Of a stretch of DNA of 64,000 nt, positions 1 through 64,000 are shown one piece after another (the first letter of the stretch is position 1; every line of letters begins with the position of its first letter). The position numbers were made by a program, and so were the translations under genes. This DNA comes from Nitrospirota bacterium (GTDB lineage Bacteria; Nitrospirota; JACRHJ01). Where the stretch lies: positions 62,001 through 126,000 of the forward strand of contig JAJYJM010000002.1 in assembly GCA_021789495.1 (NCBI GenBank), given 5' to 3'. The notes beneath the pieces are model-generated. The model saw only the letters and a list, made by a program, of their open reading frames with translations, was not told the origin of the DNA and made no database searches.

Positions 1-1
1 A

Positions 2-745
2 CGGGAGGCATCCGCCGTCTCCGATATAGACGGGAAAATCAAGGCCGCAGGGACAATTACCGGTATACTCGCGCGTCTGGACGATGCGGTCGAGAGAAGC
101 CATTACCTGAAGATGGCCGCATCCGAGCTTGGAGTCGAGGAGTCGGCATTAAAAGAAGAACTGGAGAAAAAGATTAACGGCGGCGCAAAGACCGGGGTTT
201 ATCGTTCCGGGGTCGCCAATAAAAAACTGGCCCCTATGGATAAAATCGAAGCGGGGCTTATCCAGGCAGCGCTTAAAGACCCTGAGGCGGCACTGTACGC
301 GGCGGATAATTTGGTGCCGGATGATTTTTCGGACGAGAGGCTGAAAAAAATAGCCGAAGCTCTTTTCCGAATGGCCCTCGGAGGGGACTCGGTTTTAGTC
401 CCGAAGCTCTTGGACGCGCTCCCGGACGAGGACATGAAGCGGACGGCGTTGGAGCTGTCATTAAAAGAGTTCGAGAAAGCCCACTATGGCAAGATGGAAG
501 ATCCTGAGAGCTTCGTGAAGGGGGCAGTCGGCACGTTAACGGAGTCCCGTTATAAGAGGGTAGTTGAGGAGGTGAATGCCCTCCTTGAGAAGGCAAACGC
601 CTTAGGCGAGCCGGTGGCGGTAAAGGAGTTGTCCGACTTCCGGATGAAGATGATGAAGGCTTTATCAGGCAAGGACTTTGAGCTTTTAAATAAACTGCAG
701 AAGGAGTTAACCGAATGGCAAAAGAAGAGAAGCTGGACGAAGTAA
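2..745 (+). CDS. dnaG: DNA primase DnaG, C-terminal part (5' truncated by window edge)
   Basis: Open frame continues from base 2 ([50 protein letters not shown]...), typical of the DnaG C-terminal region; located directly upstream of rpoD as in many bacteria. Confidence 0.85.
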
Positions 746-2544
746 AACAGTTAATCAGCGTCGGGAAGGAAAAGGGCTACCTGACCTACGACGATTTGAA
801 TAACGTTCTGCCGCCCGAAATTTCGTCCTCCGAGCAGATAGAGAATATAATGAACATCTTCGGGGACATGGACATCGAGGTTATCGATTCCGGGCAGGAG
901 GAGCGCTACGCCCGGATAATCGAGGCGGAAGAGGAGGAAGAAACTGCAAAAACCCGCACCTACGCCGACCTCGATTTCGAGGAAGAGGGCGAGGAGGAAG
1001 AGGAGGAAGAAGCCCTCGACTTAACCCCCGGCGCCATAGGCAAGACGGACGACCCGGTGCGTATGTATCTCCGGGAGATGGGGACGGTATCCCTTCTTTC
1101 CCGCGAGGGCGAGATAGTCATCGCAAAGCGCATCGAGGACGGCCAGAGGGAAATTGCCAAGGTCATGTACAGCATGCCCGCCGCGCTCAAAGAGCTTGTC
1201 TTGCTTGGCGACAAGCTCAAGAGAGGCCGCCTGGGCGTCCGGGACATCGTGCATACATACGAGGAGGAGTTCGAGGAGATAGAGGAGATAAACGAGGAAG
1301 AGTTAAAGGAGAAGACGATAACCCTTCTTGACGATGCGACCGCCCTCTACGAAAGGCTTATCCCTCAGCTCATCGAGCTTAAAAAGCCGAACCTCTCCGA
1401 ATCGAAGCAGAAGAGGCTTAAAGGCTCTGTCCGCCAGATAAAGAAGGAGCTTTCCGAGAAGCTCGATATGGTAAACCTGCACCCCAGGCAGGTGGAGCTT
1501 GTCGCGCAGAAGCTAAGAGATTATGCCTGGACGGTTATGGAGGCCGAGAAGGACATAAGGGCGTGCGCAAGGCGCGCCGGCGTAACCATCGATGAACTGC
1601 ACAATATATTTCTGAAGCCCCGCCCGGAAAAGGGGAAGGTTAAAGTCCCGAAGAAGGTGAGGCTGACCCCCGACCAGTTCCTTGAACTGGAGAAGTCCTA
1701 TGAGAACGCGAAGAAAAAACTGGAGCGCGTGCAGACGGAGACGCTTGTTGCTCCGGACGAGCTTCGGGCCGCGGTATCGTCGCTCGACAAGGGCGAGTTC
1801 AACATGAAGACAGCGAAGACGGAGCTTGTAGAGGCGAACCTCCGGCTTGTGGTTTCGATAGCGAAAAAATACACGAACAGGGGCCTTCAGTTCCTTGACT
1901 TAATCCAGGAAGGCAATATCGGCCTGATGAAGGCGGTGGACAAGTTCGAGTATAAACGCGGCTACAAGTTCTCGACGTATGCGACGTGGTGGATACGCCA
2001 GGCTATTACGCGCGCCATAGCAGACCAGGCGCGCACCATACGCATACCTGTGCATATGATTGAGACTATCAACAAGCTTATCCGCACATCGCGGCATCTT
2101 GTGCAGGAGCTCGGACGCGAGCCGTCCCCCGAGGAAATAGCAAACGAGATGGGACTGCCGCTTGAGAAAGTCCGCAAGGTTCTGAAGATAGCGAAGGAAC
2201 CCATCTCGCTTGAGACGCCCATAGGCGAGGAAGAAGATTCCCACTTGGGCGATTTCATCGAGGACAAGCGCTCCCCGTCGCCGCTTGAGTCCGCTATAAA
2301 CTACGACCTCTCCGAGCAGGTGCGCAGGGTGCTCCAGACCCTTACTCCAAGGGAGGAAAAGGTGCTTCGTAGAAGGTTCGGCATAGGCGAGGCCGCAGAC
2401 CATACATTGGAAGAGGTCGGGCAGGAGTTCGACGTAACCAGGGAGCGCATACGCCAGATTGAGGCGAAGGCCCTGCGCAAGCTTCGACATCCGTCCAGGA
2501 GCAAGAGACTTAAGAGCTTCGCGGAAGGCGGCGGCGGGGCGTAA
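715..2544 (+). CDS. rpoD: RNA polymerase primary sigma factor (sigma-70, RpoD)
   Basis: 609 aa; RpoD motifs [85 protein letters not shown] and C-terminal [28 protein letters not shown]. Confidence 0.98.
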
Positions 2545-2572
2545 AATTTAAAATTACAGGAGGCAATTTCTT

Positions 2573-3928
2573 TTGGCTGACGTAATACCTTTTCGAGGAC
2601 TAAGATACAGCGAGTTGGCCGGGCTTTCCAGGCTTGTTGCGCCGCCTTACGACATAATATCGCCGCAGTACAGGCACGAGCTCTACGCCCGCGACCCGCA
2701 CAATGTCGTCCGGGTAGATTTCGGGATGCCGGAAGAGGGCGACTCGGAAAGCAACAACCAGTACACGCGCGCGGCAAAGAGCCTCAAGAGGTGGCTTGGA
2801 GACGGGGTCTTGAAACGCGAGGAAAAGCCCGCGCTCTACCTCTACGAAATTGAATATGAAACCCCGCGGGGCGAGAAAAAATCCATGCGCGGCTTTATAT
2901 GCCTGCTTAAGCTCGAAGAGTGGGACAAGGGAGTCGTCCTTCCGCATGAAGGGACGCTCAAAGGCCCCAAGGCTGACCGCTTCGAACTTCTGAAGGCCGC
3001 CTCGGCCTCCGCAAGCCAGGTCTTCGCGCTGTATTCCGACCCGGAAAAGAAGATCTCAAGGCTGCTTGCATCGGCTGTCCGCTCTGATGCCGGTCTACCG
3101 GTAGAGGCAATCGACGACGACGGTTCAAGACACATGTTGCGGGCCGTTACGGACGCAGAGGTTATGGAGTCTATACGGAAGGCAATGGCGGACAAGAAAA
3201 TTTTCATAGCCGACGGACACCACCGCTACGAGACCGCGCTTGCATACCGCGACTACAGAAGGACCGAGGCCGGGGCATGGAGAGGGGACGAAGGATTTAA
3301 TTTTTTCCCTGTGTTCCTGTCCAATATGGACGAGGACGGCCTTACCATACTTCCCACTCACAGGCTGATTCTCGATGCGGGAAATCTGACGCTGGACGAC
3401 GTGCTGGAACGCTCGTCACGCTATTTCAAGGTAAAGAGGTTTCCTTTTCTTCCGGAAAACGAGGACGAGGCCCGCTCGGAGTTCCTGCGGTCGCTTGCCG
3501 AGGCCGGGGATGATTCCCATGGGCCCGGTAAACCGGTTTTCGGTTTCTGCTGGGACAGCGCCCCATGCTATTATATCCTTATATTGAAGGACATGAATGC
3601 CGTGTCGAGGCTGCACGGGCAACGCCATTCCGAGACCTACTGCAATCTCGACGTTACGATCCTGCATTCGCTTATCGTGGAGAACGTGCTTGGAATAGAC
3701 ACGGAAAAGATTTCGTCTTCCCGGCCCGTGCAGTTCGAAAAGGACGGTGAAAGGGCGATTGACCGGGTAATCTCCGGAGAATTCGCGATGTGCTTTCTTT
3801 TGAATCCGACAAAGGTCAGGGAGGTGAAAGAAGTCGCCCTGGCTAGGGAGATAATGCCTCAGAAATCGACATACTTTTATCCGAAGCTTTTGACCGGCCT
3901 GGTTATAGCGGACTTGAACCAAATATAA
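2573..3928 (+). CDS. DUF1015 family protein
   Basis: 451 aa; N-term IPFRGLRYSELAGLSRLVAPPYDIISPQYRHELYARDPHNVVRVDFG and FIADGHHRYETAL are characteristic of DUF1015; TTG start. Confidence 0.85.
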   Translation: MADVIPFRGLRYSELAGLSRLVAPPYDIISPQYRHELYARDPHNVVRVDFGMPEEGDSESNNQYTRAAKSLKRWLGDGVLKREEKPALYLYEIEYETPRGEKKSMRGFICLLKLEEWDKGVVLPHEGTLKGPKADRFELLKAASASASQVFALYSDPEKKISRLLASAVRSDAGLPVEAIDDDGSRHMLRAVTDAEVMESIRKAMADKKIFIADGHHRYETALAYRDYRRTEAGAWRGDEGFNFFPVFLSNMDEDGLTILPTHRLILDAGNLTLDDVLERSSRYFKVKRFPFLPENEDEARSEFLRSLAEAGDDSHGPGKPVFGFCWDSAPCYYILILKDMNAVSRLHGQRHSETYCNLDVTILHSLIVENVLGIDTEKISSSRPVQFEKDGERAIDRVISGEFAMCFLLNPTKVREVKEVALAREIMPQKSTYFYPKLLTGLVIADLNQI

Positions 3929-3975
3929 AGGCCGTTGAAACGAGCGAATCATCGGGCAGCGAGTTCAACGGCCTT
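3928..3975. terminator. Perfect 12-bp inverted repeat (AAGGCCGTTGAA/TTCAACGGCCTT), putative terminator or regulatory hairpin
   Basis: Arms 3928-3939 and 3964-3975; starts at the stop codon of the DUF1015 gene, followed by AAATTAGG. Confidence 0.5.
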
Positions 3976-3991
3976 AAATTAGGTATTTAAT

Positions 3992-4501
3992 ATGCCGCGA
4001 CAGTTTATACCCGTCGGCGAAATCTTAAAGGACGTCCTTAAGTCGCGCGGCCTGGGAAGCGGGGATTTGCTTTTCCGGATACAGCGCAACTGGGCATCGG
4101 CGGTAGGGGAAAAGATTGCTCAGCACGCCTGCCCGCACATGCTCAGGGACGGCAGACTCACCATATCCGTTGACAGCCCCGCCTGGATGTCCGAGCTTTC
4201 AATGCTTTCCCCGCAGATTATCGAAAAAATAAATTCCGGATTAAACGATGGGGCGACCGGCAACAGAGGGAATCCGCCCGGCGACGCTGTGCGAGAGCTG
4301 AAATTCCGCCTGGCCGGGCGACCGGCGGCAGATAAAGCCGACAGGCCGGCTTCCGGGGAAAACGCGCCTCCCATAAAAAAACGGGCGCTTACCCTCGATG
4401 AGAAAACCGCCGTGGAGGCCGCCACGGCCAATATTCAAGACGGCGAGCTTCGCCTCCAGGCCGAGAGAATGCTGTCGAATTCATGCGGGAGGGAAAGATA
4501 A
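3992..4501 (+). CDS. DUF721 / DciA-like protein
   Basis: 169 aa; IPVGEILKDVLKSRGL...W..AVGEKIAQHACPHMLRDGRLTISVDSPAWMSELSMLSPQIIEKIN matches the DUF721/DciA pattern. Confidence 0.75.
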   Translation: MPRQFIPVGEILKDVLKSRGLGSGDLLFRIQRNWASAVGEKIAQHACPHMLRDGRLTISVDSPAWMSELSMLSPQIIEKINSGLNDGATGNRGNPPGDAVRELKFRLAGRPAADKADRPASGENAPPIKKRALTLDEKTAVEAATANIQDGELRLQAERMLSNSCGRER

Positions 4502-5188
4502 TTGGCCTGCGACTGCAAAAACTGCATAGTAAGAAGCCTGACGATTTTCTCGGACCTCGGCATGGGCGAGCTTGAGAAGGTAGGCTCCCTGATATACCTC
4601 AAGACCTTCCGCCGCAAGAAAGTCATATTCATCGAAGACACGCCGAGCCAGACTGTATACGTGATTCGCTCCGGCACCGTAAAGTGTTATAAGTCGCTTG
4701 CGGATGGACGTGAGCTTATAATCAGCGTCCTGGCCGCCGGAGACATGCTGGGGTTCGATTCCCTCTACGAAAACCACTACTCCAACACCGCCGAGGCCAT
4801 ACAGGATACGGAACTCTGCTGTATCCGCAAAAAAGACCTGGTGGATCTGCTCCGGAAAAGCCCCGAAGTCGGAGTCCGGTTTATCAAAAAAATGAACAAG
4901 GAACTCCAGAACGCACAGGAGCGCATCCGGGACCTGGGCCTGAAGGATGCCCGCGAGCGTGTGGCGACGCTCCTTATGACGCTTTTCATCTCTCGCGGGG
5001 AGGGGCGGGGGCCGAAGTTCACGCTCTCCAGGCAGGAGATTTCCGAGATGGCCGGAGTCGCCCAGGAGACGGTGATAAGGATACTTTCCGAGTTCAAGGC
5101 CGACGGGCTGATTACCTCCGAGGGTAGGAATATAATGGTGTTAAAGCCGGAAGATCTCAAGAGGACAGCGGGGATTTTCGAGATATGA
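4502..5188 (+). CDS. Crp/Fnr family transcriptional regulator
   Basis: 228 aa; cyclic-nucleotide-binding-like domain plus C-terminal HTH LSRQEISEMAGVAQETVIRILSEFKADGLI; N-terminal CDCKNC. Confidence 0.9.
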   Translation: MACDCKNCIVRSLTIFSDLGMGELEKVGSLIYLKTFRRKKVIFIEDTPSQTVYVIRSGTVKCYKSLADGRELIISVLAAGDMLGFDSLYENHYSNTAEAIQDTELCCIRKKDLVDLLRKSPEVGVRFIKKMNKELQNAQERIRDLGLKDARERVATLLMTLFISRGEGRGPKFTLSRQEISEMAGVAQETVIRILSEFKADGLITSEGRNIMVLKPEDLKRTAGIFEI

Positions 5189-6501
5189 AAGATTTGCGAA
5201 TCTGTGCCCGGCATACAACAATTTTTCTCACTGCAATGGTGGTATTTTCGTTAGCGGCGCCGACCTTTGCCCAGCCCCTGAAAAACCCGCAGGACGATGC
5301 AGACGCGCGGTATCGCATGGGACTTGACCTCATTAAAAAGGCCGATTACGCCCGCGCGCTTCACGAGCTGTCGATTACGGCCAGTCTTAAAAAAGGGGAC
5401 GACAAGGGAGAGGCGCGGGTCTATGACGCCGAGGGGATTGCTTATTACAAACAGGGCCTGAACATCGAGGCGCAGGGCGAGTTCGGCAAGGCCCTTTCAA
5501 AGGCCCCGGGCGATATAGACGCGCTGTATTATATCGGACTTATAAACTACAAGGTAAACGGCTACACAGCCGCCTCCCGGTATTTTAACGAAATAATCGC
5601 AGCCGGGGGAAAAGACGCGAAGGTGAGGGATTCGCTATTCAGGAAGTTTTTCAATCTGGGCATTGACTTCCAGAACCGAGGCAAGTCCAGTTCGGCGGCG
5701 GAGATGTTCGGAGAGGCGCTGGGCCTGAAGCCGGACGACCCGAAGACGCATTTCTACCGGGGACAGGACTATATGGCGCTTGAACGGTACGGTGACGCGG
5801 TCTCGGAGTTCAGGAAGGCGCTTGCATTGAAGCCTGATTCTACAAAGACAAAGGCGCAGCTTGAGGCATCGAAGAAACTGGCCGCAGAAGATGCCGTGAA
5901 AGATGCTAAAAGCGTCTTGGGCAAGGGCGAATATTACTCCGCGCTGAAGTTTTATAAACAGGCGGCGTCTTACGACCCGTCCAACGCGGATGCAAAAAAG
6001 GGAACGGCGAAAAGTTCGTCGCTGCTCGCTGCCAGGACGCGCGAGGAGTGTTCAAAAGTAAAGGCGCTGATCGAAAAGGGAGACTTTGCTGACGCGAAGG
6101 ACGCGCTTGCGGCGTTAAAGAAACAGAACCCGGACTCGGACGAGGCGAAGTCATTATCTGTGGAGCTTGCCGCAAAATCCGCGCAGGCGATTAACGATCT
6201 GTTTTCAAAGGCAAAAAAGGCCGAGGACGCCGAGGCCCTTTCAAGGGCGGAGGAATTCTATTTCAGAATACTTTTGATTGAGCCTTCAAACAAAAAAGCG
6301 GCGAATAACGAGCGGCTCATGAGCGGAAAGATAAGCGATGAGTGGAAAAAGGCGAAGGCGGCTGAGGCGGAAGGGAACCTTGCGCTGGCGGAGAAACGCC
6401 TCGAAAAGCTGGCCGTATATACGCCGGACGACCCGGTGGTAAAGGTCGATCTGAAAAGAATCATGTCCGGGATCCGGGACAAACAAAGCCATAAGCGGTA
6501 G
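5185..6501 (+). CDS. Exported TPR-repeat protein
   Basis: 438 aa; N-terminal signal sequence and repeated TPR-like helices (DIDALYYIGLINYKVNGYTAASRYFNEII; DPKTHFYRGQDYMALERYGDAVSEFRKALALKP). Confidence 0.85.
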   Translation: MKDLRICARHTTIFLTAMVVFSLAAPTFAQPLKNPQDDADARYRMGLDLIKKADYARALHELSITASLKKGDDKGEARVYDAEGIAYYKQGLNIEAQGEFGKALSKAPGDIDALYYIGLINYKVNGYTAASRYFNEIIAAGGKDAKVRDSLFRKFFNLGIDFQNRGKSSSAAEMFGEALGLKPDDPKTHFYRGQDYMALERYGDAVSEFRKALALKPDSTKTKAQLEASKKLAAEDAVKDAKSVLGKGEYYSALKFYKQAASYDPSNADAKKGTAKSSSLLAARTREECSKVKALIEKGDFADAKDALAALKKQNPDSDEAKSLSVELAAKSAQAINDLFSKAKKAEDAEALSRAEEFYFRILLIEPSNKKAANNERLMSGKISDEWKKAKAAEAEGNLALAEKRLEKLAVYTPDDPVVKVDLKRIMSGIRDKQSHKR

Positions 6502-6736
6502 GCCGACACTCAAGTACGGCACGATGCCGCTCATGGCTCTTTGTCCGCTAAAATTAATATTCTTCCGGCGCGGCAATATATCAGAATACTGGAAAATCAG
6601 TACCGTGTTTCAGGTTTATAACCGAGATTTTCTAACTCGGAATTGACCAGCTTTAAAAATTTGGTTCTCTCTCGTTTTGTGTTGGTAAAAGAGCAGCGTT
6701 CAGAATAGGGCGCAACACACGAAAATTGAAAAGCGG

Positions 6737-6767
6737 ATTCTTAGCTTCGCTCAGAATAGATTTTTTT
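6737..6767 (+). terminator. Putative rho-independent terminator within a GATTCTT..CAGAAT palindromic repeat
   Basis: ATTCTTAGC-TTC-GCTCAGAAT stem (one mismatch) followed by AGA and T7. Confidence 0.5.
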
Positions 6768-6856
6768 GTAAACCTTTGTCCCGGCTGGCCGTCTAACACT
6801 CGCGCTGGGATTAAAACCCATTTTTTTATGGCCCACCGGGCCGGGAGGAAAGAGGA

Positions 6857-7207
6857 ATGAAGAAGATTCTCGCAGCACTGATTATGGCCATGCTTTTGGC
6901 CGCCCCGTTATCCATGGCTTTCGCGCAGGACCAGAACGCCGCCCCTGCCGCCAAGACTGCGGTTAAGAAGAAAGTAAAGAAAGCCAAGAAAAAGGCCGTC
7001 AAAAAGGCAAAGAAGGCAAAGAAAAGGGTAGTCAGGAAGGCCAAAAAGGCAAAGAAGGCCAAAAAGGCCATGAAGAAGGGCAAGAAGGCCGCCAAGAAGG
7101 GCAAGAAGGCTGTCAAGAAGGGCAAGAAGGCAATGAAGAAGGGCAAGAAGGCAATGAAGAAGGGCAAGAAGGCTGTCAAGAAGGCAAAGAAGGAAGAGAA
7201 GAAGTAA
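6857..7207 (+). CDS. Exported lysine/alanine-rich low-complexity protein (H1-like polycation)
   Basis: 116 aa; signal peptide MKKILAALIMAMLLAAPLSMAFA then almost only K/A/G/V/M in KKGKKA(V/M) repeats; RBS GGGAGGAAAGAGG upstream. Confidence 0.8.
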   Translation: MKKILAALIMAMLLAAPLSMAFAQDQNAAPAAKTAVKKKVKKAKKKAVKKAKKAKKRVVRKAKKAKKAKKAMKKGKKAAKKGKKAVKKGKKAMKKGKKAMKKGKKAVKKAKKEEKK

Positions 7208-7211
7208 GCTC

Positions 7212-7254
7212 CTTTCCGGGGGACCTTCCCAGCGCGCGACGGTCCCCGGGAAAG
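7212..7254 (+). terminator. Strong hairpin downstream of the lysine-rich gene (14-bp stem, one mismatch, no clear T-run)
   Basis: CTTTCCGGGGGACC (7212-7225) pairs with GGTCCCCGGGAAAG (7241-7254). Confidence 0.45.
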
Positions 7255-7627
7255 CGCGGTCGGCCACAGTTATACTGATAAAGGCCGGGGCTTCCATAAC
7301 TGGCAGTCCCGGCCCCCGGCCCTCCGGCCGGAAAGCAATCGGTCAATAGCCGTCGCAGGATTTTCAAGCCGGCGCTCCACCGCCATCCGGCAACAGGTCT
7401 CGCATCACATAAACCTCCTCAAACCAATACCTTCGAGCTTCCGGCACGTTTCCGGTGTAAACCTTCTCCTCTCTCATACGTCTATAAGTAATAATTCCGA
7501 GAGTCCCGGCGCCAGGTTTTCTTGAAGTAAAGGCCCCGAATGAAGTATAATAACTCGTAAAAGGGGCCGGGTTATTTACGGCTTAATCGGGTTTAACAGG
7601 CGCGGCTGTTTAATAGAAGGAAACCAT

Positions 7628-8470
7628 ATGCTGGAAGAGACTGCGGCTGGTCAATCGGCCCTGATCGCGCCGAAACCGGCTGGCGGGATGCTTGGCGGAG
7701 AGGCGGACACGACCGACAGGCCGTTCGACTTTGCGGGCGTGCCTGACGGGGCCGGGGGGGTTGGGGAAGAGGCCGGGGTTGTCTCCGCGCCGTTTGATGC
7801 GGCGGACGGCGATGGGTCGACGGGCAGCGTGCGGGCATCGGGTTTTGGCCTGCGCCGCGCAAGAGAGCCGGGACAGGCCGGGATGGCCCCGAACGAACAG
7901 GAGCTTGTCGAGGCTTCGAGGAACGGGGACCCGGAGGCGTTCGGCGCGCTCGTGAAGATGTACATGCCACGGGCGCTCGCATTCGCCCGGCAGATGACCG
8001 GTAACGCCGACGACGCCCAGGACCTCGCCCAGGACGCCTTCATAAAGGCGTACAAGGCGCTGAACTCCTTCAAGGGCGGCTCGTCGTTTTACACTTGGTT
8101 TATCAGGATACTGTCGAACGTCTGCCTGGACTTTCTCCGCAAACGGACGTTCATCAAAAAGCTTTTCTTTTTTGCCGCCCCCGATGAAGAGGAGGACGGG
8201 CATGACGCGGTCGATCAGGCGCCGGATTGTTCCCGCTCGATAAACCCGGACATGCCCCTGGAGCAGAAGGAACTCCGGGCGGCCCTCAAAAAGGCGCTTT
8301 TGTCGCTGCCTCCGAGGCAGAGGGTTGTATTCCTTATGAAGCACGAGGAAGACCTGAAGCTTTCCGAAATAGCGGCGGCCCTGAGAATAAGTGAAGGCGC
8401 CGTCAAGGCTCACCTCTTCAGGGCGGTTGAGACCTTGAAAAAGGGTATGAAAGGGTATCGTTATGGATGA
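7628..8470 (+). CDS. ECF-family RNA polymerase sigma factor; start uncertain (7628 or 7883)
   Basis: Sigma-70 region 2 ALAFARQMTGNADDAQDLAQDAFIKAYKAL and region 4 LSLPPRQRVVFLMKHEEDLKLSEIAAALRISEGAVKAHLFRAVETLKK; alternative start ATG 7883 (MAPNEQELVEASRNGD). Confidence 0.9.
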   Translation: MLEETAAGQSALIAPKPAGGMLGGEADTTDRPFDFAGVPDGAGGVGEEAGVVSAPFDAADGDGSTGSVRASGFGLRRAREPGQAGMAPNEQELVEASRNGDPEAFGALVKMYMPRALAFARQMTGNADDAQDLAQDAFIKAYKALNSFKGGSSFYTWFIRILSNVCLDFLRKRTFIKKLFFFAAPDEEEDGHDAVDQAPDCSRSINPDMPLEQKELRAALKKALLSLPPRQRVVFLMKHEEDLKLSEIAAALRISEGAVKAHLFRAVETLKKGMKGYRYG

Positions 8471-9044
8471 CAGGTTTTTATGTGACTTCAGCGAGAAGCT
8501 GATACTATACCACTACGGAGAGCTCTCAAGAGAGCAGGCCTCCGAGGTCGCCGCGCATGTGCTTTCCTGCGCCCCCTGCCGGAAGGAGCTCGACGACATT
8601 TCCTTTGCGCTCTCCAGCGTTCCGGGGCCGGTAACCCCAACCTCCGGCGAGAGTTATGCCGCCGCCAAGGGCGTTATGCGCAGACTTTTCCGAAAGCCGT
8701 CCGCATTCAGGAAGTTCGTCCCCGTCTACATCACCGCCGCGGCAGCGATAGCCGCCGTATTGATAGCATTGTATCTGCCCGGTTTTAATACAACAAAACA
8801 GCCGATGCAGGCCCAGGCGGTCAAGGCCCCTGCGCCGGTAGACTGGGAAGTCCTGAATAATATCGACGTAATAGACGACCTCGACGTCATACACCAGATA
8901 GACCAGAGCGGTCTGGACGAACTGGGGCCGATAAGGGAATCGCGGCACAGTGCCGGTGCAAGGATGGCCGACAAGGGGCCTGTCAAGGCGGGAATCAGCG
9001 CGGACGGCGGGCGTCCGGAGATTGCCGAGGCTAACGGGGGCTGA
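8463..9044 (+). CDS. Anti-sigma factor with zinc-finger (ZAS-like) domain and one TM helix
   Basis: 193 aa; HYGELSREQASEVAAHVLSCAPCRKEL plus TM VYITAAAAIAAVLIALYL; overlaps the ECF sigma stop. Confidence 0.8.
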   Translation: MDDRFLCDFSEKLILYHYGELSREQASEVAAHVLSCAPCRKELDDISFALSSVPGPVTPTSGESYAAAKGVMRRLFRKPSAFRKFVPVYITAAAAIAAVLIALYLPGFNTTKQPMQAQAVKAPAPVDWEVLNNIDVIDDLDVIHQIDQSGLDELGPIRESRHSAGARMADKGPVKAGISADGGRPEIAEANGG

Positions 9045-9047
9045 GCC

Positions 9048-9776
9048 GTGCGGCTTAAAAGGGAAGTCCGGCGTGTTTTTAAGCCCCCGGCGCGAAGATT
9101 GGGGATGATGTCTATAAAAAAACTCGCAATCGCGGCCCTGTTTGTCGGGCTGTCTATTTCTGTTCCGGCTTTTGCGGCGCAGGTCCAGGCCCTGCCCGTA
9201 AACGCAAATAAAACGCCTCCGTCCCATAAAAGCCGGGCGGGCGGGCGTCCGGTGCATATCGTCCGTTACAGGCGTCTTAAGAGAAGGACGTTAAAAGACC
9301 GTTGGGAATCCCTCTCCCCGCGCGAGCAGCAGGACCTTCTGGAAAACTATGAGATATGGAGGACTATGTCCCCGGCGAGGCGTAGGCGCCTCAGGAGGGC
9401 ATACCGCCTGTTTAACTCGCTGCCGCCCGCCAGGAGACAGGAACTCCGGGACAAATACGAAAAGATGAAGACCCTACCCCCGGAAGAGCGCGCGAAGGTG
9501 ATGGGCAAGGTGGAGCGCTGGCGGGAGATGACGCCGCAGGAGAAGCAGGCATACAGGGACGGCATCACCAGGTTCAACGCCCTGCCGCCTGAGAAACAGC
9601 TCAAAATTCGTTCCCAGCTTCGGGTGCTTAAGTCCCTCCCCCCACGCGAGCGAGCCAGGCGGCGCGAAGTGATAAGGCGGGAACTCGCCCGCCAAGGCAT
9701 AATAATCCCCCGCAGGAAAACCGCCGGACAGACCCGAAAGCCCGCAGTAAAACCCGTGCAAAAGGCGTCAAGGTAA
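9048..9776 (+). CDS. DUF3106-like exported repeat protein
   Basis: Repeated LPPxxRQ/LSPREQ/MTPQEK units separated by ~20 aa; signal peptide best from an internal ATG near 9105-9108. Confidence 0.7.
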   Translation: MRLKREVRRVFKPPARRLGMMSIKKLAIAALFVGLSISVPAFAAQVQALPVNANKTPPSHKSRAGGRPVHIVRYRRLKRRTLKDRWESLSPREQQDLLENYEIWRTMSPARRRRLRRAYRLFNSLPPARRQELRDKYEKMKTLPPEERAKVMGKVERWREMTPQEKQAYRDGITRFNALPPEKQLKIRSQLRVLKSLPPRERARRREVIRRELARQGIIIPRRKTAGQTRKPAVKPVQKASR

Positions 9777-9783
9777 AAACAAA

Positions 9784-10284
9784 TTAATGCGCCTGCACGG
9801 GCGCGAGAGGCGCCCGCATTACGAACGGCCCGGATACCTTGCCGACCATGTAAAGACACCGCCTGGTATCGTCGAGCATCATCCCGATGCCCTTCTGCCA
9901 GCTCACGGCCCCGCCTGGATGGTTCGCCGCTCCATATGCCGCGCCTTTACCGTTCCCTATCAGCGCAAGAAGCGCGAGGTTGATCTGGTCGAGATTCCGG
10001 ACCAGGAGCCTGAAAAGCCCCCTCTGGTCCCTCGGAAGGACCTTGAGGCCCAGCCTGCGCAGGTTGTCTATGGCCGCCCGCCTTGCCGTAATCCTGTCAG
10101 CCGCCGCCTTCAGCTTCCGCGCGTCCATTGCCCTGGCGCCGCCTGCGCCGTGCATATCCACCTTTATGGCCTCATAATCACTTTGTGTAGCGTCGAGGAG
10201 ATTGGAAATCCTGCTTTCAGCGTGCGCGGTAGCGGCAAGGGAAGCAAATGCCAGTACCGATACAAAAAAAGCCTGATACTTCAT
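9784..10284 (-). CDS. Exported hypothetical protein
   Basis: Signal peptide MKYQAFFVSVLAFASLAATAHA; start taken at internal Met (upstream GGAGG on minus strand). Confidence 0.6.
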   Translation of the reverse strand: MKYQAFFVSVLAFASLAATAHAESRISNLLDATQSDYEAIKVDMHGAGGARAMDARKLKAAADRITARRAAIDNLRRLGLKVLPRDQRGLFRLLVRNLDQINLALLALIGNGKGAAYGAANHPGGAVSWQKGIGMMLDDTRRCLYMVGKVSGPFVMRAPLAPVQAH

Positions 10285-10672
10285 CGCCGCCTCCTTTCTT
10301 GAAACCGGGATATTCGCAGACCCAAAGAGGCATAGGCCCGTCAAGGGTAAAGTACGCCGTCTTTAAGTCGTGCCGAAAATCCGTTTTTCGACTTTTTGCC
10401 GGAGATTTCGTATTGCTTTTTGTTTGTAAAATGGAACGCCCAGAGGTTGATTCCGGGGTCTATAGGGAGTATAATATCCGTGTTTCTTTCAAAGAACGTT
10501 TTACTACCGTAGACGTGGTTATAAGTATAATGCCTTTTCATTGCCTGGTCAAGTACTATGTTTTGCAGTAATTTCAACGAGATAGACATTAAATAAAATT
10601 AATTATTATTTTCTTGCCGCGAGCTGTTCGTTGAGGCTATTATCTCACGGGGGGGGCAGGAAAGGGATAAAA

Positions 10673-11407
10673 TTGAAAGATCTCAAAATAGATTTTCATA
10701 TTCACTCGAAGGAAGACCCGCACGACTTCCTTAGAAACGACGCCTACAAGATTATCGACATTATGGCGGCCAGGGGATTCGATGCAATCGCCATTACGAA
10801 CCATAACCGGTTCACCTGGTCGGAGCGGCTCCGGGACTACGCTAAAGAGAGAGGCGTAATATTGATACGCGGGGTCGAGCGCACGATAAAACGAAGGCAC
10901 GTCCTGCTTATAAATTTCCCAGGAGAAATAAGCGATTACCGCACCTTGAACGATGTCGAAGGGGCAAAAAGAGAGGATAACCTTGTAATCGCCGCGCATC
11001 CGTACTTCCCGATGCCGACGGCCTCCGGGATTCTCCTCGACAGCCGCCCGGAGGTGTTCGACGCCGTGGAATACTGCCATTATTACGTAAAGAACTTAAA
11101 CTTCAACAACTGGGCGGTATCGCGCGCCTTTGAGATGGGAAAGCCGCTCATCGGCAACTCGGACGCGCACGTAACGCGTCAGATTGGCCGGACTTATTCT
11201 ATTGTAAAGGCTGAGAAAAATCCTGAGGCGATAATCCGGGCGATAAAGGAAGGCCGGGTGAAGGTCGTAAGCCGCCCGTACCGCGCCGCCCAGCTTTTGC
11301 GCATATCCTCGGTAATCTCCATAAGGAACTTCCACGGCAGGATGAAATGCCTCATAAAGAACGGCAGATACGGCTACCGGGGCGAGGCGGACACGCTGCC
11401 GGACTGA
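10673..11407 (+). CDS. PHP-domain metal-dependent phosphoesterase
   Basis: LKIDFHIHSKEDP, AITNHN, AAHPYFP and GNSDAHV are PHP metal-ligand motifs; TTG start proposed at 10673. Confidence 0.8.
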   Translation: MKDLKIDFHIHSKEDPHDFLRNDAYKIIDIMAARGFDAIAITNHNRFTWSERLRDYAKERGVILIRGVERTIKRRHVLLINFPGEISDYRTLNDVEGAKREDNLVIAAHPYFPMPTASGILLDSRPEVFDAVEYCHYYVKNLNFNNWAVSRAFEMGKPLIGNSDAHVTRQIGRTYSIVKAEKNPEAIIRAIKEGRVKVVSRPYRAAQLLRISSVISIRNFHGRMKCLIKNGRYGYRGEADTLPD

Positions 11408-11729
11408 GCGGAACTGCTTGATTTCCTGTCCTTTTCAGCCTGTCAGTCTGGGGAAGCCCAAGCCCTTAGGGCGTGTCGTCGGCATCCTTAAGACCCGCCT
11501 TTCTCTGAACCTTTTCCCGTCCCGGTAGAAGAAAAGGTTCGGCCCGCGCTGGACAAAAAAGTTTACTCCCTGCGCCCCCTTTTCGCCGCGAAACCCGCCC
11601 GTTTCGCTGTAAAAACCACCCCGAAACAAAGCCGCAGATGCCCCGTTTAAAAAAATAGGGACACACCCTATATTTTTCATCGGTTTTTATTTTCATCCGG
11701 TCGGCCATTGAATATGATAAGTTGTTGGG

Positions 11730-11832
11730 TTCCCGCTTTCGCGGGAATGACGGGGAACATCCGGACGCAATAAATTGCGTCCCTACAATGGCGGGCAAAA
11801 AGGCAGATTCTTCGGCGGAGCCTCAGAATGAC
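11730..11832. repeat. Mosaic of three short palindromic repeats (class A, class C, class B)
   Basis: TTCCCGCTTTCGCGGGAATGACG (11730-11752), GGACGCAATaaATTGCGTCC (11763-11782), GATTCTTCGGCGGAGCCTCAGAATGAC (11806-11832). Confidence 0.75.
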
Positions 11833-11913
11833 AAGGGGGGGGTGATGCGGTTCGGAACAGGCCGCGCAGGGTGCTCGAGTGGACAATGCCCCTGCAACGC
11901 GGGCGACCTGGCG

Positions 11914-12903
11914 TTATAAGAGTTTTTCCGCCGCGAGGGCGGCGAGGAAGTCTATGAAGGCGGGATCGTCGTCCAGACTCTTCGTCCTTTCGTATTTCAT
12001 GCCGAGCGATGAGGCGAGGGACTTCTGGAGGACGTCGCAGTCGTAGAGCGTCTCGACGTTTTCGGCGACGAAGCTTATGGGCACGATCAGGACTCCGCGC
12101 GCGCCGGAGGCGGCTGCGGCCTTTATCTCCTCGTCCGTCTCAGGCTTCAGCCATTCCATGCCCGTACGCCCTTTGCTCTGGAAACCGACGTGCGTCCGTA
12201 TCTCCCCAAGCTCTTCCTGGAGCATCGAGGCGGTGCAGAGGACATGATCTAAGTACGGGTCTCCTCTGCTTATCAGCTCCTCCGGGAGGCTGTGCGCGGA
12301 GAATATCACGGACAGCACCGGCAGACCGGCCTCGGGGCCGCCGGCACCGGGTTCCGGCGTGGTCTCAGTAAGCCTCTTCAGCGCGTCGTGCATCCTTCCC
12401 GACAGAAGCGCCGTGAACCGGGGATCGGCTCCGAATCCTTCGTAATAGACAATCTCCGGCGGGTTTGGGTCTTTTTCCGCCAGGGCCTTTAAGGCGCCGA
12501 AGCCGGAGCCGGTTATCGCGGGCGAGAAGTGCGGGTATAGCGGAATGGCCAACAACTTTCCAATGCCGTCCCCTTTTATTTTCCGGTAAGTATCCCGTAT
12601 GGAGGGCATTGTATACCTGTTGGCGTGGTATACGGAGACGTCCCTGTCCTTCAGCGCCGTCCGAAGCGCGGCGGCCTGTCTTTCGGTAATCGCGTCCATT
12701 GGAGAGCCGCCGCCGATAGCCTGGTATTTCTCCTTCACCGGCTCCTTTCGCATCGTGGCGACATACAGCGCGAGCAGGGGGCGTATCGGCCCCGGTGCCG
12801 GAAGGATATGCGGGTCCATGAAGAGCTTCATCAGGTACGGGAACACCCCCCGCACGTCGGACGGGTCTCCCATGGTCATAAGAAGGACGGCTTTGTTATT
12901 CAT
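11914..12903 (-). CDS. hemH: Ferrochelatase
   Basis: 329 aa; VLLMTMGDPSDVRGVFPYL, IPLYPHFSPAITGS, VIFSAHSLPEELISRGDPY. Confidence 0.9.
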   Translation of the reverse strand: MNNKAVLLMTMGDPSDVRGVFPYLMKLFMDPHILPAPGPIRPLLALYVATMRKEPVKEKYQAIGGGSPMDAITERQAAALRTALKDRDVSVYHANRYTMPSIRDTYRKIKGDGIGKLLAIPLYPHFSPAITGSGFGALKALAEKDPNPPEIVYYEGFGADPRFTALLSGRMHDALKRLTETTPEPGAGGPEAGLPVLSVIFSAHSLPEELISRGDPYLDHVLCTASMLQEELGEIRTHVGFQSKGRTGMEWLKPETDEEIKAAAASGARGVLIVPISFVAENVETLYDCDVLQKSLASSLGMKYERTKSLDDDPAFIDFLAALAAEKLL

Positions 12904-13946
12904 TTTACCCGGTGGCTCTCACCGTGCTCGTGGACGAAATCGACCAGCGCCTTCACGTGCTCCGGCGGGGTCTCCGGGATTATGCCGTGGCCGAGGTTGA
13001 ATACGTGCCCCGTGTCGCCCGCGGCGGCCAGAATCTCCTTCACCCGCTTCTCGATCTCCGGGATGGGCGCGAGAAGGAATATCGGGTCCATGTTGCCCTG
13101 GACGGCCTTCCTACCGACCTGGTTTCTGGCAGCGGCGATGTCGATGCGCCAGTCTATGCCTATGACGTCCCCGCCCGCCTGCGCGACGAGCGGCAGGAAT
13201 CCCTGGCTGTTCCCGACGAAGTTGATTACCGGAACCTTGTCGCCTTCAGGGGATGTTTTTATGCCCTGTATGACGAGCCTGGTATACGGCATGACGAAGT
13301 TCAGGTAATCCGCCGGAGAGAGCACGCCGCCCCATGTGTCGAAGATCTGTATCGCCTGCGCGCCAGCGTCAACCTGCGCGTTCAGATACTTTATTACCGT
13401 CTCCGTGAGCTTCTCCATCAGGGAGCGATATACCTTCGGCGCGCTCCACATCATGGTCTTTAAGTTCTGGAAGCTCCTGCTTCCGCCGCCCTCGACCATG
13501 TAGCTCGCAAGCGTAAAAGGCGCGCCCGCGAAGCCGATAAGCGGCACGTTGCAAGATTCAAGTTCGCGCCGGAGCATTTTTACCGTCTCCGGGACGAACG
13601 GCACGTCCGCCTCAGGGTCGATTACCCGGAGCGCGTCCACGTCGGCCTGCGTGCGGATTGGTTTCTCGAAGACGGGAGCAGGGTTGAAATCGAGTTTTGC
13701 CCCCATCGCCTCGACGGGGATTAATATGTCGGAGAAGAGTATCGCGGCGTCGATGCCGAACTTGTCTATCGGCTGGAGCGTCACCTCCGTGCAAAGCTCC
13801 GGGGACTTGCAGAGCGTCAGGAAGTCCACCTTCGCGCGGACGGCGCGGTATTCCTCCATGTAGCGCCCCGCCTGGCGCATGAGCCATACGGGCGTCCTGT
13901 CCACGGGCTTGGAAAAGCAGGCGTTGATGAAGCGGTAATCGGACAT
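12900..13946 (-). CDS. hemE: Uroporphyrinogen decarboxylase
   Basis: 348 aa; PVDRTPVWLMRQAGRYMEEYR and GFAGAPFTLASYMVEGGGSR. Confidence 0.97.
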   Translation of the reverse strand: MSDYRFINACFSKPVDRTPVWLMRQAGRYMEEYRAVRAKVDFLTLCKSPELCTEVTLQPIDKFGIDAAILFSDILIPVEAMGAKLDFNPAPVFEKPIRTQADVDALRVIDPEADVPFVPETVKMLRRELESCNVPLIGFAGAPFTLASYMVEGGGSRSFQNLKTMMWSAPKVYRSLMEKLTETVIKYLNAQVDAGAQAIQIFDTWGGVLSPADYLNFVMPYTRLVIQGIKTSPEGDKVPVINFVGNSQGFLPLVAQAGGDVIGIDWRIDIAAARNQVGRKAVQGNMDPIFLLAPIPEIEKRVKEILAAAGDTGHVFNLGHGIIPETPPEHVKALVDFVHEHGESHRVK

Positions 13947-14156
13947 TTATGCCACCTTCTGCGATTTTATCTCGTACTGGATGCCCTTGGGGTCTGCAAC
14001 CTTCTGCGATGCGTCAAGTATTTCTATCGAGATTATTTTCCCATTTTTGCCATAATCTACAATGACGCCTTCTCTGATTTCATCGCTTTCTACGATTGAT
14101 TCGTCGGAAAGGATGAAATCGACTATATCGTTTTCAGGGTCATAAATTACCTTCAT
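13947..14156 (-). CDS. DUF2283 family small protein
   Basis: 69 aa; MKVIYDPENDIVDFILSDESIVESDEIREGVIVDYGKNGKIISIEILDASQ matches the DUF2283 pattern. Confidence 0.75.
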   Translation of the reverse strand: MKVIYDPENDIVDFILSDESIVESDEIREGVIVDYGKNGKIISIEILDASQKVADPKGIQYEIKSQKVA

Positions 14157-14422
14157 TTTGAATCCTCCTTCCAGTATTTATCGAACTTGGAAGTTTTATA
14201 AACCGTAACAACTTTAAAAGTTATTCGTTCTTTAATGCCTATAACCCGGAGAACCATTTTTTTGTTCAGTTGCGGGTCAAAATATTTCCCCTGCAATATT
14301 ACCCGCCCACCCCTTGAAGGAATGACCAGCGTTGGTTCGTTAACAACGGCGAACAGAACCTCTTTTGAAATTCCCCTTCTGCCCATCTCAAACAGGGCGT
14401 GGTCAGAAAGGATTATTTCCAT
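14153..14422 (-). CDS. DUF4258 family small protein
   Basis: 89 aa; LSDHALFEMGRRGISKEVLFAVV...RVIGIKERITFKVVTVYKTSKFDKYW resembles DUF4258. Confidence 0.7.
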   Translation of the reverse strand: MEIILSDHALFEMGRRGISKEVLFAVVNEPTLVIPSRGGRVILQGKYFDPQLNKKMVLRVIGIKERITFKVVTVYKTSKFDKYWKEDSK

Positions 14423-15507
14423 TATTTGTTTGCCCTATCCTTCCTCATCCTCGCCGGGGTGTAATTGCAGAACGGCTCTTCCTGCAAGTAATCGCCTGAG
14501 ATTGCGTCGGCCCGCGCGCGGCAGCCGCCGCAGACGTTTATGTATTCGCACACTCCGCACTTGCCCTTGTATTTTTTGAAGTCCCGTAGCTCCTGGAATA
14601 AGGGCGCACTCTCCCAAATCTCTTTGAACGGCGTCTTCTTGACGTTCCCCGCCGAGTGCGGGAAATAACTGCACGGGTACACCTCGCCCTCGGCGGTGAT
14701 GAGGCATATAACCTGGCCCGCCAGACAGCCTTTCGAGCCGCCGGTGGAGAACTTCAGCGTCCTGCGCTCCAGCTTGTCCCCTTCTTCGGCCAGCTTGTTC
14801 ATCTGCGGCACGATGCGGTAGTAATGCGGCGCGCAGGTCGGGCGCATGAGGATGTCGGTCTCGTGCTTTTCCGTTTCATAGTGCCACTTCAGAAGCTCCT
14901 CGTAGTCCTCCTTGCTGATAAGCTCGGACATTATCTCCTCGCCCCGGCCTGTCGGGACGATCATGAACATGTACCACGCCTTCGCGCCAAGGGACTTGGC
15001 GAGCTTCATCACTTCCGGGATCTCTTTCTGGTTCCTCTTCGTAAAGGAGGAGTTTATCAGGAACTCGATGCCGTGCTTGTTGAAGAGCGATGCGGCGCGA
15101 ACGACGCCCTCGAACGCCCCCGGCTGGCCTCTGAAATTATCGTGGACAGCCGAATTGGAGCCGTCGAGGCTCATGGACACCATCTTGATTTTGGCCTCTT
15201 TCATCTTCCCGCATATCTCGTCCGTGACGAGGAAGCCGTTCGTGGCGATGCACATCCGAAGGCCGAGCGATGTTCCGTGCGAGGCTATCTCGAAGAGGTC
15301 GGGCCTGAGGAGCGGCTCCCCGCCGGAGAGGACTATCACCGGGGAGGCGAAGGCGGCTATGTCGCCAAGGAGCTTCTTCGCCTCGGCGGTATCGAAGGCC
15401 GTGTCGAAGGAATTTACCCCTGAGGCGGAGCGGCAGTGGACACAGCTCAGGTTGCATCGGCGTGTAACCTCCCATGCTATCCACTTCGGGACAAAATCCA
15501 TGTTCAT
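14422..15507 (-). CDS. Radical SAM/SPASM protein, AhbC/AhbD-like (heme-pathway associated)
   Basis: 361 aa; CNLSCVHC radical SAM motif; SPASM-type cysteines [23 protein letters not shown]; in operon with hemE/hemH. Confidence 0.8.
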
Positions 15508-15671
15508 AACATAAATCTCCGGGAAAAACTCTGGAAATGCGTGGGGTTAATATAACACAGGCGGGCGGGCGAAAGCAACTCAAATCGGGGCGGGGCAAGA
15601 CTGTGCGCCAGGCGCAATTTCCTCTTTAAATTAAGGTTTTTCTGGTATACTTATTTTGAAAAGCCGATGGA

Positions 15672-15694
15672 TTCCCGTTTTCACGGGAATGACG
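15672..15694. repeat. Class A dispersed palindrome
   Basis: TTCCCGTTTTCACGGGAATGACG; similar copies at 11730, 24492, 52539. Confidence 0.75.
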
Positions 15695-15741
15695 TTTGCC
15701 CGGGATTTGCGGGGGCATGAAACCTGCGAGGGAGGGCTGTC

Positions 15742-17838
15742 TTGAAGAAGATGGACATTGAAGACCTGTGCGTCAATACGATACGTTTCCTTGCGGTGGA
15801 CGCCGTCCAGAACGCCAACTCCGGACATCCGGGCATGCCCATGGGCACGGCGCCGGTCGCGCACGTCCTGTGGACGAAGTTCCTGAAATATAACCCCCAA
15901 AACCCGCTCTGGGCAGACCGCGACCGATTCGTCCTCTCGGCGGGGCACGGTTCGATGCTCCTTTACGCCATGCTCTATTTGACGGGATACGACCTCTCGC
16001 TCGACGACATAAAAAACTTCCGCAAGTGGGGGAGCAGGACGCCCGGCCACCCGGAATACGGGCACACGCCGGGGGTTGAGTGCACGACCGGGCCGCTCGG
16101 CCAGGGGTTCGCAAACGGCGTGGGCATGGCCATCGCCGAGCGATACCTTGCTGCGAGGTTCAACCGTCCGGGGCACGAGATTGTAGACCACCACACCTTC
16201 GCCATCGTGAGCGACGGGGACTTGATGGAAGGCGTCGCCTCAGAGGCGGCGTCCCTTGCCGGACACCTAAAGCTCGGCAAGCTGATTTACATATACGACA
16301 ACAACCACACGACCCTCTCGGCTGACACGAAGCTCTCCTTCACGGAGGACGTTATAAAGCGCTTCGAGGCGTACGGTTGGCACACGCTTGGCGTGGAAGA
16401 CGGAAACGACCTGGAGGCCGTATCGAAGGCCGTCGCGGCGGCAAGGGAGGAGACAGGCAGGCCGTCGCTTGTCTCCGTCCGGACGCACCTGGGCTACGGA
16501 AGTCCGAACAAGCAGGACAGCTACCTGGCGCACGGCTCGCCATTGGGCGAGGAAGAGGTGCGCCTGACGAAGGACAACCTGGGATGGCCGCCTGACGAGG
16601 TGTTCTACGTGCCGGACCAGGCCCTGAAGGTCTTCCGCGAGGCCGGGGCAAAGGGCGCGGCGCGCGAGGAGGAGTGGACGGGTCTTTTGCGGGCTTATGG
16701 TAAAAAATACCCCGAACTCCTTGCGCAGTGGGAGCTTATGACGGGGCCGAAGCTCCCGGAAGATTGGGACAGCGACATACCCGTCTTCCCGCCGGACGAA
16801 AAGGGCATGGCCACGCGCGCCGCGGGCGGGAAGATATTAAACGCCGTGGCGGAGAAGATACCGTCGCTCATCGGCGGCTCAGGAGACCTCGACCCCTCGA
16901 CGAAAACGGCCATGGACGGCAGAGGCGATTTCCAGAACCCGGCTGGCGGCGACGAAGGCGTGCAGGGCGCGGTTACCGGGCACTGGGGCTACGGCGGGGC
17001 GAATATCGCATACGGCGTGAGGGAGCACGCGATGGCGGCCATAAGCAACGGCATCTCCCTGCACGGCGGTCTTATACCGTTCGCGGCGACATTCCTGATA
17101 TTCTCGGACTACATGAGACCGGCAATCCGCCTGGCAGCGCTCTCCCGTGTCAAGGTCATTTACGTTTTCACGCACGACTCCGTCGCCCTGGGCGAGGACG
17201 GCCCGACGCATCAGCCGGTGGAGCAGCTGGCCTCGCTCCGGGCCATGCCCGGGATACGGGTAATCCGCCCGGCGGACGCGAACGAGACCGCCGAGGCCTG
17301 GAAATCCGCGCTCCTGGAAAAGGACGGGCCTGTGGCGCTCGCGCTTACAAGGCAGAAGGTCCCGGTAATCGACCGGAAAAAATACGCAGCCGCGTCCGGG
17401 CTTCATATGGGGGCGTACATACTTGCCGACGCGCCGAAGGGCCGCCCGGAGCTTATTATCATCGCCACGGGCTCGGAGGTGCACATAGCCCTTGAGGCAT
17501 ACAAGAGGCTGGCGAAGGAAGGGGTTTCGGCAAGGGTGGTGAGCATGCCCTGCCGGGAGACGTTCGAGAAGCAGCCCCGCGAATACAAAGACAAGGTGCT
17601 TCCGCCCGGCACAGCGGCGAGGATAACCGTGGAGGCCGGCTCGACGTTCGGCTGGGAGAAGTACGCCGGGCCTGCAGGCATAACAATCGGCATGGAGCGT
17701 TTCGGGGCCTCCGCGCCGGGCGGCGTAAATATGGAGAAGTTCGGTTTCACCGCGGATAATATCGTCGAGAAGGCCAGGAGGCTTCTGGAGCGCAAAGGCA
17801 GCGAACACAGGAAGAGGGCGGCGGCGAAACAATCATAA
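15742..17838 (+). CDS. tkt: Transketolase
   Basis: 698 aa; [70 protein letters not shown]. Confidence 0.98.
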
Positions 17839-17852
17839 ACAAGGAGACCGAC

Positions 17853-18998
17853 ATGGCAGGCAACCCTTTAATTCAACTGAACCAGGCAGGACAAAGCGTC
17901 TGGCTGGACTTCTTAAGCCGCGACATCATCCGCTCCGGCAGGCTCGGCGCGCTCCTGCGGGAGGACAACGTCTCCGGCGTTACGTCCAACCCGACAATTT
18001 TCCAGGGAGCAATCGAGGGAAGCGACATTTACGACGCGCAGATAAGGGAGCTTGCCGGGCGCGGAGGTGCGGAGCCGGAAAAAGTATACGAGGCTATAAC
18101 CACCGAAGACATCCGCGAGGCGGCGGATGTTCTTATGGAGGTCTACGACAGAAGCGGCGGACAGGACGGATACGTCAGCGTCGAGGTGTCGCCGGACCTT
18201 GCGCGGGACGCCGGCGCTTCAATAAACGAGGCGAAGCGGCTCGTCTCGGAGATAGGCAGGAAGAATATATCCGTGAAGATACCGGGAGTCCCGGAAGGAG
18301 TCCGGGCCGTAGAGGAACTGACGGCGGAAGGCATAAACGTAAACGTGACGCTTCTTTTCTCCGTCCAGAGGTACGAGGCCGCGGCCCTGGCCTATCTGAA
18401 GGGCATCGAGCGAAGGATAAGCGCGGGGCTTCCCGTCTCCGACATACACTCCGTGGCGAGCTTCTTCGTCAGCCGGGTGGACACGCTTTTCGACGCGATG
18501 TTCAACGAGAAGCTCCCTGCGGCGGGCACGGAGAACGAGGAGCGGCGGGTAAAAAATCTCTACGGGAAGGCGGGCGTGGCGAACTGCAAGCTCGCATACC
18601 AGAAATACAAGGAGATATTCCTGGGCACCGGTTTCAGGCTTATACGCGAGAAGGGCGCGAACGCGCAGAGGCTCCTCTGGGCCTCGACAGGGACGAAAAA
18701 CCCGAAGTACAGCGACATCAAATACGTGGAGGAGTTGATTGCTCCCGATACCGTAAACACCATGCCGCTTGAGACGCTGACGAAGTTCAAGGACCACGGC
18801 AAGGTACGCGTAACGATAGAACAGGACATCCAGGACGCGCGGGACGTGTTCGAGAAGATATCGTCCATAGGCATAAACCTCGAGCAGGCGACGGGGCGGC
18901 TCGAAGAAGAAGGGATAAAAAAATTCGGCGATTCATACAATGACGTCCTCGGCGCGATTGCAAGGAAGCTGGAAGGGATAACGAAGAGGGCGGCGTAA
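17853..18998 (+). CDS. tal: Transaldolase
   Basis: 381 aa; SGVTSNPTIFQGAI, VSVEVSPDLA, VKIPGVPEGVRAVEELTAEGINVNVTLLFS. Confidence 0.95.
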   Translation: MAGNPLIQLNQAGQSVWLDFLSRDIIRSGRLGALLREDNVSGVTSNPTIFQGAIEGSDIYDAQIRELAGRGGAEPEKVYEAITTEDIREAADVLMEVYDRSGGQDGYVSVEVSPDLARDAGASINEAKRLVSEIGRKNISVKIPGVPEGVRAVEELTAEGINVNVTLLFSVQRYEAAALAYLKGIERRISAGLPVSDIHSVASFFVSRVDTLFDAMFNEKLPAAGTENEERRVKNLYGKAGVANCKLAYQKYKEIFLGTGFRLIREKGANAQRLLWASTGTKNPKYSDIKYVEELIAPDTVNTMPLETLTKFKDHGKVRVTIEQDIQDARDVFEKISSIGINLEQATGRLEEEGIKKFGDSYNDVLGAIARKLEGITKRAA

Positions 18999-19010
18999 AA
19001 GGAGGCGATA

Positions 19011-19916
19011 GTGCAGTTCGGCATGATAGGACTTGGGAAGATGGGCGGCAACATGGTCAGAAGGCTTCTGAAGGGCGGGCACGCCGCGGTGGTATTCGAC
19101 CGCTCGCCTTCCAATGTGGCGGCCCTTGCCGGAGAAGGGGCGGAGACATGTTCTTCTCTGGAGGAACTCGTCCGGAAGCTCTCTCCGCCGCGCGCGGTAT
19201 GGCTGATGCTCCCCGCCGGGGAGCCGGTCGAGGACACGATTAACTCGCTTAAGGGAATCCTCTCGAAGGGCGACGTAATCGTGGACGGCGGGAACAGTTT
19301 CTACAAGGATTCAATCCGTCGGGAGAATTCTCTAAGGCTGCTCGGCATCGGCTTCATCGATGCCGGGGTATCCAGCGGCATCTGGGGCCTGGAGAAGGGA
19401 TACTGCCTGATGATCGGCGGGGAAGGGGAACTCTTTGACCGGCTCACTCCGCTTTTTCAAACGCTTGCGCCGAATGACGCCGGGTTCATGCACTGCGGCC
19501 CGGCGGGCGCGGGGCATTTCATAAAGATGACGCATAACGGGATTGAATACGCGCTTATGTCCGCCTACGGAGAGGGTTTCGAGATTGTGAAGAAATCCCC
19601 TTACGGCAATATCGATTTTGAAGGGCTTGCGAGACTCTGGAACAACGGCAGCATAATACAGTCCTGGCTCCTGGAGTTCGTGGAGGCCGCGTTCAGGAAG
19701 CATGGAGACCTCTCCGGCATCGAGGCGTGGGTGGAGGACTCCGGCGAGGGCAGATGGACGGTGCGTGAGGCTGTGGACTTCGCCGTCCATGCGCCGCTCA
19801 TCTCCGGCGCGCTTTTCCAGAGGTTCCGTTCAAGGGACAGGGAGTGTTTTTCGGAGAGGCTCCTTGCCGCCATGCGCGACGAGTTCGGCGGCCACGGTTT
19901 TAAAAAGAGCGAATAA
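19011..19916 (+). CDS. gnd: 6-phosphogluconate dehydrogenase (short, ~300 aa, YqeC/GndA-like)
   Basis: MQFGMIGLGKMGGNMVRRLLKGGH; DGGNSFYKDS; HCGPAGAGHFIKMTHNGIEYALM; GTG start. Confidence 0.95.
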   Translation: MQFGMIGLGKMGGNMVRRLLKGGHAAVVFDRSPSNVAALAGEGAETCSSLEELVRKLSPPRAVWLMLPAGEPVEDTINSLKGILSKGDVIVDGGNSFYKDSIRRENSLRLLGIGFIDAGVSSGIWGLEKGYCLMIGGEGELFDRLTPLFQTLAPNDAGFMHCGPAGAGHFIKMTHNGIEYALMSAYGEGFEIVKKSPYGNIDFEGLARLWNNGSIIQSWLLEFVEAAFRKHGDLSGIEAWVEDSGEGRWTVREAVDFAVHAPLISGALFQRFRSRDRECFSERLLAAMRDEFGGHGFKKSE

Positions 19917-19920
19917 GAAA

Positions 19921-20367
19921 ATGAAAATCGGTCTTGCGGCTGACCACGGCGGACGAGAACTGAAGGGCCGTCTCAAGGCGTATCTCGAAGAGTCCGGGCA
20001 CGACGTGAAGGACTTCGGGGCATATGAAACCTATCCGGACGACGACTATCCGGACTATGTCGTCCCGATGGCCCGAGCCGTGGCGTCCGGCGAGCGCGAG
20101 CGCGGGATAGCTGTGTGCGCAAGCGGAGTCGGCGCGTCGATCGCGGCAAATAAAGTCCCCGGAGCGCGGGCGGCGCTTATAGTCGATGCGTTCTCCGCAA
20201 GGCAGGGAGTGGAGGACGACGACATGAACATAATCTGCCTGGGCGGAAGCGTTGTCGGCTACAGCCTTGCCAGGGACCTCGTCGATATTTTCCTTAAGGC
20301 GCGCTTCAAGGCCGAAGAGCGCTTCGTCCGCAGGCTTTCCAAGATAGCGCGGCTGGAGGAGCGATGA
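19921..20367 (+). CDS. rpiB: Ribose 5-phosphate isomerase B
   Basis: MKIGLAADHGGRELKGRLKAYLEESGHDVKDFGA...GVGASIAANKVPGARAAL; within a longer ORF whose N-terminal part is spurious. Confidence 0.95.
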   Translation: MKIGLAADHGGRELKGRLKAYLEESGHDVKDFGAYETYPDDDYPDYVVPMARAVASGERERGIAVCASGVGASIAANKVPGARAALIVDAFSARQGVEDDDMNIICLGGSVVGYSLARDLVDIFLKARFKAEERFVRRLSKIARLEER

Positions 20368-21941
20368 ACAAAGAGGCCCCGCCATCCCCGAACCCGGTCG
20401 ACCGGCCCGCAGACTTGCGCGCGGAGTGCATCACGGCGCCGAGGCCGGACTTCTGCGGGATAGAGAGGCCCGGGCCCTGCGGAGTAGTCATCTTCGGCGC
20501 GTGCGGAGACCTCTCGAAGAGAAAACTTGTCCCGTCGCTCTACCACTGCTTCGCCGCGGGGCACCTCCCCGACGGGTTATTTATTTTCGGCTCCGACCGC
20601 ATGGAGACCGGCGACGCCGGGTACCGCAGTCTTATGGAAGGAGCCGTAAGGGCCGCGTTTCCCGAAACCTTTTCTCCGGATTTGTGGCTGAAGTTCTCCG
20701 AAAAACTCTTCTATGAAAACGCGGATTTCAATTCTCCGGATTTTTTCGTTTCCCTCCCGGCGCGCCTGAAACCGCTCGAAGAAAAATTCGGGACGCGCTC
20801 AAACCGGATATTCTACATGGCCCTGCCTCCGGCGGTCTACGAGACCGTGATACGGCGCCTCGGCGGCGCGGGCCTCGCCTCGGAGGAGCGCGGCTATTCG
20901 CGCATCGTCGTGGAAAAGCCCTTCGGCTACGACACGGAGTCATCAAGGCATTTAAACGGCGTTATAGGCGCGTCGTTCTCCGAGTCCCAGACCTTTCGCA
21001 TGGACCACTACCTCGCCAAGGAAAACGTCCAGAACATACTCATGTTCCGGTTTGCGAACTCCATCTTCGAGCCGCTCTGGAACAGGAGATACATAGACCA
21101 CGTCGAGATTACAATCTCCGAGACGCTGGGCGTGGAGCACAGGGCGGGGTATTACGAAAGCGCCGGGGTGCTCCGCGACATGTTCCAAAACCACATGCTC
21201 CAGCTCCTGTCCCTCACGGCGATGGAGCCTCCCGCGGCATTCGTGTCCGAGCGCGTGCGGGAGGAGAAGGTGAAGGTGCTGAGGTCGATAAGGCCGGCGC
21301 CTCTCGACAGATTGAGCGAGCACGTAGTCCTGGGCCAGTATGGAGGGGGCAGTATAAACGGAGAGGATGTCGTATCCTATAAAGACGAGCCGGGCGTGGA
21401 TAAAAACTCGACCACGCCGACATATGCGGCTATGAAGCTTTTCATAGACAACTGGCGCTGGAGCGGCGTGCCGTTCTACATACGCTCCGGCAAGAGGCTC
21501 GGGGCGGCGAAGGCGGAGATTGCGATAAGGTTCCGTGCCGTGCCTCACCTGATGTTCTCCAACTTTTTACCTAACAATATAGACCCGAACCTGCTCGTCC
21601 TGAGGGTGCAGCCGGACGAGGGGATAAGCCTTCAGTTCCAGACGAAGATGCCGGACTCCCGCGCGTGTCTGCGGCCCGTCCTGATGGACTTCAGATACGA
21701 GAAGATATTCCTACTCGACGCGTATGAGCGGGTTCTGCTCGACTGCATGACGGGCGACCAGATGCTCTTCGTGAGCGGCGAAATCGAGGAGCTGACCTGG
21801 GGACTCCTCTCGCCGGTCATAGAGAGGCTGGAATGCATGAAGGACAGCTTCAGGTTCCCGAACTACCCGGCGGGTTCAAACGGGCCCGCGGAGGCGGATG
21901 ACCTGATGCTCAGAGACGGGCGTCAGTGGCGGGCACTGTAG
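20364..21941 (+). CDS. zwf: Glucose-6-phosphate 1-dehydrogenase
   Basis: 525 aa; VIFGACGDLSKRKLVPSLY, RMDHYLAKENVQNIL, PFYIRSGKRL. Confidence 0.97.
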   Translation: MNKEAPPSPNPVDRPADLRAECITAPRPDFCGIERPGPCGVVIFGACGDLSKRKLVPSLYHCFAAGHLPDGLFIFGSDRMETGDAGYRSLMEGAVRAAFPETFSPDLWLKFSEKLFYENADFNSPDFFVSLPARLKPLEEKFGTRSNRIFYMALPPAVYETVIRRLGGAGLASEERGYSRIVVEKPFGYDTESSRHLNGVIGASFSESQTFRMDHYLAKENVQNILMFRFANSIFEPLWNRRYIDHVEITISETLGVEHRAGYYESAGVLRDMFQNHMLQLLSLTAMEPPAAFVSERVREEKVKVLRSIRPAPLDRLSEHVVLGQYGGGSINGEDVVSYKDEPGVDKNSTTPTYAAMKLFIDNWRWSGVPFYIRSGKRLGAAKAEIAIRFRAVPHLMFSNFLPNNIDPNLLVLRVQPDEGISLQFQTKMPDSRACLRPVLMDFRYEKIFLLDAYERVLLDCMTGDQMLFVSGEIEELTWGLLSPVIERLECMKDSFRFPNYPAGSNGPAEADDLMLRDGRQWRAL

Positions 21942-22234
21942 CGGCGCGCCGATCCTAACGCCCTTATCCCCCGGTATTATTCCGCTCTTTCGGATATCCG
22001 GAGGCCTTCGGTAAAACCCGTGCCGGCATGCGTGCGAGGGCTCGGAAAGCCGCCTGAAATCAAGCTTCGCCGCCCGGTTCCCATCTGACCGCATACGCCA
22101 AAATCTGCCTAATAATTAATCATATTGCCAGCCAAGCCGTATTATTATGCAACGAAAAGGCTACAGCAGACTACTCACCGCATAAATTATAAGCAAAAAA
22201 TACTGTGATTTATCAATATGTTATCACTGAAGCC

Positions 22235-22271
22235 CGGCTTTTGTAAAAAAATGGCACGGCTTTTGTAAAAA
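22235..22271 (+). promoter_or_regulatory. Candidate sigma54-like promoter plus 15-bp direct repeat upstream of porin-amt
   Basis: TGGCACGGCTTTTGTA at 22252-22267 (consensus TGGCACG-N4-TTGCW, one deviation); CGGCTTTTGTAAAAA at 22235-22249 and 22257-22271. Confidence 0.5.
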
Positions 22272-22349
22272 CTACCTAACAGGGGGAGCGCCGAAACGGT
22301 TTTGGCGCGGGAGTTATTTTCGAGTTTTCTTTACGGAAAGGAGAAGGTA

Positions 22350-23162
22350 ATGAGGAAAAGATTAGTAATTTTGCTTCTCGGCGGCCTTTTTTCGGTCCTG
22401 GTTTCGGGCACGGCGCTGGCCACGCCTTCCACGCAGATATGGATACCTTCGACGGACATCCAGCCGTACGGGACCTTTCACCTGGACCTTGACACATACG
22501 TCCGGACCAAGAAGAGCGGCGGTTCTTACGCCCCGATAATGTACGACCTGGGCGTGCTTGCGGGCGTTCTGCCGTTCAAAAAAGTCCAGGCGGAAGTCGG
22601 CATCGATTACATGCGCGTCGGGCCGCAGGCGGACGGCCACGGCGGATCGAGCGAGGCCATAGACGACGCCCCGGTCTATTTCAACGCAAAGGTAGCAACT
22701 CCGGAGGACGCATTCTTTAAATACCAGCCCGCGGTCGCGGTCGGCATATACAATGCCGGCGTCCGCGGCGGGGATGTCTTCCACAACACGGAGACGGACA
22801 TATCCTATGCCCTCGCTGCGAGGACATTCCCCTACGTCGGCAGGCTCTCCGCAGGGTGGTATGTCGGCAACGGCGGGAACATCTTCATGAAGGACAACAG
22901 CATCCAGGCAAACGGCATAGGCCGCACGCAGAACAACGGCGTGCTCGCCTCCTGGGACCGCACGATGACGGAAATCTCCGACAATCTGTGGATGGGAGTG
23001 GACTACCAGGGCGGCAATAACGCCTTCGGAGCCCTGAGCTTCGGCGCCTCGTGGAATTTCTCGAAGAATGTCGCCGTCATCCTGGGCTACGACATCTTCA
23101 ACAAGAAGGCCACCGGCGGCCAGCCGACCTTCACGACGCAGCTCGACATCAACTTCCCGTAA
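22350..23162 (+). CDS. Exported outer-membrane beta-barrel-like protein
   Basis: Signal peptide MRKRLVILLLGGLFSVLVSGTALA; alternating aromatic/polar strands; 13 bp upstream of amt. Confidence 0.65.
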   Translation: MRKRLVILLLGGLFSVLVSGTALATPSTQIWIPSTDIQPYGTFHLDLDTYVRTKKSGGSYAPIMYDLGVLAGVLPFKKVQAEVGIDYMRVGPQADGHGGSSEAIDDAPVYFNAKVATPEDAFFKYQPAVAVGIYNAGVRGGDVFHNTETDISYALAARTFPYVGRLSAGWYVGNGGNIFMKDNSIQANGIGRTQNNGVLASWDRTMTEISDNLWMGVDYQGGNNAFGALSFGASWNFSKNVAVILGYDIFNKKATGGQPTFTTQLDINFP

Positions 23163-23175
23163 AGGAACGTAAAAA

Positions 23176-24429
23176 ATGGGCGCGAATACAATCCCGGTTC
23201 TTTTGTGCGCTTCCCTGGTCATGTTCATGCAGGCGGGCTTTGCCCTCTACGGGACAGGCTTCACGCGCGCAAAGAATGCAAGCCATACCATGGCGATGAG
23301 CCTCATGTCGTTTGCCCTGGCGATGCTTGCATACTGGGCGGCTGGATTTGCCGTCCAATCGGGAGATTACCGCATGTGTTTTCTCTCTGCCGCAGATAAT
23401 GCCCCCGGGATTTTTGCCCCGTTCTTCTTCCAGGCGGTATTGATGGGCATTACAGCCGCAATCCCCGCCGGGGCAATGGCCGAGAGATGGAGTTTCAAAT
23501 CATTTTCCATCTATGCGGTCATAATGGGCGCGGCCATTTATCCGCTGTTCGCCAACTGGGCCTGGGGCGGCGGATGGCTCTCCCGGCTCGGCGTCGATTT
23601 CGGGTTGGGGCACGGCTTCGTGGATTTCGCAGGCTCCTCCGTAATTCACATGACTGGCGGCGTTACGGCGCTTGTCGGGGCGCGGATGCTCGGCCCCCGG
23701 ATGGGCAAGTTCGGCAGGAACGGCTCTCCCAGCGCGTTTCCCGGCCACCACATCCCCATGGCAGTCGCGGGCGCGCTGATACTTATCTTCGGATGGCTTG
23801 GGCTGACCCTCGGCTCCACGCTCTCCGGCGGAGATTTCAGGCCGGGCATGGTGGTTGTGAACACCGTCCTGGCAGGCGGTGCGGGCGCGGCGGCGGCAAT
23901 GCTCTACATGTGGCTTCGCTTCGGAAGGCCGGACTTGAGCCTCGTTTTAAACGGCCTTCTCGCGGGGCTTGTCGCCATCAGCGCGCCGTGCGCATATGTC
24001 GGAACGCCTGCCTCCGTGTTCATAGGGGCAATCGCGGGAGCGCTGGCCTGCTGGGGCGTATTTTTCACGGAGCGCAAGCTGAAGGTGGACGACCCTGTCG
24101 GCGCGTTCGCCGTGCATGGGCTTGGCGGCGCGTGGGGGGCGCTTGCGCTCGGGCTTTTCGCAAACGGTGGATTCGGGGCGGGCGTAAACGGCGCCGCCGG
24201 GCCGGTATTGGGCCTTTTTTACGGGGCGCCGGGCCAGCTCCTGGCTCAGGCAATCGGGGTCGCGGCCAGTATTTTATACGCCGGGGCGGCGGCATTTATA
24301 TTGTTCAAGGCGCTCGACCTTGCCGTGGGCAACAGGGTTCCGCCTGAGATGGAGGACGAGGGTCTCGACGCCTCCGAGGTGAGCGTGGCGGCATATCCGG
24401 ACTTCAACTTGCGCAAGACGTCGAGGTAG
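23176..24429 (+). CDS. amt: Ammonium transporter (Amt family)
   Basis: 417 aa; QAGFALYGTGFTRAKNASHTM, FANWAWGGGWLS, DFAGSSVIHMTGGVTALVGARMLGPR, DDPVGAFAVHGLGGAWGALALGLFA. Confidence 0.95.
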   Translation: MGANTIPVLLCASLVMFMQAGFALYGTGFTRAKNASHTMAMSLMSFALAMLAYWAAGFAVQSGDYRMCFLSAADNAPGIFAPFFFQAVLMGITAAIPAGAMAERWSFKSFSIYAVIMGAAIYPLFANWAWGGGWLSRLGVDFGLGHGFVDFAGSSVIHMTGGVTALVGARMLGPRMGKFGRNGSPSAFPGHHIPMAVAGALILIFGWLGLTLGSTLSGGDFRPGMVVVNTVLAGGAGAAAAMLYMWLRFGRPDLSLVLNGLLAGLVAISAPCAYVGTPASVFIGAIAGALACWGVFFTERKLKVDDPVGAFAVHGLGGAWGALALGLFANGGFGAGVNGAAGPVLGLFYGAPGQLLAQAIGVAASILYAGAAAFILFKALDLAVGNRVPPEMEDEGLDASEVSVAAYPDFNLRKTSR

Positions 24430-24466
24430 CCGGTTGGGAAAGTGTAGTGGGTAGTCATCAAAAAGC

Positions 24467-24514
24467 CGTCATTCCCGCGAAAGTCGCTGGGCTCCCGTTT
24501 TCACGGGGGTGACG
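24467..24514. repeat. Class A dispersed palindrome, paired inverted copy
   Basis: CGTCATTCCCGCGAAAG (24467-24483) and CTCCCGTTTTCACGGGGGTGACG (24492-24514). Confidence 0.75.
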
Positions 24515-24538
24515 GGATACCAGGAGGAGGTTTTTATC

Positions 24539-26437
24539 ATGGCAAACGAACAACCATCCAGAGGGACATTGGGCCTTACCGGCCTTACGATTAACGCGAT
24601 GGCCCTGATTGCGCCCGGCGCATTTCTGTGGCTGACATTCCAGATGCAGTCGCTCTACGGCGCGCCGATGGCCGGCATGTCCATGTGGGCCGGCATTCTG
24701 TTCGCGCTTCTTCTTTGCCTGGCAACGGCATACAGCTACGCCGAACTGGCGAAGCTCTATCCCGGCCCCGGTTCGTCATATCTATACGCGGAGCAGGCGT
24801 ATCTTTCAAAGACTAACGCATACAAGTTCGCCCGCATAGCGAAGTTCTTCACAGGCTGGGCGAGCCACCTGTATTACTGGGTGTATCCGGGGGTGATGGT
24901 CGGCGTCACGGCCATTCTGGGCGGATTCCTCTTGAACCAGTTCTGGCCCGATACCTTCAGCGGCACGTATAACAGCCCGCTCTTCATGTACCTCTTCTGC
25001 ATCGTGTTCGCCTTCGGCGTCGCGTATATAGCCTTCCGGGGTGTAACCGGCACGACAGCCGTCAACATGGCAATAAACGTCATCCAGATCTCCGCGCTTA
25101 TAGTCTTCTCCGTCATAGCCATCGGCTACAGGATGGAGCACCCACAGGGCTCGGTCGGCTATCACTTAAGTAACGGCATAGCCGTGAACTACCAGGTCGC
25201 GCAGGTGCCGGTGAAGGACGACAAGGGGAACCCAATGCCGGCACTGGACGCCAACAACAAGCCGACCTTCGACAAGGCCGGGAAGCCCGTATACCAGATG
25301 CAGGACGGGACGGACGCGAACGGCAATCCATTGCCTGCGGATGCAAACGGAAACCCGGTCAAGGACGCCAAGCTCGCGGCGCCGTTCACGGTGGATTATT
25401 CAGCGGCGGGTGCGGTAACGAAGGACGCCAACGGCAATGCGACTTTCAACTACCACACCTCCGCCAAGTCGGTCATAATGCCGCACAGCTTCAACTTTGT
25501 CTTCATACAGGCGGCCATCGCGATTCTCATCCTGGTCGGCTTCGAGTCCGTCACGGCCATGGGCGAGGAGGCGAAGCATCCGAAAAGGGACATCCCAAGG
25601 GCGGTGCTTCTTTCCCTGGTAATCCAGGGCGCGATATGCTACATGTTCGAGTACTTCGCAGCGAACTACCTCCTGCATAACGGCTACACCATGCCTATGG
25701 CGGGGGCGTCCGGCGCGCCGCTCGGCGACATGATGGTCATTACCGGCACGTGGCTCTTCGGGAGCTACGCCGCAGGCAGGGCCTTCATGCTGGTGCAGGC
25801 GTTCACGGTGTTCCTGGCCCTCATCGGGACTACGCTCTCCTGCCTCTCCACTGGCGCGCGCGTCACGTACGCTATGGGCAAGGACGAAGAGCTCGGCTCC
25901 CACTTCGGAATGCTCCACGGCAAGACGGCGTCCCCCTACAAGGCGATATGGACACTTGCCGCCATTTCCGCAGTTATCGGCATAATCTCCGTTACGGTAT
26001 ACCTGGGCGGCACGACACCGGCGGCGCTGGACAAGCACAACTTCTGGTACAGCTTCGGTATTTTCTCGCCCGCGGCATACGCAAAGCTCCCGAACACACT
26101 GCTCATCATGACGCTTGTCAGCAACTTCGGGACCTTCGTGCTCTACATGTTCACCTGCTGGATCGCGATGGTTGCCTTCAAGGAACACCACAGCTTCAAT
26201 ACCATAAAACACGTGGTCATCCCGGTACTGGGACTCCTGGCGAACCTGGTAATCATGCTCTTCTATCTCATCGGGCCGTTTACGGTGGCCGGGATGAGCT
26301 GGAAAGAGCCGTTCATCGCGCTCGGCATATGCCTCGCCTGGGGGATCTATGGTGTGATATACTTCCTGAAGTCCAGCAAGGAAAAGGGCAAGGAGGTATT
26401 CCTGACCAGCAAGCCGGTTGCATCGAACGTTGGGTAG
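24539..26437 (+). CDS. APC-superfamily amino acid permease with large hydrophilic insert
   Basis: ~632 aa multi-TM protein; LGLTGLTINAMALIAPGAFLWLTFQMQ, SSYLYAEQAYLSK, GFESVTAMGEEAKHPKRDIPRAVLLSL; RBS AGGAGG before ATG 24539. Confidence 0.9.
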   Translation: MANEQPSRGTLGLTGLTINAMALIAPGAFLWLTFQMQSLYGAPMAGMSMWAGILFALLLCLATAYSYAELAKLYPGPGSSYLYAEQAYLSKTNAYKFARIAKFFTGWASHLYYWVYPGVMVGVTAILGGFLLNQFWPDTFSGTYNSPLFMYLFCIVFAFGVAYIAFRGVTGTTAVNMAINVIQISALIVFSVIAIGYRMEHPQGSVGYHLSNGIAVNYQVAQVPVKDDKGNPMPALDANNKPTFDKAGKPVYQMQDGTDANGNPLPADANGNPVKDAKLAAPFTVDYSAAGAVTKDANGNATFNYHTSAKSVIMPHSFNFVFIQAAIAILILVGFESVTAMGEEAKHPKRDIPRAVLLSLVIQGAICYMFEYFAANYLLHNGYTMPMAGASGAPLGDMMVITGTWLFGSYAAGRAFMLVQAFTVFLALIGTTLSCLSTGARVTYAMGKDEELGSHFGMLHGKTASPYKAIWTLAAISAVIGIISVTVYLGGTTPAALDKHNFWYSFGIFSPAAYAKLPNTLLIMTLVSNFGTFVLYMFTCWIAMVAFKEHHSFNTIKHVVIPVLGLLANLVIMLFYLIGPFTVAGMSWKEPFIALGICLAWGIYGVIYFLKSSKEKGKEVFLTSKPVASNVG

Positions 26438-26453
26438 GGGATAAAAAAGCTTG

Positions 26454-26505
26454 GGGCCGCGCCGCTCTTCGATAATGTTTTCAGAGAGTTATCGCGGTGC
26501 GGCCC
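26454..26505. terminator. Bidirectional rho-independent terminator
   Basis: GGGCCGCGCCGC (26454-26465) pairs with GCGGTGCGGCCC (26494-26505); inner GATAA/TTATC; T-rich 3' side and A-run 5' side; between convergent genes. Confidence 0.8.
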
Positions 26506-26516
26506 TTGTTTTTAAA

Positions 26517-27545
26517 TTACGCAAGCTCGGCTAAGTCGCGGACGAGCCGCTCCGAATCCTCCCAGCCGAGGCAGGGGTCCGTTATAGACCTGCCGTAGAC
26601 GTTTTCCCCGATTTTCTGAGACCCCTCGACGAGATAGCTCTCGATCATAAGCCCCTTTACCCTGTTTCGGAGCGTCTTTGAGGCCGCGCGGCTTTGCATG
26701 ACTTCCCTGGCAATCCTCGGCTGCTCATGGAAAATCTTGTTTGAATTCGCATGGTTGGTATCGACTATTATCGCCGGGAATTGCAGGTTCCGCTTCTTGT
26801 AAACCTCGGAGAGGCGCACGAGGTTTTCGTAGTGGTAGTTTGGGATGCTTGCGCCGTGCTGGTCAACCGCGCCCCTTAAAATACAATGGGTTAGCGGGTT
26901 TCCGGAGGTCTTAACCTCCCAGCCGTTGTATACCAGGACGTGCGGGAGCTGGGCCGCGTTCACGGAGTTTAACATGACCTCCATGTCGCCGTTCGTCGGG
27001 TTCTTCATCCCGGCGGGAACGCTTATTCCGCTTACGGTTAGGCGATGCAGCTGGTTTTCGACCGAGCGCGCGCCGACGGCGACATAGCCCAAAATATCCT
27101 CGATATACGCGTAGTTTTCGGGATAAAGCATCTCGTCCGCAGCGGTCAGGTGCGCCTCCTTCATGGCCCGTATGTGCATTTTCCTTATTGCTTTCAAGCC
27201 CTTGACCATGTTCGGCGCCTCGGTCGGCGTCGGCTGGTGGGCCATGCCCTTGTAGCCCTCGCCGGTGGTGCGGGGCTTGTTCGTGTAAATCCTTGGGATC
27301 AATACTATTTTATCCTGCACCTCGTCCTGGAGGGCGGCGAGCTTCGAGACATACTCTATCAGCGCGTCCTCGTTGTCTGCGGAGCAAGGTCCTATAATTA
27401 CAAGGAATTTCTCGCTTGCGCCGTTTATTACGGCGGTAATCTCGCGGTCGCGCGCGGCCTTGACATCCGCCAGCTTCTCCGGGAGCGGCATGGTATCGAG
27501 TATTTCTTCTACGGACGGCATTTTTCTTACGCGTTGAAAGCTCAT
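26517..27545 (-). CDS. 3-deoxy-7-phosphoheptulonate (DAHP) synthase, AroF/G/H type
   Basis: MSFQRVRKMPSVEEILDTMPLP...VIIGPCSADNEDALIEYVSKLA...RIYTNKPRTTGEGYKGM; N-terminal extension in the 568-aa ORF is not credible. Confidence 0.95.
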   Translation of the reverse strand: MSFQRVRKMPSVEEILDTMPLPEKLADVKAARDREITAVINGASEKFLVIIGPCSADNEDALIEYVSKLAALQDEVQDKIVLIPRIYTNKPRTTGEGYKGMAHQPTPTEAPNMVKGLKAIRKMHIRAMKEAHLTAADEMLYPENYAYIEDILGYVAVGARSVENQLHRLTVSGISVPAGMKNPTNGDMEVMLNSVNAAQLPHVLVYNGWEVKTSGNPLTHCILRGAVDQHGASIPNYHYENLVRLSEVYKKRNLQFPAIIVDTNHANSNKIFHEQPRIAREVMQSRAASKTLRNRVKGLMIESYLVEGSQKIGENVYGRSITDPCLGWEDSERLVRDLAELA

Positions 27546-27810
27546 CTCTTTACCTCGCGGATTTAAAAAACGGAATACACAGGGCAGGAATATCTTATAG
27601 ATTAAGGGCTTTGAGGTCAATAGCAAATTTATACGCGGGGCGCCTGCCGTCGCTATAACGTCTTTCAGTCCTTCGCTGCAATGAATTGCGCCCCCGCCAA
27701 TGACAGGCGGGCATTTCTTACCTTTTCGGTCGGCTTGGTATTCATATTTAAAACGATAGCAGAGCGCAGTAATTTTGTCAGTCAGGCCAGTTTTATGATA
27801 ATATCGTGCA

Positions 27811-29652
27811 ATGAAAAAACATACGGTCGTCTTCGAGCCTGCCGGCGCAAGGTGTGAGATAAACGACGGCGCGACGCTGCTCGAAGCGGCGGCGAGGGCG
27901 GGCGTAGGCTTGGGCAGCATCTGCGGCGGGAGCGGCATCTGCGGCAAGTGCAGGGTCACAGTAAAAGCAGGGATGTCCAGCTTAAGCGGATATACGGATG
28001 CGGAAAGGGAATTTATTAAACAAGCCGAAGTCGGCCTGCGGCTCGCCTGCGAGTGCCGCATATACGGAGACGTGACGGTGCGCGTGCCGCCGCAGGACAT
28101 GGTTTCGAGAAAAGCCGCGCGGAAAGTCTCGGTAAACCTCGACCCGGCCGTCAGGAAATATTCCGTGAAGATTGCCCCGCCTTCAATGCAGGACATGGGC
28201 AAAGGCGACCGGGAGCGCGTCATGGAAGCCCTCGCGGCGCAGCATGGGCTTTCCGGGTTGTCGCTGGATTTTCACGTCCTGAAGGGACTCCAGAAAACCA
28301 TCAGGGATGCTCGCGGGGATGTCACGGCGTCGGTATGGATGGGAAGGGAGATAATAAGACTTGAGCCTTCCGTCTCCGGCGCCGCTTACGGCCTTGCCGT
28401 GGATATAGGCACTACGACCGTCGCGGCATACCTCTGCGACCTCGGCTCCGGAAACGTCCTGGACACCCTTTCCGCGACAAACCCGCAGGCCGCGCACGGC
28501 GAAGACGTCATGTCGCGGATAACCTTCGCCATGACGGAACCCGGCGGCCTTTCCGTCATGCAGGGCGAGATACGGGACTGCATAAACGGAATAATCAGGG
28601 AGACCGGCCTTACGCCTGGGGACATCCTCGACATGACGGTCGTATGCAACACGGTCATGCACCATATCTTCCTGGGCATAGATCCCTCAGGCATAGGAGC
28701 GGCCCCGTTCGTCCACGCCGTCTCCCGCCCGCTTTACGTCAAGGCGCGCGAACTGGGGATAAATATAAACGAATCCGCGTATATACACATCCTCCCGGCG
28801 GCATCCGGGTTTATAGGGGCGGACAGTGCGGGCGTACTTGTGGCGCTTGGGCCTTACAGCCGGGACGAGAAGGTATTGATAATCGACGTCGGCACGAACG
28901 GAGAGATACTGCTCGGCGACAGAGACGGCGTATATTCCGCCTCATGCGCCACTGGCCCCGCATTCGAGGGCGCGCAGATAAGGTTTGGCATGAGGGCCGC
29001 CGCGGGTGCCATAGAGAGGGTATGGATAGATACGGAGACAAAAGAGCCGTCGCTCGAAATAATCGGAAACGCAAGGGCCGGCGGCATATGCGGCTCCGGG
29101 ATAATCGACGCCGTGGCGGGGCTTTTCAAGGCCGGGATTATCGATAAAACCGGGCGGCTGCGGCTGGAGCGGCTTGAGCCGCCTCGAGCAGAAGACCTGT
29201 CGCATACGGAAAGATTAAGGCTGGACGCCTTGGGCAGGCCCGAATACGTCCTCGCATGGAAGGAGCAGACCGGAACGGGCGCTGATATAACCGTCACGCA
29301 GGCGGACGTGCGGGCGGTTCAGCTCGCCAAGGCTGCGCTTTATGCCGGGACGAGGCTCCTGATGCGAAGAATGGGCATGGAAAGAATCGACCGGATAATC
29401 CTCGCGGGCGCGTTCGGGAGTTACATAAACAAGGAATCGGCCCTGGCCATCGGGATGCTGCCTGAGTGCGCGCCGGAGAATATCTCCGCAGCCGGGAACG
29501 CGGCGGGCGAGGGCGCAGTCCTGGCCCTGTTTAATATTGGAAAGAGGGAAGAGGCCGAAAGGGAAACCGCAAAACTGAAGCACATAGAGATTTCAATGGA
29601 CCCCGGCTTCCAGGACGAGTTCCTTGCGGCGATGGACATCCCGCACAGGTAA
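27811..29652 (+). CDS. ASKHA-domain 2Fe-2S protein (RACE/RamA-like activator of corrinoid proteins, DUF4445)
   Basis: 613 aa; N-terminal ferredoxin motif CGGSGICGKCRVTV...C; GLAVDIGTTTVAAYLCDL; LIIDVGTNGEI; ILAGAFGSYINKESALAIGMLPE. Confidence 0.88.
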   Translation: MKKHTVVFEPAGARCEINDGATLLEAAARAGVGLGSICGGSGICGKCRVTVKAGMSSLSGYTDAEREFIKQAEVGLRLACECRIYGDVTVRVPPQDMVSRKAARKVSVNLDPAVRKYSVKIAPPSMQDMGKGDRERVMEALAAQHGLSGLSLDFHVLKGLQKTIRDARGDVTASVWMGREIIRLEPSVSGAAYGLAVDIGTTTVAAYLCDLGSGNVLDTLSATNPQAAHGEDVMSRITFAMTEPGGLSVMQGEIRDCINGIIRETGLTPGDILDMTVVCNTVMHHIFLGIDPSGIGAAPFVHAVSRPLYVKARELGININESAYIHILPAASGFIGADSAGVLVALGPYSRDEKVLIIDVGTNGEILLGDRDGVYSASCATGPAFEGAQIRFGMRAAAGAIERVWIDTETKEPSLEIIGNARAGGICGSGIIDAVAGLFKAGIIDKTGRLRLERLEPPRAEDLSHTERLRLDALGRPEYVLAWKEQTGTGADITVTQADVRAVQLAKAALYAGTRLLMRRMGMERIDRIILAGAFGSYINKESALAIGMLPECAPENISAAGNAAGEGAVLALFNIGKREEAERETAKLKHIEISMDPGFQDEFLAAMDIPHR

Positions 29653-29653
29653 G

Positions 29654-30034
29654 CTATCTTCCAACGAGGCTGTACATAAGCGTAACGAGCACGACCAGCG
29701 TAAATAAGCCGTACATCCAGTCCCTGTCCATTAAGAAGGCCGCAAACGAGAACGCCACCCGCGCAATAGGCGTGGCGATGAGGACTACAAGGCCCGCCTG
29801 AATAATCCCGCGGCTCTCAAGCGACCAAGCGAGCCTGAAAATCCCGCCGAGATGTCTCAGGCTTAAAGGCTCTCCCCGGAATACTCCGTAATCCTGATGA
29901 AACGCCCCGTATTTGACAATGTAGGATATGCCGCCGATTAGCACAATCATTGCGGCGGCGGCGACGCCCGTAATCAAAAGCGCTCCGAGCATCCCCTGCA
30001 TCCGGCCTTTTTTATTTTCGGAATCCGGATTCAT
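29654..30034 (-). CDS. DUF1634 family membrane protein
   Basis: 126 aa, three hydrophobic segments; overlaps the upstream TSUP gene. Confidence 0.75.
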   Translation of the reverse strand: MNPDSENKKGRMQGMLGALLITGVAAAAMIVLIGGISYIVKYGAFHQDYGVFRGEPLSLRHLGGIFRLAWSLESRGIIQAGLVVLIATPIARVAFSFAAFLMDRDWMYGLFTLVVLVTLMYSLVGR

Positions 30035-30867
30035 TTTACGCCGCCTGTAATGCCGTTATATATCATTTCCAGCGCCATGACGGCAATGACGATGCTGAAA
30101 ACAGTCCTGAGCCTGCCGGACTTTGTCCTGACCAGGGTTTTAGCGCCCACCCAGGAGCCGAGCAGCACTCCGAGCATAACGGGCATCGCAAGGCCGGGGT
30201 CTATGTAGCCCATGTGCAGGTAGGCCCCGGCGCTTGCGGCGGCTGTCACGCCTATCATGAAATTGCTCGTCGTGGTGGACACCTTGAAGGGGAGCCGCAT
30301 GGCGCGGTCCATCGCCAACACCTTTACGGCTCCGGAGCCGATTCCGAGAAGTCCTGAGAGCCCGCCCGCCGCGAACATTATACCGAAGCCTGCGGGCACG
30401 TTGCCGACATGGTAGCTTGTGCGCCCTTCGGACGATGGATAGTCTGAATCCATCCTGAGTTTTGCCGCGACGAAGCCGGGCTTTTCCGCCCCGGTTTTCC
30501 TCGGCGCATGTCTGGAGAGAAAGGCGGAATATATCAGGACAATCCCGAAGATTATACTGATTGCCGACGTTGGAATCCTCGCCGCGACGAAGGCCCCGAA
30601 GAGCGCCCCGAATGTCGTGGCAATCTCAAGGAACATCGCCACCCGTATATTCGTATATCCTTCCCGGACATATGCCGCCGCAGCTCCGGAGGAGGTCGCG
30701 ATTACAGATACGAGCGAGGCCCCCACGGCGTAGCGTATATTCACGCCGAACGCGAGCGTCAACATGGGGACGATTATCACCCCGCCCCCAAGGCCGGTCA
30801 TGGCGCCGAAAAAGCCCGCGAGCAACGACCCGGCCAGCGCCAGGAGTGTCATGTAAAGCGCAGTCAA
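30031..30867 (-). CDS. TSUP (TauE/SafE) family membrane protein
   Basis: 278 aa; AGFFGAMTGLGGGVIIVPMLTLAFGVNIRYAVGASLVSVIATSSGA. Confidence 0.92.
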   Translation of the reverse strand: MTALYMTLLALAGSLLAGFFGAMTGLGGGVIIVPMLTLAFGVNIRYAVGASLVSVIATSSGAAAAYVREGYTNIRVAMFLEIATTFGALFGAFVAARIPTSAISIIFGIVLIYSAFLSRHAPRKTGAEKPGFVAAKLRMDSDYPSSEGRTSYHVGNVPAGFGIMFAAGGLSGLLGIGSGAVKVLAMDRAMRLPFKVSTTTSNFMIGVTAAASAGAYLHMGYIDPGLAMPVMLGVLLGSWVGAKTLVRTKSGRLRTVFSIVIAVMALEMIYNGITGGVK

Positions 30868-30880
30868 GCTTCCTCTTGTT

Positions 30881-31435
30881 TTAGTAGCCCCAGTATGGCC
30901 CGTAACCCCAGTAAGACCCGTAGCCCCAGTAAGGGCCGTACCCGCCGTAGGGATAGTAAGGGTAATACGGATACGGGTAGTAGTAACTGCGGCTCCAGAG
31001 CGTAATCTGCCGTATCTGAATAACCGGGTAGGTATAGGCAGTTCTGTCTTCTATTATGCTCTTTGAACCTACGACCTCGCCCGCGACGGTTATCATCCTG
31101 CTCTTTCTGTATACCAGAGGGTCCATGTAAGACCTTGTACCGGCTATGAAACGGCCACGGGAGTATTCTATCTGCTCCGGTTGTTCCCCGTAATGCAGCG
31201 GCGTTTCAAGGACATATATCTCGCTTCCTTTTGCGTCGTTGACGGTCTTTATAACCATGCCGCCCCATATCACCATGTCGCCCTTGTATGCATCGGGGTT
31301 TCTGTATACCTTCCCGAAGGTAATGCCGGGCTTTACTTCCCGCCGGTATCTCTGTGCAATGGGATATGCGCAAGAGGCCAGGGTTGCGGAAACAAGACAG
31401 AGCAGAAGGTATATACTTATTTTTTTCAGGGACAT
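30881..31435 (-). CDS. Slp-family outer-membrane lipoprotein with Tyr/Trp/Gly/Pro-rich tail
   Basis: 184 aa; lipobox LASC; KVYRNPDAYKGDMVIWGG; tail YGGYGPYWGYGSYWGYGPYWGY. Confidence 0.8.
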   Translation of the reverse strand: MSLKKISIYLLLCLVSATLASCAYPIAQRYRREVKPGITFGKVYRNPDAYKGDMVIWGGMVIKTVNDAKGSEIYVLETPLHYGEQPEQIEYSRGRFIAGTRSYMDPLVYRKSRMITVAGEVVGSKSIIEDRTAYTYPVIQIRQITLWSRSYYYPYPYYPYYPYGGYGPYWGYGSYWGYGPYWGY

Positions 31436-31535
31436 GGCTCACCCCCTTTTTAATTGGAACGGCCCTGGGTCTTCGTCTTTAAGTTTAATATGTATTTCTC
31501 CGGCTGTAAAACCGCTTTTAAGGCAACGGAATAAA

Positions 31536-31565
31536 AAAGAGGACTGCCGGGCGGCAGTCCTCTTT
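31536..31565. terminator. Bidirectional rho-independent terminator
   Basis: AAAGAGGACTGCC-GGGC-GGCAGTCCTCTTT perfect stem with flanking A-run and T-run. Confidence 0.85.
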
Positions 31566-31592
31566 GTGACAGGCGCTAAACGGGCGATATTT

Positions 31593-33107
31593 TTACTCGC
31601 CCACAAGCTCCCTTGCCGCCGCCGCGGCCTCGGCGTCTATTGCCTCGCTCTTCCTCATAACGGACAGGACTGTGGAAATTATCGTAAGCAGCAGAAGCGA
31701 ACCCATGACTATCATGAAACCGTGCATGAACGCGCTGTCCTTGACGGCAAGCGGTATGCTGGGTTCCCTGAACACGTGCTTGACGTTGGCATATCCCTGC
31801 GCGGCCAGGCTGCCTCTCTCAAGCTTGGTAAAGACAAGTCCGGAGATGTCCACGCCGAAGATAAGCCCAAGCGACCTCATCATGTTCAAAAGGCCGCCCG
31901 CAAGGCCGAGTTTGTCCTTCGGGGCGGCGCCCATGATGGCACTGTTGTTGGGCGGGGTGAACATGCCCATGCCGATACCCAGGATTATAAGTTCGCCTAC
32001 CAGGCCGAAGATGCTCGCCTGCGGCCCAAGGAACATGAAGGCAAAACAGGCGACCGACGCCAGCAGCATCCCGGCCGTTGTCATCACCCTCGCACCGTGC
32101 TTGTCGGCGATATGTCCGGCGACCGGCGCCACGAAGGCCATGGCAAGCGAGATCGGCGTAAGAAGGCTGCCTGCCTTCGCCGGGCTGTAGTTAAGCACGT
32201 TCTCGAAATAAAACGGCATCAGGAAGAGGACGGCGAACATGACGTAATACGAGAGCATACCGGTCATGTTGCCGACGGTGAACGTCCAGTTCCTGAAGAG
32301 CCTTAAGTCGATCATCGGGGACTCCACTTTAAGCTCCGTGAACGCGAACGCGGGCAGGAGGACGCACGCCGCCACGAAATAGCCTATGACGGTGGGCGAG
32401 TTCCAGCCGAGCTTCCCGACGTTATTGAACGCCAGGACGAGAAACGCGAGGCCCGAGGCGAAAAGCGCCGTGCCGAGGTAGTCGATTCTCTCCTTCTTGC
32501 CCGCCTGCTCCTGCCTTGGGAGGATAAGGAGGCCCGCCAGGGTGCCGATGATGCCGATGGGGACGTTAATGAAGAACACGGCGCGCCAGCCGACGGTGGA
32601 GATAAGGATACCGCCGACGAAAGGCCCTATAGCCATCGCTATGGCCTGGACGGCGCCCTGTATGCCTATGGCCTTGCCACGTTCGTTGCCGGGGAAGGCC
32701 TGCGTGATTATTGCGACGGAATTGGCCTGGAGGAGGCCCGCGCCTACGGCCTGAAGGATACGCGCCAGGATTATGAACATGGCGGATGTCGCCGCCCCGC
32801 AGAATATCGAGCCTATCGTGAATATGACAAAGCCGGTATTATAGAGCTTCGAGCGGCCCATCATGTCGGCAAGCCTGCCGAAGAAGGGCAAAAAGACAGT
32901 AAGCGTAAGCATATAAGCCATGGCCACCCACTCTATTGTGGCCATGGACGTATTGAAGTCGGTCTTCAAAGTCGGCATGGCGACGTTCACGATGCTGACG
33001 TCAAGGGCGGACATCGTGGCGCCGATTAAGACGTTGACAAGGATGAACCATTTCCAGGTCGGTTTCGATGAAAAGTAAGGATGAGGAAACTGCATCAATT
33101 TACCCAT
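31593..33107 (-). CDS. MFS transporter, DHA2/EmrB-like drug efflux family
   Basis: ~14 TM; SALDVSIVNVAMPTLKTDFNTSMATIEWVAMAYMLTLTVFLPFFGRLADMMGR; start taken at MGKLMQFPH. Confidence 0.9.
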   Translation of the reverse strand: MGKLMQFPHPYFSSKPTWKWFILVNVLIGATMSALDVSIVNVAMPTLKTDFNTSMATIEWVAMAYMLTLTVFLPFFGRLADMMGRSKLYNTGFVIFTIGSIFCGAATSAMFIILARILQAVGAGLLQANSVAIITQAFPGNERGKAIGIQGAVQAIAMAIGPFVGGILISTVGWRAVFFINVPIGIIGTLAGLLILPRQEQAGKKERIDYLGTALFASGLAFLVLAFNNVGKLGWNSPTVIGYFVAACVLLPAFAFTELKVESPMIDLRLFRNWTFTVGNMTGMLSYYVMFAVLFLMPFYFENVLNYSPAKAGSLLTPISLAMAFVAPVAGHIADKHGARVMTTAGMLLASVACFAFMFLGPQASIFGLVGELIILGIGMGMFTPPNNSAIMGAAPKDKLGLAGGLLNMMRSLGLIFGVDISGLVFTKLERGSLAAQGYANVKHVFREPSIPLAVKDSAFMHGFMIVMGSLLLLTIISTVLSVMRKSEAIDAEAAAAARELVGE

Positions 33108-33251
33108 TTTTAAAACATCTCCCTTAAATAATGACCGCGATTCATTATAAGCTGCATGAGCCAAAAACCCTTTTGGCTCATCAGGTTACCATATAAATCC
33201 TGCCCCTTTAAGTATAAACGCCTCCTTTCCGGCATCCCCGCCGGGGATACG

Positions 33252-33349
33252 AATAAAAACGGGCCCTCAGCCATGCAGGGCCCGCCTTAAGTTCAATTTT
33301 CCCGTTCATTAGCAGTGCCTTGTAAGCCTTAAGGTGGGTATTAAATCAG
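33252..33349 (-). ncRNA. Candidate ~97-nt small RNA or attenuated leader upstream of the MFS gene
   Basis: Minus-strand TTGACT (33384-33379), 17-bp spacer, TATTCT (33361-33356), ending in CGGGCCCT-loop-AGGGCCCG hairpin plus TTTTTATT (33284-33252). Confidence 0.4.
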
Positions 33350-33533
33350 TTATGCAGAATAACACCTTGAACTTCCGTAGTCAATCGTTTTTTTAAAACG
33401 GCTTTTTAAACCGGAATACCCGGCATTTTTGCCCTCCGCGGCCCCCGCCGGGAGGCCCTGAAATCCGCCCCTGCCGCCGTAAAACGGGCCGAACTGGCGC
33501 CGCGAAATTCCGCCGGACATGCTTAAATTTCAT

Positions 33534-33602
33534 TTGACATGCGCCTCCCTCTCGTGTATATATATTCACATCTTGTAATATATTGATATTGAAATTCACA
33601 AG
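33534..33602 (+). promoter_or_regulatory. Sigma70-type promoter and putative ArsR operator
   Basis: TTGACA (33534-33539), 17-bp spacer, TATATA (33557-33562); downstream AATATattgATATT (33577-33590) and CTTGTAAT/ATTCACAAG inverted arms. Confidence 0.6.
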
Positions 33603-33615
33603 GAGAAAACGTTCT

Positions 33616-33981
33616 ATGGATTGCCTCAGAGAAACAGCAGAGCTTCTGAAAATCGTCGCGCACCCGGCCAGGCTCGAAATCCTCCAGAAGCTCGAAACCG
33701 AGATACTCTGCGTCTCGGACATAGAGGAGCTTCTTGGAGTCGGGCAGTCCAACGTCTCGCAGCATCTGTCTATCCTAAGGCGTTCGGGCCTGGTCGACTG
33801 CTACGTTGATGGGAAGCTTCGGTGCTACTTCCTTAAGGACCCGCGCGTAATCGACATACTCGTGCTTCTGAAGAAGAAATACGATGCGCCTCTGCCCGCG
33901 CCGGCGTGCTGTCCGGCAAGGCCGCACGCGCAGACAAAGCGGACTGCGTCTTCCGGAAACGCGCATACGGTAAATCAATAA
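33616..33981 (+). CDS. ArsR-family winged-helix repressor
   Basis: CLRETAELLKIVAHPARLEILQKLETEILCVSDIEELLGVGQSNVSQHLSILRRSGLVDCYVDGKLRCYFL; C-terminal CC motif. Confidence 0.92.
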   Translation: MDCLRETAELLKIVAHPARLEILQKLETEILCVSDIEELLGVGQSNVSQHLSILRRSGLVDCYVDGKLRCYFLKDPRVIDILVLLKKKYDAPLPAPACCPARPHAQTKRTASSGNAHTVNQ

Positions 33982-33995
33982 GAAGGAGTTTCTAC

Positions 33996-34766
33996 ATGAG
34001 CGAGTGTTGTTGTCCATCGACAGACAAAGAGGAAGCAAACAAGGACAAGTGCTTCGTCTGCGGCGGCAGGATTGTCTATTTCCAGGCGCCGAAGGAATTC
34101 ACGTGCGGCTCGTGCGGCAGGACGGAGCAGGGCTACGTTTCATGCGAGAACGGACATTATGTCTGCGACACGTGCCACAAGGCCGGCGCCTTTGACGTGA
34201 TTAAGGAAATGGCGCTGGTGGCAAAGTCCAAAGACCCTTTCGCCACAGCGGAGGCGATGATGGACAGCCCGGTGATTCCGATGATCGGCTGCGAGCACGC
34301 CTTCATTACCGCCGGGGCGTTCATGTCCGCCCTTAGGAACGCAGGAAGCCTGAATGTAACGGACGCGCAGGTAATCGACGCCATGCGGCGCGCGAATACG
34401 ATTTCAAAGGCCGCATATTGCGGACTCGCCGGGACGTGCGGGATAGCGTCGGGGCTTGCCGCCTGCTTCAGCGTGATACTCGGTTCAAGCTGCGACAAGG
34501 ACAGGGAATACAGCATGACCCTCATGGCGATGGCGAGGGCGACACAGGCCATAGCCGCCGAGGGTGGGCCGTGCTGCGACAAGGACTTCGTGCGCACGGC
34601 CCTGACAGTCGGCTGCCAGATGGCCAAGGAATATTGGGACGTAAAGCTCCCGATACACAAGGAGAGGATAGTCTGCCATCACTTCAAACGCGGCAACCAC
34701 TGCCACGGCTCAAGGTGCGCGTATTTCCCGAAGACTAAGGAAGAGCTCAGGCGGCTAAGGGAATAG
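33996..34766 (+). CDS. DUF5714-like cysteine-rich protein
   Basis: 256 aa; zinc-ribbon-like CFVCGG...CGSCGR...CENGHYVCDTCHK; GCEHAFITAGAFMSALRN; YCGLAGTCGIASGLAACFS; CHHFKRGNHCHGSRCAYFP; AGAAGGAG RBS. Confidence 0.8.
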   Translation: MSECCCPSTDKEEANKDKCFVCGGRIVYFQAPKEFTCGSCGRTEQGYVSCENGHYVCDTCHKAGAFDVIKEMALVAKSKDPFATAEAMMDSPVIPMIGCEHAFITAGAFMSALRNAGSLNVTDAQVIDAMRRANTISKAAYCGLAGTCGIASGLAACFSVILGSSCDKDREYSMTLMAMARATQAIAAEGGPCCDKDFVRTALTVGCQMAKEYWDVKLPIHKERIVCHHFKRGNHCHGSRCAYFPKTKEELRRLRE

Positions 34767-34848
34767 GCCTGAAACTTAAGGTCGCGCACGACAGCGCATG
34801 AGCGGCTGGCCGAGATATTAAAAAACTCGTCGCGAAAGGAGCGCATGC

Positions 34849-35637
34849 ATGGAAATATCGTTTCTGGCGGTGCTCGTTCTCCTGGGGCTGGGGGGCGGTT
34901 TCCTCTCCGGCCTTTTGGGGCTTGGCGGGGCGATATTCATGATTCCGCTCCTGCTCTATATCCCGCCTCTTCTCGGCATGGGACACCTCGACATGAAGCA
35001 GGTCTCCGCGATAAGCATGGTGCAGGTTCTCGCGGCGTCTGTTTCGGGGCTTATCGTACATCATAAGAACAAGCTGGTGAGTAAGTCTCTGCTTCTGTAT
35101 ATCGGGGTATTCGGGGCGGCGGGCAATCTCGTAGGCGCGGTATATTCCAAACACGCAAAAAGCGAGTTTCTCCTTGCCGTCTTCGCCACGCTTGCGCTCA
35201 TATCGGCGGTCGTGATGTTCGTGCCGAAACGCGAGCAGGGAGAAAATCTCCCGCCGGACGGAATAAAATACAACAAGCCGCTTGCGGCGCTCATAAGTCT
35301 CGCCGTCGGCGGCTTCGCGGGGATGGTGGGCGCAGGCGGGGCGTTCATGTTCATCCCGATAATGATATACCTCTTGAACATCCCGACGCGCATAACCATA
35401 GGCAGCATGTTGGGCATCGTGTTCATGAGCGCCGTGATGGGCACGCTTGGGAAGATTACCACCGGCCAGGTGATATGGCCCTACGCGATTGCGCTCGTGG
35501 CCGGCGCGGTGCCCGGTGCGCAGGTGGGCGGGCGGATAAGCAAGAGGGTAAACACCAGGAACCTGCGATACGCCATCGCGGTGATTATCGTCATCACCGG
35601 CCTCCAGATGTGGCGCCAGGTATTGAGCGGCCACTAA
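34849..35637 (+). CDS. TSUP (TauE/SafE) family membrane protein
   Basis: 262 aa; LGGGFLSGLLGLGGAIFMIPLLLYIPP...VSAISMVQVLAASVSGL. Confidence 0.92.
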   Translation: MEISFLAVLVLLGLGGGFLSGLLGLGGAIFMIPLLLYIPPLLGMGHLDMKQVSAISMVQVLAASVSGLIVHHKNKLVSKSLLLYIGVFGAAGNLVGAVYSKHAKSEFLLAVFATLALISAVVMFVPKREQGENLPPDGIKYNKPLAALISLAVGGFAGMVGAGGAFMFIPIMIYLLNIPTRITIGSMLGIVFMSAVMGTLGKITTGQVIWPYAIALVAGAVPGAQVGGRISKRVNTRNLRYAIAVIIVITGLQMWRQVLSGH

Positions 35638-35663
35638 GCCATTAATCAAAGGGGGTGTTATAC

Positions 35664-36083
35664 ATGGATAAGGTAAAGAAGAACGTGTCCGTCATGTGCT
35701 TTCACGACGAGCTCTGCCAGGTCTACAACGCCCTTATGACCGCGCTCAGTCTGCTCCGGGAAGGAAATACTGTAGATGTTTTTTTCGGCTCGCGCGGCAT
35801 AAACGCGGTACACAAAGACAAGATACGCGAGCTGAAATGCCTGCCCGACCAGCCGGAAATCGGAGAGGCCGTGCTGCGGAAGATGGACGAGATGAACCTC
35901 CCGAGCGCCGAAGAGCTGATGTTCTTCCTTATCGCCGAGAAGGCGCGCGTATGGGCGTGCCCTTTGAACAAGGAGCTCTTCGGCATCAAGGAAAGCGATT
36001 TCTACGACGGCGTGAAGACCGCAGACCCGGCGACTTACTACAAAGATGTTATAATGAAGGCAGATATGAACCTAACCTTCTAA
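35664..36083 (+). CDS. DsrE/DsrF-like family protein
   Basis: 139 aa; VSVMCFHDELCQVYNALMTALSLLREGNTVDVFFGSRGINAV...ARVWACPLNKELFGI. Confidence 0.75.
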   Translation: MDKVKKNVSVMCFHDELCQVYNALMTALSLLREGNTVDVFFGSRGINAVHKDKIRELKCLPDQPEIGEAVLRKMDEMNLPSAEELMFFLIAEKARVWACPLNKELFGIKESDFYDGVKTADPATYYKDVIMKADMNLTF

Positions 36084-36094
36084 ACGAGGTTTCG

Positions 36095-37282
36095 ATGAAG
36101 AATATAGTCGTCCTCGGAGGCTCTTTCGGGGGGCTGACCGCCGCGCTGGAACTAAGAAGGCTTTTAGGGCGAAATATTGAAATAACCGTTGTGAGCGGCG
36201 ACGGCCTGTTCGTATTCATGCCCTCGCTTCCGTGGCTTATAATGGGCCACAGGCGCCCGCAGGATATAACGCTCAAGGTCCCGGACATACTGGCGCCGAA
36301 AAAGATAGGGTTCTTCCACGAGGCCGCCGAACGCATTGACCCGGAGGCCTGCAAGGTCTTCACGGCCACAAGGGAAATCCCTTACGATTATCTCATCATA
36401 TCTACGGGCCCGCATCTCGCATACGACGAGATACCGGGGCTTGGCCCGGACAGGGGATATACGGCCAGCACTTTCACGCTCGACCACGCCGTGAACGCCG
36501 GTCTTGCATGGCAAAAACTGTTCGAAGACCCAGGGCCGGTAGTTGTCGGCTCGGCGCAGGGCGTAAGCTGTTTCGGCCCTTCGTACGAGCTTGCCTACGA
36601 GATGGATGCGGAACTCAGAAGAAGAAAAATCAGAAACCGCGTCCCCCTCGTCTACCTTACGTCCGAACCGTACCTGGGCCATATGGGGGTGGACGGTTTC
36701 GGCAACTCCAGAAGGTTCTTCGAGGATACCCTGGCCGAACGGGAGATAAAGACCATCGTCAGCCGGGCCATAGAGGAGGTCGTCCCAGGAGAGATAAGGC
36801 TGAAGGACGGCACGAAACTCCCGTACAAGTTCGCAATGATCGCGCCGCCTTTCAAGGGCGTGCCCGCGGTCGCTCCCCTTGGAAACCCAAGGGGGTTTAT
36901 CCCCGTGGACAAGCAGTACAGGCATACGAAGCATAAAAATATCTTCACAATCGGAGTCGCCGTCGCGATCGCCCCGCCGGATCCGACACCCGTGCCGACA
37001 GGCGTGCCGAAGACGGGGTTTATGACCGTGCGTATGGCAAAGACGGCCGCGGCTGTCATATCCTCTGAGATTAAAAATACGCCGCCGCCGTCTCCGGCGG
37101 AAATGAACGTGGTCTGCATCATGGACATGGGAAACACAGCCGCCTTTATGAAGGCCGACCCGCTGCTCCCGCCGAGGCAGAAATCCGTTACAAAAGACGG
37201 CTATCAATACAGGCTGCTCAAGATCGCCTTCGAGAAATACTTCCTGTGGAAAATGAAACGTGGCATAAGCGGCCTGCCGTAA
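36095..37282 (+). CDS. Sulfide:quinone oxidoreductase-like FAD flavoprotein
   Basis: 395 aa; MKNIVVLGGSFGGLTAALELRRLL; YLIISTGPHLAYDEIPGLGP; candidate redox Cys in GVSCFGPSYE and VVCIMDMGNTA. Confidence 0.85.
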   Translation: MKNIVVLGGSFGGLTAALELRRLLGRNIEITVVSGDGLFVFMPSLPWLIMGHRRPQDITLKVPDILAPKKIGFFHEAAERIDPEACKVFTATREIPYDYLIISTGPHLAYDEIPGLGPDRGYTASTFTLDHAVNAGLAWQKLFEDPGPVVVGSAQGVSCFGPSYELAYEMDAELRRRKIRNRVPLVYLTSEPYLGHMGVDGFGNSRRFFEDTLAEREIKTIVSRAIEEVVPGEIRLKDGTKLPYKFAMIAPPFKGVPAVAPLGNPRGFIPVDKQYRHTKHKNIFTIGVAVAIAPPDPTPVPTGVPKTGFMTVRMAKTAAAVISSEIKNTPPPSPAEMNVVCIMDMGNTAAFMKADPLLPPRQKSVTKDGYQYRLLKIAFEKYFLWKMKRGISGLP

Positions 37283-37338
37283 GCCGGGTGACGTTTTAAC
37301 CCTTGTCATTTCCGGAACCGGTGTGTTATATTTTATAA

Positions 37339-38730
37339 ATGCCGAACATCTCAGGGTTTGGGGTGGCCGTTGCCGTTACGGCCACCCTCGCCTTTTTCAC
37401 CGGATGTGCAACCTATACCCCGAAACCGCTCTTGCCCGAAAAGACAGCCCGGCAGTTTGAAAGCCGTTCCTTCGCCAGTCCGGCGCTAAGGAAGTTCGTC
37501 GAAAAAAACCTCCGAAAAAAAATAAACCCCTGGCCGCCCGCGAAATGGGATATGAACACCCTCTCGCTCGCGGCATTTTATTATAACCCCGGCCTCGACA
37601 CCGCGCGATGGAGGCTGAAAGAGGCCCAGGCCTCCGTCATTACCGCCGGAGAGCGTCCAAACCCGTCGGTGAGCATCTCGCCGCAATATGTTACAAACCC
37701 CTCGCCCGGCTCGACGCCCTGGGTGCTCGGATTTTCCTTCGACATTCCAATCGAGACCGCCGGGAAACGCGGCTACCGCATCGCCGAGGCGAAAGGCAAC
37801 ACGCTGGCCGCGCGTTATGCGTTGGCAGAGGCGGCATGGAAGGTGCGAAGCCGTTTGAGGGGCGCGCTGCTTGATTATTTTGCCGCATACGGGAGGGATA
37901 ATATACTCAGGGAACAGGCAAGGATCGACGGGGAGATGCTCGCCGTCCTGAAGGCGCGCCTTGCGGTCGGAGAGGTCTCGGAGCCGGATGTAACGCTGGC
38001 GTCCGTGGACTACGACAAGACGCTGCTCCTGGTCAGGGAAGAGAAGTCCAGGGTCATCGGCGCGCGCGCGAAATTGGCAGGGGCGATCGGCATACCGGTG
38101 AAGGCGCTAAATGGAGTGCGGCTTTCTGTAGGTATTTTCAGGACCCCGCCGCCGCTCGGCAGTTTCTCTCTGCAAAGACTCAGGCGCAAGGCCCTTACAA
38201 ACCGCCCGGACATACTTGAGGCTCTGGCGCGATACTCCGCGAGCCAGTCGCATCTTCAACTCCAAATTGCGAAACAATACCCGGACATACACATAGGGCC
38301 GGGCTACAAATACGACCAGGGGCAGAACAAGTGGGGTCTCGGCATCTCCATAGAATTGCCGATACTGAACCAAAACCAGGGGCCGATTGCCCAGGCCGAG
38401 GCCGCCCGTTCGCGGCAGGCCGCGCGTTTCAGGGAGATTCAGGACGGGATTATAATAGATACGGAACGGGCCGTCGCCGGATACGGCTTGTCGCTTGAGC
38501 GGCTGAAGACGGCGGAGGGGCTTCTTGCGGGAAAAGAGAAATCTCTTTCCTCGCTCGAATCCATGTCCGCTGTCGGGGAGACGGATCGCCTCGCCCTGCT
38601 TGGTGGCGAGACAGAATACGAGAAAGCGCGCCTTTTGCGGCTGGAGAGCCTCATAAACGCGGACAGGGCGCTTGGGCTTATTGAGGACGCCATCCAGTGG
38701 CCGTTGAGTCTGCCGGAGAAAAAACCATGA
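37339..38730 (+). CDS. TolC-like outer-membrane efflux lipoprotein (heavy-metal RND type)
   Basis: 463 aa; lipobox FTGCA; repeated coiled-coil OEP domains. Confidence 0.88.
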   Translation: MPNISGFGVAVAVTATLAFFTGCATYTPKPLLPEKTARQFESRSFASPALRKFVEKNLRKKINPWPPAKWDMNTLSLAAFYYNPGLDTARWRLKEAQASVITAGERPNPSVSISPQYVTNPSPGSTPWVLGFSFDIPIETAGKRGYRIAEAKGNTLAARYALAEAAWKVRSRLRGALLDYFAAYGRDNILREQARIDGEMLAVLKARLAVGEVSEPDVTLASVDYDKTLLLVREEKSRVIGARAKLAGAIGIPVKALNGVRLSVGIFRTPPPLGSFSLQRLRRKALTNRPDILEALARYSASQSHLQLQIAKQYPDIHIGPGYKYDQGQNKWGLGISIELPILNQNQGPIAQAEAARSRQAARFREIQDGIIIDTERAVAGYGLSLERLKTAEGLLAGKEKSLSSLESMSAVGETDRLALLGGETEYEKARLLRLESLINADRALGLIEDAIQWPLSLPEKKP

Positions 38731-39779
38731 CGCGAAGAAGCAAGTCCGTAATCACGCTGTTAATATTCATCGCCCTGGCCGCCTTCCTGGTCTGGCGCTT
38801 CCTTCCTATGGGCGGCAAAGGAGAGGAGCGCGAAATATCCGCGCCAACTGGCCCGGCTGCTCAGGCGGGCGTCGTAACATTAAGCCGGGAGATGCTGGAA
38901 AGCGCCGGGATAAAGACGGAAACTCCGAAACCTTACGTCTACCGCGAACAGACGCACGCCTATGTGACCGTGCTCGACACCGGGGATTTGGTAGACTTGA
39001 GAAAAAACTATCTGGCCGCAAAGGCCGAGGGGCAAAAGGCCGGAGCCGCCCTTGAAACTACACGCGCGGAATACTCGCGGATGAAGAAACTCTACGACGA
39101 GAAGAACGTCTCTCCGAAGGCATACCAGGCCGCGGAGGCGGCCTTCCGCGCGGACGAGTCGGACTATGAACTGGCGAAAGGGAACATCCAGGCGATAGAG
39201 TTCGGCGCAAGCCAGAAATTGGGGAACGCGCTCGCAGGCGGGGTATGGAACGAGACGCCCGCTTTTTTCAGGCTGGAGACGCGCCGGGACGTGCTTTTGC
39301 AGGTCACCCTGCCGCAGGACTACGTCTCCAATGCGCCCCCTGCGGGGCTTAAGATTATCGCGCCTTCGGGTAAGACTATAACTGCGCGATTCATCTCCCT
39401 TACCCCGCGAACCAACCCGCAGATTCAGGGAATAAGCTTTTTCTACGCCGCTCCCGCGAAGACCGGTCTTCTCCCGGGCATGAACGCATCCGCCGTATTC
39501 CCGACGGGCCGACCGGTAAGTGGTTTATTTATTCCAGCCTCCGCCGTCGTATGGTGGCAGGGGCGCGCCTGGGCATATATCGAGGCTGGTGAACAGACCG
39601 CAGGCCAGGTTACCTTGACGCGCCGCGAGGTCTCCACGGAAAATCCCGTGGACGGCGGATGGTTCGTATCCGGCGGTTTTTCTCCGACGGATAAAATAGT
39701 CGTAAAGGGCGCGGAGACGCTCCTCTCGCAGGAGTTCCTCGCAAAACCCGCCGGCGGAAACGGGGGAGATGAGGATTAA
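38727..39779 (+). CDS. RND efflux periplasmic adaptor (HlyD/CzcB-like)
   Basis: MTRRSKSVITLLIFIALAAFLVWRFLP; YLAAKAEGQKAGAALETTRAEYSRMKKLYDEKNVSPKAYQAAE. Confidence 0.88.
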   Translation: MTRRSKSVITLLIFIALAAFLVWRFLPMGGKGEEREISAPTGPAAQAGVVTLSREMLESAGIKTETPKPYVYREQTHAYVTVLDTGDLVDLRKNYLAAKAEGQKAGAALETTRAEYSRMKKLYDEKNVSPKAYQAAEAAFRADESDYELAKGNIQAIEFGASQKLGNALAGGVWNETPAFFRLETRRDVLLQVTLPQDYVSNAPPAGLKIIAPSGKTITARFISLTPRTNPQIQGISFFYAAPAKTGLLPGMNASAVFPTGRPVSGLFIPASAVVWWQGRAWAYIEAGEQTAGQVTLTRREVSTENPVDGGWFVSGGFSPTDKIVVKGAETLLSQEFLAKPAGGNGGDED

Positions 39780-39788
39780 ACGCCACCC

Positions 39789-42700
39789 ATGCTAAGTTCA
39801 ATTGTCGGATTCTCCATACGGCGCAGGTGGATAGTCATGGCGCTGGCATGTCTGCTCCTGGGCTACGGCCTCTATACCCTTGAGCGCGCAAGATACGACG
39901 TCTTTCCGGAGTTCGCCCCGCCGACGGTTACGATACAGACAGAAAGCCCCGGCCTCTCGCCGGAGCAGGTGGAGATGCTGGTTACACAGCCGATAGAAAC
40001 GGCTGTAAGCGGGATACTCGGAGTGAAGACGGTGCGCTCCAGTTCCATCCAGGGACTCTCCGTAATCACAGTCGTTTTCAAATCCGGGAGCGACATCTTA
40101 AAGGACAGGCAATTCGTGTCCGAGCGGCTCTCCACCATCCTGACCAGCCTGCCGCGCGAGGCCGGGAACCCCGTCATTGTCCCGCTCACTTCATCTACGA
40201 GCATAGTGATGGTGATAGGGTTGACGTCCGGGAGGCTCTCTCTTATGGACCTTCGGACGGCGGCGTTCTGGACGGTCAGTCGGAGGCTTATGGCGGTGCC
40301 CGGCGTCTCAAAGGTCGTCGTACATGGAGGCGAGGAGCGTCAGTTCCAGGTGCAGGTTATTCCCAGGCGGCTTATAAAATACGACGTCTCATTAAACGAT
40401 GTGTTGGCCGCCGCGCGAAACGCCGCAGGCATAAAGGGCGCGGGGTTTGCCGATACGGAAAATCAGCGCATAATCCTGAGAACCGGTGGGGCGCCGGTTA
40501 CGGCCAAGGGCATCGGAGACACGGTCGTGGCCTTTCACGGCGGCGCGCCGCTAAGGATTCAGGACGTGGCGCGCGTAGTGGAAGCCCCGGCGCCGCCTAC
40601 CGGCATGGCGAGCGTGATGGGGCAGCCTGGGGTGCAGCTCCTCGTCTCGGAGCAGTACGGCGCAAACACGCTTCGGGTTACGAAGGGGATAGAAAAGGCC
40701 CTTGCCGAGCTTAAACCCGCCCTCGACTCGGACGGGATAACCGCGAGGATTATCTTCCGTCCGGCGAGCTTCATAGACACCGCGCTCCATAACTTAAGGA
40801 CTTCCCTTCTGATAGGCGCAGTCCTCGCCGTAATCGTTCTTTTTCTTTTCCTGTTTAATCTCCGGGCCGCGGCGGTCTCCTGCACCGCGATACCGCTCTC
40901 GCTCCTTGCAGGCGCGATAGTCCTGGACAGGTTCGGGTTCGGCCTTAACCTGATGACCATCGGCGGCCTGGCCATTGCAATAGGCGAGGTCGTGGACGAC
41001 GCCGTGATAGACGTCGAGAACATCATGAGGCGGCTTGGAGAAAACCTCCGCCTTGAGCGTCCGCGCCCGGCCTGGCAGGTGGTCAAGGACGCGTCCCTTG
41101 AGGTGCGGAGCGCGGTCGTATACGCAACGTTCGCGGTCATGCTCGTATTCGTGCCCATACTCACCATGTCCGGCGTGGCGGGCCGTCTCTTCAGGCCGCT
41201 TGGAGTCGCGTATATCCTCGCCGTGCTGGCGTCTCTCTCCGTGGCCCTCACGGTCGTCCCCGCGCTCTCGTATCTCCTGCTCAGGCACAAGCTTAAAGAG
41301 CAGGAGCCGCCCGTGGTCGCATGGATGAAGAGAAGATACAGGTCCGTGCTCGAAGCCGTCGAAAGACATTTCAAGGCGGCAATTGCGGTAGCGGCGCTCC
41401 TGACGCTGACCGGGCTTTCCCTTGTATTCTTCCTTGGCGGCACGTTCCTTCCGCGCCTGCACGAGGGGCATTTCATTGTCCACATGAACATGCTTCCGGG
41501 CACTTCTCTCGAGGAGTCAATGCGGCTCGGACGGCGCGTAACCGATGAACTTCTCAAAATCCAGTACGTAAAGACCGTCGCCCAGAGGGCGGGCCGCGCG
41601 CCTGAGGAGGACGACATACACGGCACGCACCAGAGCGAGTTCGAGGTAGACTTAAAACGCCTGAACGGGAGCGACATCGAAAAGGCAAGGGCGCAGATTG
41701 AGGATACGCTTAAAAAATTCCCCGGCGCGAACTTCGAAGTGGACACATTTCTTACCGAACGCATTGGCGAGACCATATCCGGATATGTCGCCCCGGTCGT
41801 TGTGAACATATACGGGAAAAGCCTGGGAGACCTCGACACGGAGGCAGGCCGGGTCGCCTCTGTCTTGAACGGAATCCGGGGCGCGTCGGGAGTGCAGGTG
41901 CAGTCCGTGCCCGGAATGCCGGAGATGTCGATAAGCCTAAGGAAGGACAGCCTTGCCAGATGGGGACTAAGCCCCGTAAGCGTAATGGACGCGGTTCGGA
42001 CCGCCTACCAGGGGACTGTCGTCGGCAAGGTGTACGAAGGGAACAGAAGTTTCAATGTCTCCGTCATCCTGCCGCCGCGCGAAAGAAGAAAGGCATCCTC
42101 CGTCGGCGAGCTTACACTGAAAAGCCCATCCGGGGCATACGTAAGATTAAGCCGGCTTGCGGACATACGCGAAATCCCCGGACGGTATATCGTCCTGCAC
42201 CAGGGGGCGAGGAGGGTGCAGACGGTCACGTGCGGCGTGAGCGGGCGGGACTTGAATTCGTTCGTAAAAGAGGCCGAAAGGAAGATAATTGCAAACGTAA
42301 AGCTCCCTGCGGGCAGCTATTTTGAATTTACCGGCGCGGCCCAGGCGGAGGCAAAATCCCGGCGCGACTTAATCGTCCACTCCCTCATGGCGGTAGTCGG
42401 AATCATTCTGCTCCTTTCGGTCGTAACCGGTTTTAGGAACCTGCTGCTTCTAGTATTAAACCTTCCGTTCGCGCTTGTGGGCGGGGTTGTTGCGGTGCTC
42501 CTCTCCGGGGGCGAGATGTCCCTCGGATCCATGGTCGGCTTCGTAACGCTTTTCGGCATAACGCTTCGTAACTCCATAATGCTTATCTCGCATTACGAGC
42601 ATCTTGCCGGCCTCGAGGGCATGGAGTGGGGGGCCGAAACATGCCTGAAGGGGGCGTCCGAGAGATTGGCTCCCATACTTATGACGGCTATTGTAACCGC

Positions 42701-42884
42701 GCTCGGGCTTCTGCCCCTGGCCCTTGGCAGCAACGCGCCGGGGCGGGAGATAGAAGGCCCGCTTGCGGTGGTTATACTGGGCGGACTTTTCACTTCCACT
42801 GCGCTGAATCTCCTGCTTTTGCCGGCGCTTTCCCTCCGTTACGGGAAGTTCGGTGTCGCCGGAAGAGATACCACACTCGAATAA
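39789..42884 (+). CDS. RND efflux inner-membrane pump, heavy-metal (CzcA/HME) like
   Basis: 1031 aa; YDVFPEFAPPTVTIQTESPGLSPEQVEMLVTQPIE; GEVVDDAVIDVENIMRRLGEN. Confidence 0.92.
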   Translation: MLSSIVGFSIRRRWIVMALACLLLGYGLYTLERARYDVFPEFAPPTVTIQTESPGLSPEQVEMLVTQPIETAVSGILGVKTVRSSSIQGLSVITVVFKSGSDILKDRQFVSERLSTILTSLPREAGNPVIVPLTSSTSIVMVIGLTSGRLSLMDLRTAAFWTVSRRLMAVPGVSKVVVHGGEERQFQVQVIPRRLIKYDVSLNDVLAAARNAAGIKGAGFADTENQRIILRTGGAPVTAKGIGDTVVAFHGGAPLRIQDVARVVEAPAPPTGMASVMGQPGVQLLVSEQYGANTLRVTKGIEKALAELKPALDSDGITARIIFRPASFIDTALHNLRTSLLIGAVLAVIVLFLFLFNLRAAAVSCTAIPLSLLAGAIVLDRFGFGLNLMTIGGLAIAIGEVVDDAVIDVENIMRRLGENLRLERPRPAWQVVKDASLEVRSAVVYATFAVMLVFVPILTMSGVAGRLFRPLGVAYILAVLASLSVALTVVPALSYLLLRHKLKEQEPPVVAWMKRRYRSVLEAVERHFKAAIAVAALLTLTGLSLVFFLGGTFLPRLHEGHFIVHMNMLPGTSLEESMRLGRRVTDELLKIQYVKTVAQRAGRAPEEDDIHGTHQSEFEVDLKRLNGSDIEKARAQIEDTLKKFPGANFEVDTFLTERIGETISGYVAPVVVNIYGKSLGDLDTEAGRVASVLNGIRGASGVQVQSVPGMPEMSISLRKDSLARWGLSPVSVMDAVRTAYQGTVVGKVYEGNRSFNVSVILPPRERRKASSVGELTLKSPSGAYVRLSRLADIREIPGRYIVLHQGARRVQTVTCGVSGRDLNSFVKEAERKIIANVKLPAGSYFEFTGAAQAEAKSRRDLIVHSLMAVVGIILLLSVVTGFRNLLLLVLNLPFALVGGVVAVLLSGGEMSLGSMVGFVTLFGITLRNSIMLISHYEHLAGLEGMEWGAETCLKGASERLAPILMTAIVTALGLLPLALGSNAPGREIEGPLAVVILGGLFTSTALNLLLLPALSLRYGKFGVAGRDTTLE

Positions 42885-42922
42885 AATCCCCACGGCAGGA
42901 AAAACTCCAATAGAGTTTCCTA

Positions 42923-42965
42923 TTGACAACCGTCCGTTAATATGTAATTATTACAATATAATAAT
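42923..42965 (+). promoter_or_regulatory. Promoter overlapped by a Fur/PerR-like box
   Basis: TTGACA (42923-42928), 17-bp spacer, AATTAT; near-perfect palindrome ATTATTACAATATAATAAT (42947-42965). Confidence 0.7.
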
Positions 42966-42988
42966 CAAATCACTTTAAGGGACATGAA

Positions 42989-43399
42989 ATGACGGAAGAC
43001 AAGGTTAAAAAGATAAAAATGACGCCGCAGAGGGCGGCCATACTGAAATACCTCGATGGCAACACGTCGCACCCGTCCGCCGAGACTATATTCGAGGCTG
43101 TCCGCAAAAAATACCCCATGATTTCATTCACGACCGTCTATAACACGCTTCAGACGCTAAAAGACCTCGACCGCGTCCGGGAGCTTAACATCGACGACGA
43201 GCGTAAGCGCTACGACCCTAACGTAAATATTCATCATCACCTGATATGCACGAACTGCAGGAAGATAGTGGACATCCGCATGGATTTCCCGCTCAATGTC
43301 CCCGATGAAAAGGCGCAGGGGTATATGATAAGCGGTCGGCACGTGGAATTCTACGGGCTGTGCCCGAAATGCAGAAACAAAAAGAAAAACAACTACTGA
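42989..43399 (+). CDS. Fur-family regulator, PerR-like
   Basis: 136 aa; [70 protein letters not shown]. Confidence 0.92.
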
Positions 43400-43413
43400 C
43401 AAAGGAGCCAAGC

Positions 43414-43833
43414 ATGGAGATTATCAACGAACACAAGATCGGACTTGCCAAGGGGACGGCGGTAGAAGAAGACGTGGCAATGAACTTCAAGGGCGAGACG
43501 ACTGAGGTGGGCCTTTATCTCGCCATGGCCCGCGCGGCGCAGAGGGAGGGTTACCCGGAGGTCGCCGGGACGCTTAAGACAATCGCGTGGGAAGAGGCTA
43601 TGCACGCGGCGCAGTTCGCGGAGATGAACGGCCTTGTTTCCGAGAGCACAAAGGAGAACATAGAGCGGATGATACGGGGCGAGATTGGCGCAAACAACGG
43701 CAAAAAGGCGGCGGCGAAAAAGGCCAGGGAAAACGATATTGACCCCGCGCACGACTTTTTCGACGAATCCTCGCGCGACGAGGCTCGCCACGCCAGGATG
43801 CTCCAGGGCCTGCTGGACAGGTACTTCAAATAA
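43414..43833 (+). CDS. Rubrerythrin-like ferritin-domain protein (no rubredoxin domain)
   Basis: [57 protein letters not shown]...DEARHARML. Confidence 0.9.
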
Positions 43834-43905
43834 AGGTTCTCTCTATGCATCGCGCGGGTAAAAGATAGGGCTATTAAACAAATGACAGACCGCGAACCGG
43901 AAGGA

Positions 43906-43949
43906 TGTCATGAAAGCCATGACAGGATACCCCGCGTCTTGACGCGGGG
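43906..43949. terminator. Tandem hairpins between convergent genes
   Basis: TGTCATG-aaagc-CATGACA (43906-43924) and CCCCGCGTC-tt-GACGCGGGG (43930-43949). Confidence 0.6.
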
Positions 43950-43978
43950 AGTGTCACTTGATTTAGTATTCAGTTCCG

Positions 43979-45373
43979 CTACGCCGGTTTCCCGGTTCTG
44001 GCCCTCATCTCGCGGACGGAATTTATGCGTCCCATGACGGCCTCCCCGGCCGTGCCGCCGATGTGCTTTCGCGCGCCGACGGAGTTCTCAACCTTCAGGG
44101 CCTCAAGCGCGCTCTCGTCGGCTCCGGGATAAAGCTCTCTCAGCTCGGGAAGGGTAACCTCGTCCATGCCTCGCCCGGACTGCGCAAGCTTCCTCACGAG
44201 CCTGCCGACAATCTCGTGCGCGCTCCTGAAGGGCACGCCATGCTTGGCCAGCCAGTCGGCCAGGTCTGTCGCCGTGGAATAGCTCTCGCCCGCAGTTGCG
44301 GCCATTTTCTCCTGAACCGGCTCCATGCCCGCGACAATGTCCGTCATCGCGCGCAGGCATCCCCGGACGGTGTCGGAGGCGTCGAAGACTGGCTCCTTGT
44401 CCTCCTGCATGTCCTTGTTATACGCAAGGGGCAGGCCCTTCATAACCGTAAGGAGCGCGATTAAGTCTCCGTATACCCTGCCGGTCTTTCCGCGCACAAG
44501 TTCCGGGACGTCCGGGTTCTTCTTCTGGGGCATTATGGACGAGCCGGTGCAGTAGCGGTCGGGAAGGCTTATGAAGCCGAACTCGCCCGTTGACCAGAGC
44601 ACCATCTCCTCCGCGAGACGGGAAAGGTGCATCATAAATATCGAGCACGCGGCAAGGTATTCGAGGTTGAAGTCCCGGTCGGAGACGGAGTCCATGCTGT
44701 TATGGGTCGGCCCCTGGAAACGGAGCATCAAGGAGACGAACGAGCGGTCGATTGGATAGCCCGTCCCGGCAAGCGCCCCGGAGCCGAGCGGCATGAAGTC
44801 CCCGCGCTTAAGCGCGTCGGAGAACCTGCCCGAATCCCTCTCCAGCATCTCGTAGTAGGCCATCAGGTGATGCGAAAAAAGCACCGGCTGGGCGCGCTGG
44901 AGGTGCGTATAGCCGGGCATGATTATGTCGATATGGCGGGCCGCCTTCTCAAGTATGGCCTCCTGGAGGCCGTCTATCAAATTAATGCAGGCGGCGCACT
45001 CGTCCTTCAAGTAAAGCTTCATGTCGAGCGCGACCTGGTCGTTTCGGCTCCGGGCGGTATGGAGCTTCCGTCCGGCGTCGCCCGTCTTCTCGACAAGGCG
45101 CGCCTCGATGTTCATGTGAACGTCCTCAAGCTCCGTCTTCCATTTGAACTCCCCGCGCTCTATCTCATCCATGACCTCTTCCAGGCCGTGGACGATTTTG
45201 TCCGCCTCTTCGGGCGATATTATCCCCTGCCGCCCAAGCATCCTGGCGTGCGCGAGGCTCCCGGCGATGTCGTAGCGCCATAGCCGCCTGTCGAACGGGA
45301 CCGAGGCCGTGAACTCCTCCACGAAGCTGTCCGTCGGGCCTTCAAACCTCCCGCCCCAGGGTTTATCGGTCAT
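43979..45373 (-). CDS. argH: Argininosuccinate lyase
   Basis: [73 protein letters not shown] overlap with argG. Confidence 0.97.
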
Positions 45374-46578
45374 GCCTTGCCCCCGAGAAGCGCCCTGATA
45401 CGAAGCCTCAGCGCATTTATTTTGATGAACCCTTCCGCGTCGCCCTGGTTGTATACCGCCTCTTTGCCGAACGTGGCGAACTCCGGGTGATAGAGCGAGC
45501 GGGAGGACTTCCTGCCGACGACCTCGCAGTTGCCCTTGTAGAGCCTGAGCCTCGCCGTCCCGGCGACGTTCTTCTGGGTGTCGTCGATAAGCCCCTGCAA
45601 AAGCTCGCGCTCCGGAGAATACCAGAAGCCGTAGTATACCAGCTCGGCATACTTCGGCACGAGAGAATCCCGCAGGTGCATTACCTCCCTGTCGAGCGTG
45701 ACGCTCTCGACGGCGCGGTGCGCGGCATGGAGGAGCGTCCCGCCCGGCGTCTCGTATACCCCGCGGGACTTCATTCCGACAAACCTGTTCTCGACCAGGT
45801 CGACACGTCCGACGCCGTTCTCTCCGGCCAGCCTGTTCGCCTCCGCAAGAAGCCTGCCGGGGCTCATTTTTATCCCGTTTATGGCCACCGGGTCGCCCTT
45901 TTCGTAATCCACCTCCACGTATACGGGCCTGTCCGGCGCATCCTCGGCGGGCACTGCCATCGTATACATGTCGCGCGTGGACTCCATCCACGGGTCTTCG
46001 AGTATGCCGCCCTCGTAGCTGATGTGCAGGAGGTTCCTGTCCGTGGAGAAGGGCTTCGCTTTCGTGGCCGTAACGGGTATGCCGTGCCTGCCGGCGTAGT
46101 CTATCAGGTCTTCGCGGGATTTGAAGTCCCATTCCCGCCAGGGCGCGATGACTTTGACATCGGGCTTCAGGGCGTAATACGTAAGCTCGAAGCGCACCTG
46201 GTCGTTTCCCTTGCCGGTCGCCCCGTGGGAGACCGCGTCCGCGCCCTCGGCAATGGCTATCTCTATCTGGCGCCTTGCGATAAGCGGCCTGGCGATGGAG
46301 GTGCCGAGCAGATATCTGCCTTCGTAGAGCGCATTCGCACGAAGCATCGGGAAGACGAAGTCCCGTACGAACTCCTCTTTCAGGTCTTCGATATATATCT
46401 TCGATGCGCCTGTTTTTACAGCTTTTTCGTTAAGCGGAGAGAGCTCTTCTCCCTGGCCCAGGTCCGCCGAGAAGGCGATTACCTCGCAGTGGTAGTTTTC
46501 GATGAGCCATTTTATTATGACGGATGTATCCAGCCCCCCGGAATACGCGAGGACGACCTTCCTGACGCCTTTATCCAC
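45370..46578 (-). CDS. argG: Argininosuccinate synthase
   Basis: 402 aa; [19 protein letters not shown]. Confidence 0.98.
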
Positions 46579-46589
46579 TTATGTTCTCC

Positions 46590-47330
46590 TTACCTTACCC
46601 AGCCCGGCGGCGCGCCGGCCTTCCTGGCCTCTTCCGGGATGACGTTGTTTATCATGTTCTGCGCATCGTTCATTTCCTTCTGCGAGTCGTCCATCCTGAC
46701 CCTCGCCGCGCCGCGCAGGTCCTGATACTGCGTCACCTGGTAGTCGGAGACGGACGCCGCGTTCACGGTTGTGAGAAGGCCGTTGTAGCGGTTCCAGTCG
46801 TCGCTGGCCTCCTTGTATTTCTCCGCCGCTTTCTGGTATTTTTTCTTCCACTTATTGAGCTTGGCCTTCCACCAGTACCGGTTATGTCCGTAGTTATCCG
46901 TGTTATAGCCCGGAGCAGCCGGATTGGCCTGGGTCGGGGCAGGGACAAGCTCCTCCGGCTTTTTTGCCGCCGCCCCTCCCTGCGGTCTGGCGAAGGACTT
47001 CTGCACCGTCGCGCCCTCCTCGTCCGCGTTGACCGCCTGTATGTCCCTTATCTCGCTCTTGCTTATGACAATCGCGCCGGAAGGGAGTATTATCCGGATG
47101 GAGTTTTTCAGAACGGTATAGTTGTCGGTAGTAATCTTCCCGCCGTTTTTCAGCCGGATTACATACTTCTCTTTCTTCCCGGTCTTGGCCGACTGCTCAA
47201 GCGTCGAGGACGTATCCTTCGCCCGCCCAAGAATCTTGTTTACCAGGCTGCCTATCTTGCTCTGTTCGCAATAGGCGGCATTCGGCATAAAGACCGCGAC
47301 AAGACATAAAACAACCAGCAATTTCTTCAT
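46590..47330 (-). CDS. Exported hypothetical protein with predicted coiled coil
   Basis: 246 aa; signal peptide MKKLLVVLCLVAVFMPNAAYC; KYVIRLKNGGKITTDNYTVLKNSIRIILPSGAIVISKSEIRDI; KKKYQKAAEKYKEASDDWNRYN. Confidence 0.7.
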   Translation of the reverse strand: MKKLLVVLCLVAVFMPNAAYCEQSKIGSLVNKILGRAKDTSSTLEQSAKTGKKEKYVIRLKNGGKITTDNYTVLKNSIRIILPSGAIVISKSEIRDIQAVNADEEGATVQKSFARPQGGAAAKKPEELVPAPTQANPAAPGYNTDNYGHNRYWWKAKLNKWKKKYQKAAEKYKEASDDWNRYNGLLTTVNAASVSDYQVTQYQDLRGAARVRMDDSQKEMNDAQNMINNVIPEEARKAGAPPGWVR

Positions 47331-47426
47331 AGAGGGACCTCTTTTAACTGTTTGGCAGTCCGGGAACCCTTTGTCTTATCCTTAACTCTTATTATATACC
47401 AGCAAAGGCTGATTTTTTTACGGATT

Positions 47427-48341
47427 TCAGCCCATTATAAGCAGCTCCAGAAGCGCCTTCTGCGCGTGCAGGCGGTTCTCCGCCTGGTCGAAAACGGCGG
47501 AATTTTTACCCTCCATAGCCTCGTCGGTTATTTCTTCGCCCCTGTGCGCAGGCAGGCAGTGCAGGACAATGGAATCCGGCTTCGCCCTGCCGAGTAAACC
47601 GGAATTTATCTGGAAACCCCTGAAATGTTTCTCCCTTGCCGTCTTTTCGGACTCCTGGCCCATAGACGCCCAGACATCGGTATACAGCACGTCCGCCCCG
47701 GCGGCGGCTTTTTCCGGCTCCCGGACGACCTCTATTTTCGCCCTTTTCATTCCCCGCGCCCAGGCGAGAATATCCGAATCGGGGTCGTAGCCCTCAGGGC
47801 AGGCAAGCGAGATGTCTATACCGGCCTTGACGCAGCCCTCGATGAGGGAGTTCGCCATGTTGTTGCCGTCGCCGATATACGCGAGCTTAAGCCCTTCAAG
47901 CCTTACGAACCTTTCTTTTATCGTCAAAAGGTCTGCCAGCACCTGGCATGGGTGATGCTTGTCGGTGAGACCGTTTATCACGGGCACGGAGGCATATTTC
48001 GCCATGTCCTCTACGGATTCCTGGGAGTACGTGCGCACCATTATCGCATCGACATACCTTGAAAGCACTCGTGCCGTGTCCCGTATCTCCTCGCCACGGC
48101 CTATCTGGGTATCGGAAGGGGAAAGGAATATCGCATGTCCGCCGAGCTGAGACATCCCGGCCTCGAAAGACACCCTCGTGCGCGTCGAGGACTTCTCGAA
48201 TATCATGGCAAGCGTCCGGCTCTTGAGCGTAAACCTCTCCTCCCCGCTTGCATGAACAGCCTTGAGCAGCTCCGCCCGCTCCAGCACCTTGAAGAAGTCC
48301 TCGTCTGGGAATGAAGCCAGGGTCAAAAGGTCCTTAGTCAT
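47427..48341 (-). CDS. argF: Ornithine carbamoyltransferase
   Basis: 304 aa; FEKSSTRTRVSFEAGMSQLGGHAIFLSPSDTQIGRGE; VINGLTDKHHPCQVLADLLTI; HCLPAHRGEEIT. Confidence 0.97.
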   Translation of the reverse strand: MTKDLLTLASFPDEDFFKVLERAELLKAVHASGEERFTLKSRTLAMIFEKSSTRTRVSFEAGMSQLGGHAIFLSPSDTQIGRGEEIRDTARVLSRYVDAIMVRTYSQESVEDMAKYASVPVINGLTDKHHPCQVLADLLTIKERFVRLEGLKLAYIGDGNNMANSLIEGCVKAGIDISLACPEGYDPDSDILAWARGMKRAKIEVVREPEKAAAGADVLYTDVWASMGQESEKTAREKHFRGFQINSGLLGRAKPDSIVLHCLPAHRGEEITDEAMEGKNSAVFDQAENRLHAQKALLELLIMG

Positions 48342-49539
48342 GGTGCAGCCTGCCTTCGAATATCCTGTCCAATGTCTCCACCAGCGCGTCGATCTCCTCT
48401 TCCGTAACGATAAGGGGCGGCAAGAACCTCAGCACGCTGCCCATTGTCGAATTTATCACGAAACCCTCCGCGAGCGCCTGCTTTACGATGGGCGCGGCGT
48501 CGAAATCGAGTTCCATGCCGATTAAAAGCCCCCTGCCCCTGACATCCCTTATGAAATGATATTTTTCCTTGAGCTTCAAAAGCTCCTTTACGAAATACTC
48601 CCCCATCCTCGCGCAGGAGCCAAGAAGCCAGCCGTCCTCGAGTATGGCCTCAAGGGAGGCCAGTCCCGCCGCGCAGGCGAGCGGATTGCCCCCGAACGTC
48701 GAGGCGTGGTCGCCCGGAGAGAACGCCTCCGCCGCCTTCTCCGTCGCAAGGCAGGCCCCTATAGCAGTTCCGCCGCCAAGCGCCTTGGCAAGCGTCATAA
48801 TGTCCGGTTTTATGCCGTAGTGTTCGCAGGCGAAGAGCTTCCCGGTGCGTCCCATGCCGGTCTGCACCTCGTCGAGGATGAGAAGAAGCCCCTTTTCGTC
48901 GCACAGCGCCCTTAGCTCCCCGAAATAATCGTCCGGCGGGACGTTGACCCCTCCCTCCGCCTGTATAGGCTCCATCATGACGGCGCAGGTCTTGTCCGTT
49001 ACGGCGTCCCTGACAGCCGCAGCATCTCCGAACGGGACATATTTGAAACCCGGCAGAAGCGGCGTGAACGCCGTCTGGAACTTCTCCTGGCCGGTCGCGG
49101 TTATCGTGGCCATCGTCCTGCCGTGGAACGACTTCAGCGCGGTAATAATCTCATATCTCTGGCCGCCCATGTTCTCTTTTGCATACTTCCGGGCGAGCTT
49201 GATAGCCGCCTCGTTCGCCTCCGCGCCGGAGTTGCAGAAAAAGACCCTGTCCGCGAACGAGTTCTGGCACAGGGCCTTGGCAAGCTTTATCTGCGGCTCG
49301 ATGTGGAAATAGTTCGAGACATGGATAAGCTTCTGGGCCTGCTTCTGGAGCGCAATCACGACCTTCGGGTGGCAGTGCCCCAGGTTGTTCACGGCTATGC
49401 CGGAGAGAAAGTCGAGATATTCCTTGCCGTCGGAGTCCCAAAGCTTCATACCCCTGCCCCGGACGAACACGACGGGGAAGCGCCCGTAAGTATTAAAGAG
49501 ATACTTTCTTGACTCTTCTATCAGTTTATCCGTTGACAT
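48334..49539 (-). CDS. argD: Acetylornithine aminotransferase
   Basis: 401 aa; FCNSGAEANEAAIKLARKY; SFHGRTMATI; LLILDEVQTGMGRTGKLFACEHYGIKPDIMTLAKALGGG. Confidence 0.95.
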   Translation of the reverse strand: MSTDKLIEESRKYLFNTYGRFPVVFVRGRGMKLWDSDGKEYLDFLSGIAVNNLGHCHPKVVIALQKQAQKLIHVSNYFHIEPQIKLAKALCQNSFADRVFFCNSGAEANEAAIKLARKYAKENMGGQRYEIITALKSFHGRTMATITATGQEKFQTAFTPLLPGFKYVPFGDAAAVRDAVTDKTCAVMMEPIQAEGGVNVPPDDYFGELRALCDEKGLLLILDEVQTGMGRTGKLFACEHYGIKPDIMTLAKALGGGTAIGACLATEKAAEAFSPGDHASTFGGNPLACAAGLASLEAILEDGWLLGSCARMGEYFVKELLKLKEKYHFIRDVRGRGLLIGMELDFDAAPIVKQALAEGFVINSTMGSVLRFLPPLIVTEEEIDALVETLDRIFEGRLHHD

Positions 49540-49591
49540 GGTAGTTAAATTTAATTAATGATTTTTGCCATTTTTTCGCGTAAAACTAATT

Positions 49592-49647
49592 GATAACACA
49601 AGGGGTTATAAAAATCAACGGTAAAGTGCCCGGTGTTTTGTGTTATC
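49592..49647. promoter_or_regulatory. Widely spaced perfect 10-bp inverted repeat in the argD/yip1 divergent intergenic region
   Basis: GATAACACAA (49592-49601) and TTGTGTTATC (49638-49647). Confidence 0.5.
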
Positions 49648-49742
49648 GGTCAATTTTCCGGTTGATGAAGCAAATAAAATAATATATATTAGCGAAACTA
49701 TTCTATATTTCCCCGCGCCTTGAACCTCAAAGGAGGCAGCCC

Positions 49743-50696
49743 ATGGAGCAGGAAGGTCTTGGTATCTCCTCAATTCCGCAAACAGCCGTAAAATTCATAA
49801 GCTCTCCGTCCTCGTTTTACCGCGAGATGCCGAAGAAAGGGGGATACGCGGAACCGCTTGCGTTTATTGTGGCCATGAGCGCGGTCGGCGGTATCCTCCA
49901 GGCGGCGCTGAGCCTCATGCTTCTGACGATTATGCCCGGGGCCGGGATGGGCGCAACAGCCGGCATGGCGGCAGGCGTCGGGGCCATAATAATGTTCCCG
50001 ATAGCGGGGGCTATATTCGGCTTTGTCGGCGCGGCCATACAATTCGTAATCTGGAAACTTATGGGCTCGGAGGAGGACTACGAGACTGCTTACAGGTGTG
50101 TAGCCTACGCATCGGCGTTAACGCCCGTATACATCCTCGTCAACCTGATTCCAAGAGCTGGCGCTTTGCTCCTCATGAATGGCCATTCAATCTCCATAAC
50201 CGGCGTTTTAATATCCACAACCGGCAGTTTGATCTCCATAATAATTTCGCTGTACATTGTCGTAACCGCCAGCGTCGAGGTGCACAAGCTTCCCGCCCGC
50301 AAGTCCTGGATTGTCTTCGGAACCATAGACGCCGTCATTATAATCTTCGCCGTACTCCTTGGCGTCTCCACCTATTTCATGGCCAAAAAATTCGCTCTCC
50401 CGATGGCCGTCAGACCGGCCTTTACCGTCCCCGCCGCTCCCGCCGTCTCCGGCCGGCATACCAGCCCGTCAGCCGCCGCCCATCCCGCCGGCCGACAACC
50501 GGCAACAAATCAACCGGCCGCCGTTGGCGCGGCACAGCCTGCCTCCGGCGCGCAAAAACCGGCGCTGCAACAGATGGACGCCACGATAAAAGCGATGGAA
50601 GACAGGCTGAACAGTCTGCCTCCGGAACAGCAGGTGCAGATGAGGCGCATGATAGACCAGATGAAGCAGGCGCGGGCAAAGGCCGCGAGTCAATAA
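49743..50696 (+). CDS. Yip1-domain membrane protein with Pro/Ala-rich C-terminal tail
   Basis: 317 aa; ~5 TM segments; LGISSIPQTAVKFISSPSSFYREMPKKGGYAEPLAFIVAMSAVGGIL. Confidence 0.75.
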   Translation: MEQEGLGISSIPQTAVKFISSPSSFYREMPKKGGYAEPLAFIVAMSAVGGILQAALSLMLLTIMPGAGMGATAGMAAGVGAIIMFPIAGAIFGFVGAAIQFVIWKLMGSEEDYETAYRCVAYASALTPVYILVNLIPRAGALLLMNGHSISITGVLISTTGSLISIIISLYIVVTASVEVHKLPARKSWIVFGTIDAVIIIFAVLLGVSTYFMAKKFALPMAVRPAFTVPAAPAVSGRHTSPSAAAHPAGRQPATNQPAAVGAAQPASGAQKPALQQMDATIKAMEDRLNSLPPEQQVQMRRMIDQMKQARAKAASQ

Positions 50697-50881
50697 CCGC
50701 CGCCAATCCGGTGCCGGTCTACCGGCCTTTACAGATTCCGTCAGCCTTGTTATTATTATAATAGCTTAACAAGTCCGCTCCTGCAGGGCCGGTTTCTTTG
50801 CCACGGTCTAACCCAAGCAGGCCATTGTGGCCGAGCTCGTGGCATGTAACCGTCCCTGCAGTTTATTTATGGAGGTGTGTC

Positions 50882-51184
50882 ATGGTTGTGGAATTTTCGA
50901 TGTGGCCGATGGTCGGGGCGTCGGTATCTGAGTATGTGGCGAAGGTTATCAAGATGGTGGACGAATCCGGCCTGCCGTACAAGGTGAACGCGATGGGAAC
51001 GGTCGTAGAAGGCGAGTGGGACGAGGTAATGGGGCTTATCAAAAAATGCCACCAGCTACTGGCCGGCCAGACGGAGCGCGTCATAACGGAGATAAGCATC
51101 GACGACAGGAAGACAAATACGAACAGGATAGAGGGTAAGGTGGCGTCCATAGAGAAGATACTGGGGAAAGAAGTAAAGAAATAG
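50882..51184 (+). CDS. MTH1187-family thiamine-binding-like protein
   Basis: MVVEFSMWPMVGASVSEYVAKVIKMVDESGLPYKVNAMGTVVEGEWDEVMGLIKKCHQLL; GGAGGTG RBS. Confidence 0.85.
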   Translation: MVVEFSMWPMVGASVSEYVAKVIKMVDESGLPYKVNAMGTVVEGEWDEVMGLIKKCHQLLAGQTERVITEISIDDRKTNTNRIEGKVASIEKILGKEVKK

Positions 51185-51286
51185 GAAATTTTATAGACAT
51201 AGTTGACATTCAGGGTTAAAATTAGGTATATATAAAGGCTTACGAAATGAGCGAGTCGTTCGGCATTTTGAAAGGAGCGTAATGTA

Positions 51287-52471
51287 ATGGGCAGGATATA
51301 TCTTGACAATAACGCCACGACCCCGGTCAGGCCGGAGGTTGCGGAGGCGCTGGCCGGGATGCTGAAGGGCTGCTACGGCAATCCCTCCACGCTTTACTGC
51401 ATCGGCCAGGAAGCCCATGTCGAGATGGAGCACGCCAGGGACGTCATGGCGGGAATTCTCGGCTGCAACAGGGAGGAAGTGATATTCACAAGCGGCGGCA
51501 CTGAGAGCGACAACATAGCCGTCCTGGGCGTCGCAAGGGCGAACAGGAAAAAGGGCAACCACATAATCACGACGAAGATAGAGCACCACGCCGTCCTTAA
51601 CCCCTGCAAGGCCCTTGAGAAGGAGGGCTTCTCCGTAACATATCTCCCCGTGGATAAATACGGCATGGTAGACCCCGCCGACGTGGAGCGCTCAATCACC
51701 TCCGGCACGGTCCTTATAAGCATAATGCACGCAAATAACGAGGTCGGCACAATCCAGCCGATTGCCGAGATAGGGAAGATGGCAAGGGCGCATAAGATTA
51801 CCTTCCATACCGACGCCGTCCAGAGCTTCGGGAAGCTCTCCGTGAACGTGAACGAACTGGGGGTTGACCTCTTATCCGCATCGTCGCACAAGATATACGG
51901 CCCGAAGGGAGTCGGCCTGCTTTACGTCAGAAAAGGCACCAAAATTCTGCCTATAATGTTCGGAGGGCACCAGGAGCGCTCGCTTCGGCCCGGAACGGAG
52001 AACGTTCCCGGCGTAGTCGGCTTCGGCAAGGCCGCCGAGCTTATGGCCGCCGAGGGGCCGGCTGAGGAGGCCAGGCTTCTGAAGCTCCGGGAGCGGCTCT
52101 GGGAGGGCATAAAGGCAAATGTCCCGCACGTGAAGCTCAACGGCCATCCGACAATGAGGCTTGCCGGGACGCTGAACGTGATATTCGAGTATGTCGAGGG
52201 CGAGTCCATAATCCTGAGCCTCGACGAGCACGGCATTTGCGCCGCGTCCGGCTCGGCATGCACCTCCGACGCGCTGGAGCCTTCGCACGTCCTGGCGGCA
52301 ATGGGCGTCCCGCCGGAGAAGAGCCACGGCGCGCTCCGGATGTCTTTCGGCAGGGAAAACACGGAGCAGGACGTGGACAAGGTGCTGGAGGCGCTCCCGA
52401 AGGTCGTGGAGAAGCTCAGGAGCTTCAGCCCGATTTACAAGGATTTTCTAAAACAGCAGCAGACGGCGTAA
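51287..52471 (+). CDS. Cysteine desulfurase (NifS/IscS)
   Basis: 394 aa; MGRIYLDNNATTPVRPEV; HTDAVQSFGKLSV; SASSHKIYGPKGVGLLYVR; GSACTSDALEPSHVL. Confidence 0.95.
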   Translation: MGRIYLDNNATTPVRPEVAEALAGMLKGCYGNPSTLYCIGQEAHVEMEHARDVMAGILGCNREEVIFTSGGTESDNIAVLGVARANRKKGNHIITTKIEHHAVLNPCKALEKEGFSVTYLPVDKYGMVDPADVERSITSGTVLISIMHANNEVGTIQPIAEIGKMARAHKITFHTDAVQSFGKLSVNVNELGVDLLSASSHKIYGPKGVGLLYVRKGTKILPIMFGGHQERSLRPGTENVPGVVGFGKAAELMAAEGPAEEARLLKLRERLWEGIKANVPHVKLNGHPTMRLAGTLNVIFEYVEGESIILSLDEHGICAASGSACTSDALEPSHVLAAMGVPPEKSHGALRMSFGRENTEQDVDKVLEALPKVVEKLRSFSPIYKDFLKQQQTA

Positions 52472-52538
52472 TATCCATACTTATCCGTCATTCCATTAGG
52501 AAGCGGGAATCCAGGGACTTGAATTAAAAGTCGCCGGG

Positions 52539-52561
52539 CCCCCGTTTTCACGGGGGTGACG
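52539..52561. repeat. Class A dispersed palindrome between iscS and iscU
   Basis: CCCCCGTTTTCACGGGGGTGACG; nearly identical to 24492-24514. Confidence 0.75.
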
Positions 52562-52590
52562 AGCATTTGAAAGGAGACGAGGTCTTAGAA

Positions 52591-52968
52591 ATGGCATATT
52601 CAGAGAAAGTGATGGATCACTTCAGGAATCCCCGGAATGTCGGCGAGATGAAAGACCCGGACGGCGTGGGAAAGGTCGGCAACCCGGTATGCGGCGATAT
52701 AATGGAGCTCTACATCAAGGTGAAGGACGACACTATAGTGGACGCCAAGTTCCAGACGCTTGGCTGCGGCGCGGCGATAGCCACGTCCTCGATGGTCACC
52801 GAGATGGTCAAGGGGCAGAAGCTCGAAGACGCGCTGAAGATCTCCAACTCGATGGTTGCGGAGGCGCTTGGGGGCCTTCCGTCCCAGAAGATGCACTGCT
52901 CGGTGCTCGCCGAAGAGGCCCTCCAGAGCGCGATTTCGGACTACAGGAATAAAAAGGGAATTAAGTAG
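52591..52968 (+). CDS. Fe-S cluster scaffold protein (NifU/IscU-like)
   Basis: MAYSEKVMDHFRNPRNVGEMKDPDGVGKVGNPVCGDIMELYIKV...LGCGAAIATSSMVTEM...HCSVLAEEAL. Confidence 0.95.
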   Translation: MAYSEKVMDHFRNPRNVGEMKDPDGVGKVGNPVCGDIMELYIKVKDDTIVDAKFQTLGCGAAIATSSMVTEMVKGQKLEDALKISNSMVAEALGGLPSQKMHCSVLAEEALQSAISDYRNKKGIK

Positions 52969-53052
52969 TAGACGCAATTCATAGCGTCCGATGCCTGTCA
53001 TTCTGCGGCGGCAGCCAAGGAAGCTGTCTTTCATATGCCTGTCAAATAATCC

Positions 53053-53080
53053 AAGGCCGGTTTTCCCCGGCCTTTTATTT
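53053..53080 (+). terminator. Rho-independent terminator
   Basis: AAGGCCGG-ttttcc-CCGGCCTT followed by TTATTTT. Confidence 0.8.
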
Positions 53081-53172
53081 TCTCACGAATCTTGAAAAAT
53101 CCATGCCTCTCTGTTATCTTGATAAGAGTTCCGCATAACCGCGGGCCGTCCGAATCCTCACGCAGCGCGAAA

Positions 53173-53694
53173 ATGGCAAAACACGAAGCGCTTTTAATTA
53201 TAGACATGTTAAACGACTTCTGCCGGGAGGGCGCGCCGCTTTTTGTCCCCATGACGCGCGAGGTCATTCCGAACATCCGGCGGGAGATAGGCCGGGCGCG
53301 AAGGGAAGGGACTGCCGTGGTCTATGTCTGCGACGCGCACGACAGAAACGACGTCGAGTTCAAGAACTGGCCGCCGCACGCCGTCGAGGGTTCGCCTGGC
53401 GCGGAGGTAATAGACGAGCTTAAACCCTCGGCGCGGGATATAATTATACATAAGAAGACCCTCATGGGTTTCCATAACACGGACCTGGAGAATAAGCTTC
53501 GGGGCCTGGGAGTCGGGCTGGTAACCGTTACCGGCTGTGTCACGAACATCTGCGTGATGCTTACCGCCGTCGAGGCCGCCGTGCGGGGGTTCAATGTGCG
53601 CGTGCCCGGGGACTGCGTCGCGGGGCTGGACATGCAGATGCACGAGTTCGCGCTCAGAGAACTGGAGCAGGTCATAAAAGCGGAGGTGTATTGA
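53173..53694 (+). CDS. Isochorismatase-family hydrolase, probable nicotinamidase
   Basis: MAKHEALLIIDMLNDFCREGAPL; VTGCVTNICVMLTA. Confidence 0.85.
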   Translation: MAKHEALLIIDMLNDFCREGAPLFVPMTREVIPNIRREIGRARREGTAVVYVCDAHDRNDVEFKNWPPHAVEGSPGAEVIDELKPSARDIIIHKKTLMGFHNTDLENKLRGLGVGLVTVTGCVTNICVMLTAVEAAVRGFNVRVPGDCVAGLDMQMHEFALRELEQVIKAEVY

Positions 53695-54878
53695 GAGTGT
53701 TCCATACCGCGGATCCAAAAGACGTTAAAACCGGTCTTGTAACCGACGTATACTTCGACCGCACGATGCGCATTCTGAAGGCGAAAGGTCTTCATGCGCA
53801 TGTCAGGATGGAGATAATCGCCAAAACGCTTCCGGACGGCTGGGACTGGGCGGTCCTGGCCGGGGTCGAGGAGGCGGCTGAGCTTCTGTCCGGGATTCCC
53901 GTAAATGTCCGTTCGATGCCGGAGGGCACGGTATTTTATCCCTACCAGCCGGTGATGGAAGTGGAGGGAAATTACACGGATTTCGGCCATTACGAGACCG
54001 CCATACTTGGGCTTGTCTGTCAGGCATCCGGCATCGCCACGAAGGCCGCCCGCGTAAAGAAGCTGGCCGGAGACAGGCCGGTAATATCCTTCGGCGCGCG
54101 CAGGATGCATCCCATTCTCGCCCCGATGATCGAGAGAAACGCCTATATCGGCGGCTGCGACGGGGTGTCGGTTATGAAGAGCGCACAGCTCATCGGGCAC
54201 GACCCGATGGGCACGATGCCGCACGCGCTGATACTGATATTCGGAGATACGGCGGCGGCGGCGGAGGCGTTCGACGAGGTAATCGAGTCCGGCGTCAAGA
54301 GGACCGCCCTGATAGACACCTTCAACGACGAAAAGTTCGAGGCCGTCCGCGTGGCCGATGCGATGGGCAACAGGATTCATGCCATGCGTCTGGACACGCC
54401 CGGCTCGCGCAGGGGAAATTTCTACCGCATCCTGGAAGAAGTCCGATGGGAACTTGACTTAAGGGGACACAAGGGCATAAAGCTCTTCGTAAGCGGCGGG
54501 ATAACCGAAAAGGACATTCCCGTCTTAAACCCTGTCGTGGACGGCTACGGCATCGGCACGTCCATTGCGAACGCGCCTGTGGTAGACTTTGCGATGGACA
54601 TAGTGGAGATAGACGGAAAACCCGTCTCCAAGCGCGGTAAGGCCTCCGGGGCCAAGAGCGTCCTCAGATGCCTTTCGTGTCTTTGCGACATGGTCGTCCC
54701 GTTCACGGAAGGCCACAGGCACTGCGAGTGCGGCGGGGAAATGAACGAAATACTGCTCCCGCTTATACGCGACGGGAAATTAATACAGGAGCTTCCCGGG
54801 CCGGACATCATAAGGGAGAAAACCCTGCACGCGGTGCGGCGGCTGGCTTCACCCTCTCCCCCAGCCCCTCTCCCATAA
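53691..54878 (+). CDS. Nicotinate phosphoribosyltransferase
   Basis: 395 aa; VFHTADPKDVKTGLVTDVYFDRTM; ISFGARRMHPILAPMIERNAYIGGCDGVS; C-terminal cysteine cluster; overlaps the upstream gene. Confidence 0.9.
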   Translation: MRVFHTADPKDVKTGLVTDVYFDRTMRILKAKGLHAHVRMEIIAKTLPDGWDWAVLAGVEEAAELLSGIPVNVRSMPEGTVFYPYQPVMEVEGNYTDFGHYETAILGLVCQASGIATKAARVKKLAGDRPVISFGARRMHPILAPMIERNAYIGGCDGVSVMKSAQLIGHDPMGTMPHALILIFGDTAAAAEAFDEVIESGVKRTALIDTFNDEKFEAVRVADAMGNRIHAMRLDTPGSRRGNFYRILEEVRWELDLRGHKGIKLFVSGGITEKDIPVLNPVVDGYGIGTSIANAPVVDFAMDIVEIDGKPVSKRGKASGAKSVLRCLSCLCDMVVPFTEGHRHCECGGEMNEILLPLIRDGKLIQELPGPDIIREKTLHAVRRLASPSPPAPLP

Positions 54879-54952
54879 AAGGGCGAGGGGGCAAAGAATT
54901 TACCCTCTCCCCGGTGTGGGAGAGGGAAGGCCGAAGGCCAGGGAGAGGGTTT
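54850..54952. repeat. Interspersed CCCTCTCCC/GGGAGAGGG palindromic repeat overlapping the 3' end of the NAPRTase gene
   Basis: ACCCTCTCCCCCAGCCCCTCTCCCATAAAAGGGCGAGGGGGC...TACCCTCTCCCCGGTGTGGGAGAGGGAAGGCCGAAGGCCAGGGAGAGGGT. Confidence 0.75.
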
Positions 54953-54983
54953 CTGAGCGATTTTATAAAGGAGGCATTTTAAT

Positions 54984-57900
54984 TTGATTTCGGAAGGCAT
55001 AGCCGGGATCGACCTCGGCTCCGTCAGCGTAAAGACCGTCACGCTTGGGGCCGACGGAAGCATCATCTCCTCAGGATACAAAAGGCATTACGGGCAGGCG
55101 CTCGCCGCCGCGCTGGAGTTCCTCGACGCCATGCCCGAAGGCACGCCCCTTGTCGTTACGGGTTCCGCAGGTAAGCTCCTCGCCGGCATACTCGACGTTA
55201 CTCACATAAACGAAGTCGTCGCGCTTTCCGCCGCCGCCGGGAGATATTACCCGCATGTGAGGACGGTAATCGAGATGGGCGGAGAGGACTCCAAGCTCCT
55301 CGTCATGGAGAACGGAAGGCTCAAGGACTTCTCCATGAACTCCGCGTGCGCCGCGGGCACCGGCTCGTTCCTAGACCAGCAGGCCGAGAGGCTGAACATA
55401 AAAATAGAGGACGAGTTCGGCCTGCTTGCGCTCAAGTCCTTGAACCCGCCGCGCATCGCCGGGCGGTGCAGCGTGTTCGCCAAGTCCGACATGATACACC
55501 TCCAGCAGCTCGCCGCGCCGGACTACGACATAGTTGCCGGCCTTTGCTTCGCCGTCGCGCGGAACTTCAAGAGCGCCATAGGCCGGGGGAAGACTATGCT
55601 TCCCCCGGTGATGTTCGCGGGCGGGGTGGCGGCAAACGCGGGCATGGTGCGGGCGTTTCGGGAGGTTATGGAGGCCGGGGAGGATTTAGTCGTGCCGGAG
55701 TATTTCTCCGTCCTCACGGCGGCGGGCGCGGCGCTTTACGCGAAGGCGAAAGGTGAAATCAGGGCCTTCCACGGCGCGGACAGGGTGCGCGCGCACCTGA
55801 AGGTCTCCCGTTACATCGGAGAGGGCCTCGCGCCGCTATTGGCGGACGAGAAGTTCCTCATGCGTTCAAGCCCGCTCTCCGAGGTGCAGAATATCGAAGG
55901 CGATAAAGAAATCGACGCATATCTTGGCGTGGACATAGGCTCGATAAGCACGAATGTCGTCGTGGTAGACGAGAAAAAACGCGTGCTCTCGAAGCGCTAT
56001 CTTATGACTGCGGGCAGGCCGCTTGAGGCGGTGCGCCGCGGCCTCAGAGAGGTCGGCGCGGAGATAGGCGGCAGGATAACGATACGGGGCGCCGGCACGA
56101 CAGGCTCCGGGCGGTACATGATTGCGGATTTCATAGGCGCGGACATCGTGAAAAACGAGATTACCGCACAGGCCGCCGCCGCCGCGGATATAGACCCGTC
56201 CGTGGACACGATATTCGAGATAGGCGGGCAGGACTCGAAGTTCATCTCCATCCGGGACGGCGTCGTGGTGGATTTCGAGATGAACAAGGTATGCGCCGCC
56301 GGGACGGGCTCTTTCCTGGAAGAGCAGGCGGAAAAGCTCGACATAAACATCAAAGGCCAGTTCGGCGAGATGTCGCTTTCTTCCCGCTGCCCCATATCCC
56401 TGGGCGAGCGCTGTACGGTATTCATGGAGTCCGCCGTCGTCTCTCACCAGCAGAAGGGCGCGCCGAAGGAAGACCTTGTCGCGGGACTCGGCTACTCCAT
56501 CGTTTACAATTATCTGAACAGGGTGGTGGGGGACAAGAAGGTAGGCGACCGTATATTCTTCCAGGGCGGCGTGGCGTTCAACAAGGGCGTCGCGGCGGCG
56601 TTCGAGAGCGTAACGGGAAAGCCCATTACCGTGCCGCCGCACCACGACGTAACCGGCGCGATAGGCATGGCATTAATCGCAAAAAAACATGTCGAGCAGA
56701 CAGGCCTTAAGGCAAGCGGCTTCAAGGGGTTCGACCTGGGAGAGCGCAATTACAGCGTAAAGTCCTTCGACTGCAAGGGCTGTTCCAACCAGTGCGAGAT
56801 AAGGCAGGTGACGATAGACGGCGAGAAGGACAAACTTTTCTACGGCTCGCGCTGCGAGAAATACGACGTGAAGCGAAAGGCCGCGAAAGACGAAAATCAA
56901 CTCCCGCGACTGTTCGCCCTTCGGGAAGAACTGTTGCTTAAAGGCTACTCTGCATCGCGCGAAGCGGGTCCCAAAATAGGCATACCGTACGCGCTCTTTT
57001 TACACGAGCAGTTCCCGTTCTGGCGGACGTTCCTGGAGAGCCTCGGCTTTACGGTAATTCTCTCCGACCGCTCCAATAAATTCACTATCCGCCGGGGTCT
57101 TGAAGCGGTGGGGGCCGAATCCTGCTTCCCGATAAAGATGGCCCACGGGCACATACTGGATTTAATCGGCAAGGGTGCGGAGCGGATATTCCTGCCGTCC
57201 TTCATAAACCTCGCGCAGGACGGAGTGAAGATGCGGGGTCTTGCGTGCCCGTACGTCCAGACCATCCCGTATCTGGCTGCCGCCGCCATACCGGGCCTTA
57301 AGCTAATCGCCCCGTCCATAGACTTCGGTCTGGGCGCGGTGGAAATGGCAAAGGAGCTGAAGGCGTCGTTTTCGGATTACAGGATAAGCCTTGGCAGGAT
57401 AAACTCCGCGGTGGAGGCCGGCCGTAATGCGCAGCGAGAATTTTACGAGGGCGTGAAAAGGGCCGGGGCCGAGTTCCTGGGCGCGCTTGGAGAGGAAGGC
57501 CGCGCGATTGTAATTATGAGCAGGCCGTATAACGGTTGCGACGGGGGGCTTAACCTCGACCTCCCTGAGAAGCTCCGGAACCTTGGCGTCGCCGCCGTGC
57601 CGCTCGATTTCCTGCCGCTTGGCGACATAGACATAAGCCGGGATTGGCCGAACATGTACTGGCGGAGCGGCCAGAGGATACTCCAGGGGGCGGAGATTGT
57701 CCGGGAGGACAAAAGGCTTAACGCGCTCTACATCACGAACTACGGCTGCGGGCCGGACTCCTTCCTCACGAAATACTTCAAGGAGGTCATGGGCGGGAAG
57801 CCATACCTCCAGCTCGAAGTGGACGAGCATTCCGCCGATGCGGGCGCGATAACGAGGTGCGAGGCGTTCCTGGATTCCATCGAAAACGTAGGGACGCTCA

Positions 57901-59162
57901 AGGCCGAAAGGAAGAAGATACGGCAGGTGTCATACTCGAAAAGCGGCGGCGCCCGGAAGATATTCATTCCGCGCATGTGCGACCACGCCTTCGCGCTCGC
58001 CGCCGCGTTCAGGCGGCACGGCATAGAGGCTATGCCTACCGAACCGCCGGATTCCCTCACGCTCGAACTCGGCAGGAGGCACACCTCCGGGAAGGAATGC
58101 TATCCCTGCATCATCACCACGGGCGACATGGTGAAGATATGCGAAAGCAAAGGTTTTGACCCCGCCGCTTCGGCTTTCTTCATGCCTTCCGGCACGGGGC
58201 CGTGCCGCTTCGGGCAGTACAACATGCTCCACCGCCTCGTGCTCGACGAAATCGGATTCCCGGACGTGCCGATATACGCACCGAACCAGGACGAAGGCCT
58301 CTACAAGGACCTGGGGATGGTCGGAAGCAGTTTCGCGCGCGCCGCCTGGCAGGGCATAGTGGCGACGGACCTCGTTAACAAGTGCCTGCACGAGAGCCGC
58401 CCGCACGAGAAGGAAAAGGGCGCGGCGGAAGGCCTGCACAGGGAGTTTCGGGGACGCATATGCAGCGCCGTAGAAAACGGCCTGCCGATGGAACCTCTGC
58501 TTCGGGACATGCGGGAGGCCTTCGAGGACCTGCCGAAGGACGACGTCAGAAAGCCGCTTATCGGCATCGTCGGGGAGATATACGTCCGGAGCAGCGAGTT
58601 CTCCAACGAGTCGGTCATAAAAAAAATCGAGGCCCTGGGCGGAGAGGTGTGGCTTGCGCCTTTCGGGGAGTGGATACTCTACCAGAACCATACCAATATC
58701 GACGCCGCAAGAAGAAAGAGGAAACTGTCGGAATACTTCTCCTGCCTGACGACGCATTTCGTCCAGACCAGGATAGAGAAGAAATACGCCTCGATATTCG
58801 ATGGATACTTAAAAACCCTGCACGAGCCGCCCATAAAGGAGACACTGTCGCTCGCCCTTCCATACCTCCGGGCGAGCTTCCAGGGCGAGGCCGTACTCTC
58901 GATGGGCAAGAGCGTTGACTTTACCCGCCACGGGGTTTCCGGGCTGGTAAACGCAATGCCGTTTAACTGCATGCCGGGGACGATTGTCGCCGCGCTTCTA
59001 AAGAAATTCTCGGAGGATTACGAAGGGTTTCCGTATATCTCCATGTCGTATGACGGAAACGAGCAGGCGGGCGCGATAACCCGCCTTGAGGCGTTCATGC
59101 ACCAGGCCGAGGGCCGCAGCCGGTCGACCGGCCGCATGAATGACGCGTTTGTCCGCGTTTGA
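54984..59162 (+). CDS. Giant 2-hydroxyacyl-CoA dehydratase activase-related protein (two ASKHA domains plus DUF2229 and HgdB-like regions)
   Basis: 1392 aa; AGIDLGSVSVKTV and YLGVDIGSISTNVVVVDEKKRVL; two copies of EIGGQDSK/EMGGEDSK and CAAGTGSFLEEQAEKL. Confidence 0.9.
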   Translation: MISEGIAGIDLGSVSVKTVTLGADGSIISSGYKRHYGQALAAALEFLDAMPEGTPLVVTGSAGKLLAGILDVTHINEVVALSAAAGRYYPHVRTVIEMGGEDSKLLVMENGRLKDFSMNSACAAGTGSFLDQQAERLNIKIEDEFGLLALKSLNPPRIAGRCSVFAKSDMIHLQQLAAPDYDIVAGLCFAVARNFKSAIGRGKTMLPPVMFAGGVAANAGMVRAFREVMEAGEDLVVPEYFSVLTAAGAALYAKAKGEIRAFHGADRVRAHLKVSRYIGEGLAPLLADEKFLMRSSPLSEVQNIEGDKEIDAYLGVDIGSISTNVVVVDEKKRVLSKRYLMTAGRPLEAVRRGLREVGAEIGGRITIRGAGTTGSGRYMIADFIGADIVKNEITAQAAAAADIDPSVDTIFEIGGQDSKFISIRDGVVVDFEMNKVCAAGTGSFLEEQAEKLDINIKGQFGEMSLSSRCPISLGERCTVFMESAVVSHQQKGAPKEDLVAGLGYSIVYNYLNRVVGDKKVGDRIFFQGGVAFNKGVAAAFESVTGKPITVPPHHDVTGAIGMALIAKKHVEQTGLKASGFKGFDLGERNYSVKSFDCKGCSNQCEIRQVTIDGEKDKLFYGSRCEKYDVKRKAAKDENQLPRLFALREELLLKGYSASREAGPKIGIPYALFLHEQFPFWRTFLESLGFTVILSDRSNKFTIRRGLEAVGAESCFPIKMAHGHILDLIGKGAERIFLPSFINLAQDGVKMRGLACPYVQTIPYLAAAAIPGLKLIAPSIDFGLGAVEMAKELKASFSDYRISLGRINSAVEAGRNAQREFYEGVKRAGAEFLGALGEEGRAIVIMSRPYNGCDGGLNLDLPEKLRNLGVAAVPLDFLPLGDIDISRDWPNMYWRSGQRILQGAEIVREDKRLNALYITNYGCGPDSFLTKYFKEVMGGKPYLQLEVDEHSADAGAITRCEAFLDSIENVGTLKAERKKIRQVSYSKSGGARKIFIPRMCDHAFALAAAFRRHGIEAMPTEPPDSLTLELGRRHTSGKECYPCIITTGDMVKICESKGFDPAASAFFMPSGTGPCRFGQYNMLHRLVLDEIGFPDVPIYAPNQDEGLYKDLGMVGSSFARAAWQGIVATDLVNKCLHESRPHEKEKGAAEGLHREFRGRICSAVENGLPMEPLLRDMREAFEDLPKDDVRKPLIGIVGEIYVRSSEFSNESVIKKIEALGGEVWLAPFGEWILYQNHTNIDAARRKRKLSEYFSCLTTHFVQTRIEKKYASIFDGYLKTLHEPPIKETLSLALPYLRASFQGEAVLSMGKSVDFTRHGVSGLVNAMPFNCMPGTIVAALLKKFSEDYEGFPYISMSYDGNEQAGAITRLEAFMHQAEGRSRSTGRMNDAFVRV

Positions 59163-59219
59163 CGGCTCCGGGATTCCAGGGTATTCCGAAATATCACGGA
59201 TCCCTCCATGTATTTTATC

Positions 59220-59248
59220 TTGACAGCCGTGAAGTCTCCGGGTATAAG
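59220..59248 (+). promoter_or_regulatory. Near-consensus sigma70 promoter
   Basis: TTGACA (59220-59225), 17-bp spacer, TATAAG (59243-59248). Confidence 0.65.
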
Positions 59249-59255
59249 TAAGATT

Positions 59256-59651
59256 GTGAAAGTATTTTTCAAGATATTCCTGACAGCCGCGATAAGCCTT
59301 AACCTCTTGGGCTCGCTCATGCCGCCGAAACCCTGCAATATGCCCTGTTGCGCCGGTAGACCGGCTTCGGGTGCGGCGGCAATGTCGGCATGTGAGACGG
59401 ATACCGCTCGCGGAGTTTCCATAAACGCGCATAGAATGTCCTGCTGCATGATGCAGACCGCCCGGCGGCTCGTTCCCGCGGCGGTCAATACGGCCCGGGC
59501 GGAAAGGTCGCTGTCGGACCATTTATCGATCTCCGGGCCGTCGTTTGCCGCAAACATTTTCCCTGGGAAATCCCCGCTTGTTACCGGCTCCCCGCCATGG
59601 GCGTCGGCCTCCATACCCGTCTATAAACTTACCTCCGCATATCTCTGCTGA
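59256..59651 (+). CDS. Small cysteine-rich exported or membrane-anchored protein
   Basis: MKVFFKIFLTAAISLNLLGSLMPPKPCNMPCCAG...SACET...RMSCCMMQ...; GTG start proposed because the promoter overlaps the annotated N-terminus (ORF ATG 59208). Confidence 0.5.
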   Translation: MKVFFKIFLTAAISLNLLGSLMPPKPCNMPCCAGRPASGAAAMSACETDTARGVSINAHRMSCCMMQTARRLVPAAVNTARAERSLSDHLSISGPSFAANIFPGKSPLVTGSPPWASASIPVYKLTSAYLC

Positions 59652-59727
59652 ACCCGCTTTAGCGGGCGCGAACCTCCGGGGGGCGCATTTCTGCGTCTCG
59701 CCGGGCACATTTGCGCCTGGAATCAGT

Positions 59728-59754
59728 GTCGTCCTGAGGCGATAGCCGAAGAAT
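59728..59754. repeat. Class B dispersed repeat (reverse orientation)
   Basis: GTCGTCCTGAGGCGATAGCCGAAGAATC; reverse complement resembles GATTCTTCGGCGGAGCCTCAGAATGAC at 11806. Confidence 0.6.
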
Positions 59755-59792
59755 CCGCAGAAGTATTTTAAAAAGCGAGGTATATTTCTGCC

Positions 59793-61055
59793 ATGAAGAT
59801 AACGACTCTCGTGATACCTTTTGTCCTTTTCGCCGCGCTTGGCGTCCCGGCGTATGCCGGAGAGACGCTTAAACTCTCCGCGCTGCTCATGGAGGCGCGT
59901 GATAAAAACCCCGGCCTCTCGGCGGTGAAATACAGGTATCGGGCGGCCCTGGAGCGCGTGCCGCAGGCCGGGGCCTTGCCCGACCCCATGCTTATGACCG
60001 GAGTCCAGAACCTGCCCGTAAACTCCTTTGAATTCGATGAGGACATGATGACCGGAAAGATGATAGGGGTCTCTCAGACATTTCCTTTTTTCGGCAAAAG
60101 GGGACTTAAAAGCAAGGCCGCGTCCCTGGAGGCAAAGGCCGAAAAAGACGATTACGGAGAAGACGTCCTGACGCTCGCGCGGGACGTGAAGACGGCATAC
60201 TTCAGGCTGTGCAGGATAAAAAAAGACCTTGAAGTCCTGAAGAAGACCGGCGCGCTCCTGGACAGCCTCAAGAAGATCGCCCAGTCCCGGTATTCCGTGG
60301 GCATGGGGGGGCTGCAGGACATAATCAAGACGCAGCTTGAGCAGTCCCTGTTAATCGACAAGCGGCTTGCCCTCCAAAAGGAAGACAGGACGGAGCGGGC
60401 CAGGCTCGGCGCGCTCCTGGGGCGGGACGCGCCTGTGGAAGGGACTGTGAAGGACATAAAACCCGCCGCGTTGAATCTCGATGCGAAGGCGCTGGCAAAG
60501 ACAGCCATCGCAAACCGCCCGGAGATCATGGCCGCATCCGAACGCATAAAGAAGGGCGGGACAATGACGGCACTCGCAAAGAAGGCGTCTTATCCCGACT
60601 TCACCGTCTCGGCCCAGTACATGGAAAGGGACAGGCAGAATAACGGCGTGCGGCCCTCCGACATGGTCTCCGCCGTCGTATCCATAAACCTCCCGATATG
60701 GCGTAAGTCCAAAATAGAACCCGGCATACGTGAGGCGGCCCTTCTTAAATCCGAGGCCGAGGAAGAACGCGACGCCGAGGAAAAGGAAATAAGGGCAAGG
60801 ATAGAGTCCCTCGTGGAGCAGGTGAATAAAGACGACCGGATGATAAAGCTCTACAAGGAAGTGATTATCCCGGAGGCTAACGACGACATAAGCGCGGGAC
60901 TTGCCGGATACGAAGTCGGGAAGGTGCAGTATATCGACCTGCTGGACTCCATACGGACGCTCTTCAATTACCAGACGGAATATTATAACCGGCTTTCCGA
61001 CAGGGAGACAAAGGTTGCCGACCTGGAATCGGCAGCAGGCACGGAGCTGAAATGA
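59793..61055 (+). CDS. TolC/CusC-like outer-membrane efflux protein
   Basis: 420 aa; signal peptide; two OEP repeats. Confidence 0.88.
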   Translation: MKITTLVIPFVLFAALGVPAYAGETLKLSALLMEARDKNPGLSAVKYRYRAALERVPQAGALPDPMLMTGVQNLPVNSFEFDEDMMTGKMIGVSQTFPFFGKRGLKSKAASLEAKAEKDDYGEDVLTLARDVKTAYFRLCRIKKDLEVLKKTGALLDSLKKIAQSRYSVGMGGLQDIIKTQLEQSLLIDKRLALQKEDRTERARLGALLGRDAPVEGTVKDIKPAALNLDAKALAKTAIANRPEIMAASERIKKGGTMTALAKKASYPDFTVSAQYMERDRQNNGVRPSDMVSAVVSINLPIWRKSKIEPGIREAALLKSEAEEERDAEEKEIRARIESLVEQVNKDDRMIKLYKEVIIPEANDDISAGLAGYEVGKVQYIDLLDSIRTLFNYQTEYYNRLSDRETKVADLESAAGTELK

Positions 61056-62473
61056 AGACCAAAATAATCGTTCTGATTGTAATACTCGTTGTCCTCGCGG
61101 CGGGCGCATACCTTGGCCGTGGCCTCTGGGCCGGCAGACCGGCAGCCGGTCGACCGGCAACTGGCAGTCCGGCATCGGGCGGAGCGGCGGCGAACAAAAA
61201 ATGCGAGACCATATATACCTGCGCTATGCACCCGCAGATAATCCGGCATCACCCCGGCAACTGCCCGATATGCGGTATGCCGCTCATAAAGAAGGTGATA
61301 CCCGCCGCGGGCCGGTCTGAAGCCGGTCGATCGGCGGCGGTCATTGCTAACGTGTCCGGGATGCAGGGCATGGGAAACATATCCTCCGTGGCCCTCGACC
61401 CGCGTGAGAGGATGCTTGCGAACGTGGCGACCTCGCCGGTGCGGAAGGAGACCATGTCCCAGGAGATGGACACCGTGGGGACAATCGCCGTGGACGAACA
61501 GGGAATAAGGAAGATTTCCGCGCGGTACGCCGGGCGCATAGAGAAACTCGACGTGAACGTAACCGGGCAGTACGTAAGAAAGGGCCAGGAGCTTTTCACG
61601 ATATACAGCCCGGAGATGGTGGCGACGGAGAACGAGTATCTCATCGCAAAGGCATCGGAGAAGCGGCTTAGCTCTTCTGATTTCAAGGAAGTGGCGTCCG
61701 GCACGGAAGGTGTCCTGAAGGCGGCGCGGACGAGGATGAAGCTCTGGGGTATGACCGGCGCGCAGATAGCAAGGCTCGACAGGACCGGCCGGGTGAGCGA
61801 CACGGTGTCCGTATTCTCGCCGGTATCCGGGACGGTTACGAATATCTCGGCAAGGCAGGGCGATTACGTCTCGGAAGGGACGGAGGTATTCACGGTGTCG
61901 GACCTCTCCCGCGTGTGGATGGAGGCGGACATATACGAATACCAGCTCTCGAAGGCAAGGATAGGCTCGCGCGTGGAGGTGACGACGGACGCCTGGCCGG
62001 GGAAAATATTTTACGGGAGGGTTTCGTTTATGGACCCTTCCGTGAACCCGCAGACGAGGACGATAAGGGTCCGGGCGGACCTTAACTCTCGCGGGCTGTT
62101 GAAGCCGGACATGTTCGTCACGGCGAAGGTTTTCTCGCCGCCCGTACGGGGAGTTTTCGTCCCGTCGTCCGCGGTGCTTTATACAGGCAACGGCAACGTG
62201 GCATGGGTGGAGGAAAGGCCCGGCGTGTTTACCATGCGGAGCATAACGGTGGGCATCCAGTCCGGAGACGATTTTCAGATACTGGCTGGACTTAAGCCCG
62301 GAGAGCAGGTAGTAACCCAGGGCGGCTTCCTGATAGACTCCGAGGCCCAGCTCCGCGCAAGCGCACAAGGCATGGCGAACATGCCGGGGATGAACATGTC
62401 CGGCGCGGGACAGGAAAAAGCGCAATCTCCGCCCGCGCAGAAGAAGCAGTCGATGCCTGGGATGAACATGTAA
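61052..62473 (+). CDS. CusB-like RND adaptor with N-terminal heavy-metal-binding motif and Met-rich tail
   Basis: 473 aa; YTCAMHPQIIRHHPGNCPICGMPL; HlyD core; C-term NMPGMNMSGAGQEKAQSPPAQKKQSMPGMNM. Confidence 0.92.
   Translation: MKTKIIVLIVILVVLAAGAYLGRGLWAGRPAAGRPATGSPASGGAAANKKCETIYTCAMHPQIIRHHPGNCPICGMPLIKKVIPAAGRSEAGRSAAVIANVSGMQGMGNISSVALDPRERMLANVATSPVRKETMSQEMDTVGTIAVDEQGIRKISARYAGRIEKLDVNVTGQYVRKGQELFTIYSPEMVATENEYLIAKASEKRLSSSDFKEVASGTEGVLKAARTRMKLWGMTGAQIARLDRTGRVSDTVSVFSPVSGTVTNISARQGDYVSEGTEVFTVSDLSRVWMEADIYEYQLSKARIGSRVEVTTDAWPGKIFYGRVSFMDPSVNPQTRTIRVRADLNSRGLLKPDMFVTAKVFSPPVRGVFVPSSAVLYTGNGNVAWVEERPGVFTMRSITVGIQSGDDFQILAGLKPGEQVVTQGGFLIDSEAQLRASAQGMANMPGMNMSGAGQEKAQSPPAQKKQSMPGMNM
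61130..61173. repeat. Three tandem 15-bp units of a GCCGGTCGACCGGC-type palindrome inside the cusB-like gene
   Basis: GCCGGCAGACCGGC (61130), GCCGGTCGACCGGC (61145), ACTGGCAGTCCGGC (61160); encodes AGRPAAGRPATGSPA. Confidence 0.8.
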
Positions 62474-62474
62474 T

Positions 62475-64000
62475 ATGATAGATAAAATAATAGAGTATTC
62501 CGCGAAGAACAGGCTCATCGTCCTGTCCGTGTTCGGACTGATAGCGATATGGGGCGTGTGGGCGCTTTACCACACGCCGCTCGACGCCATACCCGACCTC
62601 TCCGACAACCAGGTCATCGTCTATACCAAGTGGCCCGGCAGAAGCCCGCAGACGATAGAAGACCAGATAACCTACCCGCTCGTAACGGGGCTTCAGGGCG
62701 TGCCGAAGGTCCGGGCGGTAAGGGCTACGTCCGCATTCGGTTTCTCCCTCATCTACGTCATCTTCGACAACGACGCCGACATTTACTGGGCCAGGGCTCA
62801 GGTCCTCGAGCGCTTGAACTACGCCGCGTCCCGCCTCCCGCCCGGTGTGACGCCGACGCTCGGCCCGGACGGCACCGGCGTCGGACAGGTCTACTGGTAT
62901 ACGCTCCAGGGCAAGGGCTACGACCTGGCGACGCTCAGGACGATACAGGACTGGTACGTCCGGTACCAGCTCGGCTCCGTGCCCGGCGTGGCGGAAGTGG
63001 CGTCCATCGGCGGGTTCGTGAAGCAGTATGAGGTTGACCTGGACCCGAACAGGATGCAGGCGTATAACGTAACCGTCCCGCAGGTCATGGACGCCGTGAA
63101 GAAGAGTAACAGCGAGGTCGAAGGGAACCTCATGGACAAGAGTTCCATGACTCTTATGGTGCGGGGTCTGGGTTATATACGGGACATACACGACCTGGAA
63201 AACGTCCAGGTAAAGGCTGCGGGCGGCACGCCCGTGCTCGTAAAAGACCTTGGCCGCGTTCAGATGGGCGTGCAGACCCGGCGCGGGCTTATCGACCGGG
63301 ACGGCAAGGGCGAGGCCGTCGGCGGGATAATAGTCATGCGCTACGGCGAGAACGCCATGCAGGTCATAAACCGCGTGAAGGCGAAGATTGCCCGGATACA
63401 GCCGGGGCTTCCGAAGGGCGTGAGGATCGTCGCCGCATACGACCGCTCCGACCTTATCTCCCGCGCCGTCCATACCCTGAAGCGCGCCCTGACGGAAGAA
63501 TCGATAATCGTCTCGCTCGTCGTCTTTATTTTTCTGCTGCACTTCCCAAGCGCGCTGGTCATCGTCCTGACGCTCCCCATCGCCGTGCTCATCTCCTTCA
63601 TCACCATGAAATACATGGGGGTTACTTCCAACATCATGTCGCTTGGCGGCATAGCGATAGCCATCGGCGTGCTGGTGGACGCGGGAGTCGTCATGGTCGA
63701 GAACTGCTACAGGCACCTCTCCGAGCTTGCGCCGGAGGAGCGCCAAAGCAGGCGGCTCGAAGTCGTGATAAAGTCCTCGAAACAGGTCGGGCGCGCGATA
63801 TTCTTCTCGCTTATGATCATCGTCTTAGCCTTCGTCCCGGTATTCCTGCTCACGGGCCAGGAGGGGAAGCTTTTTCATCCCCTGGCCTTTACGAAAACGT
63901 TTTCGATGGCCGGTTCGTCCATAATGGCGATAACGCTTGTGCCGGTCCTGATGTATTACCTCCTGCGCGGGAACATGCCGCCGGAGTCTAAAAACCCGGT
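62475..64000 (+). CDS. CusA-like heavy-metal RND pump (3' truncated by window)
   Basis: Reads MIDKIIEYSAKNRLIVLSVFGLIAIWGVWALYHTPLDAIPDLSDNQVIVYTKWPGRSPQTIEDQITYPLVTGLQGVPKVRAVRATSAFGFSLIYVIF...; frame open to window end. Confidence 0.93.
   Translation, partial: MIDKIIEYSAKNRLIVLSVFGLIAIWGVWALYHTPLDAIPDLSDNQVIVYTKWPGRSPQTIEDQITYPLVTGLQGVPKVRAVRATSAFGFSLIYVIFDNDADIYWARAQVLERLNYAASRLPPGVTPTLGPDGTGVGQVYWYTLQGKGYDLATLRTIQDWYVRYQLGSVPGVAEVASIGGFVKQYEVDLDPNRMQAYNVTVPQVMDAVKKSNSEVEGNLMDKSSMTLMVRGLGYIRDIHDLENVQVKAAGGTPVLVKDLGRVQMGVQTRRGLIDRDGKGEAVGGIIVMRYGENAMQVINRVKAKIARIQPGLPKGVRIVAAYDRSDLISRAVHTLKRALTEESIIVSLVVFIFLLHFPSALVIVLTLPIAVLISFITMKYMGVTSNIMSLGGIAIAIGVLVDAGVVMVENCYRHLSELAPEERQSRRLEVVIKSSKQVGRAIFFSLMIIVLAFVPVFLLTGQEGKLFHPLAFTKTFSMAGSSIMAITLVPVLMYYLLRGNMPPESKNP

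Follow-up and report, generated by a model that had tools for sequence, protein, structure and literature searches.

The five co-directional genes described here lie within the window, by which we mean the whole 64,000-nucleotide stretch of Nitrospirota DNA that was analysed. They would form a repressor-controlled operon for sulfide and sulfane sulfur, the genus-specific version of a locus that recurs throughout the phylum, and from the sequence comparisons we put the probability of this reading at about two in three. The initial annotation had called the region a sulfur-responsive island, and this was supported, given that ArsR, SQR, DsrE2 and TSUP genes recur together phylum-wide and that the cysteines of the repressor and the operator at its promoter are conserved. 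The features of the locus are the following.

33534..33562, + strand: promoter TTGACA-N17-TATATA, read from the sequence (TTGACA at 33534-33539, TATATA at 33557-33562)
33562..33589, + strand: predicted operator, a 12-4-12 dyad ATATTCACATCT-TGTA-ATATATTGATAT, from a palindromic PWM
33616..33981, + strand: gene for an ArsR-family repressor of the subfamily called here ArsR-CC (HTH_5, 55.7 bits)
33996..34766, + strand: DUF5714 Cys-rich protein (PF18978, 142 bits)
34767..34848, + strand: deletion scar between the DUF5714 and TSUP genes, from alignment, with the 3' end of a thioredoxin-like ORF of about 80 aa
34849..35637, + strand: TSUP (TauE/SafE) transporter (PF01925, 164.5 bits), with homologues at ArsR-CC loci
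35664..36083, + strand: DsrE2-like sulfur carrier (PF13686, 49.8 bits)
36095..37282, + strand: sulfide:quinone oxidoreductase (SQR) homologue (321 bits to 3hyv, 306 bits to 3sz0)

The run of five same-strand genes with short spacers and ribosome binding sites was borne out. The gaps from ArsR through to SQR are 14, 82, 26 and 11 nt, a purine-rich RBS can be read before each of the five start codons, and all families exceed their Pfam cut-offs (E-values of 4e-15 for HTH_5, 2e-41 for DUF5714, 4e-48 for TauE, 5e-13 for DrsE_2 and 2e-16 for Pyr_redox_2). Translated ORFs from L003, L004 and L069 present the thioredoxin-like reading frame uninterrupted. The boundary of the unit differs from the one first described: the five-gene run is present, but the constant set within the genus is ArsR-DUF5714-TSUP, adjoining genes for an OEP-MFP-RND pump, and DsrE2-SQR is variable. 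In the window the pump genes continue co-directionally past SQR, to 42884. PADLOC returned no match.

Linkage of SQR and ArsR was examined in 296 genomes, with a distance of at most 10 kb on the same strand as the criterion. An ArsR-CC orthologue was found this close to 48 of the 60 close SQR genes, in 16 families, which is the kind of linkage to sulfide or sulfur oxidation genes seen for SqrR/BigR-type repressors, and near none of the 11 more distant SQRs tested. DsrE2 adjoins SQR in 21 of 31 cases. Among 29 ArsR-CC loci examined, 19 had a downstream run, and the genes in these runs were DsrE (18), Pyr_redox_2 (8), DsrH (8), DrsE_2 (7), TauE (6), SelD-type AIRS (6) and MMPL (5); this tally of downstream neighbours contained no recurring metal or arsenic gene. 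The window has orthologues of the phylum operon ArsR-TusD/C/B(DsrEFH)-SQR-DsrE2-MMPL-LolA_like-DUF1302-like (for example at L043, L051, L073 and L081), at 50-60% identity for ArsR, 56-77% for SQR and 65-72% for DsrE2, and shares its operator; in contrast, the DsrEFH genes and the MMPL/LolA/OMP exporter are missing from it, and DUF5714 and TSUP are extra. A sister genus has ArsR, TSUP and DsrE2 in one locus. ArsR, TSUP, DsrE2 and SQR are part of a sulfur locus conserved across the Nitrospirota, and our literature search found nothing on an ArsR/SQR/DsrE/TauE locus in this phylum.

Within the genus, the three relatives whose locus is complete retain ArsR and have no DsrE2-SQR there, and none of four relatives in the genus yielded an SQR of the same clade as the window's. 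Sulfide oxidation by SQR can therefore not be the sole purpose of the switch, a point against the sulfur operon.

The TTGACA-N17-TATATA promoter ahead of ArsR was confirmed by reading the sequence, and TTGACA also stands upstream of the other aligned ArsR-CC genes (TTGACT in L069). Two dyads had been suggested as the ArsR operator, and both exist: AATAT-N4-ATATT at 33577-33590, and CTTGT at 33572-33576 with ACAAG at 33598-33602. Neither of them is the conserved operator, however; that is a longer 12-4-12 dyad at 33562-33589. A palindromic PWM trained solely on 10 promoters of other families gives this dyad a score of 18.8, the highest in the 64 kb, against 11.3 for the next independent site. 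Sites of this kind were recovered in 17 of 25 ArsR-CC promoters that had been held out, a result at the shuffle floor (p=0.003). In a search of the window's own genome with the consensus pattern, the dyad at 33562-33589 was the only site with fewer than three mismatches. The operator overlaps the -10 element, and some of its conservation may stem from the -10. The CTTGT/ACAAG arms were rejected, being not kept in sister genomes and with ACAAG belonging to the RBS, and so was a candidate at 42940 that resembles the operator (score 11.3) but precedes a Fur/PerR-like gene.

The repressor matches the generic HTH_metalloreg profile at 78.5 bits and no equivalog above its cut-off; the NCBIfam BigR model gives 49 bits against a cut-off of 155. 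The cysteine noted in ILCVSD (C32) and the C-terminal ACC pair (C98-C99) are both present, and together with C70 they are invariant in 35 of 35 aligned ArsR-CC orthologues. ArsR-CC is, by these alignments, an unnamed repressor subfamily spread phylum-wide in the Nitrospirota; a plasmid search found none on plasmids. In an alignment with CadC, C32 falls on the first Cys of ELCVCD, where alpha-3 sensors have a metal(loid) ligand; of this CxC motif ArsR-CC (LCVSD) has the first Cys only. This position of C32, with a Czc-like pump downstream, counts against a sulfur operon. We favour sensing of sulfur (or selenium) rather than arsenite by ArsR-CC, because no arsenic gene recurs beside it. The AlphaFold model of the repressor was poor (pTM 0.37) and was left out of our reasoning.

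Its sequence identifies the flavoprotein as a genuine homologue of SQR, with 301-321 bits to solved SQRs; its C159 and C341 align with two conserved active-site cysteines, and the FAD motif GGSFGG aligns too. The third conserved Cys, Cys128 in A. ferrooxidans numbering, is absent, with Phe127 in its column and Ser125 two residues upstream; in 13 aligned SQR homologues of the phylum the column of Ser125 holds Cys. A split SQR in L102 was considered as a selenoprotein and rejected, the split being a frameshift. The DsrE2-like protein is 92% identical to DsrE2 of the sister genus, and we keep the label "DsrE2-like" because it is above the cut-off of Pfam DrsE_2 while missing that of NCBIfam SulfCarrDsrE2 (24.7 bits against 210). 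The transporter is well above the TauE/SafE cut-off of 32.6 bits. No persulfide dioxygenase was found among the operon genes, and this counts against a sulfur operon.

The DUF5714 protein exceeds the PF18978 cut-off (26.2 bits) and has a RING/zinc-ribbon-like N-terminus, a helical core and a C-terminal CHH..CHGSRC, with Cys/His positions invariant in our alignment. It had been proposed as a partner of sulfur loci or of metalloid detoxification, and here the earlier interpretation was only partly supported, since the observation itself was confirmed and the sulfur island stood, but a general partnership of DUF5714 with sulfur loci was not borne out. The gene is present in 5 of 5 members of the genus (in the fifth, G022, the copy is truncated at a contig end). 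The neighbourhood search placed 6 of 33 DUF5714 genes near the ArsR-CC locus, four in the window's genus and two in other families; the others were in mixed contexts, including radical SAM/PKS genes, ArsR with an HMA P-type ATPase (L035), and arsM/acr3/arsR on a plasmid. On this distribution DUF5714 joined the gene set later, as a recruit at the level of the genus. Metalloid detoxification is disfavoured for ArsR, whose orthologues have no recurring arsenic gene beside them, and is a possible role for DUF5714. A PDB profile search gave only weak zinc-finger matches, to the N-terminus, and a fold search with an AlphaFold model of moderate quality (pLDDT 60, pTM 0.64, 4-row alignment) gave no match (best E 0.63). 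Kinship to C_GCAxxG_C_C, suggested by a YCGLxGxCG motif, was dropped as there was no Pfam match at E<=5. No relatives appeared among viral contigs with either the single protein or the profile as query, and no experimental function for DUF5714 was found in the literature.

The genes that follow SQR bear on the alternatives.

37303..37332, + strand: candidate near-leaderless RND promoter, TTGTCA-N18-TATATT with extended -10, from a promoter scan
37339..38730, + strand: outer-membrane efflux protein (OEP; PF02321, 117 bits), its place conserved in the genus
38727..39779, + strand: RND periplasmic adaptor (MFP; RND_mfp, 67 bits, below the cut-off), conserved in the genus
39789..42884, + strand: RND pump of CusA/CzcA type (TIGR00914, 667.8 bits, below the cut-off of 701)

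TGTTATA(T/C)TT stands directly upstream of the OEP start codon and is kept in L002 and L004, and the pump probably has its own promoter. The genes could instead be a metal(loid) resistance operon, in which ArsR-CC senses a thiophilic metal(loid) by C32 and C98-C99, DUF5714 binds metal, the RND pump is the effector and the sulfur genes are passengers. This would suit the constant ArsR-DUF5714-TSUP set next to the pump, the absence of DsrE2-SQR in three relatives, the match of C32 to CadC, the pump's nearest solved relatives (ZneA, 435 bits; CusA, 376 bits) and the two metal(loid) neighbourhoods of DUF5714 elsewhere. However, the neighbours of the ArsR-CC subfamily are sulfur and selenium genes, Ser replaces the second CadC-type Cys (C60) in this repressor and almost all of its orthologues, and the pump has its candidate promoter and was not seen beside ArsR-CC in other families among the loci compared. 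We consider such an operon unlikely.

Selenium handling, with ArsR-CC responding to selenite or selenide, TSUP moving a selenium anion and DUF5714 as the Cys version of a selenoprotein, appears improbable, given that the genes beside ArsR-CC are mostly SQR and sulfur genes of the DsrE type and that no SelB over the cut-off was found in the window's genome, its genus or G013 (it was found in G123, G040 and G014). It is suggested by selD-TSUP operons of several families that are headed by ArsR-CC with the same 12-4-12 operator, one selD having an in-frame TGA at the Sec site, and by the likeness of DUF5714 to MbdU, a metal-binding double selenoprotein (NF045648; PMC13188914). The DUF5714 half of MbdU aligns full-length with the window's protein at 269 bits, under the NF045648 cut-off of 600; our protein, of only 256 aa, differs in having neither the DUF2284 half nor Sec (it is Cys-only), and the family's GPSCCK is GPCCDK in the window's genus. 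Full MbdU-like DUF5714-DUF2284 fusions do occur in the phylum. Five unrelated genes in one direction by chance would agree with the differing gene content of close relatives, but are very improbable and already contradicted by the linkage in up to 16 families under one conserved operator, and by the short spacers and RBSs all along the run.

For the sulfur operon that we prefer, the ligand-free ArsR-CC dimer would bind the conserved dyad over the promoter, and reactive sulfur (persulfide or polysulfide, possibly selenium species) would react with C32 and C98-C99 and release the DNA. Going by their families, SQR would oxidise sulfide to zero-valent sulfur with quinone as acceptor, DsrE2 would carry sulfane sulfur and TSUP would move a sulfur anion across the membrane; DUF5714 may be a Cys-rich thiol protein binding metal or chalcogen. 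More tentatively, at a little under even odds, ArsR-CC could be a new class of chalcogen (S/Se) sensor using C32 and a C-terminal Cys-Cys, which governs sulfide oxidation, sulfur relay, TSUP and selD across the Nitrospirota via one operator, DUF5714 having been recruited in the genus as a new thiol/metal partner.

CstR belongs to the CsoR family. It is part of the S. aureus cst operon (CstR, TauE, CstA, CstB and SQR), which is like the window in placing SQR, TauE/TSUP and a sulfane-sulfur carrier under a thiol-based repressor, and differs in having CstR rather than ArsR and the persulfide dioxygenase CstB, and in having no DUF5714 (PMC5480029). Among characterised systems, both cst (PMC5480029) and the A. 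baumannii FisR/BigR operons (PMC7315123) combine SQR, TauE and a sulfurtransferase with control by a regulator that senses sulfur, and this favours the sulfur operon. With SqrR, BigR, SoxR and sHdrR the repressor shares the ArsR fold, a place beside sulfur-oxidation genes and an operator over the promoter (PMC12423496, PMC7315123). However, sulfane-sulfur ArsR sensors are defined by two cysteines, Cys50 and Cys116 of sHdrR (PMC12423496), and these are absent from ArsR-CC, which counts against a sulfur operon; the Cys of BigR/SqrR 'RLMxxC' aligns with Q24, there is no Cys in the last helix, and C32, C70 and C98-C99 are invariant instead. CadC and E. coli ArsR share the alpha-3 Cys position with C32, whereas ArsR-CC has Ser for the second alpha-3 Cys, extra C-terminal vicinal thiols and a sulfur rather than a metal neighbourhood.

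The locus supplies one genomic context for DUF5714. According to a 2025 study, many of the ArsR genes located next to sulfur-oxidation clusters are without the sensor Cys pair and may act otherwise (PMC12423496). ArsR-CC is such a pair-less repressor, with four invariant cysteines, a defined predicted operator and clear target genes, and the question of the pair-less sulfur ArsRs therefore becomes directly testable.

The five genes encoding ArsR, DUF5714, TSUP, DsrE2-like and SQR proteins lie on the same strand from 33616 to 37282, on contig C17 of a 2.08 Mb genome that is 97% complete. The initial annotation had placed them in one co-directional run preceded by the promoter TTGACA-N17-TATATA, and this was borne out, with intergenic spacers from ArsR to SQR of 14, 82, 26 and 11 nt and good ribosome-binding sites. 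Three further co-directional genes (OEP, MFP and a CusA/CzcA-type RND pump, whose closest solved proteins are ZneA and CusA) extend 3' of SQR to 42884. The start of OEP lies 57 nt beyond SQR, and an extended -10 element (37303-37339) found about 7 nt 5' of the start codon is kept in L002 and L004, two loci of the same genus; the pump genes may therefore form a separate, near-leaderless unit. Further downstream, an AT-rich dyad promoter (42940-42967) precedes a gene for a Fur/PerR-like regulator and, overlapping it, a rubrerythrin-like gene (42989-43833), from their sequences probably a peroxide-response pair.

The association of these genes was examined by searching 296 genomes with DsrE2, SQR and ArsR, and joining the matches by coordinates. 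A same-strand ArsR orthologue was present within 10 kb of 48 of the 60 close SQRs (mostly at least 55% identity; 16 families) and of 0 of the 11 more distant ones, and DsrE2 was within 3 kb of SQR in 21/31. The full operon of other families begins with ArsR, three small DsrE/TusC/TusB-like proteins, SQR and at times a second ArsR, and continues with DsrE2, at times a methyltransferase, an MMPL/HAE3-type RND protein, a LolA-like protein and a DUF1302-like outer-membrane protein. The second ArsR type (L043, L073, L074, L075, L078), in which AEFCKTF is conserved and the last helix contains a Cys, is possibly a second sulfur sensor. At L102:7709-8954 a frameshift, from an assembly error or marking a pseudogene, interrupts an SQR type III-like gene of an ArsR-CC operon (the subfamily of the window ArsR, below). 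Alignments of the window SQR to solved SQRs score 301-321 bits, and C159 and C341 match the two conserved cysteines; a third, which all 13 aligned phylum homologues carry two residues ahead of its classical position, is Ser125 here.

Within the genus, the locus is complete in three relatives (G003, G031, G039), which carry ArsR-DUF5714-TSUP and then, up to where the contig ends, OEP, MFP and RND; between TSUP and OEP they have neither DsrE2 nor SQR, and a search of all four genus relatives recovered no SQR of the clade to which the window SQR belongs. In the fourth, G022, a contig end leaves only the start of DUF5714 behind ArsR. DsrE2-SQR is thus the variable element of the locus, and ArsR-DUF5714 is present in 5/5 members. 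An approximately 80-aa thioredoxin-like ORF 5' of TSUP is intact in two genus loci (L003, L004) and in the sister genus (L069); only its 3' end is left in the window and L002. The sister-genus genome G013 has the order ArsR (77%), small ORF, TSUP (73%), DsrE2 (92%), methyltransferase, MMPL, LolA and OMP, an order that bridges the window's version of the locus and the phylum operon. Neither the window genome nor the rest of its genus has the MMPL gene.

For convenience we named the repressor subfamily ArsR-CC. Residues C32, C70, C98 and C99 occur in 35/35 aligned orthologues, which share an LPxPxCCP-type motif. The sulfane-sulfur repressors SqrR/BigR/sHdrR are defined by a cysteine pair (PMC12423496) that is missing here, the first position being Q24 and the last helix having no Cys, and the window ArsR reaches the cut-off of none of the NCBIfam equivalogs. 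Comparatively, a distinct and widely conserved ArsR subtype is well supported. Among 29 ArsR-CC loci, 19 had a same-strand downstream run, with the families DsrE (18), Pyr_redox_2 (8), DsrH (8), DrsE_2 (7), TauE (6), SelD-type AIRS (6) and MMPL (5). The 25 families listed included none for arsenic or metal efflux with at least two members. ArsR-CC also heads selD-TSUP operons (L083-L085, L087), and the selD of L085, with an in-frame TGA at the Sec position (SSCAG-TGA-AAKF), likely encodes a selenoprotein. Because sulfur families and selD-TSUP lie downstream, with no recurring arsenic or metal-efflux family among those listed, this gene content makes a sulfur or selenium signal more likely than arsenite. 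The ligand and thiol chemistry of ArsR-CC we infer.

A palindromic, symmetrised 28-bp operator matrix, trained solely on ten promoters from other families, gave a consensus of about ATATgCAAATATnnnnATATTTGcATAT. Its first-ranked site in the 64 kb was 33562-33589 (18.8 bits versus 11.3 for the next independent site), and 17 of 25 held-out ArsR-CC promoters, including those of selD-TSUP operons, stood at the shuffle floor (p=0.003). A consensus pattern search found one good site per genome in the window's family, at the ArsR promoter. Part of this signal is promoter conservation, given that the matrix is symmetrised and the dyad overlaps the -10 element. At L052:10002-10029, a strong predicted ArsR-CC operator with TTGACA has no recognisable gene behind it; repeats follow, and a DUF5714-DUF2284 fusion gene adjoins.

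The DUF5714 protein has 256 aa and 21 Cys, and among 27 relatives C19, C22, C37, C40, C50, H54, C57 and C60, then H101, C142, C148, C194, C227, C236 and C241, are invariant. The first half of the proposed metal-binding double selenoprotein MbdU, listed with motif CU (PMC13188914), matches it at 269 bits, and complete DUF5714-DUF2284 fusions occur in the phylum (633 bits). The motif GPSCCK, conserved elsewhere, is GPCCDK in the window's genus, and its CC would correspond to the 'CU' of MbdU. No SelB over the cut-off was found in the window's genus; it is present in G123, G040 and G014. DUF5714 had been proposed as a partner in sulfide/persulfide handling or metalloid detoxification. Its place beside the sulfur operon held in the window's genus and in two other families (L043, L051), with a chance of at least two such cases estimated at about 0.005 under a simple model, but at the remaining loci its neighbours vary. 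Genome-level co-occurrence with ArsR-CC is strong (20/26 versus 63/265, kinship ignored). In one family (L037, L044, L047, L048) DUF5714 adjoins lipid-type B12 radical SAM and type III PKS-like genes. On a Paraclostridium bifermentans plasmid (L068) it and arsM-acr3-arsR are convergent, and an arsenic link is possible. Any role of DUF5714 in the operon is putative.

The operon would work like the cst operon of S. aureus (PMC5480029) but is not a member of that system. What had been called a candidate sulfur-responsive island is, with good comparative support, a sulfur-handling operon governed by the ArsR-CC subtype, with a putative ligand.
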